Shown piece by piece: positions 1-50,400 of a stretch of 50,400 nucleotides of DNA. Location of the stretch: the IMG/VR virus record IMGVR_UViG_3300032053_006749, positions 1 through 50,400 of that record; one strand, given 5' to 3'. The DNA is from a virus. The notes beneath the pieces were generated by a model. That model had not been told where the DNA came from. It did no database searches and saw only the letters and a program-made list of their open reading frames with translations. Each line of letters starts with the position of its first letter. The stretch's first letter is position 1. The position numbers were made by a program, and so were the translations under genes.

Positions 1-2280
1 CAACCGTTGCCGGGAAAGCTTGCGATAATTTATGGGACCAACCACAAGTCTCTTCATAATCGTCTGTCTCCCTATGCTGATTATAATACCACCCTAATCA
101 ATGGGTTTACCAAGGAACCATTCTATTGGATTGGGATTGAAGATGCGGGTAAAGGGTTGAGCGGATTGAAGATGGCAGAGGCGAAATATGATAGTCGTCT
201 ATTTCCGCTTGGGTCTGGACCTATTGATGTAATTCGTGTATCCAAGTTTCTTGGTTCGGGTCGTGGTATTCCATTCCTTGCCAAGCAATTTTTGCTCCAA
301 ACCGGCAATGCCTTCAATGAAACCCGTATTTATAACCCTTCTTCCACAATTATTGCAGCTGGAATGGGGTTGGCGGTTGGTTCAGTCCGTCCACAGCGTA
401 ATTTTGACACTTCTGCGGGTCTAGGAGGCATTGCAAGGACTTTGATCGGCAATACCATACCAAACCTCATACTAGGAGAACCAAAGGTCTCTAAACCTGA
501 TGGAACCGCTCCTGATGCCCTTTTGGGAGGTCCATTGGAGACAACTGGTGGAAAGGGTCTAATCCGTGCCGGAACCGCCACTTCCGCCAAGGCACACTTG
601 GATGCCGCATGGCCACCGTTGGGCAAGGGATTGAGTACCAACAAAACGTTTAGTTCGGTTGCAGCAGGCGTATTCAAGTCGGTTTTTGCTAATTTTCTAC
701 CTCAAAAGCAAGATGGAATCAAACAACGAAGTGATGAGGGAGCATATGGATTGATGATTGGTGGTGGTAAGAAAAAATTCTCTTACACCGGAGCATCATT
801 CGCAGAGTTTGATTTTGGGCAGGTATGGATGGGTGGTGGAACGACCATGCGTAAAGAAGGTCAAGTTCCACATTCCTACAAGGTGTTTGTCAGATATGAC
901 GCCAATGGAATGCGAAGCTACAAAATTGTTTATGCCGCCGAAGGATTTGATGAATCGTTCTCCGCAATTGGTGCAATTGGATATAGAGTTGAGGAAAGCA
1001 GAGACGCCAACAAGCCGGGGTATCGCTATGGAGATTTGGTTGGTTCTGCTATCAGCGACCCAAGAGGAGATTCTTATACCAACTCCGACATCATGCTTCA
1101 GTTCAAGGAGTATGCTGACCCGAAACAAGATTTCCCAACCAAGCGAAACGACCAAGACCAAATCAGCAAGCAGAATCTTTCACTTCTCAAGGTGCTTGAA
1201 AAATTGAAAACAGCCAGTGGAGGATTGTATGGAGTTTCGGTGCCGGATGATGCCAGATTGATAAGTAGCGGGTTGTCCAGTAAAAATGGATATGACCGAC
1301 TGTTTGCCTCCAATGCCAAGGGCAAATCGGCGATGAATTTCCCAGATGGTGTCATGAAAGATTATCGTGGCATCACGGTTGTTGATAACACACTTACTGG
1401 TGATGTTAGGTTCTCCAAGAAACTTCCAACCGCAGGACATTTTGATGCAATCAATACACTGAATGTTTTGGACAAGAGCATGAAGATTGAGAATTCCAAG
1501 CTCAAAGGATGGAACAAGTGGGAACCATATGAAGATGACCAAATCGCCTTTTATTTCTATGACGTGGTGAATGAGAAATACATTCCATTTCGTGCGGCGA
1601 TTAAAGGATTGTCTGAAGCCAGCAATGCATCATGGGAAGAAATGCCATTCATTGGTCGTGCAGACAAGGTATATTCGTATGGAGGGTTCAATAGAAATGC
1701 TTCGTTGAGCATTAACATTGTGATTGGAAGTTTGGCAGAGCTTGCCCCAACATGGCAGAGAATCAATTATTTAACCACCTTGGTCAAGCCCGCCAACTAT
1801 ACCACAAGCAAGTATAATGGAGCCATAAATCGCTTCATGATTCCTCCTATGGTAATGATGACAATTGGAGATTTGTATAAAGACCAACCTGTGTTGATTC
1901 AATCAATCACTACCGCAATTCCTGATGATGCTTCGTGGGAGACTCAAAATGAGTTTAACAGTCAGCAGTGGGAGCACTTGGCATCCTATATGTATTCGTC
2001 AAAGGTTTTGTATGGGCAGTTGCCCCGAACCGTGGATATTACACTCGGACTGGTTCTTCTTGAAAAAGAAAGAGCGGTGGTTGGTGGAGCAAACTTTGGT
2101 CACGCACCCCGCACAGAAGACTGGCAAACATGGAATACCAATGCTCTTCCAACGGGCGGTGAGCCAAATAAATTTCAGAAATCTCTGGTGGTTAATGTTA
2201 TCAAAAACGAGACTCCAGTCTTGATTGATTCGGGAACGCCGGACCAAAGAAACATTAACCGAAACGCTGGATTGGCATAA
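1..2280 (+). CDS. Large phage tail/baseplate structural protein, 5' end cut by window
   Basis: The frame is open from base 1. The first in-window start-like codon is a TTG at 7, so the real start is probably upstream and the gene is partial. At least 757 residues are visible. The C-terminal third has a stretch around residues 555-660 (key pieces YGGFNRNASLSINIV and MIPPMVMMTIGDLY) typical of baseplate-type structural proteins of T4-like marine phages. The middle is rich in glycine, serine and aromatic residues with no enzyme motif. It lies directly before a gp53-like LysM protein and another large structural protein, which supports a baseplate or tail role. The exact T4 counterpart is not recognised. 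The structural assignment rests on family resemblance recalled from similar phages plus context. Confidence 0.6.
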   Translation, partial: QPLPGKLAIIYGTNHKSLHNRLSPYADYNTTLINGFTKEPFYWIGIEDAGKGLSGLKMAEAKYDSRLFPLGSGPIDVIRVSKFLGSGRGIPFLAKQFLLQTGNAFNETRIYNPSSTIIAAGMGLAVGSVRPQRNFDTSAGLGGIARTLIGNTIPNLILGEPKVSKPDGTAPDALLGGPLETTGGKGLIRAGTATSAKAHLDAAWPPLGKGLSTNKTFSSVAAGVFKSVFANFLPQKQDGIKQRSDEGAYGLMIGGGKKKFSYTGASFAEFDFGQVWMGGGTTMRKEGQVPHSYKVFVRYDANGMRSYKIVYAAEGFDESFSAIGAIGYRVEESRDANKPGYRYGDLVGSAISDPRGDSYTNSDIMLQFKEYADPKQDFPTKRNDQDQISKQNLSLLKVLEKLKTASGGLYGVSVPDDARLISSGLSSKNGYDRLFASNAKGKSAMNFPDGVMKDYRGITVVDNTLTGDVRFSKKLPTAGHFDAINTLNVLDKSMKIENSKLKGWNKWEPYEDDQIAFYFYDVVNEKYIPFRAAIKGLSEASNASWEEMPFIGRADKVYSYGGFNRNASLSINIVIGSLAELAPTWQRINYLTTLVKPANYTTSKYNGAINRFMIPPMVMMTIGDLYKDQPVLIQSITTAIPDDASWETQNEFNSQQWEHLASYMYSSKVLYGQLPRTVDITLGLVLLEKERAVVGGANFGHAPRTEDWQTWNTNALPTGGEPNKFQKSLVVNVIKNETPVLIDSGTPDQRNINRNAGLA

Positions 2281-2578
2281 CATGAGGAGATATAATAACA
2301 TTCCCATTAAGGATAGGTATGATGGAAAGCGTGTCTATAAGACTACCATCTATCCACCTGTTCCTCCTTCATCAACCGATATTCAAGTGATTTCCAACGA
2401 GGGAGATTATCTTGATACTTTGGCATACAAATACTATGGTGATCCAACCCTATATTGGATTATTGCGAATGTAAACAAAATCGGAAAGGGTCGTATGAGT
2501 GTACCTACAGGACTTACTTTAAGAATTCCTGTGGACATCAGCAACATCGTCAATCAGTTTAACAATTTGAATTCATAA
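2281..2578 (+). CDS. Baseplate wedge protein with LysM-like domain (gp53-like)
   Basis: The ATG at 2281 directly follows the TAA (2278-2280) of the previous gene. An upstream in-frame start at 2225 would overlap that gene by over 50 bases and is less likely. The product is 98 residues. Its N-terminus (RRYNNIPIKDRYDGKRVYKT) and the phrases YPPVPPSSTDIQV, EGDYLDTLAYKYYGDPTLYW and VPTGLTLRIP are characteristic of small LysM-like baseplate proteins in T4-like phages. In T4, gp53 joins baseplate wedges around the hub; this protein is about half that length, so it represents mainly the LysM module. Its position between two large structural genes fits co-assembly. Confidence 0.72.
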
Positions 2579-2584
2579 CAAGTT

Positions 2585-5137
2585 ATGGCAGTGCCTCCAA
2601 TCATCCCGTGGGAACCAAGTAATATTCCCGAAGAAATACAGGCAGAACTCAATCGCCGAAAGGTGAACCGCAGCTTTGTATATGTAAACGGAAGCAAGGG
2701 TGGATGGGATGATAAAAGCGGAGAACTTGGAGAGTGGAATAAATACCGTGGGCCAATGACTCCGTGGGTAAGATTCTGTTCCAATGGTGTAGGTAAAGAG
2801 CGAGACAGCCGTGGCAATGCAATACAAACCAAGGAGGGGTTTGTCTTCTTCGGTGGAAAGAATTTTTACGATGGTTATGGGTTCACCAAAAGCACAACCG
2901 GAACTCCTGAGAGCATCATTGGATATTTGCCAAACGGGAAAGATGCCCACACTATTGAAAACGATCTTCGTTCCAGCAACCATCCAATTCATACACCAGT
3001 TCCCGAAATTGAAAAGATAAGCGTTACTATTCAAAAAGAACTATTTCGTCGGGCAACCGTGGAATGGGTATGTTTTTCCAAGGCCCAGTTGGAATACATG
3101 ACGCCATATTTTCTTGTCCCCGGCATATCCTGTATTTTGGAATGGGGATGGAACCACTTCAATCCTGATTGTTTGATTGATCTAACCGACATCGGTGGGT
3201 TGAAAGAACTGAACAACAATCCATATCCGCTGTACACCGAGCACATTCTAAAGTCCAAGGGAAATTATGATGTTCTTATGGGACGCATAACTCACTTTGA
3301 GTGGGCAGTTGAAGGAAACAAGTTTAAGTGCAAGACGGAAATCACTTCTCAAGACCGAATTTACTCTGGACTTGTTGTGGACGCAAGTTCCGTCAACAAG
3401 ACTGAGGATGATAAGGGAGAACCAAAGGATTTTCAACCATTCGGAAGTCTTACTGAATTCATTGACAAGAAACTCCCACTTTTCAAAGAAGTTTCTACTG
3501 CCCGTGGCGGCGACCCCGAAAACATTTCCGAACTTGCGCCAATCATAAGATACATCAAGAAGCATTTTCCAAATCCCGCACCCAAGTCACATCCTAACGC
3601 ATCAACGTGGAAGGACTATGTTTATGGAGTTTTTTATGGGCGGGATTTGGAAAACACCAAGAACCCAAAAACCAACGACAACAAGAAGGAGGACTTTGAC
3701 CGAAAACAAGGTGTAAGTGAGACGTGGTTGAATCTTGGATTGGTCATGGAGATTATCAATTTCCATGTTGAACCTCTGAAGTCTTTCAATAAGAATGCGG
3801 AAATATTTCGAGTGGACATTGATGATGTTGTCATTACCGCCCACCCAAATTTGATTTCCGGTGATGGCACTGTTATCCTTATTCCAAACTCAGAAGCTCC
3901 GAAATATTTTAGCGGAAAATATGGATATGAAGACAAGACCACTGGTAAAAAATCAGCGGCAGAGTTGACGAAGATAAAGAATGATTTTGCGGTATTGAAC
4001 AATGCGACTAATCCTGAAATTGCAATCAAGGATTATGTCACGGCAAAGAAAAAACAACAGCTTGCGGATTATCGTGTGTTTAAGATTTGTGGGCAGAGCA
4101 CTGGCGCATTGAGAGATAATCTGGACGAACTCATAAACCGAGTTCGTTATGAGAACACAGTCAACACCAGTAGAAAGTTTGCATTCCCATTTGCATTTGT
4201 CAGAACTCCCGAACCCAATTCCAAACCATATCCTGCTCGTTACGCTGGATATCTTAAAGACATTTACATCAACACGGCATTCTTAAAATCGGTGGTAACT
4301 GATTCTAGCATCAAGACCTACACTCAACTCATTGATAAACTGATTACGGGAATCGGCGACGCAGCGGGTGGGTTTTGGGATCTTCGTCTTGTTTCTGGAA
4401 CTGGAAGAGCGGGGCAGGCAAAGAATGAACCCGCAACCATGAAGATTGTGGATTATCGTTTCATGAATACTGCCAACACCGGCATACCATTTACGTTTGA
4501 TTATTTTGACGCCGACAGCTTGTTGCAAGGACTTGGATTCAAACCTACTCTGAGTAATGCACAGGCAATCCGCACAATTTACGCTCAGACAAACCAACCC
4601 GACAAGAATGTGGTCGTAACGAACGGAGATAATGAACTTTTGGATTACAAGTTCCGTGACCGTTTGGCAAAAGATGACGATAACAAGACCAAAGACCCTC
4701 CCGCCGTTCCCGACGAACAATTTATGGAGACCATGCGTTCTCTACAACAACTTTCCCCATGTGGTGGAACTTATCAGATGACGATGAAGGTGAATGGGAA
4801 GGTGGTTATTCGTCGTTTAGCACTTCCATCTAGTGATGTTTCGAAACTTCTTTTGGATGATGGGGACGAAGAATTCAATCCAAAATATACTGGCATCATG
4901 CCGGGTATTCAGGCAAACTTCACCATTCAAGGTATTGGTGGATTGCGAACTTTCATGATGTTCCTCGTCCGCAATTTACCAGAACCATATTCAGAAAACA
5001 ACATTGTGTTCCGAATCGTGGATGTTCAAGAGTCGCTTGAAGCGGGTAAGTGGACTACCACCATCACAGCGGGCATCATTCCATTAAGAGAGCATATCAA
5101 GGCTCGCTTGGGCATACCAACCACAAAAACAAGTTGA
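2585..5137 (+). CDS. Large phage baseplate/tail structural protein
   Basis: This 850-residue protein starts at the ATG after CAAGTT, six bases past the previous stop. Residues about 140-260 contain EIEKISVTIQKELFRRATVEW, then a hydrophobic LVPGISCILEWGWNHF segment and GRITHFEWAVEGNKFKC, features shared by large uncharacterised baseplate proteins of T4-like environmental phages. There is no signal peptide, membrane segment or catalytic motif. The C-terminus (VFRIVDVQESLEAGKWTTTITAGIIPLR) resembles the ends of hub-like proteins, where a beta-rich domain closes the fold. Position next to the LysM wedge protein supports a baseplate role. I cannot assign a T4 gene number. The gene ends inside the -35 element of the next promoter. 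Confidence 0.6.
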   Translation: MAVPPIIPWEPSNIPEEIQAELNRRKVNRSFVYVNGSKGGWDDKSGELGEWNKYRGPMTPWVRFCSNGVGKERDSRGNAIQTKEGFVFFGGKNFYDGYGFTKSTTGTPESIIGYLPNGKDAHTIENDLRSSNHPIHTPVPEIEKISVTIQKELFRRATVEWVCFSKAQLEYMTPYFLVPGISCILEWGWNHFNPDCLIDLTDIGGLKELNNNPYPLYTEHILKSKGNYDVLMGRITHFEWAVEGNKFKCKTEITSQDRIYSGLVVDASSVNKTEDDKGEPKDFQPFGSLTEFIDKKLPLFKEVSTARGGDPENISELAPIIRYIKKHFPNPAPKSHPNASTWKDYVYGVFYGRDLENTKNPKTNDNKKEDFDRKQGVSETWLNLGLVMEIINFHVEPLKSFNKNAEIFRVDIDDVVITAHPNLISGDGTVILIPNSEAPKYFSGKYGYEDKTTGKKSAAELTKIKNDFAVLNNATNPEIAIKDYVTAKKKQQLADYRVFKICGQSTGALRDNLDELINRVRYENTVNTSRKFAFPFAFVRTPEPNSKPYPARYAGYLKDIYINTAFLKSVVTDSSIKTYTQLIDKLITGIGDAAGGFWDLRLVSGTGRAGQAKNEPATMKIVDYRFMNTANTGIPFTFDYFDADSLLQGLGFKPTLSNAQAIRTIYAQTNQPDKNVVVTNGDNELLDYKFRDRLAKDDDNKTKDPPAVPDEQFMETMRSLQQLSPCGGTYQMTMKVNGKVVIRRLALPSSDVSKLLLDDGDEEFNPKYTGIMPGIQANFTIQGIGGLRTFMMFLVRNLPEPYSENNIVFRIVDVQESLEAGKWTTTITAGIIPLREHIKARLGIPTTKTS

Positions 5138-5162
5138 CTTTAGGCACGTCTGCTGCTATCAT
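5134..5162 (+). promoter_or_regulatory. Sigma-70-like promoter for the polymerase gene
   Basis: TTGACT (5134-5139), a 17-base spacer and TATCAT (5157-5162). The -35 overlaps the stop codon of the preceding gene. The expected transcription start, about seven bases after the -10 box, is near 5169, three bases before the ATG at 5172 and on an in-frame TTG, so the mRNA would be leaderless or nearly so. No Shine-Dalgarno sequence is visible. Confidence 0.6.
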
Positions 5163-5171
5163 CCGTGGTTG

Positions 5172-6524
5172 ATGCTAGAGACAATTTCAGACTGCAATCG
5201 CTTCCAAGCCGAGAATCTCGCCGGGGATTTGATTGTACACATCGTTCCCCTTGAAGACGGTGTTCATTCTGCTAACAATTCTCCGAGTCTTCTTTTCGTC
5301 CGAAATGTCTTAACTGGAAGGACTTACCACTTCTCTTTTGATCACCCCGATTCCAAACCTCATGTAGATTCTGGATGGTTTGTTGAGAACTATTTGCGTA
5401 GAGCGACCAATCGCATGTGGGCATTAGACCGCAAATCTTTTACACAACTGCTAGATTTGCCGGGTATTCTTGATGCTAATCTCTGTGGGTTTCTGAAGAA
5501 AAACGAGGTTCTTGACTTGATAGATTTTGAAACCCCCGCTCACAATTTTATTCGGCGGAACTGTCATGGACATGGAAAGGTTAATCGGGCAATTCCTTTG
5601 CTGAAACATAAGGAAGCATTTGATGACATGTGCGACAGTGTTGAGAAAATGATTCGCAAGTTTGAAGTCAACGATTCATACCATGCCTTCAATGGCATCA
5701 TTGGAACCCTCGGGGAAATTGAGAAGAATGGAATTTTCGTGGATGCTTCATTGTTTGAAAAGCATTTTGAAGCAAGACCCAATAAAGATGGGTTGGTATT
5801 CAGTCAGTACAACGTCTATACATCTACGGGCAGACCTAGTAATAGGTATGGAGGAATCAATTATGCGGCGATGAATCATAGCGATGGTTCCCGCTCTTGC
5901 TTCACGTCCCGCCACGGCAAGGATGGAAGAATGGTGGTTGTAGATTACACTGCATTCCATCCACGCATCATTTGCAACTTGACAAAGTATCATATTCCGA
6001 TTGAGACGGACATATATGAATACCTTGCAAAACTCTATTTCCAAAAGAAGGAAGTTGATGAGACTGACATAAAGAACGCCAAACAACTTACGTTCCGACA
6101 ACTCTATGGCGGCGTGGAAGACCAATACTCTCACATCAAGTATCTCGCCAATCTAAAGACCTACGAAGACGAGCAATGGGACTTTTTTCAGAAGAATGGT
6201 TACATCGAAACTCCCATTTTCAAAAGAAGGATTACGGATAAGCATATCCAAGACCCTAGTCCCACCAAGGTTTTCAATTACATCATGCAGGCAGTTGAAG
6301 GAGAGATTTCCATTCCTCAAGTTCAGACAGTTTTGAACTTTCTTCGGGGTAAAAAGACCAAAGCAGTCCTTTATACCTACGACGCTGTGCTCTATGACTT
6401 CCACAAGGACGACGGACTTCCTACTCTCAACCATATACGGCAACTTATGAGCTGTAATGGCATGTTCCCCATGAAGACCTATATTGGCAATTCCTATCAC
6501 GATGTCCATTTGGTTAACGTATGA
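5172..6524 (+). CDS. Divergent family A DNA polymerase (polymerase domain)
   Basis: A 450-residue protein with the family A polymerase motifs in order. TGR near residues 219-221 matches the TGRLSS element. VVVDYTAFHPR contains the motif A aspartate D258. KQLTFRQLYGG is motif B/O-helix, with K304, F308 and Y312 matching E. coli Pol I K758, F762 and Y766. YTYDAV carries the motif C aspartate D404. IEKNGIFVD near 183-191 matches the segment before the palm. Oddities: motif A has His where Pol I has Glu710, the motif C Glu883 position is Ala, and the R754 position is not Arg. No intact 3'-5' exonuclease motifs were seen in the first 170 residues. ATG 5172 is chosen; TTG 5169 is also possible. Whether it is the replicative enzyme or an accessory one cannot be told, because T4-like phages normally carry a family B polymerase and none lies in this window. 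Confidence 0.78.
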   Translation: MLETISDCNRFQAENLAGDLIVHIVPLEDGVHSANNSPSLLFVRNVLTGRTYHFSFDHPDSKPHVDSGWFVENYLRRATNRMWALDRKSFTQLLDLPGILDANLCGFLKKNEVLDLIDFETPAHNFIRRNCHGHGKVNRAIPLLKHKEAFDDMCDSVEKMIRKFEVNDSYHAFNGIIGTLGEIEKNGIFVDASLFEKHFEARPNKDGLVFSQYNVYTSTGRPSNRYGGINYAAMNHSDGSRSCFTSRHGKDGRMVVVDYTAFHPRIICNLTKYHIPIETDIYEYLAKLYFQKKEVDETDIKNAKQLTFRQLYGGVEDQYSHIKYLANLKTYEDEQWDFFQKNGYIETPIFKRRITDKHIQDPSPTKVFNYIMQAVEGEISIPQVQTVLNFLRGKKTKAVLYTYDAVLYDFHKDDGLPTLNHIRQLMSCNGMFPMKTYIGNSYHDVHLVNV

Positions 6525-6865
6525 CCCCAGTTGAAAAGTGCCAGATGGTATCCGAACTTGACCCAAAAGAGTGGGTTGAGGAAGTGCTTTGGCCAGACCA
6601 CGATGGGATTACCATTTTTGGGTATGCACAGACCGCAATGAGTCGTGACTACAAGATTTTGTTAATGGAAGCACTCGTGTCCACCACGCTCTGCGATAGT
6701 ATGGGTGAAGCACGAAAAGCAATCCGTGGCAACGGTGTACGTATCAATCGAAAAGTTTGTAATGATATATCCCGCATACTAACCAAAGATGATGCTCTAC
6801 CAAACATTGATGCCATTGTCCTAGAATTCGGTAGGTATAATTTTGGAATCATGGAGCTTTGCTGA
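6521..6865 (+). CDS. Orphan S4-type RNA-binding domain, TyrRS C-terminal-like
   Basis: A 114-residue protein whose start overlaps the polymerase stop (ATGA). From about residue 45 it reads like the C-terminal S4 domain of bacterial tyrosyl-tRNA synthetase: a leucine-rich lead-in, SMGEARKAIRGNGVRINRK, then a linker and FGRYNFGIMEL, which corresponds to the LRRGKRNY-type ending of TyrRS. There is no HIGH or KMSKS motif and no room for a catalytic domain. S4 domains bind structured RNA, so the likely role is binding tRNA or mRNA. Translational coupling to the polymerase suggests the two are made together. The function is inferred; the domain resemblance is moderately strong. Confidence 0.6.
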   Translation: MTPVEKCQMVSELDPKEWVEEVLWPDHDGITIFGYAQTAMSRDYKILLMEALVSTTLCDSMGEARKAIRGNGVRINRKVCNDISRILTKDDALPNIDAIVLEFGRYNFGIMELC

Positions 6866-6900
6866 CGTTCTAAAATAACATCTTTTGAATATCCTTTTGA

Positions 6901-6908
6901 TATTTATA
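6901..6908 (+). promoter_or_regulatory. Late-promoter-like TATTTATA motif
   Basis: TATTTATA ten bases upstream of the ATG at 6919. The same octamer recurs before several other probable late genes in the window. A short AAGGAT lies between the motif and the start. It is the reverse complement of the T4 late -10 box TATAAATA. Confidence 0.5.
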
Positions 6909-6918
6909 TTTCAAGGAT

Positions 6919-7707
6919 ATGGCACGAATTACAGACAATGTTTTTGCTGAAGTCTGCCTAGACGAGCGAATTAGTGACGGTATTTTCCGCATGGAAGAAG
7001 AGCAACACATGAATGCTCTTCGTGACTATTTCGTTAAGAAGGGTATCACAAAAGAAGCAGCAATCCACGTTACCAACCACATGGTTGAGGGTAAATACCC
7101 TGATAGGCAAGCATACCGTGCAGAAGACGGTATTTTGGTAACATGGCCCTCTCCACAACATATGGCCAAGGCGTTCAAAGAGAACCCCGGCAAGTATGTT
7201 AAGGATAATCCAAAACCTCCCGCCCCACGAGAAAAAGAACCCGCAAAAGAACCAGTCAAGCGGGAACTTCCAAAAGACGAAACTCCACCTGATGATGAAG
7301 ATGATGAATCTTTGCCAAAATCGGATAAGGAACCATCTGGCGGCGGAAACATTTTCGGGAAAAAGGTATCCCAAGGTGGACAGGAATTGGATGTTGAACC
7401 GCCCCGTGGCAGTGACAAACCAGAACCTACTCCTATCCCATCTTCGCCCCCACCTGTTGCACCAGTCGCCCCGAGAACACCGGAACGAATTGCGGCAGAG
7501 AAGGAAGTTGCGATGCAAATTATCAAGGCAGATGACCATGCGCTCACAAAGATTGAACCATCACTTTCTGAATGCACAGTGTATGCTACACCTACCGGGA
7601 TCATAAGTCCAAAATGTCATGAACAACTAAACGAACTTTACAAGAAAGCCGATGAACTGGGTTACAAAGAAGCAGTCACATTCCTGACGCCTTACGTTAA
7701 GCCATAA
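6919..7707 (+). CDS. Hypothetical protein with proline/acidic linker
   Basis: A 262-residue protein of unknown function. Residues 1-100 look globular and alpha-helical (DNVFAEVCLDERISDGIF, then a helix-rich segment and ILVTWPSPQHMAKAF). Residues about 95-190 are a low-complexity, charged, proline-rich linker (repeated KEP, EDDE, PPP patterns). Residues about 190-262 form a second helical domain (ERIAAEKEVAMQIIKADDHA, then a pair of helices). The two-domain-with-linker layout and the late-type motif at 6901 suggest a virion or late assembly protein, but no family is recognised. The start is supported by AAGGAT just before the ATG. Confidence 0.55.
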   Translation: MARITDNVFAEVCLDERISDGIFRMEEEQHMNALRDYFVKKGITKEAAIHVTNHMVEGKYPDRQAYRAEDGILVTWPSPQHMAKAFKENPGKYVKDNPKPPAPREKEPAKEPVKRELPKDETPPDDEDDESLPKSDKEPSGGGNIFGKKVSQGGQELDVEPPRGSDKPEPTPIPSSPPPVAPVAPRTPERIAAEKEVAMQIIKADDHALTKIEPSLSECTVYATPTGIISPKCHEQLNELYKKADELGYKEAVTFLTPYVKP

Positions 7708-7725
7708 GTCAAAAACGTTTCAATT

Positions 7726-8124
7726 ATGCAAGACCTAGACAATCGCCAACTGTTGTGTACATTTTCCAATAGCACAGATTTTCGCAAGCACACCGACGAG
7801 ATTAAGAAATTTTACGAAGTGTACAGCAATCGAGTTTTTGCATTTTCCAATGTGAAAAGTCCCAAGGAAATTTACCTCACCTACAATGTTTTGAACATGC
7901 GGAAGGATGCACCAAAATTTCCAAACACCATTCTCATTCATCGCAAAAAGCAGACCAATACTCTCTATACGTTGAATGCCATGAACCGTTTGATTGAAGA
8001 AGAAAACGGGAGAGCAGACAAGACGTATGTGGTGAATTGGTCGCTCTATACCAACTCGCTTATAATTACCGGCGACGTTTCAATCCGCATCATTCCTCTG
8101 AAAATTTCATCTGTTTTGGACTGA
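7726..8124 (+). CDS. Conserved phage hypothetical protein
   Basis: A 132-residue soluble protein lacking signal or membrane segments. The phrase NTLYTLNAMNRLIEEENG and the ending YTNSLIITGDVSIRIIPL match a small protein I recall from other T4-like environmental phages, where it has no assigned function. It lies 18 bases after the previous gene without a clear Shine-Dalgarno site, and immediately before the gp32 control region. A regulatory or replication-associated role would fit the neighbourhood but nothing in the sequence proves it. Confidence 0.6.
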   Translation: MQDLDNRQLLCTFSNSTDFRKHTDEIKKFYEVYSNRVFAFSNVKSPKEIYLTYNVLNMRKDAPKFPNTILIHRKKQTNTLYTLNAMNRLIEEENGRADKTYVVNWSLYTNSLIITGDVSIRIIPLKISSVLD

Positions 8125-8273
8125 GTTAATATAACTCATTTACAATTAAAAATAGTTGTGTAGTTTGCATTTTCCTGCTAATCTCTCCTATGTATTAGGG
8201 TAAGCAAGTTAAGACTTAATCTGAGATTGATGATTGACTTAATTACCTAGTTAACACTTAATTGATTAAACAT
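8125..8273 (+). promoter_or_regulatory. A+T-rich gp32 control region with ACTTAAT repeats
   Basis: A 149-base gene-free stretch. It carries three direct copies of ACTTAAT (8214, 8237, 8256) and a sigma-70-like promoter at 8234-8262 that overlaps the last two copies. The leader and first bases are strongly A+T-rich. T4 gp32 represses its own translation by binding an unstructured A+U-rich leader; an equivalent control here is inference. No tRNA or other RNA gene was recognised. Confidence 0.4.
8234..8262 (+). promoter_or_regulatory. Sigma-70-like promoter for ssDNA-binding protein
   Basis: TTGACT (8234-8239), a 17-base spacer and CTTAAT (8257-8262). The expected start near 8269 leaves a leader of about five bases before the ATG at 8274, with no Shine-Dalgarno sequence. 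The -35 is near consensus and the -10 is weaker. Confidence 0.5.
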
Positions 8274-9122
8274 ATGGCAGTAAACGTACAAAAACTCGCA
8301 GCCCGCCTCAAGGAATTTGAGGACGGACAAAAAGCATCCGAATTCGCAAAACTTCTCTGGAAACCCAAAGAAGGTCTTCAAACAGTCAGAATTGTTCCCT
8401 ATAAGTTCAACGCTGATTCTCCGTTCATCGAATTGAAGTTCTACTACAATCTCGGTGGAAATCACTACCTCGCCCCTTGCACATTTGGCAAGCCGGATCC
8501 AATCCTCGAAGTCATTGAAACACTCCGTTCCAGTGGCAGCAACGAAGAGAAGGAAATCGCCGCCAAGTTGAATCCAACATCCCGCACGTATGCACCAGTC
8601 ATCGTTCGTGGTGAAGAGGACCAAGGCGTCCGCTATTGGGGATTCGGCGTAACCGTTTACAAGCAGCTCTTGAAGCTGATGACGAACGCAAAGTGGGGAG
8701 ACATCACGTCATGGACTGAAGGAAATGACATTGATGTTGAATTCCACAAGGAAAGCAAGAAGAAGAATGCGAAAGGACAATCGTTCCCCGAGACAACTAT
8801 CACCCCTTGTCCGCAGAAGACACCCGTAGTCGATCCGACTCGCCGTGATTTGATGGAGAAATTGAAGGAACAGACCGATATTCTTCAAATCTTCCCATTG
8901 AAGACCTACGACGAATTGCAATCCGCAGTCAATGCGTGGTTGTATCCTTCCGATGGATCCGAGCCGGAACCTTCCGCTCACTCCGCACCCGCAGTGGCTC
9001 CAGCCGCCGCATCCGTGACAGCTGCTCCCGCAGCTGCGTCCGCTCCAACTACAGCAGCAGGTGCCGCACCAGCCGGTGCTGCGCTCGCCAACGAGTTTGA
9101 GAAGTTCTTCCAGAAGACCTAA
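8274..9122 (+). CDS. Single-stranded DNA-binding protein, gp32-like
   Basis: A 282-residue protein that coats single-stranded DNA during replication and recombination. The core (LLWKPKEGLQTVRIVPYKF, YYNLGGNHYLAPCTFGKPDP, RYWGFGVTVYKQLL) is the oligonucleotide-binding fold of T4 gp32. T4 gp32 has a His-Cys3 zinc site; only scattered His/Cys are visible here, so the zinc site seems absent. Residues about 228-268 are an Ala/Pro-rich linker ending in EFEKFFQKT, in place of the usual strongly acidic tail that recruits partner proteins. ATG 8274 is preferred over the in-frame TTG at 8262. A strong hairpin follows the gene. Confidence 0.88.
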   Translation: MAVNVQKLAARLKEFEDGQKASEFAKLLWKPKEGLQTVRIVPYKFNADSPFIELKFYYNLGGNHYLAPCTFGKPDPILEVIETLRSSGSNEEKEIAAKLNPTSRTYAPVIVRGEEDQGVRYWGFGVTVYKQLLKLMTNAKWGDITSWTEGNDIDVEFHKESKKKNAKGQSFPETTITPCPQKTPVVDPTRRDLMEKLKEQTDILQIFPLKTYDELQSAVNAWLYPSDGSEPEPSAHSAPAVAPAAASVTAAPAAASAPTTAAGAAPAGAALANEFEKFFQKT

Positions 9123-9152
9123 GTCTCTGAGAAGATTGGAACAATAAACAGA

Positions 9153-9185
9153 GAAGGTGTCATCACCCGACGTGGTGACACCTTC
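9153..9185 (+). terminator. Strong hairpin after gp32, probable terminator/attenuator
   Basis: A 14-base-pair stem with one G-T wobble (GAAGGTGTCATCAC paired with GTGGTGACACCTTC) and a five-base loop, followed by a short T-containing tail (TTAT). It sits between gp32 and uvsX, 30 bases after the gp32 stop, and would allow high gp32 and lower UvsX expression. The T tract is weak, so partial read-through is likely. Confidence 0.6.
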
Positions 9186-9200
9186 TTATCCAAGGATTTT

Positions 9201-10373
9201 ATGCCCCCAACAAAGAAAAGCAAACACGTTGAAAGTGATGCCAACGTTGAAAGAGATGATCTCGCATTACTGCTCCAAAAAGAACTCAATAAATCCAACA
9301 AGGACGGAAGCAAAGTATCGTATTTCTTGGATGAAGACGATAATCCGGCCCAAGTTTTGGAATGGGTATCTACTGGTTCAACATTGTTGGACTTGGCAAT
9401 TTCCAACCGACCTCATGGTGGTCTTCCCGTTGGACGTGTAACTGAATTGTCGGGATTGGAAGGCACGGGCAAGAGTTTGCTCTGTGCTCACATCATTGCA
9501 GAAACCGAAAAGAAAAACGGACTTTCCGTATTCTTTGACTCGGAATTTGCCGTTGACAGAACTTTCTGGACATCATTGGGAGTCAATCTCAAAAATGTCA
9601 ACTATGTCCCATTCACCACGTTGGAAGAGTTGTTCAACAAGCTTGAAATGTGTATCGGTGTATTCCGAAAAGCAAGCAAGGACCGATTGCTCACCATTTT
9701 CATTGACTCCGTTGCTGGCGCAAGTATCGAAAAAGAACTTGAAGCAGAGCACGGCATTGACGGGTACAATACCGGCAAGTCATTGATTCTCGGTAAGGCG
9801 ATGCGTAAAATTGCAGGTCTTATTGCAAGACAACGTATTCTACTTGTATTCACCAATCAGGTGCGCTACAACATGAACGCCGGACCATTTGGTGACAAGT
9901 GGATTACCCCCGGTGGCAAAGCACTTCCATTCACTTCATCCGTTCGTATTCGCACGGCAAACTTGGGCAAGCTCAAGAAGGGCGATGAAGTCATTGGTAT
10001 GAAGGCACAAGCACAAGTCATCAAGAACCGTTGCGGTCCTAACTACCGCTTCGCAGAGTTTGAGATTCACTACGACTCGGGTATTCAAGACCTTGCAAGT
10101 TGGCTCAAATTCATGAAGGACTATGGAATCATCACAGGCGATGGTCATGGTTACACATACAAATCGGCTGTGGGTAAGAAGATTGATTTCAAACCCGCCG
10201 AGTTTGTTGAACTGATGAAGACTGACCTTACGTTGCGTGAAGAAATCTACCAAGAAATTTGCGCCAAGTATTGTATGCAGTATCGTGACCCAAACTCCAA
10301 GATTGTTGAGGGAGTGGAAGAAACCAATACCGAAAATGACGACATCAGCAAAAACGCAGTCAAGGAAGAGTAA
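9201..10373 (+). CDS. uvsX: UvsX/RecA-like recombinase
   Basis: A 390-residue RecA-family strand-exchange ATPase. Walker A is GLEGTGKS at about residues 85-92, preceded by a GGLPVGRVTELSG lead. The Walker B region is LLTIFIDSVAG near 167. RILLVFTNQVRYNM and GGKALPF are the later core motifs. It resembles T4 UvsX, which pairs single strands coated by gp32 with duplex DNA during recombination-dependent replication. The first 40 residues and the last 35 are charged and probably flexible. AAGGA four bases before the ATG is a good ribosome site. It follows gp32 and precedes the 5'-3' exonuclease, the T4-like replication set. Confidence 0.9.
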   Translation: MPPTKKSKHVESDANVERDDLALLLQKELNKSNKDGSKVSYFLDEDDNPAQVLEWVSTGSTLLDLAISNRPHGGLPVGRVTELSGLEGTGKSLLCAHIIAETEKKNGLSVFFDSEFAVDRTFWTSLGVNLKNVNYVPFTTLEELFNKLEMCIGVFRKASKDRLLTIFIDSVAGASIEKELEAEHGIDGYNTGKSLILGKAMRKIAGLIARQRILLVFTNQVRYNMNAGPFGDKWITPGGKALPFTSSVRIRTANLGKLKKGDEVIGMKAQAQVIKNRCGPNYRFAEFEIHYDSGIQDLASWLKFMKDYGIITGDGHGYTYKSAVGKKIDFKPAEFVELMKTDLTLREEIYQEICAKYCMQYRDPNSKIVEGVEETNTENDDISKNAVKEE

Positions 10374-10505
10374 AAAACTCGTCCTAAGTTCCTCACCCAT
10401 AACGGGTAAGCCAAAAAAGTTGATAGCACGGTGGGACACGTCCTACCCCACATCAGCTACCTTTTATGTGGTGGGGAATAAAATGATGGAAGTTCGTACT
10501 TGGAC
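10374..10505. other. Dyad-rich intergenic region before the 5'-3' exonuclease
   Basis: A 132-base gap containing two imperfect dyads. GGTGGGAC/GTCCTACC at about 10430-10447 is nearly self-complementary around a two-base centre. CCCCACAT (10446-10453) can pair with ATGTGGTGGGG (10466-10476) with a two-base bulge. The T tract expected of an intrinsic terminator is missing, so an RNA regulatory structure is as likely. No convincing promoter was found. Confidence 0.35.
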
Positions 10506-11588
10506 ATGAATCTAACCCCTGAACAACGTGCCAAACTCTCCCTGATCCTAAAGAACAAGGGCAGTGAGGTAAAAGAGGTCCATGATAATTGGCGTCGGAG
10601 CACAAACTCCGATGTCCTAATCGTTGATGGAACGAATACGTTCATTCGTTGTTGGTCTGCCAACCCCGCAATGGACGACAACGGAAACCACACAGGCGGC
10701 ATCGTAGGATTCCTAAAATCCGTTGGTTACGCCATAAAACTTCTCGGCCCCACTCGCTGCATAATCATATTTGATGGCATTGGCGGGTCATACAAGCGAC
10801 GACAACTCTTTCCTGAGTATAAAGAGCGTCGTAAGAATAAAATACGCCTGAATCGGGCATATGAAGAGATGTCTGAAGCGACGACGGAAGAAGAAAGTAT
10901 GCGTAAGCAATACATTCGCTTGACACACTACCTTCAAATTCTTCCCGTCAATATGCTGTCCATAGACCACGTTGAAGCAGATGATGTTATTGCTTTTCTT
11001 GCCACTGATTATTTCAAGGCGTCGAGAAAAGTTTTCATTATGTCGTCCGATAAGGATTTCTTGCAGCTATGTACAGGTAACGTCAATGTCTATTCGCCTA
11101 CGAAGAAGCGCATTTACGGACCAGCGGAAGTTCTTGCCGACTATCAAATTCACCCCAACAATTTTGTTCTATTCAGAGCACTTGACGGCGATGACTCGGA
11201 TAATGTCAATGGTATTGAAGGTGCCGGACCAAAGACGATTGTCAAACATTTCCCGTGGTTGAATGAAGAGTCTCTACATACCGTAGATGAACTTGTATCT
11301 CATGCAGTCAATTTGAGAAACAAGTACAAGGTTTGTGAGAACATTGCTTCTGGAAAAGCAATTCTGGATAGAAATGTTGCGCTTATGCAACTCAAGGAAA
11401 CCGCTCTTACTACCATTGCCCAGCTGCATTGCATTGAATGTTTGGACACAAAGAAAATACCACAGATGGATCGAGGCGCATTTTTCAAGTTGGTTCGGGA
11501 CGACATGATTGATAACAATCTACCGAACCATGTCAATTGGGTTGGAGAAGTGTTTGGTCCATTGGATAGTGTTACAAGAACCGAATAA
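10506..11588 (+). CDS. rnh: RNase H / 5'-3' exonuclease (FEN family, T4 Rnh-like)
   Basis: A 360-residue flap endonuclease/5'-3' exonuclease that removes RNA primers. Acidic metal ligands are visible in order: LIVDGTNTF (first Asp), CIIIFDG (second), DHVEADDVIAF (Glu-Ala-Asp-Asp), MSSDKDF (Asp-Lys-Asp), and ALDGDDSDNVNG followed by GAGPKT, the helix-hairpin-helix. The RRQLFPEYKERRKNK stretch is the arch-region helix. The length is slightly above T4 Rnh (305). ATG 10506 is preferred to TTG 10500; a loose GGAAG lies upstream. The stop overlaps the next start by one base (TAATG), so the MoaD-like gene is translationally coupled. Confidence 0.85.
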   Translation: MNLTPEQRAKLSLILKNKGSEVKEVHDNWRRSTNSDVLIVDGTNTFIRCWSANPAMDDNGNHTGGIVGFLKSVGYAIKLLGPTRCIIIFDGIGGSYKRRQLFPEYKERRKNKIRLNRAYEEMSEATTEEESMRKQYIRLTHYLQILPVNMLSIDHVEADDVIAFLATDYFKASRKVFIMSSDKDFLQLCTGNVNVYSPTKKRIYGPAEVLADYQIHPNNFVLFRALDGDDSDNVNGIEGAGPKTIVKHFPWLNEESLHTVDELVSHAVNLRNKYKVCENIASGKAILDRNVALMQLKETALTTIAQLHCIECLDTKKIPQMDRGAFFKLVRDDMIDNNLPNHVNWVGEVFGPLDSVTRTE

Positions 11589-11863
11589 TGAATACCATTT
11601 TGATACCGGAGCAACTCCGAAAGGTTGTCGGCGGCGAACAGAGTCTAACTATGGAACTCACAAGCATAGAAGATTTGATTGCTCAACTTTCCCATAAGTA
11701 TCCCAACATTCGTGGGCGACTCATCAACGAAGAAACTGGTGAGTTCAACAAATTTGTCAACATCTACGTGAATGGTGAAGACATTCGATTTCTAAATTCT
11801 ACAAAAACTGAAGTCAAAGATGGCGACGAGATAAGTATCGTTCCAGCTGTGGCAGGAGGATAA
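11588..11863 (+). CDS. MoaD/ThiS-family ubiquitin-like small protein ending in Gly-Gly
   Basis: A 91-residue beta-grasp protein. In sulfur carriers such as MoaD and ThiS, the C-terminal glycine is adenylated by an E1-like enzyme and loaded with sulfur, or in related systems conjugated to proteins. Here the family pattern is clear: SIEDLIAQLSHKYPNIRGRL, then FVNIYVNGEDIRFL, then TEVKDGDEISIVPAVAGG ending exactly at Gly-Gly. No E1 (MoeB/ThiF) or JAB protease is seen in this window, so activation would depend on the host or on genes elsewhere. The GGA GGA codons for the last glycines also form the ribosome site for the next gene. Coupling to the exonuclease gene by a one-base overlap is odd for a metabolic gene. 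Confidence 0.78.
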   Translation: MNTILIPEQLRKVVGGEQSLTMELTSIEDLIAQLSHKYPNIRGRLINEETGEFNKFVNIYVNGEDIRFLNSTKTEVKDGDEISIVPAVAGG

Positions 11864-11864
11864 C

Positions 11865-12167
11865 ATGAAGAAATTCAAATTACTAAGATTTGGTCAATGC
11901 TACATCAATCAGACAGGGGACTTTGTGATTGGTTTATTAAGCGGAGACAAAAAACATGGATACCAATTTGTTGGTAATCATGCAAACTCAGCCGTATGGT
12001 TGGGAAAATTCCAACTGCTGTCACGGATTGTTCCGAACGATGGTAATTGGAGAGAAGTTGATCCCGCAATGTTTAATGTAGCGTCCGCATTACATGCAAC
12101 GGGTCATGTAGTGAAGTTCCCCACTGGATATTCCAGTGGGGAACTTCCTGTTATCTCGAAGTATTAA
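11865..12167 (+). CDS. Hypothetical protein, 100 residues
   Basis: Starts one base after the MoaD-like stop, with a strong AGGAGG five bases upstream. The sequence (KKFKLLRFGQCYIN, then VIGLLSGDKKHGYQFVG) looks like a small beta-rich soluble protein; no family recognised. Its last codons are embedded in a perfect 15-base-pair hairpin, and its stop overlaps that of the convergent minus-strand gene by four bases. Being tightly coupled to the MoaD-like gene, it could be its partner, but that is only a contextual guess. Confidence 0.6.
   Translation: MKKFKLLRFGQCYINQTGDFVIGLLSGDKKHGYQFVGNHANSAVWLGKFQLLSRIVPNDGNWREVDPAMFNVASALHATGHVVKFPTGYSSGELPVISKY
12113..12147 (+). terminator. Perfect 15-bp hairpin inside a gene end, convergent junction
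   Basis: GAAGTTCCCCACTGG (12113-12127) pairs perfectly with CCAGTGGGGAACTTC (12133-12147) around the loop ATATT. It lies within the last codons of the plus-strand gene and just beyond the stop of the minus-strand gene. It is symmetric, so it can act on transcripts from either side. No T tract follows, so termination may be weak or the element may block 3' exonucleases. Confidence 0.55.
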
Positions 12168-13165
12168 CCCTTCCAATTCTTTGGCGGTTTTGAATACTTA
12201 CTGTCTTTGAATGGCTCTGGAAAGCTGACCTGCTTCTCATTGCCAAGCGGAATACCCATCTCAATCAAACTTTGACGGCTTGCGTAATAGATGTTTTTGG
12301 TAAGAGTGAGAACCCCTCTCTCAAACTCGACCTCGACTACCTTGCTTTCTTTGGCCTCGCCCCACTTCGTTCCCATGTCAAATCCCTTTGGTTCGACACT
12401 CTTCATGGGGTTGGACATGAAGGAAGCATTTTGTGTGGACACACGACCCTTGAGGGTACTTCCATCCATGAGACCACGGGCAATGCCCGAAGATTGACCA
12501 CCGGCCACGGACTTCTTGATTTTCTCACCACCCGTTGGGGCAGATGGACCGCCCTTGGTAGGAATGTTGTTGCAAGAATAGGTCTGGGAACCTGCCATCA
12601 TGTCGCCCATGAATCCAAGACACCCATCGTCGGACCCCTGCATAGGACCACAAGTGGATGTGCTGTAAGTTGTATCGCACCAAATGATTGGAGGATTGTA
12701 TGGGGGCAAAGGAGTTTCCCAATCGTTGAATGTGTGTCTTCTCCAGTGGTTGTGATGGTGATGAATTTCCGTTACCTTTGGCAACGGTTTCTCCTTCTCG
12801 GAGAAAAGTCGGATACCAATAACTCCAACATTGCGTTCGGAGTTATCTCCTTTGTCCGCAGCATAGGAAGCATCTTTGGTGGAGAATACAAACTTGGCCA
12901 CCTTTTCGTTGGAGACACGGAATCCATCAAACTTGGAAGACCCAAGTTGATTGATAACGTATCCCGGGTTGCCCTCCGCAGCAGTCTTACCATCCAAGAT
13001 GTCAAGACCATCTACAGAGCAGACCGCAAGAATGCGTGCCCAAGTGTTGTTTTTGATTTCAATGGCATATTCCGAGCCGTGTTTGGCTTCGATGAAGATT
13101 TTGCCATCGTGATTGTATTGCTTGCAACGGGAACCGTTGACGAGAACATTTGCGTCGTAGGACAT
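12164..13165 (-). CDS. Probable virion-associated protein, conserved in large phages
   Basis: A 333-residue minus-strand gene. The N-terminal half (VLVNGSRCKQYNHDGKIFIEA, YAIEIKNNTWARILAVCSVDGLDILDG, NVGVIGIRLF) matches a conserved uncharacterised beta-rich domain I recall from large phages. The middle has a HHHHNHW cluster and several cysteines, possibly metal-binding, then a glycine/serine-rich stretch. The last 75 residues (VEVEFERGVLTLTKNIYYASRQSLIEMGIPL) form a compact module. AGAAAGG eight bases before the ATG serves as ribosome site. A TATTTATA motif on the minus strand lies 113 bases upstream. Its isolation within a replication block and the late motif suggest a structural protein, expressed late. 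Confidence 0.6.
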   Translation of the reverse strand: MSYDANVLVNGSRCKQYNHDGKIFIEAKHGSEYAIEIKNNTWARILAVCSVDGLDILDGKTAAEGNPGYVINQLGSSKFDGFRVSNEKVAKFVFSTKDASYAADKGDNSERNVGVIGIRLFSEKEKPLPKVTEIHHHHNHWRRHTFNDWETPLPPYNPPIIWCDTTYSTSTCGPMQGSDDGCLGFMGDMMAGSQTYSCNNIPTKGGPSAPTGGEKIKKSVAGGQSSGIARGLMDGSTLKGRVSTQNASFMSNPMKSVEPKGFDMGTKWGEAKESKVVEVEFERGVLTLTKNIYYASRQSLIEMGIPLGNEKQVSFPEPFKDSKYSKPPKNWKG

Positions 13166-13278
13166 AGTATTTACCTTTCTTTAGTTGAGTTTCTAAAGCA
13201 TTGGCTCCTCATACAGGAGATTTCGCTTTGTGACACATACATAGCGTGGCACAAAAAGATTAGCAACTTTTTTTACAG

Positions 13279-13286
13279 TATAAATA
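13279..13286 (-). promoter_or_regulatory. Late-promoter-like TATTTATA motif (minus strand)
   Basis: TATTTATA on the minus strand, 113 bases upstream of the minus-strand start at 13165. On the plus strand it reads TATAAATA, the T4 late box, so the opposite direction cannot be excluded, but the downstream plus gene is a helicase, normally not late. The leader between motif and gene contains an imperfect hairpin (13227-13255). Confidence 0.4.
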
Positions 13287-13319
13287 ATCCATCGCCAGAA
13301 TCGTATTCGATATTATAAG

Positions 13320-13348
13320 TTTACATCACTAAGAAAATCGAGTAGGAT
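13320..13348 (+). promoter_or_regulatory. Sigma-70-like promoter for the helicase
   Basis: TTTACA (13320-13325), a 17-base spacer and TAGGAT (13343-13348). Predicted start near 13355, giving a leader of about 19 bases without a Shine-Dalgarno sequence before ATG 13374. Confidence 0.45.
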
Positions 13349-13373
13349 AGTGCGATAAATAAACAATAGACCT

Positions 13374-14774
13374 ATGGACAATTCCCCCACAGAAATCAAC
13401 AATCTCAAGAAATTCGGCAGTGTTTTCCAATCAAAATGTATTGGACTCCTCGTTTCGGATAGCTCGTTTCTTGAACGCATTGTTGAAATACTTTCGCCCG
13501 ACTATTTTGAAACCGACTCGCACAAGTGGATTGTAAAGCTCGCAATGGATTACTATCCAAAGTATCATGCAGTACCAACAATGTCGGTGTTCCAAGTAGA
13601 AATTCAGAAAATTCCCGACGTGGTATTGCAGGCAGCAGTCATTGAACAAGTCAAGTCAGCATACCAACAAGTGTCCGCTTCCGATACGGTCTATGTCAAA
13701 GAGCAATTTCTCGAATTTTGTCGTAACCAGAAGTTGAAGACTGCCATAGCGTTCGCCAGTCAGTTTTTGAAACACGGCGACTATGACAGCGTTTGGAGTG
13801 TAATCAACGAAGCATCCCGAGCAGGTATTGAGCGAAATTTGGGGCATGATTACCTCGTTGACATTGACCAACGTATGTCAGACATCGCCCGTGAAACCAT
13901 CAAAAGCAATTGGGAAATTATTGACACCCACATGGATGGTGGACTTGGCAAGGGCGAACTTGGATTTGTTGTTGCGCCCGCAGGAAGTGGAAAGTCGTGG
14001 TTTCTGTCTCGTCTCGGTGCAGAGGCAATGAAGCAAGGCAAGAACGTGATGCATTTCACGATGGAGCTAAACGAGAAGTATGTCGGACTTCGTTACGATG
14101 CATGTTTTTCTGGAATTGCGTTTCAGGAAGTTCGTAAGAACGTTCAACAAGTCAAGGATGCATTGGCATCAGTTCCCGGCAAACTCTTCATCAAGTATTT
14201 CCCCATCAAGACCGCCTCTGCTGCCACTCTCAAGATGCACATTGATCGGTTTCAACTAATCACAGGAATCAAAATTGACCTAGTGATTGTTGACTATGCC
14301 GATTTGCTCCGTCCTTTCGTTACCGACAAGAATGCCAACTCTTACTCTGATGGTGGAAGTGTCTATGAAGAGTTGCGTGGTATGTTGGGCGAATTGCAAG
14401 TCCCCGGTTGGACTGCCTCACAATCCAATCGTGGAGCACATGAAGAAGAAATAATCGGAGCAGGCAACGTTGCTGAGAGTTACAAGAAAATCATGACGGG
14501 AGACTTCATCCTTTCCTTGTCCAGAAAAACAGAAGACAAGTTGGCTGGCACTGGACGAGTCCATGTCATGAAAAATCGCTTTGGACCTGATGGTATGACT
14601 TATCCATGTGCGTTTGATACATCATGTGGAAAAATCAGCATTTATGCCGAGGATTCCGTTGAAGGTCGTGAGCTAATGAACAAGGCTAAGACCGCCCAAG
14701 AAAGCATCAAAGACATTCTTGGAAAGGCGTGGAAGAAAACCCACGGCGATGATAACGACGCAAATTCGTTTTAA
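13374..14774 (+). CDS. Replicative DNA helicase, gp41/DnaB-like
   Basis: A 466-residue DnaB-family helicase that unwinds DNA ahead of the replisome. The N-terminal 150 residues are helical (LLVSDSSFLERIVEILSPDYF), as in the primase-interaction domain. The RecA-like domain has Walker A APAGSGKS (about 202-208), then NVMHFTMELNEKYVGLRYD (motif H1a/H2-like) and IDLVIVDYADLLRP (Walker B, D near 305-308), followed by a SQSNRGAHEEE segment matching the sensor glutamine region. Size equals T4 gp41 (475). It is separately transcribed from the minus-strand neighbour and is followed after 83 bases by the ribonucleotide reductase. Confidence 0.88.
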   Translation: MDNSPTEINNLKKFGSVFQSKCIGLLVSDSSFLERIVEILSPDYFETDSHKWIVKLAMDYYPKYHAVPTMSVFQVEIQKIPDVVLQAAVIEQVKSAYQQVSASDTVYVKEQFLEFCRNQKLKTAIAFASQFLKHGDYDSVWSVINEASRAGIERNLGHDYLVDIDQRMSDIARETIKSNWEIIDTHMDGGLGKGELGFVVAPAGSGKSWFLSRLGAEAMKQGKNVMHFTMELNEKYVGLRYDACFSGIAFQEVRKNVQQVKDALASVPGKLFIKYFPIKTASAATLKMHIDRFQLITGIKIDLVIVDYADLLRPFVTDKNANSYSDGGSVYEELRGMLGELQVPGWTASQSNRGAHEEEIIGAGNVAESYKKIMTGDFILSLSRKTEDKLAGTGRVHVMKNRFGPDGMTYPCAFDTSCGKISIYAEDSVEGRELMNKAKTAQESIKDILGKAWKKTHGDDNDANSF

Positions 14775-14857
14775 TCGGCGATACCAAAAAGTTTTTGAAC
14801 CTCTTTATCATTTTAGAATAATCTACTTATACCTTACAAACAATCTCAGGAAGAAAT

Positions 14858-17482
14858 ATGGATACGATCACTACGAAGTTCGATGATGTCAAAAAGTTAA
14901 CAACCGAAGAATATTTTCAAAACAATCAATTCAGCATTGACGCTTTCAAGAAGAAATATGCCTTGCAACCGGACGAGTCATACGTACATGCAGTAAAACG
15001 TGTTTGTGATTTCGTTGCCTCCGTTGAAAAGACGGACGAGTTGAGAACCTATTGGAGTGCTCGCTGGTTTGACGAAATATACAATGATTGGTGGCATCCA
15101 GCCGGGTCAATTATGCAAGGAGCGGGGTCGGGTCGCAAAATTTCACTTGCCAATTGCACCACCATTTCTCTCGGTGCAAAGCGTGACGATGAAGAGTGGG
15201 ACAACTTGGAATCCATCATCAAGAACACGGCATACACCATTGCCAAGTGCGCTGCCTATCGCCAAGGTCTCGGAGTTGACTTCTCTCGCCTCCGTCCAAA
15301 TGGAACGAAGGTCTTGAATTCTGCCAACCAATCCACCGGGGCAGTTCATTGGATGGAATTTGAAGACAAAATCGGGTATTTCGTTGGTCAAAAGGGACGT
15401 ATTCCTGCCATGCTCTTCAGTATTTCGTGTGATCATCCTGATGTTGAGGAGTTTATACAAATCAAGAGTGACTACACTAAGATTCAGAACGCAAACATAA
15501 GCGTTCAGTGTACGGAAAGGTTTTACAAAGCCGTAGAGCACGATGATGATTGGGAATTGTCATTCACGGTCCCGGGTATAAAGAAGGGCGACAAGGTTTA
15601 TCTTGATGTCCATAGTATTGATATGGCAACCACCAAGGAGAAGGAAACTGGTCGTTATTACAAGATCGCAACCCATGACCGAAAGAAGGAAGTCTTTTCT
15701 AAGACCGTGAAGGCACGCAAGTTGATGGAGTTGATTGCAAAGAACATGCATCAAAATGCTGAGCCCGGTATTCAGAACATTGACCTTGCCCGTAAGTATA
15801 GTAACAGCGATGCTCTCTACAATCCTGATGATGAGTATGATTCTCGCATCCTTTCTACCAACGCTTGTTCGGAACAATATCTTTCCCGTGAGTCGCTTTG
15901 CGTACTTGCATCCATCAACTGTGGAAAGTTTTCTCCTAAGCGTGAAATCTACATGACCCAACTGGAAAAGATTTCCAAGTCGGTCAACCGTTTCCTTGAC
16001 AACATCAACGAGTGTGAACTGGTTCATGAAACCTTCGCTACTCCACATCAAGAATTGGCAATCCGAAAACTTCGTAGAACTGGTGCTGGTATAACAAACG
16101 TCGCCGCATGGTTGTTCAAGAAGGAACTCGTCTATGGAACCAAGGATGGTAATGATTGTGTGGAAGACTTCATGAAGTGGTATAACTACTGGCTCTATGT
16201 TTCCACAGAAGAGTTGGGTAAGGAAAAGGGAGACTTCGGGTTGTTCAACAAAGAGAAGTGGCAGAATGCCCCATTCGTTGCCCGCACTATAAAGGAGTCG
16301 GAGAAGCTCCACGCCGAATTCAAAGTGCCCATCATTCGTGGTACACACGCCCGAAACGTCACGGTTAGCTCCATTGCTCCAACCGGCACTCTATCGCTCA
16401 TGTTCCGTGACTTCGTTTTGAGTTATGGAATTGAACCCGCCTTCTTCCTATCCTATTGGAAGAGAACTCGTATGGCAGGAAAATATGAGTACTATTTCTG
16501 TGTTCCACGGGTCGTCCGTGAAATGTTTGATGCGTTGGGATTTCCACTTCCAATGACATCCGATTGTATTCGGGATGAGTGGGATGGACGCCACGGCAAA
16601 ATAATAAACAAGTTCATAGAGGAACATCGCCACAAGTTCAAATTCAAAGACTCCACGGAAATTGATCCAATGGATAAACTCAATCTCATGTCGCAAGTCA
16701 TGAAGTGGGTTGATAGTTCCATATCCGTAACTTACATGCTTCCTATTGGTTCTACATGGAAGGATGTTTACCATTTCATTCTGGAAGCACACAAGAAAGA
16801 AGTGAAGAGCATCGCTGCATTTCCAGACAAGAAGATGTATGGAATCGTCACAAGTTTGGCATTCAAAGATTTGGCATTCAAGTTGAAAGACGAAGGCGTC
16901 TCAATGCATCATCAAAATTTCTCGGATGTTGAACTCAAGGAGTTGAACATTTCCCGTGAAAACATTGAACAGAAACCATCCGTTCATCCAAAGCGTCTTG
17001 AGATTTTGGATGCAGACATCTATGTGGTAAATGTCAAGGGAGATAAATATTGCGTTGTTGTCGGTCTCCAAAATGGTCAACCATATGAAATTTTTGGTGG
17101 ACACTTGAACGGATTGGGATTGAAGCAGAATTTCAAGAAGGGAAAGATTTCCAAAATCAAACGTGGTCAGTATGCGCTTGAGTTTGACGATCTTCGCATT
17201 GAAGATTTCTCCAAGCAATTCACTCCCACCGAGCAAATTCTTTTCCGAATGGCATCTATGGGATTGCGTCATGGTGTTCCTATCCAGTTCATTGTAGAGC
17301 AGTTGCAGAAGGGAACTGATGACATTACAAGCATGTCGTCCGCTGCTGCACGCTGCCTCAAGAAATACATCGTTGATGGTATTTCGGTGACTGGCCAAAA
17401 GTGTCCAACTTGCGCCAAAGAATTGGTGTATTTGGAGGGATGTTGTTCTTGCCCAAGTTGTGGATGGAGCAAATGTAGCTAA
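14858..17482 (+). CDS. nrdJ: Adenosylcobalamin-dependent (class II) ribonucleotide reductase
   Basis: An 874-residue enzyme making deoxyribonucleotides with a B12-derived radical. Family marks: ANCTTISLG with C100, the first redox cysteine; STNACSEQYL with the radical cysteine C337; LCVLASINCG with the second redox cysteine C348; and IAPTGTLSLMF near 507. The C-terminus carries paired CxxC cysteines (CPTCAKELV and CSCPSCGWSKC), the zinc-binding tail of class II enzymes used for reduction. No NrdB-type small subunit is nearby. AGGAAG before the ATG is a good ribosome site. A weak promoter (TTGAAC at 14795 with a poor -10 near 14818) may lie in the 83-base gap. It fits the phage strategy of nucleotide supply beside replication genes. 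Confidence 0.9.
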   Translation: MDTITTKFDDVKKLTTEEYFQNNQFSIDAFKKKYALQPDESYVHAVKRVCDFVASVEKTDELRTYWSARWFDEIYNDWWHPAGSIMQGAGSGRKISLANCTTISLGAKRDDEEWDNLESIIKNTAYTIAKCAAYRQGLGVDFSRLRPNGTKVLNSANQSTGAVHWMEFEDKIGYFVGQKGRIPAMLFSISCDHPDVEEFIQIKSDYTKIQNANISVQCTERFYKAVEHDDDWELSFTVPGIKKGDKVYLDVHSIDMATTKEKETGRYYKIATHDRKKEVFSKTVKARKLMELIAKNMHQNAEPGIQNIDLARKYSNSDALYNPDDEYDSRILSTNACSEQYLSRESLCVLASINCGKFSPKREIYMTQLEKISKSVNRFLDNINECELVHETFATPHQELAIRKLRRTGAGITNVAAWLFKKELVYGTKDGNDCVEDFMKWYNYWLYVSTEELGKEKGDFGLFNKEKWQNAPFVARTIKESEKLHAEFKVPIIRGTHARNVTVSSIAPTGTLSLMFRDFVLSYGIEPAFFLSYWKRTRMAGKYEYYFCVPRVVREMFDALGFPLPMTSDCIRDEWDGRHGKIINKFIEEHRHKFKFKDSTEIDPMDKLNLMSQVMKWVDSSISVTYMLPIGSTWKDVYHFILEAHKKEVKSIAAFPDKKMYGIVTSLAFKDLAFKLKDEGVSMHHQNFSDVELKELNISRENIEQKPSVHPKRLEILDADIYVVNVKGDKYCVVVGLQNGQPYEIFGGHLNGLGLKQNFKKGKISKIKRGQYALEFDDLRIEDFSKQFTPTEQILFRMASMGLRHGVPIQFIVEQLQKGTDDITSMSSAAARCLKKYIVDGISVTGQKCPTCAKELVYLEGCCSCPSCGWSKCS

Positions 17483-17517
17483 TCGGAACTTTTTTTAAGT
17501 TTACATCTCTATTTGTA

Positions 17518-17525
17518 TATTTATA
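17518..17525 (+). promoter_or_regulatory. Late-promoter-like TATTTATA motif
   Basis: TATTTATA in the gap after nrdJ, 33 bases upstream of the ATG at 17559, preceded by an A+T-rich tract. Same octamer as before the genes at 6919, 18313 and 48321. Confidence 0.5.
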
Positions 17526-17558
17526 GGTTGAACAGCAAATACGCTGTCCCTTATACCT

Positions 17559-17948
17559 ATGCTTGATGCCAGCTCCTTACTTTTGATTGTGCCGCCCATC
17601 CTGACCGCAACATTTGCGTACATGGTTGCTCGTAAGAAAAACGTCATTACGGAGCGAATTGGTAGGGCAAAAATAGACTCGGAGATTCAAACCCAAGCCC
17701 TTACAATTGTGCGTGGAGTCATGAATGACATGCGTGACGAGTTCCGCCGTGAGATTGATGCTCTTAAAAAAGAAAATGAATTTCTGAAAGAAGAGGTAGA
17801 TGACAACCGCAACAAGATTGAGCACCTTCAAACTCAATTGACTGCTAGTGATGTTTTGGTCGCTTCGTTAAAGTCAGAAATCTCCACTCTTCAAAGTGCA
17901 TTGAAATTGTATCAAGAAGAGAATGCTCGCCTAAAACAAAATAGATAA
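17559..17948 (+). CDS. Membrane-anchored coiled-coil protein
   Basis: A 129-residue protein. Residues about 5-23 are a hydrophobic segment (LLLIVPPILTATFAYMVA) followed by positive residues (RKK), which predicts an N-terminal anchor with the rest in the cytoplasm, or a signal anchor. Residues about 60-127 are a long heptad-rich coiled coil (ALKKENEFLKEEVDDNRNKI and onward). The layout resembles an inner-membrane spanin, but no lysis genes are adjacent and topology is ambiguous. A late-type motif precedes it. Function unknown. Confidence 0.6.
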   Translation: MLDASSLLLIVPPILTATFAYMVARKKNVITERIGRAKIDSEIQTQALTIVRGVMNDMRDEFRREIDALKKENEFLKEEVDDNRNKIEHLQTQLTASDVLVASLKSEISTLQSALKLYQEENARLKQNR

Positions 17949-17955
17949 GGATCCT

Positions 17956-18270
17956 ATGACTGGATTGTTAATGAAAAAATATCACGTTGCTGTATTGGAC
18001 AAAGACGCTGATTTTGTAGAGCGGGTAGTATCTGCTCTGAAATCATTATATCATCACCGCCTAGTCATAAAAACCTACAACAATTCAAGGGATATGTTTG
18101 AGGCAATCAACGTATCCAAAGCGAAAAAAACCCCCTTTGATTTGACCATTTTGGGAGAAAAAAAGATTGCCGAACGGCTGGTATTGAAACAAACCGACCC
18201 AGAAATGAAGGTTTTGTGCTGCTGCGATGAGAATTGTTTGCGAAAACAGATGTCCAGTCTCACATTATAA
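17956..18270 (+). CDS. Response-regulator receiver-like protein, probably degenerate
   Basis: A 104-residue protein with a CheY-like pattern: YHVAVLDKDADFVERVVSAL (beta1, acidic pocket, alpha1), VIKTYNNSRDMFEAI (beta2, alpha2), FDLTILGEKK (beta3), and MKVLCCCDEN (beta4). In true receivers beta3 ends with the phosphorylated Asp; here that position is Gly or near it, so it probably cannot be phosphorylated. AAGGA five bases before ATG 17956 supports this start over ATG 17971. No kinase partner is visible. It may mimic or bind a host two-component protein, or the resemblance may be only a shared alpha/beta fold. Confidence 0.45.
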   Translation: MTGLLMKKYHVAVLDKDADFVERVVSALKSLYHHRLVIKTYNNSRDMFEAINVSKAKKTPFDLTILGEKKIAERLVLKQTDPEMKVLCCCDENCLRKQMSSLTL

Positions 18271-18295
18271 TATCACTTTTATGGGCCTGAAACCA

Positions 18296-18303
18296 TATTT
18301 ATA
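18296..18303 (+). promoter_or_regulatory. Late-promoter-like TATTTATA motif
   Basis: TATTTATA nine bases upstream of the ATG at 18313. No Shine-Dalgarno sequence separates motif and start, so the predicted mRNA has a very short leader. Confidence 0.5.
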
Positions 18304-18312
18304 ATTAGCCAT

Positions 18313-19053
18313 ATGAAACCAGAAACATTTAGACAGCTCATCAAACGAGTTCTCACTGAAGAAGTGGAGAAGACAAGCGCAACCGGAATCAAATCTCCCA
18401 CCCGTGTTCCTGAGATGAATGCGAATGGCGTGGACGCTGACAGAAAGAACAAGCGATTTGGATCTGATGCCAACTCCAAAGATGGTGGAAGCAAGAATCA
18501 ATTGCTCGAAGAGTTGATTAAGATTGTGGCAGAAATTGACAAGGAGTCGTTGGTTCAATGGGATGACCATGACGACCTGATGATCAATGCAAGAGATTTG
18601 AAGTTTATCCGTGTCTCGCCTCGTTGGGAAGATTCCTACGTGATTGAGATGATGACTCGAAATGAAGACCGCATTGTGGTTACGGGTCAAAGTTGGGAAC
18701 AGGTTAAGCAGTTTGTCAAGACCAACCTGAAGAATCTGGACAAGCAACCTACCGCCGTTGATAAGGCGTATGACAAGTCTTACCGCAATCGTGAAGACCA
18801 AACTCCATCTCCTGATAAGGGACTTCCTCAGAAGGATAAGCCAAAGACTTTACCAGCAACAAGTGAACCAGTTAAGACTACTAAGAACAAAGACAAGAAT
18901 TACACTGAAACACCAAAAGACAACGATGATTTGCCTACAAAGCCAATGAAAGAAGTCGCCGATTTCAAGAAACAAAGTGAGCACAAGGTTAGTGACCCAG
19001 TTAAACTCCGAAAGCGCAAACCAGACACCAAGTTGATAATTAAGCAGTCGTAA
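18313..19053 (+). CDS. Hypothetical charged protein, late-type expression
   Basis: A 246-residue protein. The N-terminus (FRQLIKRVLTEEVEK) is an amphipathic helix of a type common at the starts of phage virion or prohead-associated proteins. Residues about 60-145 form a folded domain (LLEELIKIVAEIDKESLVQW, then KFIRVSPRWEDSYVIEMM, ending in a helix with VKQFVKTNLKNL). The last 100 residues are a lysine-, proline- and aspartate-rich disordered tail. No family recognised. A late-type motif lies upstream and a good terminator follows, so this gene ends a transcription unit. Confidence 0.55.
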   Translation: MKPETFRQLIKRVLTEEVEKTSATGIKSPTRVPEMNANGVDADRKNKRFGSDANSKDGGSKNQLLEELIKIVAEIDKESLVQWDDHDDLMINARDLKFIRVSPRWEDSYVIEMMTRNEDRIVVTGQSWEQVKQFVKTNLKNLDKQPTAVDKAYDKSYRNREDQTPSPDKGLPQKDKPKTLPATSEPVKTTKNKDKNYTETPKDNDDLPTKPMKEVADFKKQSEHKVSDPVKLRKRKPDTKLIIKQS

Positions 19054-19069
19054 AATTTCCGATTACAAG

Positions 19070-19097
19070 AGGCGCACTCATTGGGTGCGCCTTTTTT
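19070..19097 (+). terminator. Intrinsic terminator
   Basis: AGGCGCAC pairs with GTGCGCCT around a seven-base loop, followed by TTTTTT (19092-19097). It is a textbook rho-independent terminator that closes the 17559-19053 unit. The next -35 box begins only two bases later. Confidence 0.85.
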
Positions 19098-19098
19098 G

Positions 19099-19127
19099 TT
19101 GACTTTTGCGGTGGAGTATGGCATAGT
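19099..19127 (+). promoter_or_regulatory. Sigma-70-like promoter predicting a leaderless mRNA
   Basis: TTGACT (19099-19104), a 17-base spacer and CATAGT (19122-19127). A start seven bases after the -10 falls exactly on the A of ATG 19134, the start of the ATPase gene. It is placed immediately after the terminator. Confidence 0.65.
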
Positions 19128-19133
19128 GTGTCA

Positions 19134-20066
19134 ATGAATGATGCGGAAATAGACGACATCTTGCGTACATGTGCTACGCTCAAGCCCAACGAGTTGATAA
19201 TCAGTGATTTGAAGTGGAAGTATCTTGTGCGAGCAGTGTTACGTGCCAAGAACGTCATGGTTGTCGGACCTTCTGGATGTGCCAAAACGATGGCGGCTCG
19301 CTGCGTTGCCAAAGCACTCAACCGCCCCTTTGAAAAATTCAACATTGGTTCAACGCAAGATGCTCGTGCCACGCTGATTGGGAATACAACCTACAAAAAG
19401 GAAACGGGTACGGTTTTCCATCAATCTGCTTTCATTAAGGCAATCACCACCCCCGACACCGTAGTTTTGCTTGATGAATTCACCAGAGGCACCCACGACG
19501 CTTGGAACATCCTCATGACGGTAACTGACCCAACTCAGCGTTGTCTTCGCTTAGACGAGGACGTGGAGAGTTCTGTGGTCAATGTAGCAAGCGGGGTAAC
19601 ATTTGTTGCCACTGCCAACATTGGTAACGAATATACCGCAACCAAAGTGCTTGACAAGGCATCCGCACGACGATTCCCAATCAAGTTGGAAATGACGCCT
19701 CTATCGGGTAAGGAACTCAATAACCTTTTTGGTATTCTATTTCATGGAAGAACGCCGGAAGAAACTTCTCTGATGAAGACCCTTGCCAAAATCTCCGACG
19801 ATTTGATTGCTCAATGCAAAATTGAGGATGCCCCGATTACAACCTTCATTTCTCCCGCCAACATGGTTGAAATGGCAGAGTTGGTTTTGGATGGATTTTC
19901 CCTTGAGGAAATTGCAGAGGCAGCTATTTATCCAGAGTATCCCGACGACGGTGGTGCGGATAGTGAACGTGCCTTTGTGAAGTCCATTCTCCAAAAGTAT
20001 TTTCCAAAAGATGTCAAGAGCCCAATCAATGACCCATTGGCAAACAAGCGCACGGAAGATTTTTAA
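19134..20066 (+). CDS. MoxR/CobS-like AAA+ ATPase
   Basis: A 310-residue AAA+ ATPase. Walker A is GPSGCAKT (45-52), Walker B VVLLDEF (110-116), sensor 1 VATANIG near 161-167, and KASARRF supplies an arginine finger near 178-184. MoxR and CobS ATPases work with a VWA-domain partner to insert metals or remodel proteins, and the next gene is such a partner. ATG 19134 fits the leaderless promoter better than the in-frame GTG at 19128. CobS-like genes have been noted in T4-like phages, with no established role. Confidence 0.8.
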   Translation: MNDAEIDDILRTCATLKPNELIISDLKWKYLVRAVLRAKNVMVVGPSGCAKTMAARCVAKALNRPFEKFNIGSTQDARATLIGNTTYKKETGTVFHQSAFIKAITTPDTVVLLDEFTRGTHDAWNILMTVTDPTQRCLRLDEDVESSVVNVASGVTFVATANIGNEYTATKVLDKASARRFPIKLEMTPLSGKELNNLFGILFHGRTPEETSLMKTLAKISDDLIAQCKIEDAPITTFISPANMVEMAELVLDGFSLEEIAEAAIYPEYPDDGGADSERAFVKSILQKYFPKDVKSPINDPLANKRTEDF

Positions 20067-20077
20067 TTGACGACGTA

Positions 20078-22336
20078 ATGCTCAAAGGAAAATCCATATC
20101 TCCCGCCGAAGTTGATTTTTGGTTGGATTCGGACAAGTATTCCAATTTTTTGGAAGATCGCAACGCCGCCTCCAATGAGACACTTGTTTTTAGCATTGAC
20201 TTGGTTCGCCTGTCGTCTATTCGCAAAGCAGTATCCAACTTCGTCCGCATTCTGACTCGTAAAAGTATCCCAGTCTATTTCAATGATGCTGACGCCAATG
20301 TGAACTTCGGTGGCAAGGTAATCTATCTCTCAGCCAAAATCAATTCTAAGCAGGATTTTGATGTTGCGGTTGGGCAGGCACTTCATGAAGGTGCTCACAC
20401 TCTCAAAACCAATTTTGATGCGGTTAAGAACGCTTGGGCAAATGTTCCGCCTCACATTCTAAAACTTTCTGATTCCAAAAACATCCGCCGAGCGTCTTTT
20501 GAGAAATTTTTACACAACACATGGAATGTCATCGAAGACCGCTTCATTGACAACTACGTTTTCAACGAAGCACCGGGGTATCGGGGATACTATGTTGCAC
20601 TCTATGACAAGTTTTGGAACTGTCCCGAAGTTGATGAATTGCTATTGAGTGATTTACATAGGTATCCAAGTTTGGATTCTTACAGTTTCCGAATTACCAA
20701 CTTCACCAATTTGAATACCGACCTTATGGCATTGCCACGGTTGGATGATATTGCCCGTGAGATTGACATTACGCATATTGACCGATTGGAGCGTACCAAG
20801 GACAGAGTAAAGACCGCATTTAAGGTGGTGGAAATAGTTTTGGACTGTCTTGACAAACCAGTCAAGATGAAAGGTACTGCCGTTATGGGCAAGGGTAAGA
20901 GCGATCTCAAAAAGCTTGCCGACCCAAATGACTTTTTTGATTTTGGAGAAGACCTACAGATTAGCATTGCCAGCGAAGAGCCCCAAGCGGGAGAAGATAA
21001 GGGAGGGGGGGATAAAGAGGTTGATGTCGGCAAGAACATGATTGATGAAATCTCCGACGTTATGAGTGGTCGGGACCAGTCTCCTGAGAATCTGAAAGAG
21101 AACCACGATGTCGTCAACCGAATCAGCATGGATGGTGATGTCGGAAAAGATATTCTGAAGCAGGTCAAAAACGTAGTGGAATCGCAGCGCAAGTTTATGG
21201 CGGGCGAACTTCCAAAGGAAAATGTTACGGTTCAGCAGAAGGCGTTGCTTGATTTGGTGGAGAAGCACGGAATAGTCTTGGTTCAAGTAGAAATGCCCAA
21301 GATTGAAGCGGGGGATGATGCAAGTCTCAAGGTGGATTGTATTGTCGTTCAGAAGATGACCAAAGAACTCATCCTTTCCGGTGAAGACGTGTTCCCGTTG
21401 GCGGGGGCGATGAAGTTGGGCAAAGAAAATCCAACCCCACCCAAAGATGTTTCGGATGCGGTGAAGAAAGGTATTGTAATTGGAACCAAACTTGGTCGCA
21501 AGTTGCAAATCCGCTCCGAAGTCAACCCGATAAAGATCGTTCGTAAGAAGTGGGGGAAGATAAACAAGCGGCAGATTCATGAAGCGGCGTTCGATGCCGA
21601 GGACATGTTCTATAAGCTCAGGATTGACGAGCACCACGATGCAACCTTACATATAACCGTTGACGCAAGCAGTTCAATGCGGGGAGCTAAATGGTTGAGG
21701 ACGATGACTACCGTGGTTGCCATCTGCAAAGCAGCATCAATGATTGATAATATCCACGTCACAGTATCCTTCCGTTCAACTCAAGTGTCTTCGGATACGA
21801 CCTTGCCATATATCGTTTTGGCATATGATTCTAAGCACGACAAATTTGCAAAGGTTCGCAACCTATTCCCTTATTTGATTCCAAATGGGATGACGCCAGA
21901 GGGATTGGCGTTTAGTGCCATCATGAACTTGTTTGATGGCATCACTCCCGATGAAGAAGAACGGTATTTCCTCAACCTCTCCGATGGAGAACCGTGCTAC
22001 TATCTCAAACTGCCAACCACAGGCACTACGTTGACCTATACGGACGATGTAGGGGCAACCCATACCAAAGCACAGGTGGACAAGATTCGTCGCCACGGCG
22101 TTGAAGTGCTTAGTTATTTTATAGAAGAGGAACCCCGCTTCATAAAGCGGAAGAAGATTGAAGAAATGACCGTCAAAGAGAAGGCGGAAGAAAAAGAAAG
22201 GTTGGTAGAAATTGAAAAAAGTCCACTGCGTAAAAACTTCCGTAAAATGTATGGTAAAAGCTCAAAATTTATTCGAGTAGATGAGATCACCGATTTAGCA
22301 AAAACACTGAATGAATTATTTTTGAAGAAAAGTTGA
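20078..22336 (+). CDS. Zincin-motif plus VWA-domain protein, MoxR partner
   Basis: A 752-residue protein 11 bases after the ATPase gene. Near the N-terminus, ALHEGAHTLK contains HEGAH (103-107), an HExxH zinc-protease motif, with a later WNVIEDRF glutamate as possible third ligand. The middle (about 285-345) is acidic and low in complexity. The C-terminal third is a von Willebrand A domain: TVDASSSMRG gives the MIDAS D529-x-S531-x-S533, followed by alternating strands and helices. VWA partners of MoxR ATPases (for example CobT) bridge the ATPase to its substrate. The HExxH motif suggests the pair may act on a protein target. Substrate and purpose are unknown. Confidence 0.75.
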   Translation: MLKGKSISPAEVDFWLDSDKYSNFLEDRNAASNETLVFSIDLVRLSSIRKAVSNFVRILTRKSIPVYFNDADANVNFGGKVIYLSAKINSKQDFDVAVGQALHEGAHTLKTNFDAVKNAWANVPPHILKLSDSKNIRRASFEKFLHNTWNVIEDRFIDNYVFNEAPGYRGYYVALYDKFWNCPEVDELLLSDLHRYPSLDSYSFRITNFTNLNTDLMALPRLDDIAREIDITHIDRLERTKDRVKTAFKVVEIVLDCLDKPVKMKGTAVMGKGKSDLKKLADPNDFFDFGEDLQISIASEEPQAGEDKGGGDKEVDVGKNMIDEISDVMSGRDQSPENLKENHDVVNRISMDGDVGKDILKQVKNVVESQRKFMAGELPKENVTVQQKALLDLVEKHGIVLVQVEMPKIEAGDDASLKVDCIVVQKMTKELILSGEDVFPLAGAMKLGKENPTPPKDVSDAVKKGIVIGTKLGRKLQIRSEVNPIKIVRKKWGKINKRQIHEAAFDAEDMFYKLRIDEHHDATLHITVDASSSMRGAKWLRTMTTVVAICKAASMIDNIHVTVSFRSTQVSSDTTLPYIVLAYDSKHDKFAKVRNLFPYLIPNGMTPEGLAFSAIMNLFDGITPDEEERYFLNLSDGEPCYYLKLPTTGTTLTYTDDVGATHTKAQVDKIRRHGVEVLSYFIEEEPRFIKRKKIEEMTVKEKAEEKERLVEIEKSPLRKNFRKMYGKSSKFIRVDEITDLAKTLNELFLKKS

Positions 22337-22399
22337 GAGTGAATATCAATCGTCTTATAAAAAATGGAACATGGAAGGGATTTAGTTTTGAAAAAAGTA

Positions 22400-22428
22400 T
22401 TGACTTTCATCGTCATCTGTGATATTCT
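22400..22428 (+). promoter_or_regulatory. Sigma-70-like promoter predicting a leaderless mRNA
   Basis: TTGACT (22400-22405), a 17-base spacer and TATTCT (22423-22428). Seven bases on lies the A of ATG 22435, the synthetase start. No Shine-Dalgarno sequence. Confidence 0.65.
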
Positions 22429-22434
22429 CATGTG

Positions 22435-23601
22435 ATGCAAGATTTTTATTTCAGTGACGAATTGATTGGCAGAGGATTGCCAGTGCTGTTGAAAAACGGG
22501 GCAATCGCCAAGCAACGATTGATAAACTACCTCGGAAAACTGCTGCTGGAACGAAACTACGTGCCATTGTCTTCTCCCCACATTGGAAACATTGCCCTAT
22601 TCAAGAAGAGTGGGCATTATCCTTTCTACAAAGATTCCATGTTCCCTATTATCCGTCAACCATCGGAGGAAACGGGAGATTACAGTGAGTTTTGTCTCAA
22701 GCCAATGAATTGCCCGTTCCATATTATGGCCTACCAAAATATGGGTGTGGTTTCGTATAAAGAACTGCCCATCAAATTTTACGAGTTCGGGCAGGTGTAC
22801 CGTTATGAAGATTCTGGTGCAATCAACGGTTTGTATCGTCTCCGATCCTTTACACAGGATGATGGTCATATTTTCTGTTCCATGAATCAGATTCGTGAGA
22901 TTGTAGATGAATGTATTGATCTGATCAAACTGATCTGTGACAAGTTTCGGTTGAAGTTGGCCATCAAGTATTCAAAGCGGGACTTGGCCATCAGCGAAAA
23001 GTATATCGGTTCCCTTGACAGTTGGGCCGCCGCCCAAGACATTTTGAAAGCAGTCTGTTTTGCCAAGTTTGGGAATGATTATGTTGAGGATGCTGGCGGT
23101 GCGGCATTTTATGGGCCCAAGATTGATTTTGTGGCCAAGGATAAACTCAATCGGGAATGGCAACTTGGAACGATTCAACTGGATTTCAACTTGCCCGAAC
23201 AGTTTGGACTCAATTATATCGGATCGGACAACCTTGAGGTTCCAGTACTAATCCACCGTGCCTTGCTCGGCTCTTTGGAGCGGTTTCTAGGTATTCTTTT
23301 GGATAACAACTTGCTGCCGATGGCACTGCAACCGTTCAACATGGGTGTGATATGGCTAGGTGAGAACCGGGATTACTACAACCGAGTAGTTAACCGTTTG
23401 AAACAGTTGGAGGTTTATCCAACGGTCATAGAACACCCTCGGAATCTCAGCGAAGCGATGGCGAAACTATATTCCAAAGGGTTATCCAACATTGCGATCA
23501 TCGGGAAACGGGAAGAATCACATCAAATGGTCAACTTCAACAAAGAACATTTTTGCATTAGCGCATATTTTGAAGAAGTTGAGAAACTATTTCAGCTTTG
23601 A
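22435..23601 (+). CDS. thrS: Minimal threonyl-tRNA synthetase (catalytic and anticodon domains only)
   Basis: A 388-residue class II aminoacyl-tRNA synthetase of the ThrRS type, charging tRNA-Thr. KPMNCPFHIMAYQ, FYEFGQVYRYEDSGAINGLYR (motif 2) and LRSFTQDDGHIFC are typical. The three zinc ligands that select threonine in bacterial ThrRS appear to be C93, H145 and H274. Motif 3 is VLIHRALLGSLERF with R275. The last 100 residues fit the anticodon-binding domain (VIWLGENRDYY onward). The N-terminal TGS and editing domains of the usual 640-residue enzyme are absent, so mischarged serine could not be cleared in cis. ATG 22435 is chosen; GTG 22432 is in frame. A phage-encoded ThrRS is rare. Confidence 0.85.
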   Translation: MQDFYFSDELIGRGLPVLLKNGAIAKQRLINYLGKLLLERNYVPLSSPHIGNIALFKKSGHYPFYKDSMFPIIRQPSEETGDYSEFCLKPMNCPFHIMAYQNMGVVSYKELPIKFYEFGQVYRYEDSGAINGLYRLRSFTQDDGHIFCSMNQIREIVDECIDLIKLICDKFRLKLAIKYSKRDLAISEKYIGSLDSWAAAQDILKAVCFAKFGNDYVEDAGGAAFYGPKIDFVAKDKLNREWQLGTIQLDFNLPEQFGLNYIGSDNLEVPVLIHRALLGSLERFLGILLDNNLLPMALQPFNMGVIWLGENRDYYNRVVNRLKQLEVYPTVIEHPRNLSEAMAKLYSKGLSNIAIIGKREESHQMVNFNKEHFCISAYFEEVEKLFQL

Positions 23602-23611
23602 AAAAAAGTTC

Positions 23612-23640
23612 TTGACATTTTATACCATCCGGCGTATGAT
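23612..23640 (+). promoter_or_regulatory. Sigma-70-like promoter
   Basis: TTGACA (23612-23617, full consensus), a 17-base spacer and TATGAT (23635-23640). Predicted start near 23647, about 38 bases before ATG 23685. It begins only 11 bases after the synthetase stop and is the best-scoring promoter in the window by eye. Confidence 0.7.
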
Positions 23641-23684
23641 TGCTCATTCACCAGAAGGTGTAACAACTCATCTAGTTAAAAAAT

Positions 23685-24056
23685 ATGAAACAGAATACAC
23701 GCAAAAACAAAACCAATCAATCCGTTGTGTGGCCATCCACGCCATACTTCACGATCAAAGAACTCCATCGCCTCAATCCAAAATTCGTCGAGATTACACT
23801 TCGGGTGCGATTGACCAATTCGATTGAAGACGGAGAGATTGCCGAGATTGGATCTGTCCCCGGCGGCAAGGGTCGTCCGCAGAAGGTGTTTTCACTGACT
23901 CCTGTCACGCAGATTACCCTCAACAAGGCAAAGCAAGACAACATCAGCCTCGTTGAAGGTGCCGACAAGTTGGTGAACGTCATCAATGTGACGACCAACA
24001 CTCCGACACCAGTTACCCCATCAGTAAACACACCACCCGTCACGGTTTCAAAGTAA
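23685..24056 (+). CDS. Small protein with possible winged-helix domain
   Basis: A 123-residue protein. Residues about 20-75 (YFTIKELHRLNPKFVEITLR, RLTNSIEDGEIAEIG, GGKGRPQKVFSLTPVT) have a helix-turn-helix and wing-like pattern, with a GRPQKVF segment as seen in winged-helix proteins. The tail is a threonine/proline-rich flexible stretch. It has its own strong promoter, which would suit an early regulator. No Shine-Dalgarno sequence is evident. The DNA-binding role is a pattern-based inference. Confidence 0.5.
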   Translation: MKQNTRKNKTNQSVVWPSTPYFTIKELHRLNPKFVEITLRVRLTNSIEDGEIAEIGSVPGGKGRPQKVFSLTPVTQITLNKAKQDNISLVEGADKLVNVINVTTNTPTPVTPSVNTPPVTVSK

Positions 24057-24061
24057 CGGAC

Positions 24062-24162
24062 AAATGCCGTATATTCGGATAAGGGATGTTCTATGAGCAA
24101 CCGCAAAAAGAGCGATCAACTGTCTAACCTTAAGCCAAGGCGGTACCGAATATACGGCATTT
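24062..24162 (+). repeat. 17-bp perfect inverted repeat around a start codon
   Basis: AAATGCCGTATATTCGG (24062-24078) and its exact reverse complement (24146-24162) are separated by 67 bases. The interval holds the ribosome site (AAGGG at 24081) and ATG 24093. The right arm lies within the coding region. In RNA the arms could pair and place the start in a large loop; in DNA they could be paired protein sites. Confidence 0.75.
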
Positions 24163-24290
24163 TCAATTTCAAGACCAACAAGTTGATTTATGTCAATTTG
24201 GATCAAGAATTGACGGAGCTTGAATTTGACATGAGCAACTACGATCTAGAAATTTTTGATGTCGTTTCGTTTTACGTCTTACTCGCTTAG
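24093..24290 (+). CDS. Hypothetical small protein, 65 residues
   Basis: Basic at the N-terminus (SNRKKSDQLSNLKPRRYRIYG), then beta-type hydrophobic segments. AAGGG six to eight bases before the ATG supports the start. No family recognised. Its start is enclosed by the 17-base inverted repeat, and its stop overlaps the stop of the minus-strand gene by four bases. Confidence 0.5.
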   Translation: MSNRKKSDQLSNLKPRRYRIYGIFNFKTNKLIYVNLDQELTELEFDMSNYDLEIFDVVSFYVLLA

Positions 24291-24589
24291 TAGCGACGGA
24301 TGTATTTACCAATGGTCTCAATAGGACCATTGTAGGTGTCAATTCTGCGGTATCCCTCGGGACTCAAAATGTAGGAGTAGATTCTCACTTTCGTCGCCGG
24401 TTTGGTATTCATCAATTCGTCCATTTTCTTCAAGTTAGTCATCACAACGTTCTTAGATCCCCATATGATAGGAGATGTGAAATCTTTATCAAAAAGTATG
24501 GCGTTGTTGAGGTCGGGGTAGAATAGATGGAACACCGTTCCTTCAATTTTACCCTTCTTTTCTGTATTGAGAACATTTTGTGACAGCAT
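24287..24589 (-). CDS. Hypothetical protein, 100 residues, minus strand
   Basis: An isolated minus-strand gene between plus-strand genes. ATG 24589 is chosen because a TATTTATG motif lies three bases upstream; the frame stays open farther upstream but would cross the opposite promoter region. The product (TVFHLFYPDLNNAILFDKDF, NVVMTNLKKMDELM, VRIYSYILSPEGYRRIDTY) looks like a soluble alpha/beta protein. No family recognised. Late expression is suggested only by the motif. Confidence 0.45.
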   Translation of the reverse strand: MLSQNVLNTEKKGKIEGTVFHLFYPDLNNAILFDKDFTSPIIWGSKNVVMTNLKKMDELMNTKPATKVRIYSYILSPEGYRRIDTYNGPIETIGKYIRRY

Positions 24590-24592
24590 ACC

Positions 24593-24600
24593 CATAAATA
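24593..24600 (-). promoter_or_regulatory. Late-motif variant TATTTATG (minus strand)
   Basis: TATTTATG with the same GGT-ATG context as the motif at 27393, three bases before the ATG at 24589. One mismatch to the octamer found elsewhere. Confidence 0.35.
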
Positions 24601-24613
24601 GCATTAAAATAAC

Positions 24614-24642
24614 TTGAACGTCTTCTTGAATTGTGGTATTGT
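24614..24642 (+). promoter_or_regulatory. Sigma-70-like promoter with AUG at predicted +1
   Basis: TTGAAC (24614-24619), a 17-base spacer and TATTGT (24637-24642). Seven bases on, at 24649, an ATG opens a five-codon frame (MKGKK, stop at 24664-24666). The next gene, at 24683, has its own AAAAGG ribosome site. The promoter overlaps the upstream region of the opposing minus-strand gene. Confidence 0.5.
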
Positions 24643-24682
24643 ATGCGTATGAAAGGTAAAAAGTAGTCACAAAAGGTTTTGT

Positions 24683-24841
24683 ATGGGAAAGACGTTTAGA
24701 CGAGATTCTCAGTTCCGCCCACGGAAACAGGGGCGCAGCTTCTCCAAGGACAACCAACCTTGGAAGAAGGTCAAGCACAAGGACAATCGCCCAATTGAAG
24801 GTTCAGTGCCGAACACACCAGACTATCAAGACCCCCGATGA
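24683..24841 (+). CDS. Small basic protein, 52 residues
   Basis: A short gene with a good AAAAGG ribosome site. The product begins MGKTFRRDSQFRPRKQG and is rich in Arg/Lys (about 17 basic residues), ending PNTPDYQDPR. Such small basic proteins are common in T4-like phages; an RNA- or DNA-binding role is plausible but unproven. The stop overlaps the next ATG (ATGA at 24838). Confidence 0.6.
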   Translation: MGKTFRRDSQFRPRKQGRSFSKDNQPWKKVKHKDNRPIEGSVPNTPDYQDPR

Positions 24842-25077
24842 TAACTGTCTTTATAATAGTGTTGTTTGTTCTTTTAATCGCCCTCGGCGTATCATTCTAC
24901 TATTTACTCAAACGAGTTGACCGATTGTCGGATAGCGTCAACACAATTTTACAGGGGCAGAAGGTTTTGCGAGACAACCAAGACATCATACATTCCGACG
25001 TAAAGAAATTGCGAAATGAGTTCCACACCAACAAAAAAGAGTCCAAGAAAGAAAGCACCATCCGACGCTTCGGTTGA
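24838..25077 (+). CDS. Small membrane protein with coiled-coil tail
   Basis: A 79-residue protein starting in an ATGA overlap with the basic small gene. Residues 1-24 are a single membrane segment (MITVFIIVLFVLLIALGVSF) followed by positively charged KR, and residues about 26-65 are heptad-like helix. The last 20 residues are lysine-rich and their codons overlap the next gene's start by 62 bases. Role unknown. Confidence 0.5.
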   Translation: MITVFIIVLFVLLIALGVSFYYLLKRVDRLSDSVNTILQGQKVLRDNQDIIHSDVKKLRNEFHTNKKESKKESTIRRFG

Positions 25078-25540
25078 GGGTCCGAAGAAACGTTCTCTCT
25101 TTGACCACGTAAAGCATATTCGGCAAGTCCAAGACCCGAATTATTACGTCAATCTTCCTGATTACGACCAGAAAAGTTTCAACCACTTCATGATTCTCCG
25201 TGCCTTGGCAATGGATGATAGTTTGGTGGAAGACATCGCTCAACTCTATCAAATTTTCGACAAGATTCCTTCTCCACAGTTTTATCAGTTGCTTATTGCC
25301 CTAGTGCCCAAGAGCAATCGTTTCTATCCGTGGGTAAAATCCCGGGTGATGAAACACAACAAGGTTTTGCTTGAATATGTCTCTCGCCGTTTCCAAATCT
25401 CCAAGTATCAAGCGAATGACTATGTGAATCTCCTTTTGCGAGATGAGGACGGTCAAGGAGAACTTGTTGCCATCTGTAAGGCATTTGGTCTTGAAGATAA
25501 AGAAGTGGAAGAACTTTTTGCGGAGAAAAAAGACGAATGA
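25016..25540 (+). CDS. Possible clamp-loader small subunit (gp62-like)
   Basis: A 174-residue all-helical protein. The first 25 residues are lysine/serine-rich. From LFDHVKHIRQVQDPNYY through SFNHFMILRALAMD and PQFYQLLIALVPKSNRFYPW the pattern resembles the small clamp-loader subunit of T4-like phages (gp62, 187 residues), which loads the sliding clamp with gp44. Neither gp44 nor gp45 is in the window. No alternative start shortens the 62-base overlap with the previous gene; the next internal Met is within the conserved part. The assignment is tentative. Confidence 0.45.
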   Translation: MSSTPTKKSPRKKAPSDASVEGPKKRSLFDHVKHIRQVQDPNYYVNLPDYDQKSFNHFMILRALAMDDSLVEDIAQLYQIFDKIPSPQFYQLLIALVPKSNRFYPWVKSRVMKHNKVLLEYVSRRFQISKYQANDYVNLLLRDEDGQGELVAICKAFGLEDKEVEELFAEKKDE

Positions 25541-25725
25541 CCATTCAACAAATGCAAAATCTGGATGTGCCACCGGCATATGTCCCGAGTTCTGGACTCA
25601 CACCGAGGCAATTTGAAAAAATGCTTGCGGACGCAAAGGCGGTGCGAATACAAGCACTCATGAACGCAAGGGCAGCGTTGGAGGAAGCATATGCAAGTAA
25701 TTCTGACAGAAGAGGAATATCTTAA
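25537..25725 (+). CDS. Hypothetical small protein, 62 residues
   Basis: Starts in an ATGA overlap with the gp62-like gene, and its last 35 bases overlap the next gene. Predicted as two helices with a proline-containing start (NLDVPPAYVPSSGLTPRQFE). No family recognised. Translational coupling suggests co-expression with the clamp-loader candidate. Confidence 0.5.
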   Translation: MTIQQMQNLDVPPAYVPSSGLTPRQFEKMLADAKAVRIQALMNARAALEEAYASNSDRRGIS

Positions 25726-25894
25726 GCTCAAAAATCAATCCCTTGAAGATAAGAAGACTTATGTTAAGAGGATTGATGTTGCATTAGCGTTTCAAGAAAT
25801 GGTCAAAGAACTTGAACGGTGCTCGGGATCAAGTGCTTTCGACCGACCACGGTGGGACGGTCCATTTCAGAGATTTATAGAGAAATTGGGGTAA
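25691..25894 (+). CDS. Hypothetical small protein, 67 residues
   Basis: GAGGAAG just before ATG 25691 supports the start. The N-terminus (QVILTEEEYLKLKN) is a common opening of small phage helical proteins; the rest is charged and helical. Overlaps the previous gene by 35 bases. Function unknown. Confidence 0.5.
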   Translation: MQVILTEEEYLKLKNQSLEDKKTYVKRIDVALAFQEMVKELERCSGSSAFDRPRWDGPFQRFIEKLG

Positions 25895-25895
25895 T

Positions 25896-26168
25896 ATGCC
25901 AAGCGTAAAACTATCAGAACTTCCACGCCTAACCGCAAGTGAGTTGGGCGATGATGATGTGCTCTTGTTAGTGTCACATCAACAGCAATCATATGCAATG
26001 GAAGTTCGGGAGCTGAAAAAAGTAACCTCGTTTTGGCGTTTCCTCCACAAACTAAGGAGATTGTTTACCAATGACAGCAAAAGTAATAGGAATCGGTGGA
26101 TATGCGAGATGCGGGAAAGACACGTTCGTCGGGATAGCAAAGAACATTCTTACGAAGGCAGGTTATAA
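25896..26168 (+). CDS. Hypothetical small protein, 90 residues
   Basis: Starts one base after the previous stop, with GGGG upstream. Residues 1-48 (KLSELPRLTASELGDDDVLL, YAMEVRELKK) look like a short conserved phage domain. The remaining 40 residues are strongly basic and overlap the dNMP kinase gene by 98 bases in another frame, so this tail may be less constrained or the kinase may use a later start. The kinase start is supported by AAGGAGA, which argues that both frames are real. Confidence 0.5.
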   Translation: MPSVKLSELPRLTASELGDDDVLLLVSHQQQSYAMEVRELKKVTSFWRFLHKLRRLFTNDSKSNRNRWICEMRERHVRRDSKEHSYEGRL

Positions 26169-26784
26169 TCCAGTCCGTGTGGCATTTGCGGACAAGCTTA
26201 AAGAAGAGGTCTCACAGATGCTTCAAACGAATGGATTCTCTGCCACAGTCTATACCGAAGATTCCGCAGTGAAAGCGTTCATTAGACCCCTTTTGGTATG
26301 GTGGGGATGCCAACGCCGACGTGAGAGCGAGGGAGGACTATATTGGGTAAACATGGCAGACCAAAAAATCAGATGTGATATGAAAGTCGATCCTATGTTT
26401 GGTCTTGACCCTGATAAGACCGTGTTTCTTGTGAGCGATGTTCGTTTCCCAAATGAGGCAAGCTGGATTCACGAAACTTGGGATGGCGAACTTATTCATC
26501 TGAAACGATACACCACTCATACAAGTGAATCTCCGGTTGTGGTTGACGGGGTGTCACGCAATGACATGCTACACAAGTGTTATGACCCAGCCCCAAATGA
26601 CGAGGAACTCGTCCAAGACCCCCATGTTGTAGATGCTGCGGATCAACGCATTGAATGGGAGAGTAAGAAAATCATGACTACTGCCGAGGCAATTGAATGC
26701 CCATATCTTCAAAGAGTGGTATTGGATGCTCTAAACTCCAGCAAATACTTCAAGAATTCTCCTAGCGGGAAATTGTCCCTATAA
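26071..26784 (+). CDS. Deoxynucleoside monophosphate kinase, gp1-like
   Basis: A 237-residue P-loop kinase that phosphorylates dNMPs for DNA synthesis. The P-loop is GIGGYARCGKDT (residues about 7-18), followed by VRVAFADKLKEEVSQML, the nucleotide-binding segment of T4 gp1-type kinases, and VFLVSDVRFPNEA, a Walker B-like stretch. AAGGAGA ten bases before the ATG supports the start, although it overlaps the previous gene by 98 bases. It complements the class II reductase and dUTPase in nucleotide supply. The 3' end overlaps the opposing gene by 23 bases. Confidence 0.8.
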   Translation: MTAKVIGIGGYARCGKDTFVGIAKNILTKAGYNPVRVAFADKLKEEVSQMLQTNGFSATVYTEDSAVKAFIRPLLVWWGCQRRRESEGGLYWVNMADQKIRCDMKVDPMFGLDPDKTVFLVSDVRFPNEASWIHETWDGELIHLKRYTTHTSESPVVVDGVSRNDMLHKCYDPAPNDEELVQDPHVVDAADQRIEWESKKIMTTAEAIECPYLQRVVLDALNSSKYFKNSPSGKLSL

Positions 26785-27055
26785 GGTGTCCGTGGTCGTT
26801 GAAGAAGGATATTAGTCGTTCCGGGGTTGCCGCAAGAAATTGATTCTTCATCTTCGGAACGACGTGTTTTACTGCGTGATAATACACACGATTGCAAGTG
26901 TCGTACATTCTCAGTTTGTCCTCTTGCTTCCAACAAGCACATGCCGCTCGATATGTGTTTAGACACTCCACTACCTGTTTCAGCGATGAATCGTTCATGG
27001 TTAGATTGTGTTCGCTTACAAATGTGGCGAATTCGGTTACATTGAGTATATTCAT
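26762..27055 (-). CDS. Hypothetical protein, 97 residues, minus strand
   Basis: ATG 27055 is chosen because it follows the TAA (27057-27059) of the upstream gene by one base; the longer frame would overlap it. The sequence (NILNVTEFATFVSEHNL, SLKQVVECLNTYRAACACW, YHAVKHVVPKMKNQFL) is alpha-helical and soluble. No family recognised. It is the last gene of the long minus-strand block and converges with the dNMP kinase gene. Confidence 0.5.
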   Translation of the reverse strand: MNILNVTEFATFVSEHNLTMNDSSLKQVVECLNTYRAACACWKQEDKLRMYDTCNRVYYHAVKHVVPKMKNQFLAATPERLISFFNDHGHLIGTISR

Positions 27056-27056
27056 C

Positions 27057-27389
27057 TTATCCCAATAGTCGGTCAATAGACGTGAAGAGCAACAATCCAC
27101 CGACTATGAAAATAGGTGCCTGAAGCGGGAAGGTGAACAGTCCAATCAGTATTCCCAACCATACGGCTAAGCAAATGGGACACGTAATTAGTCGGACGAA
27201 GAAACAGTTGCGGTGCAGTCTCAAATACAGATGGTAAGTGAGCACGACGTTGGTCTTCTGCTTCTCTTCAAAGTCTTTATAGAAGGCGATGCGATCAAGG
27301 TGGAGCATCTTAGCGTATTCCAACCAAGCATCCGTTCTGAACCACATGAGCAGAATTAGGGCGATAAGGCATGATGCGAAAAGAGTCAT
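27057..27389 (-). CDS. Membrane protein with CPxC motif
   Basis: A 110-residue protein. Residues 1-16 are hydrophobic (MTLFASCLIALILLMW), and residues about 70-105 form one or two membrane segments starting with RLITCPICLAVWLGI, the CPxC feature of small phage membrane proteins of the DUF1360-like type. The middle loop is charged. A TATTTATA motif ends three bases before the ATG, so transcription from it would start at or after this ATG; the next Met (residue 15) could then be used. Function unknown. Confidence 0.55.
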   Translation of the reverse strand: MTLFASCLIALILLMWFRTDAWLEYAKMLHLDRIAFYKDFEEKQKTNVVLTYHLYLRLHRNCFFVRLITCPICLAVWLGILIGLFTFPLQAPIFIVGGLLLFTSIDRLLG

Positions 27390-27392
27390 ACC

Positions 27393-27400
27393 TATAAATA
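27393..27400 (-). promoter_or_regulatory. Late-promoter-like TATTTATA motif (minus strand)
   Basis: TATTTATA on the minus strand with GGT before the ATG of the membrane protein. It lies in the 12-base gap after the last glycan gene, so it would allow separate late expression of the two downstream genes. Confidence 0.5.
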
Positions 27401-27401
27401 C

Positions 27402-28298
27402 TCACAAGATTCTCAAATTTGCTTCGTTGATTGGTGGGTTTGTCACATTTATTTTGTCTCGCAATCCCGGCGACTGAGAAATGCTTGTGGGTATCTGACT
27501 TGGGTTAGCCGGATGAACGAATTCTCCCCATTTGTCAACAAACCTCTTCAATTCAATCTGGTCATTCTGTTGGCGAACGATTTCTTTATCTTTGTTCTCC
27601 TGCTTCCACCATTGGATTCCACGACTGCTTGTACATGTGAAATGATATACCATTGCATCCCAACATTGTTCAAACATGACCCCATTCATTGCCAATCGCA
27701 ATGCGATGTCACTGTCTTCCCGAGATTTTACGAAACTGACATCATGCCCACCAATATCATTCCAAACATGCTTGTAAAGGGTGAATGGGGCGAAGAAAAA
27801 GTTGGTCAACTTGTTGGCGTCTTTATTGAATTCAGCAAATTTCAGAAATGCTTCGTAGTTGAACTCTTCGGGGACGAACCCAAAGTTTTCCACGTAGTTC
27901 ACTGGATTGCTATGTGTTGAATGGAGGGGCGGTTCTACTCGTGTGCTGCAAAGTATGATGTTGTCTTTGACATGGGCAGCGAGCTTCTTATCATATCCAA
28001 GACAAATTATCATATCTGACTGTAGATAGCTAACAACCTCAGTCTTTGCTTTGGAGAACATGTAGTTGATGTTCCCAGCATATCCAACGGGGTTGCCATC
28101 ATTCTTTATGATAGTCAGGTTTGGAAAGAGTGCCTTCTGCTCCAATAACATCTCCGTCGTGCCTTGGTTGTCCGAATCAACGAAGATAATTATGTCGTGG
28201 AGATTTATGTCAATACCATTCAGCAAGGATTGGAGCAACAACTCAATGTAGTGTTTCTCGTGACGAGACGTGTTTATGCAGAATGTGAATTTATTCAT
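27402..28298 (-). CDS. Family 2-type glycosyltransferase
   Basis: A 298-residue GT-A fold transferase. Early strands FTFCINTSRH and IIIFVDSDNQGT precede the donor-binding region; YLQSDMIICLGYD contains the DxD-like acidic site region, and GGHDVSFVKSREDSDIALRL has the ED-type catalytic base expected in GT2 enzymes. WDAMVYHF follows. It would transfer a sugar from a nucleotide donor to a growing glycan. It is the most downstream member of the glycan island, overlapping the SDR gene by four bases. Confidence 0.7.
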   Translation of the reverse strand: MNKFTFCINTSRHEKHYIELLLQSLLNGIDINLHDIIIFVDSDNQGTTEMLLEQKALFPNLTIIKNDGNPVGYAGNINYMFSKAKTEVVSYLQSDMIICLGYDKKLAAHVKDNIILCSTRVEPPLHSTHSNPVNYVENFGFVPEEFNYEAFLKFAEFNKDANKLTNFFFAPFTLYKHVWNDIGGHDVSFVKSREDSDIALRLAMNGVMFEQCWDAMVYHFTCTSSRGIQWWKQENKDKEIVRQQNDQIELKRFVDKWGEFVHPANPSQIPTSISQSPGLRDKINVTNPPINEANLRIL

Positions 28299-29119
28299 AG
28301 CAATTGTTGTATGGTTTTTTTGATTCCTTCATCCAGCCCAATGAGCGGTAATCTTAGATTGTCCAGTATAACCCCACACCCTGTATATTCATTTTGAAAA
28401 TCGGGCGGAACCATAATTTCTGGATAATCTTTGACCCCGGCATGTTTGTAGATTTTGTGAGCAATGGAGATGAGGTCATGCTTCTCTTTATACACCAAAT
28501 TAAGATGTTGTGGATGGTATGATTTGAGCGTGTATTTTATTGCTGTTGCCATGTCATCCAAGTAGAAGAAGTCCATTCTACGGTTGCGAACAATAGATAT
28601 TGGAAGTCCTTGCTTGATTCTGTGCAGAGATTGGCGAATAAAACGAGACATCGGTTCGTCATGGTTGAAGCAACCAAATGACCTAAGAACTCGCATGTTA
28701 TTCTTGATTCGTCGGGTTATGATGTTTTTAGACAATCCATAGGCGTCTATTGGCCATTCGACATAAACATCACTTTCACGTTTCTCTATGATTGGCCATC
28801 GGCGGTCAAACTCGGCACCCGAACCAATCAAAATAATTGGGTCTTGATTACTCCCCGCCACCATCAAATTTTCAAACATCTCAATGTTGGCACAATAGAT
28901 GTCATTGAAAGATTGATTGGGGTCATTGAAAACTCCTACGGCAGCGCAATGAATAGTAGCATCAACTCTTGCTGTTCTTAGATACGCCCTTAAACCTTCT
29001 AGGTCACGCATATCCAATTCAGATCGGGTGGGAGCAAGAACGTCATATCCCTGCTCTCTAAAAATGCGGGTTAAATTGCGTCCGATAAATCCACTACCAC
29101 CTGTGATTAAGAGTTTCAC
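28295..29119 (-). CDS. NAD-dependent epimerase/dehydratase or reductase (SDR)
   Basis: A 274-residue extended SDR enzyme. The Rossmann glycine motif is LLITGGSGFIGRNL (residues 3-16), and YGLSK supplies the catalytic Tyr-x-x-x-Lys near 147-151. DFFYLDDMATAI is the conserved substrate-binding segment. It most resembles nucleotide-sugar reductases or epimerases of the GDP-fucose synthase/4-reductase type. It could complete the last step of sugar synthesis after the TPP enzyme, its upstream neighbour, with which it overlaps by four bases. Confidence 0.75.
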   Translation of the reverse strand: MKLLITGGSGFIGRNLTRIFREQGYDVLAPTRSELDMRDLEGLRAYLRTARVDATIHCAAVGVFNDPNQSFNDIYCANIEMFENLMVAGSNQDPIILIGSGAEFDRRWPIIEKRESDVYVEWPIDAYGLSKNIITRRIKNNMRVLRSFGCFNHDEPMSRFIRQSLHRIKQGLPISIVRNRRMDFFYLDDMATAIKYTLKSYHPQHLNLVYKEKHDLISIAHKIYKHAGVKDYPEIMVPPDFQNEYTGCGVILDNLRLPLIGLDEGIKKTIQQLL

Positions 29120-29649
29120 TTTGTCTTACAGAAGTCGGCATTTTCAACCAAGATGCTGCTGTATTTGGTGTCGTGGATGGCATATTTGTAGGCGGGAAGG
29201 ATGTCGGAAGCTTCGTCCAACCGCACGACATTTATAGTTTTGCACATGGACTTGAATGCACTGGTAAAATCGCCCTTGTGTTGGTCTTGGGGGTCTATGG
29301 GCACTACGCTACCGATGGCAACCCGAATGATGACCTTGGGAACAAACTCGCCGTCAGACATGAGTGGCAATTTGTCAAGATGATTGATAATTTGGTCTGT
29401 GGCGCAAATGAGAAAGTTCCAACGAGGATAGACTGCAATCGGGAGGAATCCTTTAAGTGCTAATCCAGTGCAAACTCCGAGTTGAAGATTCTCGGCAATC
29501 GGAAATTCATATTTGAGTTCATCTGGAATATGAGCGAGGGAATCATACAGACCCGTGCCGGGATAGCGGACAGATTGCCCGACAAACATTGCCTTGGGTT
29601 GCTGCGAAAGATAGGTCTGCGCCTTCTTTATTTCTTGATAGTAACTCAT
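29116..29649 (-). CDS. TPP enzyme small subunit, E1-beta/transketolase Pyr-domain-like
   Basis: A 177-residue protein corresponding to the pyrimidine-binding domain of E1-beta-type thiamine-diphosphate enzymes. FPIAENLQLGVCTGLALKG carries the Glu that activates the cofactor, and VYPRWNFLICATDQIINHL matches the following helix. The usual transketolase C-terminal domain (about 120 residues) is absent. Together with the next gene upstream (29651-30241) it would form a split alpha/beta enzyme. Such pairs are known to attach two-carbon units to keto sugars, as in AviB1/AviB2 for avilamycin. Substrate here is inferred, not shown. Confidence 0.72.
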   Translation of the reverse strand: MSYYQEIKKAQTYLSQQPKAMFVGQSVRYPGTGLYDSLAHIPDELKYEFPIAENLQLGVCTGLALKGFLPIAVYPRWNFLICATDQIINHLDKLPLMSDGEFVPKVIIRVAIGSVVPIDPQDQHKGDFTSAFKSMCKTINVVRLDEASDILPAYKYAIHDTKYSSILVENADFCKTK

Positions 29650-29650
29650 G

Positions 29651-30241
29651 TTAAAATTGAACCCTCAGTCCTGCGCCAGCGTGCGGGTAAACAGTATTCT
29701 TGTATTTGTAGTACAGAATGCTTGGTTCTGACTCCGAACCATCGCCCCACACTTCACGGGTAGGAGTTTCTACTGACAGTCCGTTGTCTTCCACGACCCA
29801 TTTGATTGGCAGGTTGTGTCCACGGGCATATTTGAATGCTTCGTGGAATGCGCCCGTCTCCATAGACATGTCGCCCACAAAGCACCACACACGGTTTGGT
29901 TTGCCTTCCAATTTCAGTCCCCAAGCAATGCCAGCCGCAATGGATGGTATTCCGCCTACGATGGAACTGCAAATGACGTTGTGCTCGGCAATACACATCA
30001 CCATTGATTTGCCTTTGAGGATGCGCTCTTTCAGTTCCGCTGATGGAACACCTTTTAAGAGACATTGGTAATGGTTCCTCCATGTGCAACAAATCCAGTC
30101 ATCTTTTTGGACATGCTTGAAAATCTCAATGATGGGGTCTTCGTTTCCGCTATACAAATGGATGGGAGCACGAATCTTTCCGTCGTTGAAATTTTGGGCA
30201 ATGTCCGTCTCAAATGCTATCAGTTCTTCTTTCGTTACCAT
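29651..30241 (-). CDS. TPP enzyme large subunit, E1-alpha-like PP domain
   Basis: A 196-residue protein carrying the diphosphate-binding half of a thiamine-diphosphate enzyme. The GD-x28-DN cofactor motif is visible: FVGDMSMETGAFHEAF (G123-D124) through VVEDN (N153). GIPSIAAGIAWGLKL matches the E1-alpha GxPxxxGxA segment. Typical E1-alpha subunits have about 330 residues, so this is a trimmed form. It ends two bases before the beta-like gene starts and overlaps the 4,6-dehydratase gene by seven bases. The pair is presumably one heteromeric enzyme acting on a keto-sugar intermediate. Confidence 0.75.
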   Translation of the reverse strand: MVTKEELIAFETDIAQNFNDGKIRAPIHLYSGNEDPIIEIFKHVQKDDWICCTWRNHYQCLLKGVPSAELKERILKGKSMVMCIAEHNVICSSIVGGIPSIAAGIAWGLKLEGKPNRVWCFVGDMSMETGAFHEAFKYARGHNLPIKWVVEDNGLSVETPTREVWGDGSESEPSILYYKYKNTVYPHAGAGLRVQF

Positions 30242-31194
30242 ATGAAGTTATTTCTGTAGTATTCTACCACAAGCGGAAGCTCTTTGTCAAGCTCGCAGAG
30301 GTTGTTCCAACCAAGACTGCGGAGTTTGCTGTCGTCTAGGCTGTAGCGCACGTCCTGCCCATCCCGATGATAGGAAAAGTCACAGTGGTCAGCAATGTTT
30401 ACCACGTTTCCTTGAAACAGCGTTATAACCTTCGTTACTACATCAATATTGGAAAGCTCGCAGTTTCCGGACACATTGTAAATCTGATTGTTGCACTTTC
30501 CATCGTCGTTGTTGTGGATGATGGTTGTAACTGCATAAGCGGTATCCTTGGCGTGCAACCAAACTCGTTGCGGTTTGCCGTGATTGTGGAGTGGAATTTT
30601 TTTGCCTAGCAATTGTAGTTTGCATGTCTTTGGAATCAGTTTCTCTGGATACTGACCGATTCCGTAGTTGTTGGTTGGGCGAACCAAAATGTAAGGCACC
30701 TTGAATGTGCGTCCCCAAGCAGTAATAAGCATGTCTGCCGCTGCTTTGGTCGCTGAATATGGGTTGCTTGGTTTGAGAAGGTCGGTCTCGGTGTGAGAAC
30801 CTTCGTGAATGTCTCCATACACTTCGTCAGTGCTGAAATGAAGCAACGTCGGCATACGATAACGTTCCTTCTGGCGAATCAGTTCCAAGAGGTTGTGAAC
30901 ACCGTTGACGTTTGAATGTAGGAACTCGTCGCTGCTCACGATGGAATTGTCAACATGAGATTCGGCGGCAGTATTGATGACGTAATCACAGTCATACAAC
31001 ATTTTCAAGTCATTGATGTCGGATTGGATGAATTTGAAATTGGGGTTCTTTTCAAACTCTACCAGCTTGTGTGGCTGGGCGGCATATGTTATCTTGTCAA
31101 CTCCAATAACATACCATCCTTCATAAAGGCAGGCTTCGGTGACATAAGCACCGATGAACCCGAGACAACCCGTAACATAAACGACTTTTTTCAT
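30235..31194 (-). CDS. NDP-glucose 4,6-dehydratase
   Basis: A 319-residue SDR enzyme converting NDP-glucose to the 4-keto-6-deoxy sugar. GCLGFIGAYVTEA is the NAD-binding motif; HFSTDEVYGD is the hallmark of this family (Thr-Asp-Glu active site), and YSATKAAADML provides Tyr-x-x-x-Lys. LVRPTNNYGIGQYPEKLIP and WLHAKDTAYAV are conserved substrate-binding segments of RfbB-type enzymes. Whether the nucleotide is dTDP or CDP cannot be judged; the neighbouring RfbH-like gene favours CDP. The start follows the AAGTT-ATG context seen in several genes. Confidence 0.82.
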   Translation of the reverse strand: MKKVVYVTGCLGFIGAYVTEACLYEGWYVIGVDKITYAAQPHKLVEFEKNPNFKFIQSDINDLKMLYDCDYVINTAAESHVDNSIVSSDEFLHSNVNGVHNLLELIRQKERYRMPTLLHFSTDEVYGDIHEGSHTETDLLKPSNPYSATKAAADMLITAWGRTFKVPYILVRPTNNYGIGQYPEKLIPKTCKLQLLGKKIPLHNHGKPQRVWLHAKDTAYAVTTIIHNNDDGKCNNQIYNVSGNCELSNIDVVTKVITLFQGNVVNIADHCDFSYHRDGQDVRYSLDDSKLRSLGWNNLCELDKELPLVVEYYRNNFIW

Positions 31195-31197
31195 AAC

Positions 31198-31851
31198 TTA
31201 TTCTGCTGGTTGATAGTTTGCTTCCAACTCTTCCTTGGAATACGTATATGCCTTCTTCCTCAAAAATACCTGCCATCCAGCAGCAACGAGTTCAATATGA
31301 CCAACATATGCTGCGAGAAAAGCATCAATTGCCAATTTTGGTTTTTGCTTCTCATCGGTGGTGTGAATTCCCCACCCATAATCATCAAAAATGAGGATAC
31401 CACCGTCTTTCAGAAGACTCCATGCGAGCACGCCGTCACTGAGCACATCAATCGCCAAGTGTGAACCATCAATGTAGATGTAGTCGGCACTTTTCTCTGG
31501 AAAGGCGGTGCGGAGAAGGTCGTAGGAACGTCCCTTGTGAAACTTGACATTTTTGCCGACATAAGGCGCAATGTTTTCTTTCAGAAACTCGGTTTCATTG
31601 ATGTCAATACAGTGGTGAACGCTACCTTCGCCGTTGGCAATGGCATCGGCACAAAACACAGTACAATCACCATTCAAGCATCCAATTTCAATGCCAGTGA
31701 CGTTGGGTTTGCCAACAAGATGTCCCAAATGGTTTTGCCACTGTGGAATCCACTTCTCAAAGAAGTTTGACCCGAAGAATCCTTCGGGACGCTTCATGTG
31801 GGCAGGATAGTCGTAGGTGGTGATGTCTCTTACTAATGTGTATTCGCTCAT
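31198..31851 (-). CDS. Class I methyltransferase
   Basis: A 217-residue SAM-dependent methyltransferase of the Methyltransf_24 type. VTGIEIGCLNGDCTVFCADA is motif I (SAM-binding glycine loop), HHCIDINE motif II, YIYIDGSHLAIDVLSD the post-I acidic motif, and GGILIFDDYGWG motif IV. Likely methylates a sugar hydroxyl or amine. It overlaps the RfbH-like gene by four bases and so belongs to the same transcription and translation unit. Confidence 0.72.
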   Translation of the reverse strand: MSEYTLVRDITTYDYPAHMKRPEGFFGSNFFEKWIPQWQNHLGHLVGKPNVTGIEIGCLNGDCTVFCADAIANGEGSVHHCIDINETEFLKENIAPYVGKNVKFHKGRSYDLLRTAFPEKSADYIYIDGSHLAIDVLSDGVLAWSLLKDGGILIFDDYGWGIHTTDEKQKPKLAIDAFLAAYVGHIELVAAGWQVFLRKKAYTYSKEELEANYQPAE

Positions 31852-33158
31852 ATGTTTTTGAAAAATTGATCCACGTTCTCTTTGACATAATCCAGTTGTT
31901 GTGAAGTAATAACTGGACTTGTGCCCAAGAAAAGAGTATCGGTTGTAACTTTGGTTGCGACAGTAAATGCCCGTGCTTCCTCGGCAGAAGCAAGGTGACT
32001 GTATGCGGGTTGTAGGAGGAGGTTTCCTCCAAAATAGTTTCGGGTCTGAATCTTATGATCTTCCATGTAAGTCGTAAAGTGTGAACGGCGAAACGGAGCA
32101 CCATTTTTTACGGTAACTGGAAATGCAAACCACGATGGGTCTGAATTTGGGGTTGCCTTGTGAATATGGAAAAACTCTTCATACGGCGTGAAGATTTCAG
32201 TCAGACGCTTGTGGTTTGCCTTGCGTCCTGCATGGATGGATGGCAACTTATCCAATTGAGCCAGTCCAATGGAGCACTGAACCTCAATCGGTTTGAGATT
32301 GTATCCGATGTTGTCATAGATATACTTGTGGTCAAACACTTCATCGGGTACGGCGGGCAACCACTTACTGAAGCGGCAACCACAACTTCCCTTGGTTGAA
32401 AGGTTTGCCTTCCTGCCGACACAGAAACATCCACGACCCCATTCACGGAAACTGCGTGCAAGCTTTTCCAACTCTTCATTCTTACACGCCACAAACCCAC
32501 CCTCGCCCATAGTCATGTGGTGAGCAGGATAAAAGGAGCACGTTGCCATTTCTCCATCTTGTCCAGTAGGTTTCCCATTGTATGTTGACCCAAGGGCGTC
32601 ACAGCAGTCTTCGAGGAAGATGAGATTGTATTTCTTTACGATTTCCATCACTCGGTCCATGTTTGGAGGATTTCCCAATACATGAGCGAATGTAACCGCT
32701 TTGGCACCTTCCGATGCTGCTTTCTCCATCTGGTCAAGGTTGATATTCAGAGTGTCCAATTCAATATCCACAAAGCGTGGAGTAAGACCAACTTGAAGGA
32801 TTGGATTAAAGGTAGTGGGAAATCCTGCCACTGGCACGATTACACGGTCAGACTCTTTGAGACCGAAATACTTCTTGGCAGTTGCCATCATAAGCAGGTT
32901 GGAACTTGACCCACTGTTGGTCACAATCCCATACTCTTTGCCTAGCAGCTTCGGGAATCGCTTTTCAAATTTGATGGCATCTTCTCCAAGCACCAACCAT
33001 TCATTCAACAGCGTTTCAACTGCATTGGTGAATTCTGTAGAGTCAAAGAATGGACCGGCATACTGAACCCAATCTTTGCCGGGAGTCCATGTCTTGGCAG
33101 CGTGTTTTGCTGTCATATACTCTGCTACGAGTTTCAAAATTTCTTCTTTAGTTGCCAT
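31848..33158 (-). CDS. rfbH: RfbH-like 4-keto-6-deoxyhexose 3-dehydrase (PLP/PMP, Fe-S)
   Basis: A 436-residue member of the DegT/DnrJ/EryC1/StrS fold. The usual PLP-binding lysine is replaced by histidine: SFYPAHHMTMGEGG (H213/H214), the signature of 3-dehydrases such as RfbH (E1) and ColD. A cysteine set GRGCFCVGRK and GSCGCRF (C244, C246, C259, C261) matches the region of the [2Fe-2S] cluster of RfbH; ColD lacks it. The reaction removes the 3-hydroxyl of a CDP-4-keto-6-deoxyhexose, giving 3,6-dideoxy sugars, and needs a reductase (E3) not found in the window. Start 33158 is chosen (overlap with the upstream gene 11 bases) over 33197. Confidence 0.8.
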   Translation of the reverse strand: MATKEEILKLVAEYMTAKHAAKTWTPGKDWVQYAGPFFDSTEFTNAVETLLNEWLVLGEDAIKFEKRFPKLLGKEYGIVTNSGSSSNLLMMATAKKYFGLKESDRVIVPVAGFPTTFNPILQVGLTPRFVDIELDTLNINLDQMEKAASEGAKAVTFAHVLGNPPNMDRVMEIVKKYNLIFLEDCCDALGSTYNGKPTGQDGEMATCSFYPAHHMTMGEGGFVACKNEELEKLARSFREWGRGCFCVGRKANLSTKGSCGCRFSKWLPAVPDEVFDHKYIYDNIGYNLKPIEVQCSIGLAQLDKLPSIHAGRKANHKRLTEIFTPYEEFFHIHKATPNSDPSWFAFPVTVKNGAPFRRSHFTTYMEDHKIQTRNYFGGNLLLQPAYSHLASAEEARAFTVATKVTTDTLFLGTSPVITSQQLDYVKENVDQFFKNI

Positions 33159-34005
33159 TTCGATAGTGTGTGATAAGACGTTTGAGTGTTGCATCAATGT
33201 CGTATTGTTGTGTGAACCCCAACCCCTTCAGTTTGGTCGTATCCAAATACGAATGCCTTACTTGAACGATGTTGTGGAAATTAGTCGGTTCAATCTGAAC
33301 TATTTTGGACGCCGAACCCGCATATTCAATCGTCTTATTGATAATGTCCAAGAATCGCAGCGGAATGCCACTTCCAATGTTGTAAATCTGATTGACAGGT
33401 GCTTTGTCCATGCACAACTTCATTGCTGTGCAAACGTCGTCCACGTAGATGTAATCACGTAGCACGTCCCCGCCATAATAGAGTTCCACGTCTCGGTTAT
33501 GAACAATTTCTTTTACGAAGTGCTGTAGAGCATTCTTCTTTCGTGAAATCTTACCATCTCCCTCGCCGAGCACATTGGCGAGACGAAAGATTCTGTACTT
33601 GTATCCAAACGTATTACACCAACAAATGAGCATCTGTTCTGCACAGCGTTTGGTGATGGAATAAAATCCAGTTGGATTGCACTGTGAGAAATCTTCTCGG
33701 AATGGAATTTCATTGTTCTGACCATAGACGAACCACGAACTTACGAAGTTGATGACAGGAGGTTCTTCAAACGTTGTTCCTTTGATAGCGTCTAGCACTT
33801 CCATCAACACCGTAAGATTGGTATCAATGTCAACATGAAGGTCTTTGTGGACATTATAATTGTCAATTGTGCTGATTAAGTAGAGTATGTTCGGAGAGTA
33901 GGGAGTTCTAAAATCACGACCAATTCGCTCACTGTCGGCAGGAAACATCTGGCAAAAACGATTGCCAATAAATCCGCTTGATCCAAATACAGAGGTTCTG
34001 CTCAT
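33148..34005 (-). CDS. NAD-dependent sugar reductase/epimerase (SDR, CDP-abequose synthase-like)
   Basis: A 285-residue extended SDR enzyme. SVFGSSGFIGNRFC is the nucleotide-binding motif; FVSSWFVYGQ is the active-site strand; FYSITKRCAEQML gives Tyr-x-x-x-Lys; RDYIYVDDVCTAM is the substrate segment. Placed directly upstream of the RfbH-like gene with an 11-base overlap, it probably reduces or epimerises the 3,6-dideoxy intermediate, as RfbJ-type enzymes do. Specificity inferred from context. Confidence 0.72.
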   Translation of the reverse strand: MSRTSVFGSSGFIGNRFCQMFPADSERIGRDFRTPYSPNILYLISTIDNYNVHKDLHVDIDTNLTVLMEVLDAIKGTTFEEPPVINFVSSWFVYGQNNEIPFREDFSQCNPTGFYSITKRCAEQMLICWCNTFGYKYRIFRLANVLGEGDGKISRKKNALQHFVKEIVHNRDVELYYGGDVLRDYIYVDDVCTAMKLCMDKAPVNQIYNIGSGIPLRFLDIINKTIEYAGSASKIVQIEPTNFHNIVQVRHSYLDTTKLKGLGFTQQYDIDATLKRLITHYRNGN

Positions 34006-35027
34006 AACATTTTTAGGAGGGTAAGAATCTTCTTCGCCCTATGCACATACATATGGTTGTTCAGGCAGATGTCATATGCTTTTTTCGTTAAAATATCCCT
34101 CTCCTCGGGGTGTACGAGGTAATAATCAATGCGGTCTGTCCACTCCTTCTCCCCAACCACGGGGATAGAGTCTCCAAAGAAGTCTGTAACCAGTGGATTG
34201 TCTGAAATCTGGAAGTTTCCGCTCAGAGCAATCTCAAAAACACGTCCATTAACCTCTAGGCGATACTCTAGGTCATCTGCCTTCTCCATTTTGTGCAGCG
34301 GATAGTGAAAATTGATGTTTACCTTGGTGGAATTGTAGATGTTATTCAGATGTTCGTGTCCAATATGTGGATACTGAATCCCCTTGTAATTGTATCCTCC
34401 ACCGAAAATTCCACGATACCCCTTGTTCAGCACTGGATGTAAATACTTGTCTTCGCCACGGTATCCATGCGACAATTGACCCACGAAACTGACATCGTTT
34501 ACCCTCTCAACATTTGTTGGGAAGAAGTCTTTTTTGTGGGCAGACAGTTGAACGTGTCCGAAGTTCATTCCACGAACATCAAACTCCTTTTTGGAATGGG
34601 TGTGTTGAATTGATAGTTCAAACCAAAGGTCAACCAAATCCTTCGCCGTTTCAAAGTGTGGACGCCAATGGTCGCACAACACGGCGACTTTGGTGGTTGG
34701 ATAAGTCTTCTTGTAGAGACGCAAGTCTTCAATCATGGCGGGCGACAAGTCGTGCATGATAAGCAATTCTACCTGAGCATCTACTTCAAGGATACGGTAT
34801 TGTGCAGCGGGCAAGCGATAGGCAGTCCATCCAAGGTCTTCAAATCCTCTGGCCCAACCTTCACCTGTGGGGATGAAGTGCATAAATGGTTCATATACTA
34901 TTACTTTCATTGTTTGTTTAAGTGGTTCCCACGGACTTGGACTTTCTGTGCAACCACAACGTTTCCCATTGTCAGTCTCTTTTACAACCTCTTTGCACCG
35001 GCGACAATACCATTTTTGTTCATTCAT
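34002..35027 (-). CDS. Glycosyltransferase-like protein with N-terminal zinc ribbon
   Basis: A 341-residue protein (ATG 35027 overlaps the previous stop). Residues about 4-30 hold a four-cysteine cluster, WYCRRCKEVV then KRCGCTE, a small zinc ribbon. The rest resembles GT-B type transferases of the CgeB/DUF3880-like kind: VIVYEPFMHFIPTGEGWARG, VSFVGQLSHGYRG, VNINFHYPL and EVNGRVFEIALSG (the EALA-like helix binding the donor phosphates). Likely attaches a sugar to the virion or surface glycan. The zinc ribbon addition is unusual. Confidence 0.62.
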   Translation of the reverse strand: MNEQKWYCRRCKEVVKETDNGKRCGCTESPSPWEPLKQTMKVIVYEPFMHFIPTGEGWARGFEDLGWTAYRLPAAQYRILEVDAQVELLIMHDLSPAMIEDLRLYKKTYPTTKVAVLCDHWRPHFETAKDLVDLWFELSIQHTHSKKEFDVRGMNFGHVQLSAHKKDFFPTNVERVNDVSFVGQLSHGYRGEDKYLHPVLNKGYRGIFGGGYNYKGIQYPHIGHEHLNNIYNSTKVNINFHYPLHKMEKADDLEYRLEVNGRVFEIALSGNFQISDNPLVTDFFGDSIPVVGEKEWTDRIDYYLVHPEERDILTKKAYDICLNNHMYVHRAKKILTLLKML

Positions 35028-36544
35028 ACTTTTATCCAATCTGGTAGCACCAAGTCGTCAATGTTGAATCCTTCGGCAATCATAGCACGTCCGAACCAAG
35101 TTGAAGGCACGAATACCTTCTTGTCGGTGCGAGTGTTGAGATACGCTGCCCACCACCCAAAGCTGCTGTTGGAGATAATTAGATTTTTGTATCCGCTCAT
35201 TTTATAGAGTTCGGACCAATCCTCATCTTTACCCATGTATTGAATGATGACATCAGAATCGAATACAAGGTTCTCTTCACACCATTTGGGGTCGTCACTG
35301 AAAATGGCAACGTCCTTACAACCTGCCAATTTTACTGCCTTAGCAAAATAATCCGGCGTCAGTTGTGGGTGATGGTCGGGAAACTTGTAGTAATCACCCC
35401 TTCTTACCTGTATAGCGGTAATATCCCGTGTTTCTATCCTATGTGGTAGGAACAATTTCTGAATATACTCCCGGTTGTGGTCAAAATACCTCCATGATTG
35501 GAAGTGCCCCAGCAATTTGAGATTGGGTTTGAAAGGAATTGCTTCGTAGGTGCAAAGGTCTCGTCGGTGAACCTCCTTAACTGGTAGATTCTTGTCGAAC
35601 ACAATTTTGCTGAAAATGTTGCTCGTGTAGTTGTTCACATTACGTCCTTGGTTTGGGAGAATGTGTTCCTCATTATTGACCATGAGCACTGCGCCATTGT
35701 CTTTGGCAAGCGAAGCAGCGGCAGCAATCTCAAACATTTGGTTTCCCAATCCACCCGCCAGAGTGGGTGTTACGAATGAAATTGTTTCGTAAGGATTGCG
35801 GGAACGAACCACCATCTCAACACTTGGTCCAAAGGTTGCCATTTGGTCGGTATGCGCTCTTCCAAAATTGTTTTGTTGCGAATGATTGTATAGGTAAATT
35901 GGTTCCTTGACTCGGAATACTCGTTCTGGTGGGCATAGTTCCAAGGCAGCAAACATAATTGCCAAGTCGTCGGGTCCGACCAAGAACTTGTCATTGAAAA
36001 GCAAATCCTTTTTGTCAATCGCTTTCCATACAAACCCCCGCATGGTTTTTAGATGGGAAGACCTCCACGTATCCTTGCGATATGCTTTGGCAGCAATCAC
36101 GTCGGCGGGAAACTCTGAGTTCTGTGGATATGGTTCTACTACTTTGTCTCCACCTTCCCATACCAACATTCCGCCATAAGTCATCCAACATCCAGATTTG
36201 TTATAGATTTCATTCAGATAGGATAGGACGTTCTCAGCATAGAACATGTCATCTCCATCAAGGAACACGAGAATGTCATTGTCTTGGAGTTCAACCCCAA
36301 CATTGGATTCAACCTTGGAGTAGAACCACGTCTTGTGTTGGCGTGACATACTGCCATAGACGCTAAACCGAGGGTCGTCCTTGACCTTTGCCGTTGCCTT
36401 CTTCAATGTCTCATCCTTGGAGCAATCATCAAAGTAAATGACCTTGTAGTGAGGGTAGTCTTGACTCAGGACGGATCCGAGGTTACTTTCAACCCATTGC
36501 TCGTTGTTATAGCTACCTATCAGTATTATGAAGCGGTTATTCAT
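35024..36544 (-). CDS. Two-domain glycosyltransferase: GT2 plus GT11 (fucosyltransferase-like)
   Basis: A 506-residue fusion. Residues 1-230 are a GT2 domain: FIILIGSYNNEQWVESNL, IYFDDCSKDET and LVFLDGDDMFY (DGDD donor/metal site). Residues about 250-506 are GT11: TPTLAGGLGNQMFEIAAA, TAIQVRRGDYY (the HxRRxDY-like donor site), VAIFSDDPKWC, and NLIISNSSFGWWAAYLN (the SNSSFSWW signature). GT11 enzymes transfer L-fucose in alpha-1,2 linkage. The fusion suggests two consecutive linkages made by one protein. Neighbouring genes overlap at both ends. Confidence 0.8.
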   Translation of the reverse strand: MNNRFIILIGSYNNEQWVESNLGSVLSQDYPHYKVIYFDDCSKDETLKKATAKVKDDPRFSVYGSMSRQHKTWFYSKVESNVGVELQDNDILVFLDGDDMFYAENVLSYLNEIYNKSGCWMTYGGMLVWEGGDKVVEPYPQNSEFPADVIAAKAYRKDTWRSSHLKTMRGFVWKAIDKKDLLFNDKFLVGPDDLAIMFAALELCPPERVFRVKEPIYLYNHSQQNNFGRAHTDQMATFGPSVEMVVRSRNPYETISFVTPTLAGGLGNQMFEIAAAASLAKDNGAVLMVNNEEHILPNQGRNVNNYTSNIFSKIVFDKNLPVKEVHRRDLCTYEAIPFKPNLKLLGHFQSWRYFDHNREYIQKLFLPHRIETRDITAIQVRRGDYYKFPDHHPQLTPDYFAKAVKLAGCKDVAIFSDDPKWCEENLVFDSDVIIQYMGKDEDWSELYKMSGYKNLIISNSSFGWWAAYLNTRTDKKVFVPSTWFGRAMIAEGFNIDDLVLPDWIKV

Positions 36545-37530
36545 GCGAGTTCATTTTCAATCCACTTCACCCACTTTATTTTGTCAAAATAGTTGCTCTC
36601 TTGGAGCTTATGTTTTGCATAGTAACTGCAATGTTCATAGAACTTTGGATCGTTCTTCAATAGGAGTGCCAAGTGTCTTGCTTGATGGATGTCGTGGACA
36701 TTAACGCTCAACTCTGGAAAAAGATCATCTTGAGTTCCAACATTCCCATTACCAATGCATGGAATGCCCCAATAGGCACAATTCATACTGAACGTTCCTG
36801 CTGCCACGGTGGGCATGAGGTTTACTGCGTATTTGAACGATGATAGTTGTTTCATCCAATCATCCCACATGACCCACGGCAAGTGTGTAAGGTTGGGCAC
36901 CTGTTCTTCTCCCCTTCGCTTACAATGTGATGCTGGGACGTATATTGGGCAACCAAAGTCCATAGCGGTGACGTAGCTTTGAAATCCTCCATACCAGCGA
37001 GCAAAGTTTCCTCCGATGATAGCCTTATCATTCACTTCACGAATTTTTGGAAGGTTGGTGTCATACATCAGCGAGAATATAACAGACACCTTTGTCTGTG
37101 GGAACAATCCCTTGAAGAAGTGTGTGTCCGACTCATTATGGGCAAATAGAATGTCACACTCAGCGAGTTGATTGTAGAAATTGAACTGCGTGGCAATATC
37201 ATACTCATTGAATAACCACGCCGGTCCTTCTTGGACGTAACATACTTTCTGATTGTTCTTTTTGAGCGTGACAACGATTGGTTTGGAATAGATGCTGATG
37301 TCCTTATCTATACCGGGGGTTGTCATTTCCAAACCAACGGCGTTGAGTTTTACAGTTGCCTTTGGGAAGATGATGAAAATGGCGTCATAACCAGACACTT
37401 GCTCAAACTCATGAATGTTGAAGTGGTCTGCTTGCAGGGCGCACATCCATGCAAATTCAGTACGCATATTTGTATGTTCGGGAGGAATTTTCCCGTGAAA
37501 TGACATTTCGGTTAGGAATGCTACTTTCAT
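36541..37530 (-). CDS. Glycosyltransferase-like protein (GT-B)
   Basis: A 329-residue protein; ATG 37530 overlaps the previous stop, giving MKVAFLTEMSFHGKIPPEH at the N-terminus. Middle segments CDILFAHNESDTHFFKG and FGCPIYVPASHC and the C-terminal GTFSMNCAYWGIPCIGNGNVG fit the donor-binding half of GT-B glycosyltransferases. No exact family recognised. Part of the glycan island. Confidence 0.55.
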   Translation of the reverse strand: MKVAFLTEMSFHGKIPPEHTNMRTEFAWMCALQADHFNIHEFEQVSGYDAIFIIFPKATVKLNAVGLEMTTPGIDKDISIYSKPIVVTLKKNNQKVCYVQEGPAWLFNEYDIATQFNFYNQLAECDILFAHNESDTHFFKGLFPQTKVSVIFSLMYDTNLPKIREVNDKAIIGGNFARWYGGFQSYVTAMDFGCPIYVPASHCKRRGEEQVPNLTHLPWVMWDDWMKQLSSFKYAVNLMPTVAAGTFSMNCAYWGIPCIGNGNVGTQDDLFPELSVNVHDIHQARHLALLLKNDPKFYEHCSYYAKHKLQESNYFDKIKWVKWIENELA

Positions 37531-37991
37531 AGATCTCTGTATTCTTTGATAAAGTCGGAGCAGATGCCAAAGCACTGTTTCAAGTCTTTTTTGGTATATG
37601 AACTAATCTCTGGCATTACACCGATGGAAGCACGAGTTAGTTTCCTACCGGGATACGTCCATATAAACCCGTAACTGGTTAGGGTAAAGCTGTCATGTTC
37701 GTGCCAGAAATAATGTGGCAACCCAAACTCTTGTCCAACATCTTCCTTGGTAAATTCAAACAATGCATCAAGATTTTTACAATGTATCCATAGATTATCT
37801 GAATTTGCACCCAACCATTCCATGTCTAGTTTGTATTTTGGTTTGTCATGTCCCAACCACCACGATTTGTCATACCATACATCAATCTCCGCATCAAATC
37901 CATTATGAAGAGCGGCATCAATGTGTGATGGTTTGTTTTCCAGTTTGGGATTTGGACCATCTACATTTCCTCGGTGTGCAATGAGTATCAT
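37527..37991 (-). CDS. GDPD-like phosphodiesterase domain protein
   Basis: A 154-residue protein with the start of the glycerophosphodiester phosphodiesterase barrel: LIAHRGNVDGPNP (catalytic His-Arg), NKPSHIDAALHNGFDAEIDVWYD (metal-binding Glu-x-Asp) and WWLGHDKP (second His-Asp). Full GDPDs have about 250 residues, so this is a trimmed form. It could hydrolyse a phosphodiester in a glycan or lipid, or recycle a carrier. Overlaps both neighbours by four bases. Confidence 0.65.
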   Translation of the reverse strand: MILIAHRGNVDGPNPKLENKPSHIDAALHNGFDAEIDVWYDKSWWLGHDKPKYKLDMEWLGANSDNLWIHCKNLDALFEFTKEDVGQEFGLPHYFWHEHDSFTLTSYGFIWTYPGRKLTRASIGVMPEISSYTKKDLKQCFGICSDFIKEYRDL

Positions 37992-38713
37992 ATTATTTGG
38001 GGCAACACTACGGCGTTATCCATCACCATGTTTGAAGCAAGGTGTTCATCATTCCATTCCTCAAAATCCCACTTAGGAAGTTTCAGACTGTCATAGAATT
38101 GACGCACTTCAAAGAGACGACTATCCCACACGTTGTCAATGACAATCAATGTGTTATCGTGAGAAAACTGCAATGCCATTTCAAAGTCTTCTTTGGCACC
38201 TTGAAAGGAATGGTCGCCATCTACAAAAATCAAATCATACTTTCCAAATGCTTTTGAGCGTTCGATGAGAATGTCATAGTTTGCTTTGCGAATTTCTTCG
38301 GTTGACATTTTGGAAAAGGCTGGAAACGCAATGAGTGGGTCGTGGTACTTCCAAGTATCATAGGTTGTTGGGAAAGGATACCAATAACCGGGACGGACAC
38401 GGGGGTTGTATGGTTTCTTGTCCACTTCACCAGTGTAACCACCATACTTGATGTCAAACGAGTCAACAACGCCCTCCGTTCTATTATCATCCATTGCAAA
38501 TGCAATGCTATCGGAGCTGGCATAGTGCATAGAACCAATCTCTAACGCATTGACTGGTTTCAACATGAGGGTGAGAGTATAAAGACAGTTGCGAGCATGT
38601 GTCGCAGCACCGGCATACTTGGTGCCTTGGAGGATGCCGTTCTCCGGCCCTCTATCAATGTAATACTTGCCGAACTCTGCTTTGATGAATTCGATATGGT
38701 TTGTGTAACTCAC
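37988..38713 (-). CDS. Class I methyltransferase (Methyltransf_24-like)
   Basis: A 241-residue SAM-dependent methyltransferase. VNALEIGSMHYASSDSIAFA is motif I in altered form (the loop is less glycine-rich), VVDSFDIKYGG motif II, and YDLIFVDGDHSFQGAKEDFEM the conserved post-I segment of this family. NTLIVIDNVWDS is motif IV. It probably modifies a sugar or a linked amino acid. The insert around residues 95-130 (tyrosine/tryptophan-rich) is unusual. Confidence 0.65.
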   Translation of the reverse strand: MSYTNHIEFIKAEFGKYYIDRGPENGILQGTKYAGAATHARNCLYTLTLMLKPVNALEIGSMHYASSDSIAFAMDDNRTEGVVDSFDIKYGGYTGEVDKKPYNPRVRPGYWYPFPTTYDTWKYHDPLIAFPAFSKMSTEEIRKANYDILIERSKAFGKYDLIFVDGDHSFQGAKEDFEMALQFSHDNTLIVIDNVWDSRLFEVRQFYDSLKLPKWDFEEWNDEHLASNMVMDNAVVLPQII

Positions 38714-39342
38714 AATAGTCCTTCTTGTTTGAATTTTTCTATTACTATTGGCAAAAACTTTTCAGAGTCCAAGTGACAATAATCCTTATAATACTGCATT
38801 TTGGTCAGTCCGTCAACATTTATTAACTCTCGGACGACGGAACTAAAAATAATGCCTTTCTCTCGGCATTTCTGCTCCAAATAGTCATTCCATTCAAGAG
38901 TTATTTTATTTCTGGTCAAACAATCTCCAAAAACAGGTTCACTTGGGTTGTCATCGTGCCCACGGGTTGTTGACGGATGTCCTCCCCACCCTACCACCTT
39001 GTATCCGGCGTCCTGTAGATGACTGTGGACAGCAAAGAAGCGATCTATGCATTCGTGGACGACTTCTTTGGCATCTCGCTGCTGTAGGTCTGCCTGCTTC
39101 GGCAAATGCCATCGGCAGTCAACTTCCCCAATTGCGATAAGGATGGGGTCGTTAGGGGTGATGGGAAGCGAGTTTAGAAGGTTGACCATCATAGGAAGGT
39201 GATGGGCAACGAAGTTGTAGGCGATTACAGGACCGAGAGAGAATGAGCGAAAGTGTTCGTTGCTATTCTCACCTTCTCCAAACTTGGCGGGAGTTGAATT
39301 GGTGAAGAAGTGGGCATGGCTATTACCAAAAACATAAATCAT
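38710..39342 (-). CDS. SGNH/GDSL-type hydrolase
   Basis: A 210-residue protein. Block I is YVFGNSHAHFF with the nucleophile serine in GNSH; block III-like ILIAIGEVDCRWH; block V YKDYCHLDSEKF with Asp-x-x-His. This order of motifs is that of SGNH esterases and acetyltransferase-linked hydrolases. In glycan clusters such enzymes add or remove acyl groups on sugars. No signal peptide, so it acts in the cytoplasm. Confidence 0.62.
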   Translation of the reverse strand: MIYVFGNSHAHFFTNSTPAKFGEGENSNEHFRSFSLGPVIAYNFVAHHLPMMVNLLNSLPITPNDPILIAIGEVDCRWHLPKQADLQQRDAKEVVHECIDRFFAVHSHLQDAGYKVVGWGGHPSTTRGHDDNPSEPVFGDCLTRNKITLEWNDYLEQKCREKGIIFSSVVRELINVDGLTKMQYYKDYCHLDSEKFLPIVIEKFKQEGLL

Positions 39343-39659
39343 AACTCGTACTTATCTCCCTTTACGCATGGCAGTTTTATAACACAGGTGACGGCATCGG
39401 TCATGGCGAGGAAGTCAGTTTGGTCGCCCTTCTCGATCCAGATGATTTGGTCTGCTTCGTAGATTGCCCCGAACATGGTAACAGTGCCGCTCACTATCAT
39501 GGTAATCTCATCCGCTTCTTTGTGGTAGTGAATCGGGTCATAGTCGCCCGCCTTGTAACGTTTGATGCTGACTTCTACATCGTCGGTGGGGAATATGGAC
39601 GGCACAAAATTGCCAACAAACCAACCACCCTTAAAGTTTTTCCAATCGTAGAGCTTCAT
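39339..39659 (-). CDS. Cupin-domain protein
   Basis: A 106-residue single cupin. The first metal-binding motif is visible as YDPIHYHKEADEITMIVSG (His-x-His-x5-Glu), and the second half continues IIWIEKGDQTDFLAM. Comparable small cupins in glycan clusters act as sugar isomerases or regulators. It overlaps the downstream SGNH gene by four bases and the upstream GT2 gene by 29 bases. Confidence 0.65.
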   Translation of the reverse strand: MKLYDWKNFKGGWFVGNFVPSIFPTDDVEVSIKRYKAGDYDPIHYHKEADEITMIVSGTVTMFGAIYEADQIIWIEKGDQTDFLAMTDAVTCVIKLPCVKGDKYEL

Positions 39660-40344
39660 TTTGTCCTCGCAGTTGTTGTATCATTTCCGGTGTTGCTTCG
39701 CTAAACACTCGGTCTTTTTGTTTCAGCAACTTGACCGAAGAATGAGGGTTGAGTTTGAAATTGTATTTCTCCCGCACCTGCTTGGACCACTTGACATCTT
39801 CCGACTCTCCCCAACTCAAAGTTTCATCCAAGGGGAACTCTTGCATAACTCTACGTTTGGCAATCCAATATGCGCCCGAGATATACATGAATTTGGACAA
39901 GTCGCTCACATCGTATGGTAGCAATGATTGAAGATTGGGACTGCCATCAGGAGTGATGTCGTGTGGCCACAAAGTCCAATCACGGAAACGTGTTCCATCA
40001 GCATTTAAGATGGGAGTCATACACACATCAAAGCAACCGCCGAATATCTCTTCAAAGTTTCGATACCAATCCTTTTGGAGGGTAACATAGTCGTGCATGT
40101 AAACAATATTTTCAAAGCGTGCTTGCTCGGTGATGATATTCTTCTTGCGAGTTATCCATGCTTTCTTCTTGGTCTCGTCAAATGAAATCAAGCGGAGAGG
40201 TCCATTCTCATAGTCTTGGTCCCCGCCCACCACAATAACCTCATAGGCATCATCGTGGATATTCTCTGCCTCAATAGAAGCGAGCACTCGTTGGAGAGAG
40301 TCACGAGATCCGGGAGCGGTTATGATGCCAAAGGTGAAATTCAT
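39631..40344 (-). CDS. GT2-like glycosyltransferase
   Basis: A 237-residue GT-A protein. NFTFGIITAPGSRDSLQRVL, YEVIVVGGDQDYEN and IVYMHDYVTLQKDWY (an H/D acidic site in place of DxD) are followed by GAYWIAKRRVMQEFPLDE and SWGESEDVKWSKQV, the ED catalytic-base segment of this GT2 type. Its 3' end overlaps the cupin gene by 29 bases. Confidence 0.65.
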   Translation of the reverse strand: MNFTFGIITAPGSRDSLQRVLASIEAENIHDDAYEVIVVGGDQDYENGPLRLISFDETKKKAWITRKKNIITEQARFENIVYMHDYVTLQKDWYRNFEEIFGGCFDVCMTPILNADGTRFRDWTLWPHDITPDGSPNLQSLLPYDVSDLSKFMYISGAYWIAKRRVMQEFPLDETLSWGESEDVKWSKQVREKYNFKLNPHSSVKLLKQKDRVFSEATPEMIQQLRGQNEALRLEKL

Positions 40345-41717
40345 GCTTTGTATTTGTCTTGGAAGTAGGTTAAGTCTTCAGGAGTTCCAAGACCCCACAT
40401 CTTGTCAATGTGGAAAATCTTGATTCGTTTTCCATCTGCAATTGCCTCATTATAGACGGGTGCAACATAAAACTCGTTATTGACACGGAAGTTTTTTGCA
40501 ATCATCTGTTCGGCATACTTGACATAATCCGATCCTCGTTTCCAATAGTAGATTCCAACCGTCGCTTCGTTGCTAATGACTTTTTTCTCACGGACTTCCG
40601 TAACGAATCCATTATCGTCCAAGCGGACATAACTCCACTTTGGATGTGAATTGCCAAATGTGAGGATACCGCCATCAATGCCACTATCCATCATGGAATA
40701 CATGAACTCATTGCTATCCCATTCCACAAACTGGTCGGAGTTGGCAATGAGAAGAGGTTCGTCATTGTTGATGAATTCCTTGGCGAGTAAGGTAGTGCAA
40801 GCAGCACCTTCAGTTAGATGGTCCACCGTAACAACTTTGCTGCCGGGAGAAATGACACCAAGCAATTGGGGTAGATTGTATTTGGCACAGTGTTCGTCCC
40901 GCACTATGAATACATGCTCGGCGTCAACGTTGAGATTCTCAACGATGACTTGAATCATAGGTTTGTCATTGAGATTCTTAACCGCTATGAGGGGTTTGGG
41001 GAATGAATACCCCGCCGTGGCGAACCGACTGCCCGCTCCAGCCATTGGAATTAGAACTTTCATTTTGCGACCTTGCCATTTGGGTTTGTGACCAGTATTG
41101 CCTAACGCATCTGCCATTTCTTTGATGGGATGATATTGAACATCGTGGGAATCCCTTACTGCAAACAAATGCGCCCCACTGTCCACTGCTGCCTTGCGGC
41201 CAATATGAGAATCTTCGATGATGATGGTTTCCTTTGGAGATACACCCGCCTTAATCATACATTCAAGATACATCTCAACATTGGGTTTGGGATGGGTAAC
41301 GTCTTGATTGGAGAAGAAGAAATCAATGTATGGAATGAACCCCTTTTGCAGGAGCATGAGCTTTACAGTTTCACGGATGGAGTTGGATGCCACTGCCAGA
41401 ATGAATCCATCATTCTTTAGTTGACGGAGAACTTCACAGAGACGAACACTTGGTTCAAATTCTTGAATGATGGCACGGGTCTCTTGTTGTTTCTGCTTCC
41501 ATACCAAGTCGTGGGCGTCTTTCGGCAATCCCTTCTCGGCAGTAAGCATATTCAACTTCTTGGTAGTATTGAGACCGTCATATTTGGACAGGTGTTCATC
41601 TCGCCCAATAACATATTTTGGGTCAACCGTGGCCAGCGCACGGTTGAATGCTTCGTAGTGTATATCTTTTGCATCAACCAGTACTCCATCCAAGTCAAAT
41701 ACGATTAGTTTAATCAT
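40341..41717 (-). CDS. Fused HAD phosphatase/phosphoglucomutase and sugar nucleotidyltransferase
   Basis: A 458-residue two-domain enzyme. Residues 1-215 are a HAD hydrolase of the beta-phosphoglucomutase type: IVFDLDGVLVDAKDIH (nucleophile Asp and general acid), AVASNSIRETVKLML, HPKPNVEMYL and IIEDSHIGRKAA. Residues about 218-458 are an NTP-transferase: MKVLIPMAGAGSRFATAGY (nucleotide-binding loop), SFPKPLIAV (the Lys), LLIANSDQFVEWD (metal Asp) and MWGLGTPEDL. It likely prepares a sugar 1-phosphate and activates it to an NDP-sugar, the entry step of the island. Overlaps the neighbour genes by a few bases. Confidence 0.82.
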   Translation of the reverse strand: MIKLIVFDLDGVLVDAKDIHYEAFNRALATVDPKYVIGRDEHLSKYDGLNTTKKLNMLTAEKGLPKDAHDLVWKQKQQETRAIIQEFEPSVRLCEVLRQLKNDGFILAVASNSIRETVKLMLLQKGFIPYIDFFFSNQDVTHPKPNVEMYLECMIKAGVSPKETIIIEDSHIGRKAAVDSGAHLFAVRDSHDVQYHPIKEMADALGNTGHKPKWQGRKMKVLIPMAGAGSRFATAGYSFPKPLIAVKNLNDKPMIQVIVENLNVDAEHVFIVRDEHCAKYNLPQLLGVISPGSKVVTVDHLTEGAACTTLLAKEFINNDEPLLIANSDQFVEWDSNEFMYSMMDSGIDGGILTFGNSHPKWSYVRLDDNGFVTEVREKKVISNEATVGIYYWKRGSDYVKYAEQMIAKNFRVNNEFYVAPVYNEAIADGKRIKIFHIDKMWGLGTPEDLTYFQDKYKA

Positions 41718-42411
41718 GCTTCACTTTTTCATCGGAGATTCCACGGTTTTCGTCGGTGGTGAAATCTTTGTTGTATCGTTGATTGGTTGCGATTTGAACT
41801 TCGATGGTTTTATCATGATAGAGCGCAAAGTCTTCCTCGGCTGGCAGAATCACGTAGGTCTTGAATCCATCAATTCTCTCATGCAATCGCTTCTTGAATT
41901 CAATACGAGGGTAATCACGCTTGAACAGTCGCCATTGATAATCTGGCCATGCGGCACGGATTCTGTTGTAGGTTGGGGACGTGTCTATTGACCATCCCCA
42001 TCGTTGGGCGTGTGCTTCGGTCAAACCATGCCAAGCGTTTATGCGTGGAATGGCATATGCCTCAATGGTGGGATTGGCGTCGAGCAACGCATGGAGATTT
42101 TCGCCAAGCAAATAATCAGGCAGCATCTCGTCTCCATCAATCTGGAATACGAAATCACCCGAACATTTTTCTACACCATAGTTCTTATGACCACCATAGT
42201 TGTTGGCCAATGCGTGGAGTTCTAACCGAATATTTGGATTCGGTTTGTCATACTTGTTGGTTATCTCCAAGGTTGCTTGACTATATGCAGTGTCAAGTAG
42301 TATAACCACTTCATCCGTGGTTCCCTTAACGCAGACTTCCAATCTTGCCAGCAACCGATCCAACGTGTCTGTCTCGGAGCAACATGTGACTAGGTAAGAG
42401 ATTTTTGGCAT
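41710..42411 (-). CDS. GT2 glycosyltransferase
   Basis: A 233-residue GT-A enzyme. KISYLVTCCSETDTLDRLL and VVILLDTAYSQATLEI open the fold, FVFQIDGDEMLPDYLL holds the DGDE metal/donor site, and YQWRLFKRDYPRIEFKKRLHE is the acceptor region seen in this subgroup. Short, with no membrane segment, so it acts in the cytoplasm. The stop overlaps the next gene by eight bases. Confidence 0.72.
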   Translation of the reverse strand: MPKISYLVTCCSETDTLDRLLARLEVCVKGTTDEVVILLDTAYSQATLEITNKYDKPNPNIRLELHALANNYGGHKNYGVEKCSGDFVFQIDGDEMLPDYLLGENLHALLDANPTIEAYAIPRINAWHGLTEAHAQRWGWSIDTSPTYNRIRAAWPDYQWRLFKRDYPRIEFKKRLHERIDGFKTYVILPAEEDFALYHDKTIEVQIATNQRYNKDFTTDENRGISDEKVKHD

Positions 42412-42421
42412 AGGACATAAC

Positions 42422-43819
42422 TTACTTGGCGTGGGTTAGAGTCGTCGGAGAAGTTGTCTTCTCGGTAGCTGGTTCGCCTGCTTGGATAGGAACACTTTCC
42501 GTTCCATTGAACGCTCCCGGTAGGTTGAGTTTCTTCAGTGGAGGCAATTTGATTGCTTCCTCAGTTGCAAATGCCGGAACATACTTGTCCAACATCGGAT
42601 GGAAAGTCTTGTCCATTGCTGCATTGGAAAACTTCTCTGCATTTTCCGCACGGAGAGCTTCCGCATTCGCCAGAATCTTCTCGTCATAGTTGTTGAAGTA
42701 ATGCTTCATCTTTTGACCCGCCGCCACATAGTCAACTTCAAACCAACGAGCATCTTTGACGAACCAGTCATTGACCGCTTCATCTGGAATGGGCATAAGT
42801 GCTCCTTCAAAGAAACTGCTATACTTTGGATTCAAGAAGTCCAAATGACCGCTCCAATGTGATGAGAGCAACGGTTTGCCACTCAACGTAGAGAGGAGGA
42901 GTGGGTGTCCAAATCCTTCACCGTGGGTGAATGAAGCGTGAACCTTTACCTTGTCATGGTTATAGAGGGCATTCATTTCCACATCTTCCAACTCTCCATG
43001 AAGGAGATACACGTTTGGCAACTTGGTGTTTGGTGGAAGTGCTTGTTTGACCATACCAGTCACGTCATTGATCTTGTTGAGGCATTCATACTTGTCCATG
43101 ATACAAATCTGTGCGCCACTCGTCTTGAGAATGAGGGCGGGAGGATTGTCCATATTGATGAAGGTTTCCAAGAACGTCTTGATGAGGAATCCAATACCTT
43201 TACGGTCTGCACGCATGTTTCCCGCAGTCCATTGACCAACGAATAGGAAACAGAATGACTCGGGAATATCTTTCAGGCAAAGTTCGAGATTTGCAACTTT
43301 GTCGGAGGTCTTCTTGTAGATGTCGGTGTTCGCACCCCAGAACAGAACTTCCATAGGAGTCTTTACCTTCAATGGTTCAATAGCTCCGTTGGGCAGTTTC
43401 TTGTTGTAGTTGGCATGAGCAAACACATCACGGGCATGGACAGACGTGACCACGTTCAAATTCATTCGATTCAACCCCTCAATCCATTCCGCACGGGGAA
43501 CAGTAGTTTCAATACCAGCAGTCATGCCGATGTTAAATTTGGCGGGAGTCTGAAATTCATTGGGGATGGTCATTTGAATGAACAATTCTGGTTGTTTAGT
43601 CAACTGACCCTTCATGATTCGTCCCAGAAGTTCCTTTCCTTCTGGATCGTTGATTTCGCTATCCAAATTCTTCTTGCTGCACGCACCCCATACGGTGGGA
43701 GCTATTTGCAAGTCGAACTTGTTGTAGCGAAGGAGGCTCTTGGCAACGGACAAGGCCCAATCACCATATCCCGAACGTGTCCATATAGGACTCTGCAATA
43801 TACAAATAGGTTTACTCAT
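42422..43819 (-). CDS. GT-B glycosyltransferase (GT4-like)
   Basis: A 465-residue transferase. IWTRSGYGDWALSVAKSL is the N-terminal nucleotide-fold loop; NIGMTAGIETTVPRAEW and VVTSVHARDVF lead into the linker; FCFLFVGQWTAGN and ASFTHGEGFGHPLLLSTLSGKPLL form the C-terminal donor site with the E-x7-E-like motif. The last 40 residues are a Thr/Ala/Pro-rich tail. Start at the ATG at 43819, which overlaps the next small gene's stop by four bases. Confidence 0.72.
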   Translation of the reverse strand: MSKPICILQSPIWTRSGYGDWALSVAKSLLRYNKFDLQIAPTVWGACSKKNLDSEINDPEGKELLGRIMKGQLTKQPELFIQMTIPNEFQTPAKFNIGMTAGIETTVPRAEWIEGLNRMNLNVVTSVHARDVFAHANYNKKLPNGAIEPLKVKTPMEVLFWGANTDIYKKTSDKVANLELCLKDIPESFCFLFVGQWTAGNMRADRKGIGFLIKTFLETFINMDNPPALILKTSGAQICIMDKYECLNKINDVTGMVKQALPPNTKLPNVYLLHGELEDVEMNALYNHDKVKVHASFTHGEGFGHPLLLSTLSGKPLLSSHWSGHLDFLNPKYSSFFEGALMPIPDEAVNDWFVKDARWFEVDYVAAGQKMKHYFNNYDEKILANAEALRAENAEKFSNAAMDKTFHPMLDKYVPAFATEEAIKLPPLKKLNLPGAFNGTESVPIQAGEPATEKTTSPTTLTHAK

Positions 43820-44037
43820 ATTTCTATGTCTTTAGGTTTGATTCCAAATTGTTTCTCTAACACTCCATACATTTCTTCCAAACACTCGTCGCAGAGATGT
43901 ACTTCAATTCCGGTCATATCGTGATTACTGCCATACCAACTGGCGGTCTTCAATTCTGAAAAGCACTCACGATCTGGATGCTTATCACAAAAAAACTGTG
44001 ATTCTTCAAGGACGCCTTGAATGTTTACCTTCTTCAT
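43816..44037 (-). CDS. Small cysteine-containing protein, 73 residues
   Basis: Contains FFCDKHPDRECF and VHLCDECLEEMY, two Cys/His pairs spaced about 30 residues apart that could bind zinc. No family recognised. Coupled by overlaps to the glycosyltransferase downstream and to the 111-residue gene upstream. Confidence 0.5.
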   Translation of the reverse strand: MKKVNIQGVLEESQFFCDKHPDRECFSELKTASWYGSNHDMTGIEVHLCDECLEEMYGVLEKQFGIKPKDIEI

Positions 44038-44369
44038 GCCGTCTTAATAGGGATGTAAGGATAGAATTTGACCTCACCTGTTGTACCATCCCACACAGTT
44101 GTTCCAAGGTCTTTGCAGTGCCTCCAAGACAGCTTATGTCCTTCGTCCATGATTTCTTTCGCCTCTTCTTGGGTAATAAGTTTTAGGATTGACCCCGATG
44201 CTGGTTGAACATACACATACTGATTTTTTGTAGTGTTATGAACAATCTCAATTGGCACTCCGTATGGTTTGCCATCAACGACGTGTGCTCTGCGCTTGGT
44301 TTCAAAACATTGAATGTCATAATTGCCATAGGCAATTTCCATCAGTTCTTGATAAGTTGGTTCACTCAT
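44034..44369 (-). CDS. Hypothetical protein, 111 residues
   Basis: Soluble alpha/beta protein (IEIVHNTTKNQYVYVQP, then LITQEEAKEIMDEGHKLSW). No family recognised. Overlaps the dUTPase gene by four bases at its start and the zinc-candidate gene by four at its end, so all three are co-expressed from the promoter at 45078-45106. Confidence 0.5.
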   Translation of the reverse strand: MSEPTYQELMEIAYGNYDIQCFETKRRAHVVDGKPYGVPIEIVHNTTKNQYVYVQPASGSILKLITQEEAKEIMDEGHKLSWRHCKDLGTTVWDGTTGEVKFYPYIPIKTA

Positions 44370-45064
44370 TGCTTGTCCCGTTCTTTGATTTCGTCAATGT
44401 AGCGTTTCTTGATAGGAACGCCTCCATCTTTTTGATAGAGTTCTGCAAGTGACTTCCCTTGGGTTAACCCCGCAACTTTTACCGCCGATGTTAGAAGTGG
44501 AACTTTGTCTGGAACCTTTCCGTCACCCGTTGGTTTGTGAGTGGCGGCGTCACCTACAATGGTTCCAGTAACAGTCCGTTCAGAGTTGTTCACAACTGCT
44601 TTATAGGTGGTGAAGAATCCAACTTTTCCATCAGTGCTTCCAAACCCACCTTCGCCCCGGACACTTGCGGGCAATTCATCAGATTCTTGAAACGTTGCCA
44701 CGGCGTAGTTCTCAAAGATGATTTGAGCAATAGGAACTACTTTTCCATCTTTCATCAATGGCAACTTGACAGGTTCGTTGCTCAAGTTGATTAGAATCAC
44801 ACCTACATCACTGCGGTAATCCTCGTCAATGACGCCTGCCATGACATCCAATCCATTTTTGAATGCTAATCCACTGCGGGGAGCAATACGACCATAGAGG
44901 CCGCTAGGAATGGCAAAGGCGAGGTTTGTCTTGAAGAGTTTCCGTTCCAATGGTTGAAGTGTGTATTCTTCGGTGGCATACAGGTCATAACCTGCTGCAA
45001 AATCACTTCCACGAGTGGGAACAGTTGCCAACGGCGTGAGTTTCTTGAATTGAATTGTAACCAT
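44366..45064 (-). CDS. dut: dUTPase with C-terminal extension
   Basis: A 232-residue trimeric-type dUTPase, hydrolysing dUTP to dUMP. Motifs: GSDFAAGYDLYA (1), GRIAPRSGLAFK (2), GVIDEDYRSDVGVILIN (3), and RGEGGFGSTDG (5, the P-loop-like tail). The core ends near residue 145; about 85 further residues (VNNSERTVTGTIVGDAATHK and onward) are an extension of unknown function. Typical dUTPases have about 150 residues. ATG 45064 is preferred over TTG 45073, both close to the predicted start of transcription. First gene of the long minus-strand block that includes the glycan island. Confidence 0.88.
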   Translation of the reverse strand: MVTIQFKKLTPLATVPTRGSDFAAGYDLYATEEYTLQPLERKLFKTNLAFAIPSGLYGRIAPRSGLAFKNGLDVMAGVIDEDYRSDVGVILINLSNEPVKLPLMKDGKVVPIAQIIFENYAVATFQESDELPASVRGEGGFGSTDGKVGFFTTYKAVVNNSERTVTGTIVGDAATHKPTGDGKVPDKVPLLTSAVKVAGLTQGKSLAELYQKDGGVPIKKRYIDEIKERDKQ

Positions 45065-45077
45065 ATTTTTCAACTAG

Positions 45078-45106
45078 AGCATACCAGATACGAAAAGTTT
45101 ATGCAA
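45078..45106 (-). promoter_or_regulatory. Sigma-70-like promoter leading the glycan block
   Basis: On the minus strand: TTGCAT (45106-45101), a 17-base spacer and TATGCT (45083-45078). Predicted start near 45071, about seven bases before ATG 45064. No promoter as good was seen between here and 27402, and genes are contiguous over that 18 kb, so it may drive the whole block. Confidence 0.6.
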
Positions 45107-45110
45107 CTTT

Positions 45111-46598
45111 TTATACGGGTAGCAAGTCTAGTTTCTTTAACAAGGCATCCTTGTCAATCTTTGGAATTTCAAACCCCATGTGACCATTTTTCATGATGTT
45201 TCCAACGTGGTCTTTGACACTATACACGCCGTACTTTTTGGGTTTCTGCCAATTTTCAAAGACATATTCCATACCATCAATGAATTGCTGTCCCATGTTC
45301 TTGGAATTGATACCACCCTCTTTGAGTGCCCAATCACGTCCAACATGTCCACACGCTTCACGCTTCTTGTTTCCCGCCAGATACCAATACATGAATCCTT
45401 CGGCGGTATCTTCCCACTTCGTAAGGTCATCAAAGATATATGGAGTTGGAATACTTCCTTGAATCAGACGAGTCACGGGCCACACCGGAAATGCCCACGG
45501 ACCATGCTTCTTATACTTTCCGACGTTGTTAGATCCAAAGTCGGCACTGAATACGACTGGATTTCCTTCGTCGTCCACTTGTCCGATTTGGTCTTGCAAC
45601 CCACCCGTCACGGCGGCAACGATGGGCGTTCCTGCCATGATGCTTTCGGCAATAGATAGACCAAATCCTTCATTGGATGATACGTTAACGGTAACATCGG
45701 CGATGTTATACATGAAATTCATGTCCATTGGGGAGAGTTTTCCCGGTGAGAACATGATGTTATAGTCGGGACAAAGTGCTTCTTTCACGGCAAGCAAATT
45801 TGTTCCAGCATCTTGCATAATTTCGGTATGCAAGACCAACACGCATTTCGCTGCTTCTTCTTTGGGAAGGTTATCGCAGAATTGACGATATGCCAAGATG
45901 ATGTTGCTGGTGCGTTTGCGCTGAACGTTACGACTGTTGTACAGAACGACAAAGTTATATTCACGTCCACTAAACATACGCTTTCTGAAGTTCGTCAAAT
46001 CCACATCGTCTTTTTTAAGTGGACGAAAGCAATCCGGATCAATACCATGTGGGCAGAGATGGAGCAGCGTCTTACCATTCATAGGACCATCACCCACTTC
46101 ACAACAATTTTCGGGTTGCATAACCCAACGATTGATGTTCATGGTTTGTTTGCTGATTGAGAACAACGCATCACAACTCTCGTAGAATGGGCGGTTGTAA
46201 ACTGGGTACGGAATGTCATCCCAAATGTTGAGATACGTCAGCGGCATGGCGTTGCGAATCTGCCGTTCAAGCGCATACAACCATCCCCAGAAGCGAGGGT
46301 CGGTGAAGTGAAGAATGGCATGTGGCTTCTCCATAGCGATGAGTTGAAACAATGATTGTTCGTTGCCGTATCCATCGGTAGGAAACACCTTGACGTAGGC
46401 ATCCTTAATGTTCTTTTGCTGATTGGTAGATTCGGACAAGTCGAAGACATGTCCTTTCTCGGGGTGAGTGATTGCGCCAGCTAGCTGAACCCAATCATAC
46501 TTGTGAACTGTGCTTAGAACGAGTTCTCGGGACATTGTAGCAATACCCGAGTTCATGCGGAGGTCATCCGACAATAAGAGAATTTTCTTTTTGGCCAT
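45111..46598 (-). CDS. GT-B glycosyltransferase (GT4-like)
   Basis: A 495-residue transferase. KKILLLSDDLRMNSGIATMS is the N-terminal donor-fold loop; ALFSISKQTMNINRWV and LHLCPHGIDPDCFRPL are typical of GT4; FVVLYNSRNVQRKR is the linker strand; VNVSSNEGFGLSIAESIMAGTPIV carries the E-x7-E donor motif. The C-terminus (WALKEGGINSKNMGQQF) is a helical end. Its start follows AAGTT-ATG. It belongs to the island functionally but is transcriptionally upstream of the dUTPase promoter. Confidence 0.78.
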   Translation of the reverse strand: MAKKKILLLSDDLRMNSGIATMSRELVLSTVHKYDWVQLAGAITHPEKGHVFDLSESTNQQKNIKDAYVKVFPTDGYGNEQSLFQLIAMEKPHAILHFTDPRFWGWLYALERQIRNAMPLTYLNIWDDIPYPVYNRPFYESCDALFSISKQTMNINRWVMQPENCCEVGDGPMNGKTLLHLCPHGIDPDCFRPLKKDDVDLTNFRKRMFSGREYNFVVLYNSRNVQRKRTSNIILAYRQFCDNLPKEEAAKCVLVLHTEIMQDAGTNLLAVKEALCPDYNIMFSPGKLSPMDMNFMYNIADVTVNVSSNEGFGLSIAESIMAGTPIVAAVTGGLQDQIGQVDDEGNPVVFSADFGSNNVGKYKKHGPWAFPVWPVTRLIQGSIPTPYIFDDLTKWEDTAEGFMYWYLAGNKKREACGHVGRDWALKEGGINSKNMGQQFIDGMEYVFENWQKPKKYGVYSVKDHVGNIMKNGHMGFEIPKIDKDALLKKLDLLPV

Positions 46599-46601
46599 AA
46601 C

Positions 46602-46985
46602 TTATATTTTTGATGTGATGTAGATTGGTTGAGATTTCAGATGAAGGTTCATTTCCGCATCCACTCCTTCTATTTTCGCTTCGGTTGCTTCAAGATAAAA
46701 GATGAATCCGGTAGGAGATTTTGAAAGTTGGGTATGAAAATATGCCTCGTCCAATGGACATAGAAGATATTTTTCACCCACAATGTATTGCTTATCCGTA
46801 GGCTTTTGTTTGTAATGAGATTTTGCCCATACAACCAATTCTTTTATAGTCCCCGAGATAAAATTATTACTGCCCCCAGTTTCTTCAGCTAGGTTGGGGG
46901 GTCGGACAAACATTTCCGATGGTGAATTTACTTCAACGAACTTATTTGTGAGATCTAGTTTCTCTTCGTAGGGAGAAATTTTCAT
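46602..46985 (-). CDS. Hypothetical protein, 127 residues
   Basis: ATG 46985 is chosen for AAAGG eight bases upstream; a longer frame reaching 47033 would overlap the regulator gene. The sequence (KISPYEEKLDLTNKF, ELVVWAKSHYKQK, FIFYLEATEAKIEGVD) is a soluble alpha/beta protein; no family recognised. It lies between the regulator and the GT4 gene. Confidence 0.5.
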   Translation of the reverse strand: MKISPYEEKLDLTNKFVEVNSPSEMFVRPPNLAEETGGSNNFISGTIKELVVWAKSHYKQKPTDKQYIVGEKYLLCPLDEAYFHTQLSKSPTGFIFYLEATEAKIEGVDAEMNLHLKSQPIYITSKI

Positions 46986-47007
46986 GTTTATAACCTTTAT
47001 TGGTTGT

Positions 47008-47229
47008 TTAGCTGAGGGAAGATGAAGCGGCAAGAACTACGCCAGTAGCGACTGGTAAAATGAAACAATTGATACCTTCACGAAACGATTCCTCGTTGAC
47101 GTAGCGATAAACAGTTCTTTCTACAAGACCTTGTAGAGTAATTTTATGCTTCACACCCAAAATTTTGAATTCGTCGTATAAGGCAGATTCTACCTTAACG
47201 GTGGTGGCAACTTTGTTTTTCATAGTCAT
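47008..47229 (-). CDS. Ribbon-helix-helix-type regulator candidate
   Basis: A 73-residue protein. VATTVKVESALYDEFKILGV is a beta-strand followed by helix A, and ITLQGLVERTVYRYVNEESF is helix B, the layout of Arc/MetJ-type dimeric DNA-binding proteins. The C-terminal 20 residues are hydrophobic. Inverted repeats lie directly upstream of its start (47248-47304), consistent with autoregulation. ATG 47229 is used; ATG 47223 is also in frame. A regulator could control the downstream glycosyltransferase gene or the phage transcription programme. Confidence 0.6.
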   Translation of the reverse strand: MTMKNKVATTVKVESALYDEFKILGVKHKITLQGLVERTVYRYVNEESFREGINCFILPVATGVVLAASSSLS

Positions 47230-47247
47230 TTTCTTTCAAGCACGTAA

Positions 47248-47304
47248 ATGCTTACACACATACGTATTGTAAGCATCTCAAAAATTACTTTTTATTTTGA
47301 GATG
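47248..47304. promoter_or_regulatory. Two nested inverted repeats, putative operators
   Basis: ATGCTTAC (47248-47255) with GTAAGCAT (47269-47276), and CATCTCAAAA (47274-47283) with TTTTGAGATG (47295-47304), both perfect. They lie upstream of the regulator on its transcribed side, and the two overlap by three bases. The second pair could also form an RNA hairpin with an A/T loop. Confidence 0.5.
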
Positions 47305-47311
47305 TGGGCAT

Positions 47312-47338
47312 AAAAAAAGAGCATCCCGAAGGATGCTC
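47312..47338 (-). terminator. Intrinsic terminator with UUCG tetraloop
   Basis: On the minus strand, GAGCATCC and GGATGCTC form an eight-base-pair stem around TTCG, followed by seven T (47318-47312). It ends the transcript of the nuclease gene (stop at 47358). The UUCG loop is the most stable natural tetraloop. Confidence 0.9.
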
Positions 47339-47357
47339 TCAAAAAAGAAGGATTCTG

Positions 47358-48254
47358 TTACTCAAGTGCCTCGGCACGTCCATCACACTTTTTGTTTTTG
47401 AGGTATGGACAATACTTGCAGTTTTTCTTGTTCTTACCGGGGTTCTTTGGATAGTTGATGTCAGTCTTATGCACACCCTCGGTTGTAAAGCAGGTATCCA
47501 CAAACTTTCCAAACTCTTGAATCACTTGTAGCACGTCTTTTTGGAACGACGATGGCTTGAAGACTTGAATGCGGGACTGTTCATAGGACACTTTACTTTC
47601 ATCATACAGCTTGCGCTTCAAAATGAAGAACTCTACTGTGATGTTGGACAGTGGGATGTTGTATTTCTTGCTGTAGAGTGCTTTGTAAAGGACGAGCTGA
47701 CTCGTCTTGGTGAAGTCCTCTTTCTGATAGTTATTCCACCCGCTATTACTCGTCTTGAAGTCAATGATGCGAATGTTGCCCGACAGACGCTCCTTCAACA
47801 CGATGTCAATGAACCCGTTGAGTAACACGTTGTTACGAATATCCACTTCCAACTTATCTTCAATCGCCAGTAACTCCCACTTGTCACGAGGAAAGTGACG
47901 GAGACGATTGGCCGGGTCTTTGAATTCGTCCATGATATTTTTACCATCCTCAACGAATTCATCAAACTCTGCCTGAGTATGAGGAATCTTTTTGTGATCG
48001 ATTTGCTTTTTGAAAGCGACGAGGAAGAACGCCTCGGTATCAATTTCTTCCGCCTTTTCGTCGTTCTGTTCGTAGAGGGTTTTGAGATAGTGTTGGACAG
48101 TTTCGTGGATTGCAGTTCCAAAGGTCATGACGAGGTTATCCTCGAACTGCTTCTCGTGCAGGATGTAATCACGATACCATTTGTGCGGACAAGTCCACCA
48201 ATTGGAAAATTGTGAAAAACTGACGGTCTTCTTTTTCTTGACTTCTTCGCTCAT
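47358..48254 (-). CDS. PD-(D/E)XK nuclease with Fe-S cluster (AddB/Cas4-like)
   Basis: A 298-residue nuclease. FSQFSNWWTCPHKW and FGTAIHETVQHYL are the leading helices with the conserved His; GFIDIVL and RIIDFKTSNSGW give the D...D-x-K catalytic residues; QLVLYKALY follows as the QhxxY motif. C22 with C279, C282 and C290 (CKYCPYLKNKKC) matches the four-cysteine Fe-S cluster of Cas4/AddB-type enzymes. It likely processes DNA ends in replication or recombination or degrades host DNA. ATG 48254 fits the promoter that predicts an almost leaderless mRNA; the frame extends to 48293 but not to a better start. Confidence 0.82.
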   Translation of the reverse strand: MSEEVKKKKTVSFSQFSNWWTCPHKWYRDYILHEKQFEDNLVMTFGTAIHETVQHYLKTLYEQNDEKAEEIDTEAFFLVAFKKQIDHKKIPHTQAEFDEFVEDGKNIMDEFKDPANRLRHFPRDKWELLAIEDKLEVDIRNNVLLNGFIDIVLKERLSGNIRIIDFKTSNSGWNNYQKEDFTKTSQLVLYKALYSKKYNIPLSNITVEFFILKRKLYDESKVSYEQSRIQVFKPSSFQKDVLQVIQEFGKFVDTCFTTEGVHKTDINYPKNPGKNKKNCKYCPYLKNKKCDGRAEALE

Positions 48255-48261
48255 TGTGGAT

Positions 48262-48290
48262 ACTTTACCAGAGAAAATGCTCGCTGTAAA
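48262..48290 (-). promoter_or_regulatory. Sigma-70-like promoter, near-leaderless
   Basis: On the minus strand: TTTACA (48290-48285), a 17-base spacer and TAAAGT (48267-48262). ATG 48254 begins eight bases after the -10 box, so the leader would be about one base. It lies back to back with the late-type motif of the plus-strand gene at 48321. Confidence 0.6.
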
Positions 48291-48305
48291 CATTTTTTAA
48301 GGTGC

Positions 48306-48313
48306 TATTTATA
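48306..48313 (+). promoter_or_regulatory. Late-promoter-like TATTTATA motif
   Basis: TATTTATA seven bases upstream of ATG 48321, no Shine-Dalgarno sequence between. Divergent from the nuclease promoter at 48262-48290. Confidence 0.5.
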
Positions 48314-48320
48314 CAATACC

Positions 48321-49061
48321 ATGAAGACTCTTATACTATCCTTGCTATTACTCGCTTCAACCGTTTGTGGAGCAGATATGACAAATGGCGTTTTTTACGC
48401 TGACAGTTCGGTTGAATGTCATTTGATTTCTCAAAATGGTGCAGTCACCACCAACCAACTTGCCGCAGGCAAGACCTACACGGTGGGCAACGCCCTCTTG
48501 GAAATGGAAGTTACCAACAAGACTGTCTTCTATTTCGCCGGTGGACCGATGATTGAAGTTGGCCCAAAATCAACACTTAGCATAAACCTCTTTGACCAAG
48601 AAGTCAAGAATCTAAATTCAGCACCCCGTAAGGCAGAGTTTGGTTCCCACAACATCAGTCTGACATTTTCCAAGGGAGAATTCGCTGTCATCTATCCAAA
48701 TAAAGACACCGATTCATCCATTACCCTTGCTACTCCATTCACGTCCTATCAACTGAATGGTGGAAAGTATTTTGTTCGCATCAGCGAGAAGTCGGTGATT
48801 GCCTATGTTCTTGAAGGTATGATGCAGGTTCACGGGGATAAGAACCGTGTGGACAAGACAGAGAAGGGCAGACTCGCCGTGGCAATTCCCTTTACCGACC
48901 CCGCCAGCGGTGTGGAAGATAAAATCATCACAAGCATCAAAGCACTGAAGACCGAGGAAATGGAACGCTTTGCCGCACCTATTCTCCAAGCGGAAAAGAA
49001 GTGGGCAGACGTTCAATTCTTTATCGTCGGCAAGCAGGTTGTTGGTATTTGGATGAAGTAA
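48321..49061 (+). CDS. Secreted FecR-like domain protein
   Basis: A 246-residue protein with an N-terminal signal peptide: KT then LILSLLLLASTVCGA, with likely cleavage after GA (about residue 18). The mature part has a FecR-like beta domain (LALLEME-like strands, GGPMIEVGPKSTLSINLFDQ, NISLTFSKGEFAVIYPN, YFVRISEKSVIAYVLEG). FecR domains act in signal transfer at bacterial envelopes; a phage copy with a signal peptide is unusual and may be acquired from a host. Late-type motif upstream. Its stop abuts the tail-tube-like gene on the other strand. Confidence 0.62.
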   Translation: MKTLILSLLLLASTVCGADMTNGVFYADSSVECHLISQNGAVTTNQLAAGKTYTVGNALLEMEVTNKTVFYFAGGPMIEVGPKSTLSINLFDQEVKNLNSAPRKAEFGSHNISLTFSKGEFAVIYPNKDTDSSITLATPFTSYQLNGGKYFVRISEKSVIAYVLEGMMQVHGDKNRVDKTEKGRLAVAIPFTDPASGVEDKIITSIKALKTEEMERFAAPILQAEKKWADVQFFIVGKQVVGIWMK

Positions 49062-49583
49062 TTAGAACAGCAGTTCTGCCTTATCAAACGTGATGACTGC
49101 GGTTATCTCAACCATATCGCTACCACTGTAGTATCGGCATAGATTGACATAATCAATCTTTGACTTTCTGTCTGCCGGATACTTCGCCCAATCAAACGAC
49201 CCAAAATCAATTTGTGAGAATCTAGCATCTTTGATTTCCCATTTTTCAACGGTATCTCCCACCGGACCCAATACATTGATGGTTATGTCAAACAGTCCCG
49301 GCCCGTCCGGTTCTTTCTCCATCATGTATGCATAGAACATCTGTGCCGCACTCGGAACAATGGGGTCATAGGTTTTGATTGTAATTGGTAGCCATGTCCA
49401 TGATTTGTTTACGATAGACCACTGAACTTTGGGGCGGGCGATTTCTTTGATTAACCACGTCGGGATAACGTCTTTGCCTTCTTTGTCTGTCAGCTTGACC
49501 AAGAATCGGGTTTGAGTCTTGGGTTCAAACGCAGTGTAGAATTCTGGGTTCAGTAACTTTGTGTTTTCTTCTATGTCACTCAT
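49062..49583 (-). CDS. Tail tube-like protein (gp19/gp54 type)
   Basis: A 173-residue protein (ATG 49583; AAGGA lies eleven bases upstream). The pattern FYTAFEPKTQTRFLVKL, YDPIVPSAAQMFYAY, ITINVLGPVGDTVEKWEI and SGSDMVEITAVITFDKAELLF matches T4-like tail tube or tube-initiator proteins, in which the last segment forms the outer beta-strand of the ring subunit. T4 gp19 has 163 residues. It is separated from the other tail genes in this window and convergent with the FecR-like gene. Confidence 0.65.
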   Translation of the reverse strand: MSDIEENTKLLNPEFYTAFEPKTQTRFLVKLTDKEGKDVIPTWLIKEIARPKVQWSIVNKSWTWLPITIKTYDPIVPSAAQMFYAYMMEKEPDGPGLFDITINVLGPVGDTVEKWEIKDARFSQIDFGSFDWAKYPADRKSKIDYVNLCRYYSGSDMVEITAVITFDKAELLF

Positions 49584-49643
49584 ATTTTTTGTAATTCCTT
49601 TTCTATAACTATGTGCCCCACCAAACTTTTGGATTAAAAAAAG

Positions 49644-49672
49644 TTGCAAAATCCTCGTCGTTGGGATATATT
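49644..49672 (+). promoter_or_regulatory. Sigma-70-like promoter, near-leaderless
   Basis: TTGCAA (49644-49649), a 17-base spacer and TATATT (49667-49672). ATG 49682 begins ten bases after the -10 box, giving a leader of about three bases. Confidence 0.55.
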
Positions 49673-49681
49673 CGGTGTCAA

Positions 49682-50080
49682 ATGACGCAGCATCAACTGG
49701 AAGAACTTACCGAAGACGAACTCGCCATACTGTTCTACATCGTCAATGTAGTGTTCCCCATGACCTGTCCAAAAATGGAGTTTGACATGAACTCCATCAA
49801 GTGGCACAAGCACGATATGCTTGTAAAAAAGCTGTTGGACGCTTTTCCTCGTCTTAAACAGGAAGGTCACGCTACTTATTCCTCACTCCTTGCCAAGCTC
49901 GGAGTCAAAGTTGAAATCAAATACGAACAACCACCTGCACCAGAAGTTCCGTCAACAGGATCAGCAGAAACATCATCGGAAATTCTAACTCCTCCGGTAG
50001 AAACACCTTCGCCACAGACAGATACGGTCCAAACAGGATCGGCGGAAATATCGGAAAATCAACCCACTGGTTCAGTATGA
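49682..50080 (+). CDS. Hypothetical protein with disordered tail, 132 residues
   Basis: ATG 49682 is chosen because the promoter at 49644-49672 lies inside the longer frame from 49613. Residues 1-78 are helical (LEELTEDELAILFYIVNVVF, then MLVKKLLDAFPRLKQEGHA). The last 55 residues are a Thr/Ser/Pro/Glu-rich tail with a repeated TGSAE element (three similar copies). No family recognised. Its stop overlaps the next start. Confidence 0.55.
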   Translation: MTQHQLEELTEDELAILFYIVNVVFPMTCPKMEFDMNSIKWHKHDMLVKKLLDAFPRLKQEGHATYSSLLAKLGVKVEIKYEQPPAPEVPSTGSAETSSEILTPPVETPSPQTDTVQTGSAEISENQPTGSV

Positions 50081-50400
50081 GTGAAGCAAAAGCACGGCAA
50101 GTTATTAACGACCATCGTGGGCGTGTATTTCAATACATGTCAGAAATTTCCAAGGATGTAATGCGGCGTGGCAACATCCACGATGAGTCAAAACTCGGTC
50201 CCGAAGAATTCCCATATCATGTCAAAGAAATTGAGGAGTTTGGAAAGCATATGTTTGGCACACCGGGATATGACGCAGCAAAAAAGCGTCTTGGACCGGC
50301 AATAAAACATCACTTCCTCCTCAATCGGCATCATCCAGAGCACTTCGTAGCTGAAATTGACGGGATGAATCTCGTGGACTTGATGGAGATGCTATGTGAT
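50077..50400 (+). CDS. DUF5662-like phage protein, 3' end cut by window
   Basis: Opens with ATGA overlapping the previous stop and runs off the window after 108 codons. The part seen (QVINDHRGRVFQYMSEISKD, IHDESKLGPEEFPYH, then IKHHFLLNRHHPEHF) carries the HDxSK and HHxxxNxHHPE histidine pattern of DUF5662-type proteins common in phages; the histidine/aspartate set resembles HD-type metal phosphohydrolases. Biochemical role not established. The full length is unknown. Confidence 0.65.
   Translation, partial: MSEAKARQVINDHRGRVFQYMSEISKDVMRRGNIHDESKLGPEEFPYHVKEIEEFGKHMFGTPGYDAAKKRLGPAIKHHFLLNRHHPEHFVAEIDGMNLVDLMEMLCD

Follow-up and report, generated by a model that had tools for sequence, protein, structure and literature searches.

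Described systems of sugar branching

The yersiniose/erwiniose pathway of Gram-negative O-antigens comprises DdhB, RfbH/E1, YerE or ErwE, and a ketoreductase. YerE and ErwE act on CDP-4-keto-3,6-dideoxyglucose, while E1-type pairs and split transketolases (TKs) have been implicated in the formation of C2 branches (PMC12247030, PMC4753412), the latter having been proposed for miharamycin. The literature draws a contrast between Gram-positive producers, which use E1-type pairs for sugar branching, and Gram-negative bacteria, which rely on a single flavoprotein, YerE (PMC4753412). Structures of ketone-accepting enzymes of the E1 or transketolase type have not been reported (PMC12247030).

The locus described here lies in a 50,400-nucleotide stretch of viral DNA (hereafter "the window") and shares with the yersiniose/erwiniose pathway a 4,6-dehydratase, an RfbH-type 3-dehydrase, a TPP carboligase and an SDR reductase. 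It differs in that a trimmed E1-type pair replaces the single AHAS-like YerE, the dehydratase is RmlB-like instead of CDP-type, neither an E3 nor a clear-type nucleotidyltransferase lies alongside, and the setting is a phage. The alpha-KADH2 branching enzymes (AviB1/AviB2, Pau11/Pau12, KbDH-alpha/beta) are likewise two-subunit E1-type TPP enzymes linked to deoxy-sugar genes, but they belong to actinomycete antibiotic pathways, as opposed to the Gram-negative/phage setting of the window pair. Another relative is the fused "transketolase central region" protein of cyanophages S-SM2 and P-TIM68 (phrog_34187), which carries homologous alpha and then beta domains (~41% identical in alpha) and also belongs to a phage sugar cluster; unlike the window pair, it is one fused chain, retains the GDG motif, shows neither RfbH nor the RmlB-slot synteny, and sits among heptose-type genes. 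This protein, already present in databases, has a phosphoheptose isomerase and a zinc alcohol dehydrogenase encoded nearby, but no dehydrase. We found no description of the gene combination reported here in the literature searched, the coverage of which was partial.

Gene content of the cassette

The set occupies positions 28295-34005 on the minus strand. The original prediction had listed a 4,6-dehydratase, a His-type RfbH with a cysteine cluster, two SDRs and a split E1-alpha/E1-beta pair, all of which were found there (their functions remain inferred); it missed the Methyltransf_24 protein between the RfbH and 4,6-dehydratase genes. The genes, with their neighbors, are:

35024-36544, minus strand: upstream glycosyltransferase gene, GT2 + GT11 fusion (PF00535 4e-12, PF01531 3e-18)
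34002-35039, minus strand: upstream glycosyltransferase gene (PF13524 2e-16)
33148-34005, minus strand: SDR of the epimerase/reductase family, first gene of the reported set (PF01370 1.3e-28)
31848-33197, minus strand: RfbH/E1-type NDP-4-keto-6-deoxyhexose 3-dehydrase (NF011936 466.6 bits; PDB 3bcx, E 2.7e-101)
31198-31851, minus strand: SAM methyltransferase, Methyltransf_24 (PF13578 5e-18)
30235-31194, minus strand: RmlB-like NDP-hexose 4,6-dehydratase with TDEVYG and YSATK motifs (TIGR01181 290.8 bits)
29651-30241, minus strand: TPP enzyme alpha subunit, trimmed E1-alpha, 196 aa (E1_dh 1e-16)
29116-29649, minus strand: TPP enzyme beta subunit, Pyr domain only, 177 aa (Transket_pyr)
28295-29119, minus strand: RmlD-like SDR after the TPP slot, candidate ketoreductase (PF01370 5.2e-25)
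27402-28298, minus strand: family 2 glycosyltransferase, cassette end (PF00535 3.8e-10)

The predicted adjacency and translational coupling also held, as the genes overlap or abut: RmlB and alpha overlap by 7 nt, RfbH and the next gene by 4 nt, and beta and the SDR at GTGA, while alpha and beta are separated by 1 nt. The likely start of RfbH is an internal ATG at 33158. About ten further viral contigs carry the same genes in the same order, and so the arrangement is not due to chance. Orthologs of the first SDR were found in L009 and L209 and also, beside RfbH, in the L214 group; those of the terminal glycosyltransferase occur in L006-L009, L207 and L228. A nucleotide search of 50,697 phage records returned zero matches.

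The dehydrase and the dehydratase

The RfbH-like protein passes the cut-off of the NCBIfam RfbH equivalog model (423 bits). In its alignment with 3bcx, His226 (motif SFYPAHHMTMGEGG) replaces the PLP-binding Lys and all four [2Fe-2S] cluster cysteines are matched; these cysteines recur in the relatives. An aminotransferase function of this DegT protein was rejected, since His226 stands where the PLP Lys would be. No Fer2 domain indicative of an E3-type reductase was detected in 11 phage records, mostly fragments; it is possible that a host reductase serves as the E3 partner. RfbH proteins of phages are already present in databases, and some phages (L211 and the L214 group) encode RfbH with no TPP enzyme in view.

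For the RmlB-like protein, TIGR01181 is by far the best model, but the score remains under the cut-off of 365, and therefore the identity of the NDP is undecided; the CDP-type model yields only 63 bits. A PF00483 search for nucleotidyltransferases, positive in 2 of 12 records, was uninformative, as it missed a weak domain at window positions 40341-41717.

The trimmed E1-type pair

Profile searches relate the alpha subunit to human pyruvate dehydrogenase (PDH) E1-alpha (1.1e-19) and the beta subunit to E1-beta (4e-14). The AF2 model of alpha (pLDDT 94) superimposes on 1ni4_A over 190 residues with Z 20.6, and that of beta (pLDDT 95) on residues 3-179 of the 329 of 3exe_B with Z 23.8; beta thus lacks the C-terminal transketolase domain. 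The corresponding scores against transketolase are 15.8 and 17.8, and alpha is more weakly related to the split transketolase 6yak. The TPP/Mg-binding and catalytic residues are kept (H28, R55, H57, D124 and N153 in alpha; E53 and H124 in beta), and those checked are invariant across 75-76 sequences, with the exception of D124 (65/76; Asp in the window). The GDG motif is altered to GDM. According to the models, both subunits adopt the PDH E1 fold with every checked TPP residue in place, although the interface between them was not modeled. Within that limit, the absence of a TPP site at the interface, which the original prediction had named as a refutation, is not borne out, nor is the second refutation it named, a closer match to an amino-sugar enzyme, given a His-type RfbH and no aminotransferase.

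The comparison with AviB1/AviB2 held only in part: the E1 fold and residues agree, but the size does not (196 + 177 aa versus 325 + 345 aa in Pau11/Pau12), the beta subunit not being full-length and GDM standing for GDG. Assignment as E1 of PDH or acetoin dehydrogenase was rejected, as there is no C-terminal domain in beta and no E2; no E2-like (lipoyl) gene was present among the annotated neighbors.

Exchange of the TPP enzyme in related phages

Gene position provides the strongest evidence for function. The slot directly behind RmlB, which starts in the window at the alpha gene, is filled in related phages by other TPP enzymes between flanking orthologs up to 88% identical. L226 retains RfbH (88% identical to the window), the methyltransferase (80%) and RmlB (82%), and L206 has the methyltransferase at the equivalent position (77%). 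In both, the slot holds a carboligase of the YerE/JanthE type (E 2.8e-179 to the JanthE structure 8rph, with a common CDG motif) and, after it, TIGR03215 and TIGR03217 proteins, the enzymes of 4-hydroxy-2-oxovalerate formation. L206 and L226 thus share with the yersiniose/erwiniose pathway even the type of carboligase, here with a supply of 4-hydroxy-2-oxovalerate. In L207, the slot is occupied by a split transketolase-like pair. The three occupants represent the three TPP classes for which keto-sugar branching is known or has been proposed, and an SDR homolog follows the slot in all three types of loci.

In our RfbH-seeded viral sample, 13 of the 15 distinct loci encode a TPP carboligase; among the YerE-like loci, RmlB is present in 55/62 and the same SDR family in 48/62. 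The window pair (E1_dh + Transket_pyr) does not have the single-chain TPP_enzyme_N/M/C architecture of YerE, which is found in L206 and L226, but it does share the placement of YerE-like carboligases with a 4,6-dehydratase, RfbH and a reductase, in the same slot and between the same flanks. This speaks for a YerE-like mode of action, not for membership in the YerE family. The claim of the original prediction that the TPP enzyme and RfbH make a C-branched deoxy sugar is supported, with donor and product inferred, and the other occupants of the slot in syntenic relatives add evidence that the prediction did not have.

The slot swap suggests that phages trade the modules that add the branch, and so diversify their sugars. 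We lean, with reservations, towards a bolder reading, namely a modular phage pathway for branched sugars, in which the slot between the 4,6-dehydratase and the reductase has been repeatedly refilled with unrelated TPP carboligases (a minimal E1-type pair, a JanthE/YerE-like enzyme accompanied by an aldolase and a dehydrogenase that make its donor, or a split transketolase). Such refilling would vary how long the C4 branch is and what chemistry it has, and the E1-type pair would be a new minimal two-subunit family of ketone carboligases that phages share with environmental bacteria. Since three TPP classes replace one another in a single conserved slot, sugar branching becomes a testable axis of glycan change driven by phages.

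Proposed pathway

The gene content, the cofactor and catalytic residues, the folds and the slot shared with YerE/JanthE-like and transketolase-like enzymes are shown. On this basis we consider it likely that the cassette encodes a yersiniose-like pathway to an NDP-3,6-dideoxy-4-C-acyl sugar via a new, minimal E1-type carboligase; its activity, substrate, donor, nucleotide and product, as well as the final glycan, are inferred. The RmlB-like enzyme would produce an NDP-4-keto-6-deoxyhexose, from which RfbH, recharged by a host reductase, would remove the 3-OH to give an NDP-3,6-dideoxy-4-hexulose. The trimmed pair would then decarboxylate a 2-oxo acid, most likely pyruvate, and transfer the acyl unit to C4, leaving a tertiary alcohol. 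The SDR behind the carboligase may reduce the branch ketone or trim the stereochemistry, the methyltransferase may serve to cap a hydroxyl group, and phage glycosyltransferases would place the sugar on a host or virion glycan.

Several observations speak against this scenario: the pair lacks the beta C-terminal domain of characterized E1 enzymes and has GDM for GDG, the RmlB-like protein scores as dTDP-type whereas characterized RfbH enzymes use CDP sugars, no E3-type reductase appeared in the (mostly fragmentary) phage records, and a share of the trimmed-pair loci has no His-type dehydrase in view (see below).

Alternative explanations

The alternative that survives best, though we regard it as unlikely, is that the pair works like a transketolase, taking a hydroxyacetyl (glycolaldehyde) unit from a ketose phosphate, so that the branch would be hydroxyacetyl or dihydroxyethyl and the rest of the pathway unchanged. 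In its favor are the split pair in the L207 slot, the miharamycin proposal and the relationship of alpha to 6yak; on the other hand, both window subunits are closest in sequence and fold to 2-oxo acid dehydrogenase E1.

Less probable still is that the pair does not work on the sugar itself and provides some small building block (an aldehyde, an acyl group or a precursor of heptose) that is used in another step. GDP-heptose genes (HddA-like kinase, GmhA, Gmd-like) adjoin the pair in other subclades, and the fused cyanophage form has its phosphoheptose isomerase and alcohol dehydrogenase neighbors without a dehydrase. However, no heptose genes are in view in the window clade, YerE/JanthE-like enzymes, which join 2-oxo acids to ketones, can take the place of the pair in the slot, a lipoyl E2 is missing, and the pair is strongly coupled to His-type dehydrases.

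An ordinary amino- or dideoxy-sugar pathway, with DegT as an aminotransferase and the TPP genes as unrelated passengers or decayed, can be all but excluded: DegT proteins are mostly sugar aminotransferases and RfbH does occur without a TPP enzyme in view (L211, L214 group), but His226 and the four Fe-S cysteines, the near-invariant TPP residues and the gene order kept across phages contradict it.

Distribution of the trimmed family

The coupling of an E1-type pair to RfbH in phages and environmental Gram-negatives, which our preferred reading interprets as sugar branching, breaks the published Gram-positive/Gram-negative division. A plasmid search recovered only distant full-length E1 proteins. 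In bacteria, the trimmed pair accompanies 110 His-type versus 2 Lys-type DegT proteins (110/112 near cases), against a background of 25 Lys and 3 His. A universal coupling to His-type dehydrases was not upheld, as no such dehydrase is in view at 45 of 163 trimmed-pair loci; some of these are truncated, but an RmlC/Fcl/Gmd-like subgroup is complete enough to lack the dehydrase. The family is therefore not confined to 3-deoxy sugars. Because no structure of a ketone-accepting enzyme of these types has been reported, so small a pair is an attractive model, and also an attractive biocatalyst for tertiary alcohols.

A second system found in this analysis, in Nitrospira, Verrucomicrobia, SAR11 and many phages, combines the same alpha/beta family with a His-type DegT dehydrase that is ColD-like (~390 aa, motif SNFSFYYAHHMSTIEGG) and differs from that of the window. 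It is accompanied by Gmd/Fcl-like, HddA-like and B12 radical SAM proteins, and its pairs form a separate part of the alpha/beta tree.

Gene set of the window

The window, an IMG/VR virus record of 50,400 bases, is likely a fragment of a tailed phage as judged from its RNR, RecA-like, DnaB-like and AAA proteins. It carries a sugar gene set spanning 36544 to 27402 on the minus strand, in which the majority of neighboring genes either abut or share a few bases. The original prediction of a 4,6-dehydratase, an RfbH-like dehydrase, two SDR reductases and a split thiamine enzyme listed the genes correctly, save for the Methyltransf_24 gene, which was left out.

Sugar genes of the window in transcription order
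First gene (set starts at 36544), minus strand: GT2-GT11 fusion
Second gene, minus strand: glycosyltransferase
33148-34005, minus strand: SDR
31848-33197 (likely start 33158), minus strand: RfbH
31198-31851, minus strand: Methyltransf_24 protein
30235-31194, minus strand: RmlB-like 4,6-dehydratase
29651-30241, minus strand: TPP alpha (E1_dh)
29116-29649, minus strand: TPP beta (Transket_pyr only)
28295-29119, minus strand: second SDR
27402-28298, minus strand: GT2

Upstream in the glycan region, a HAD hydrolase is fused to a nucleotidyltransferase-like domain (40341-41717); it could conceivably supply the NDP-sugar, or another sugar. Elsewhere, the window encodes a ThiS/MoaD-family protein with a Gly-Gly end in the phage replication region (11588-11863; PF02597, 8e-19) and a shortened class II aminoacyl-tRNA synthetase core (22432-23601; PF00587, 5e-43), probably Thr-type, although this was judged by eye only.

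The trimmed TPP pair

The family profiles of alpha and beta match human PDH E1-alpha (1.1e-19) and E1-beta (4e-14), respectively, and the known cofactor and catalytic positions line up in these alignments. Among 75-76 diverse sequences, H28, E34, R55, H57, G123, M125 and N153 of alpha and E53 and H124 of beta are invariant, with M125 giving GDM in place of GDG; D124 of alpha is Asp in 65 of 76 sequences, including the window. The TPP-site residues that were checked are retained in both subunits; the site has not been shown as a complex. AlphaFold2 models (pLDDT 94 for alpha, 95 for beta) were superimposed with VIA-align on residues 34-269 of 1ni4_A (Z 20.6, rmsd 1.9 A, 190 residues) and residues 3-179 of 3exe_B (Z 23.8, rmsd 1.8 A, 172 residues), and from these ranges alpha is therefore an E1-alpha that stops near residue 269, while beta consists of the Pyr domain alone.

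Alternative TPP enzymes in a single slot

The viral search was seeded on RfbH, and was thus blind to TPP genes; it yielded 23 loci, about 15 of them distinct. A TPP carboligase lies within about 6 kb in 13 of the 15, and the alternative enzymes take one slot, directly behind RmlB.

TPP carboligases in RfbH-seeded viral loci
E1-type pair: L208, L209, L220, L228
YerE-like enzyme: L206, L210, L212, L213, L221, L223, L225, L226
Split transketolase-like pair: L207
None in view: L211 and the L214 group

Two loci differ from the window in slot content, L226 being otherwise 88% (RfbH), 80% (methyltransferase) and 82% (RmlB) identical to it, and L207 69% (RfbH), 70% (RmlB), 47% (SDR) and 67% (GT2). On the RmlB tree the slot type changes 12 times, against a mean of 11.9 for shuffled labels, i.e. 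without extra clustering, and in the clade of the eight nearest RmlB proteins (support 100/100) the slot is filled by an E1 pair in five cases, by a YerE-like enzyme in two and by a transketolase-like pair in one. The branches of L221 and L228 in this tree are long and unsafe. The RmlB-like gene of L221 (7275-9335) contains an apparent intein (weak PF14890 match, extra residues ~137-487), and a sugar C-methyltransferase lies behind it.

The three kinds of occupant correspond to the three TPP classes that publications tie to branched sugars, namely YerE-type decarboxylases, E1-type alpha-KADH2 pairs and transketolases (PMC12247030). The transketolase-like pair of L207 (9027-10159; 211 + 165 aa) occupies the branch-adding slot. 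The L206 enzyme has the TPP_enzyme_N/M/C architecture and matches 8rph (2.8e-179), with which it shares an unusual CDG motif; 8rph is JanthE, a YerE-like enzyme that joins 2-oxo acids, 4-hydroxy-2-oxovalerate among them, to ketones (PMC12188165), and ErwE prefers a donor of the 4-hydroxy-2-oxovalerate kind (PMC12247030). The next two genes in L206 encode an acetylating acetaldehyde dehydrogenase (TIGR03215, 308 against a curated cut-off of 282) and a 4-hydroxy-2-oxovalerate aldolase (TIGR03217, 330 against 286), which, as inferred from gene identity, together could make 4-hydroxy-2-oxovalerate. A search seeded on the L206 enzyme found 62 viral loci, with RmlB in 55, the two donor genes in 53 and 52, and SDR in 48. 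This arrangement of carboligase, dehydrogenase and aldolase behind RmlB is widespread in phages (L206 8926-12681; L226 2295-6029; L231-L292) and is likely an erwiniose-like branched-sugar cassette.

The RfbH dehydrase

With 466.6 bits, the window RfbH clears the threshold of 423 set for the NCBIfam RfbH equivalog, and it matches Yersinia E1 (3bcx, 2.7e-101). His226 stands where the PLP lysine would be, and the four [2Fe-2S] cysteines align with those of 3bcx and are retained in most of the RfbH proteins compared from other phages. The 11 phage records searched yielded no Fer2-type reductase, and therefore the electron donor is presumably, by inference, a host enzyme. The RfbH link also has a bacterial example: in a Desulfomonile MAG (L139 287-2497), an RmlD-like SDR domain has RfbH fused behind it, and a trimmed TPP pair lies about 7.5 kb away.

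Proposed pathway and novelty

The direct evidence is the identity of the genes, the residues and folds of their products, and the equivalence of the slot; the chemistry comes from family knowledge. As is generally understood for these families, RmlB would form a 4-keto-6-deoxy sugar, RfbH would remove O3 using PMP and its [2Fe-2S] cluster, the TPP carboligase would put an acyl anion on the C4 ketone, and a reductase may reduce the branch ketone. Pyruvate is the inferred donor, by analogy, given the E1 resemblance and the KbDH and AviB precedents. For the nucleotide the evidence points two ways: the dehydratase looks dTDP-type while characterized RfbH enzymes use CDP. The glycosyltransferases close by favor use of the sugar by the phage, without deciding between a virion glycan and host LPS.

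With its function inferred, the gene set belongs to a known theme, the branched deoxy-sugar pathway. Phage RfbH (Synechococcus phages) and a fused alpha-beta protein of cyanophages are already in databases under generic names, and an alpha homolog occurs in only 10 records of the phage collection searched. The literature searched, with partial coverage, yielded no account of RfbH coupled to a trimmed E1-type pair, or of TPP carboligases swapped in one slot.

Distribution of the trimmed pair and His-type dehydrases

The trimmed pair is common: there are 162 confirmed viral matches to it, and GTDB genomes contain at least 126 (Nitrospira, Verrucomicrobia, Pelagibacter, SAR116, Piscinibacter and others). 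The window alpha/beta falls within a seven-row, all-viral clade with 100% SH-aLRT (row L011_9143 of this tree was joined to the wrong beta and is to be disregarded), which keeps the upstream dehydrase followed by RmlB-alpha-beta-SDR wherever upstream sequence exists.

Where a DegT-family protein lies no more than 2.5 kb from a trimmed pair, its PLP position is His in 110 cases and Lys in two, against 25 Lys and three His in the background of 15 host genomes, where all three His proteins bear the same TPP-linked motif. The loci are partly redundant, so that these counts indicate linkage and not independent events. A His-type dehydrase is in view at 118 of 163 trimmed-pair loci; in the other 45 none is in view, and these include the cyanophage fusion as well as a subgroup that has RmlC, Fcl and Gmd-like genes. 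The DegT dehydrase frame of L205 (records of L011 and L012) contains one internal TGA.

Two phages (L012 8001-16631; L043 1530-9988) each carry two different trimmed pairs, one belonging to an RfbH-RmlB set and the other to a set that includes a B12-binding radical SAM protein. Bacterial trimmed pairs with a ColD-like His dehydrase (L086-L165) repeatedly adjoin B12-binding radical SAM, HddA-like kinase, GmhA and Gmd/Fcl-like genes, and may represent a branched or modified heptose pathway.
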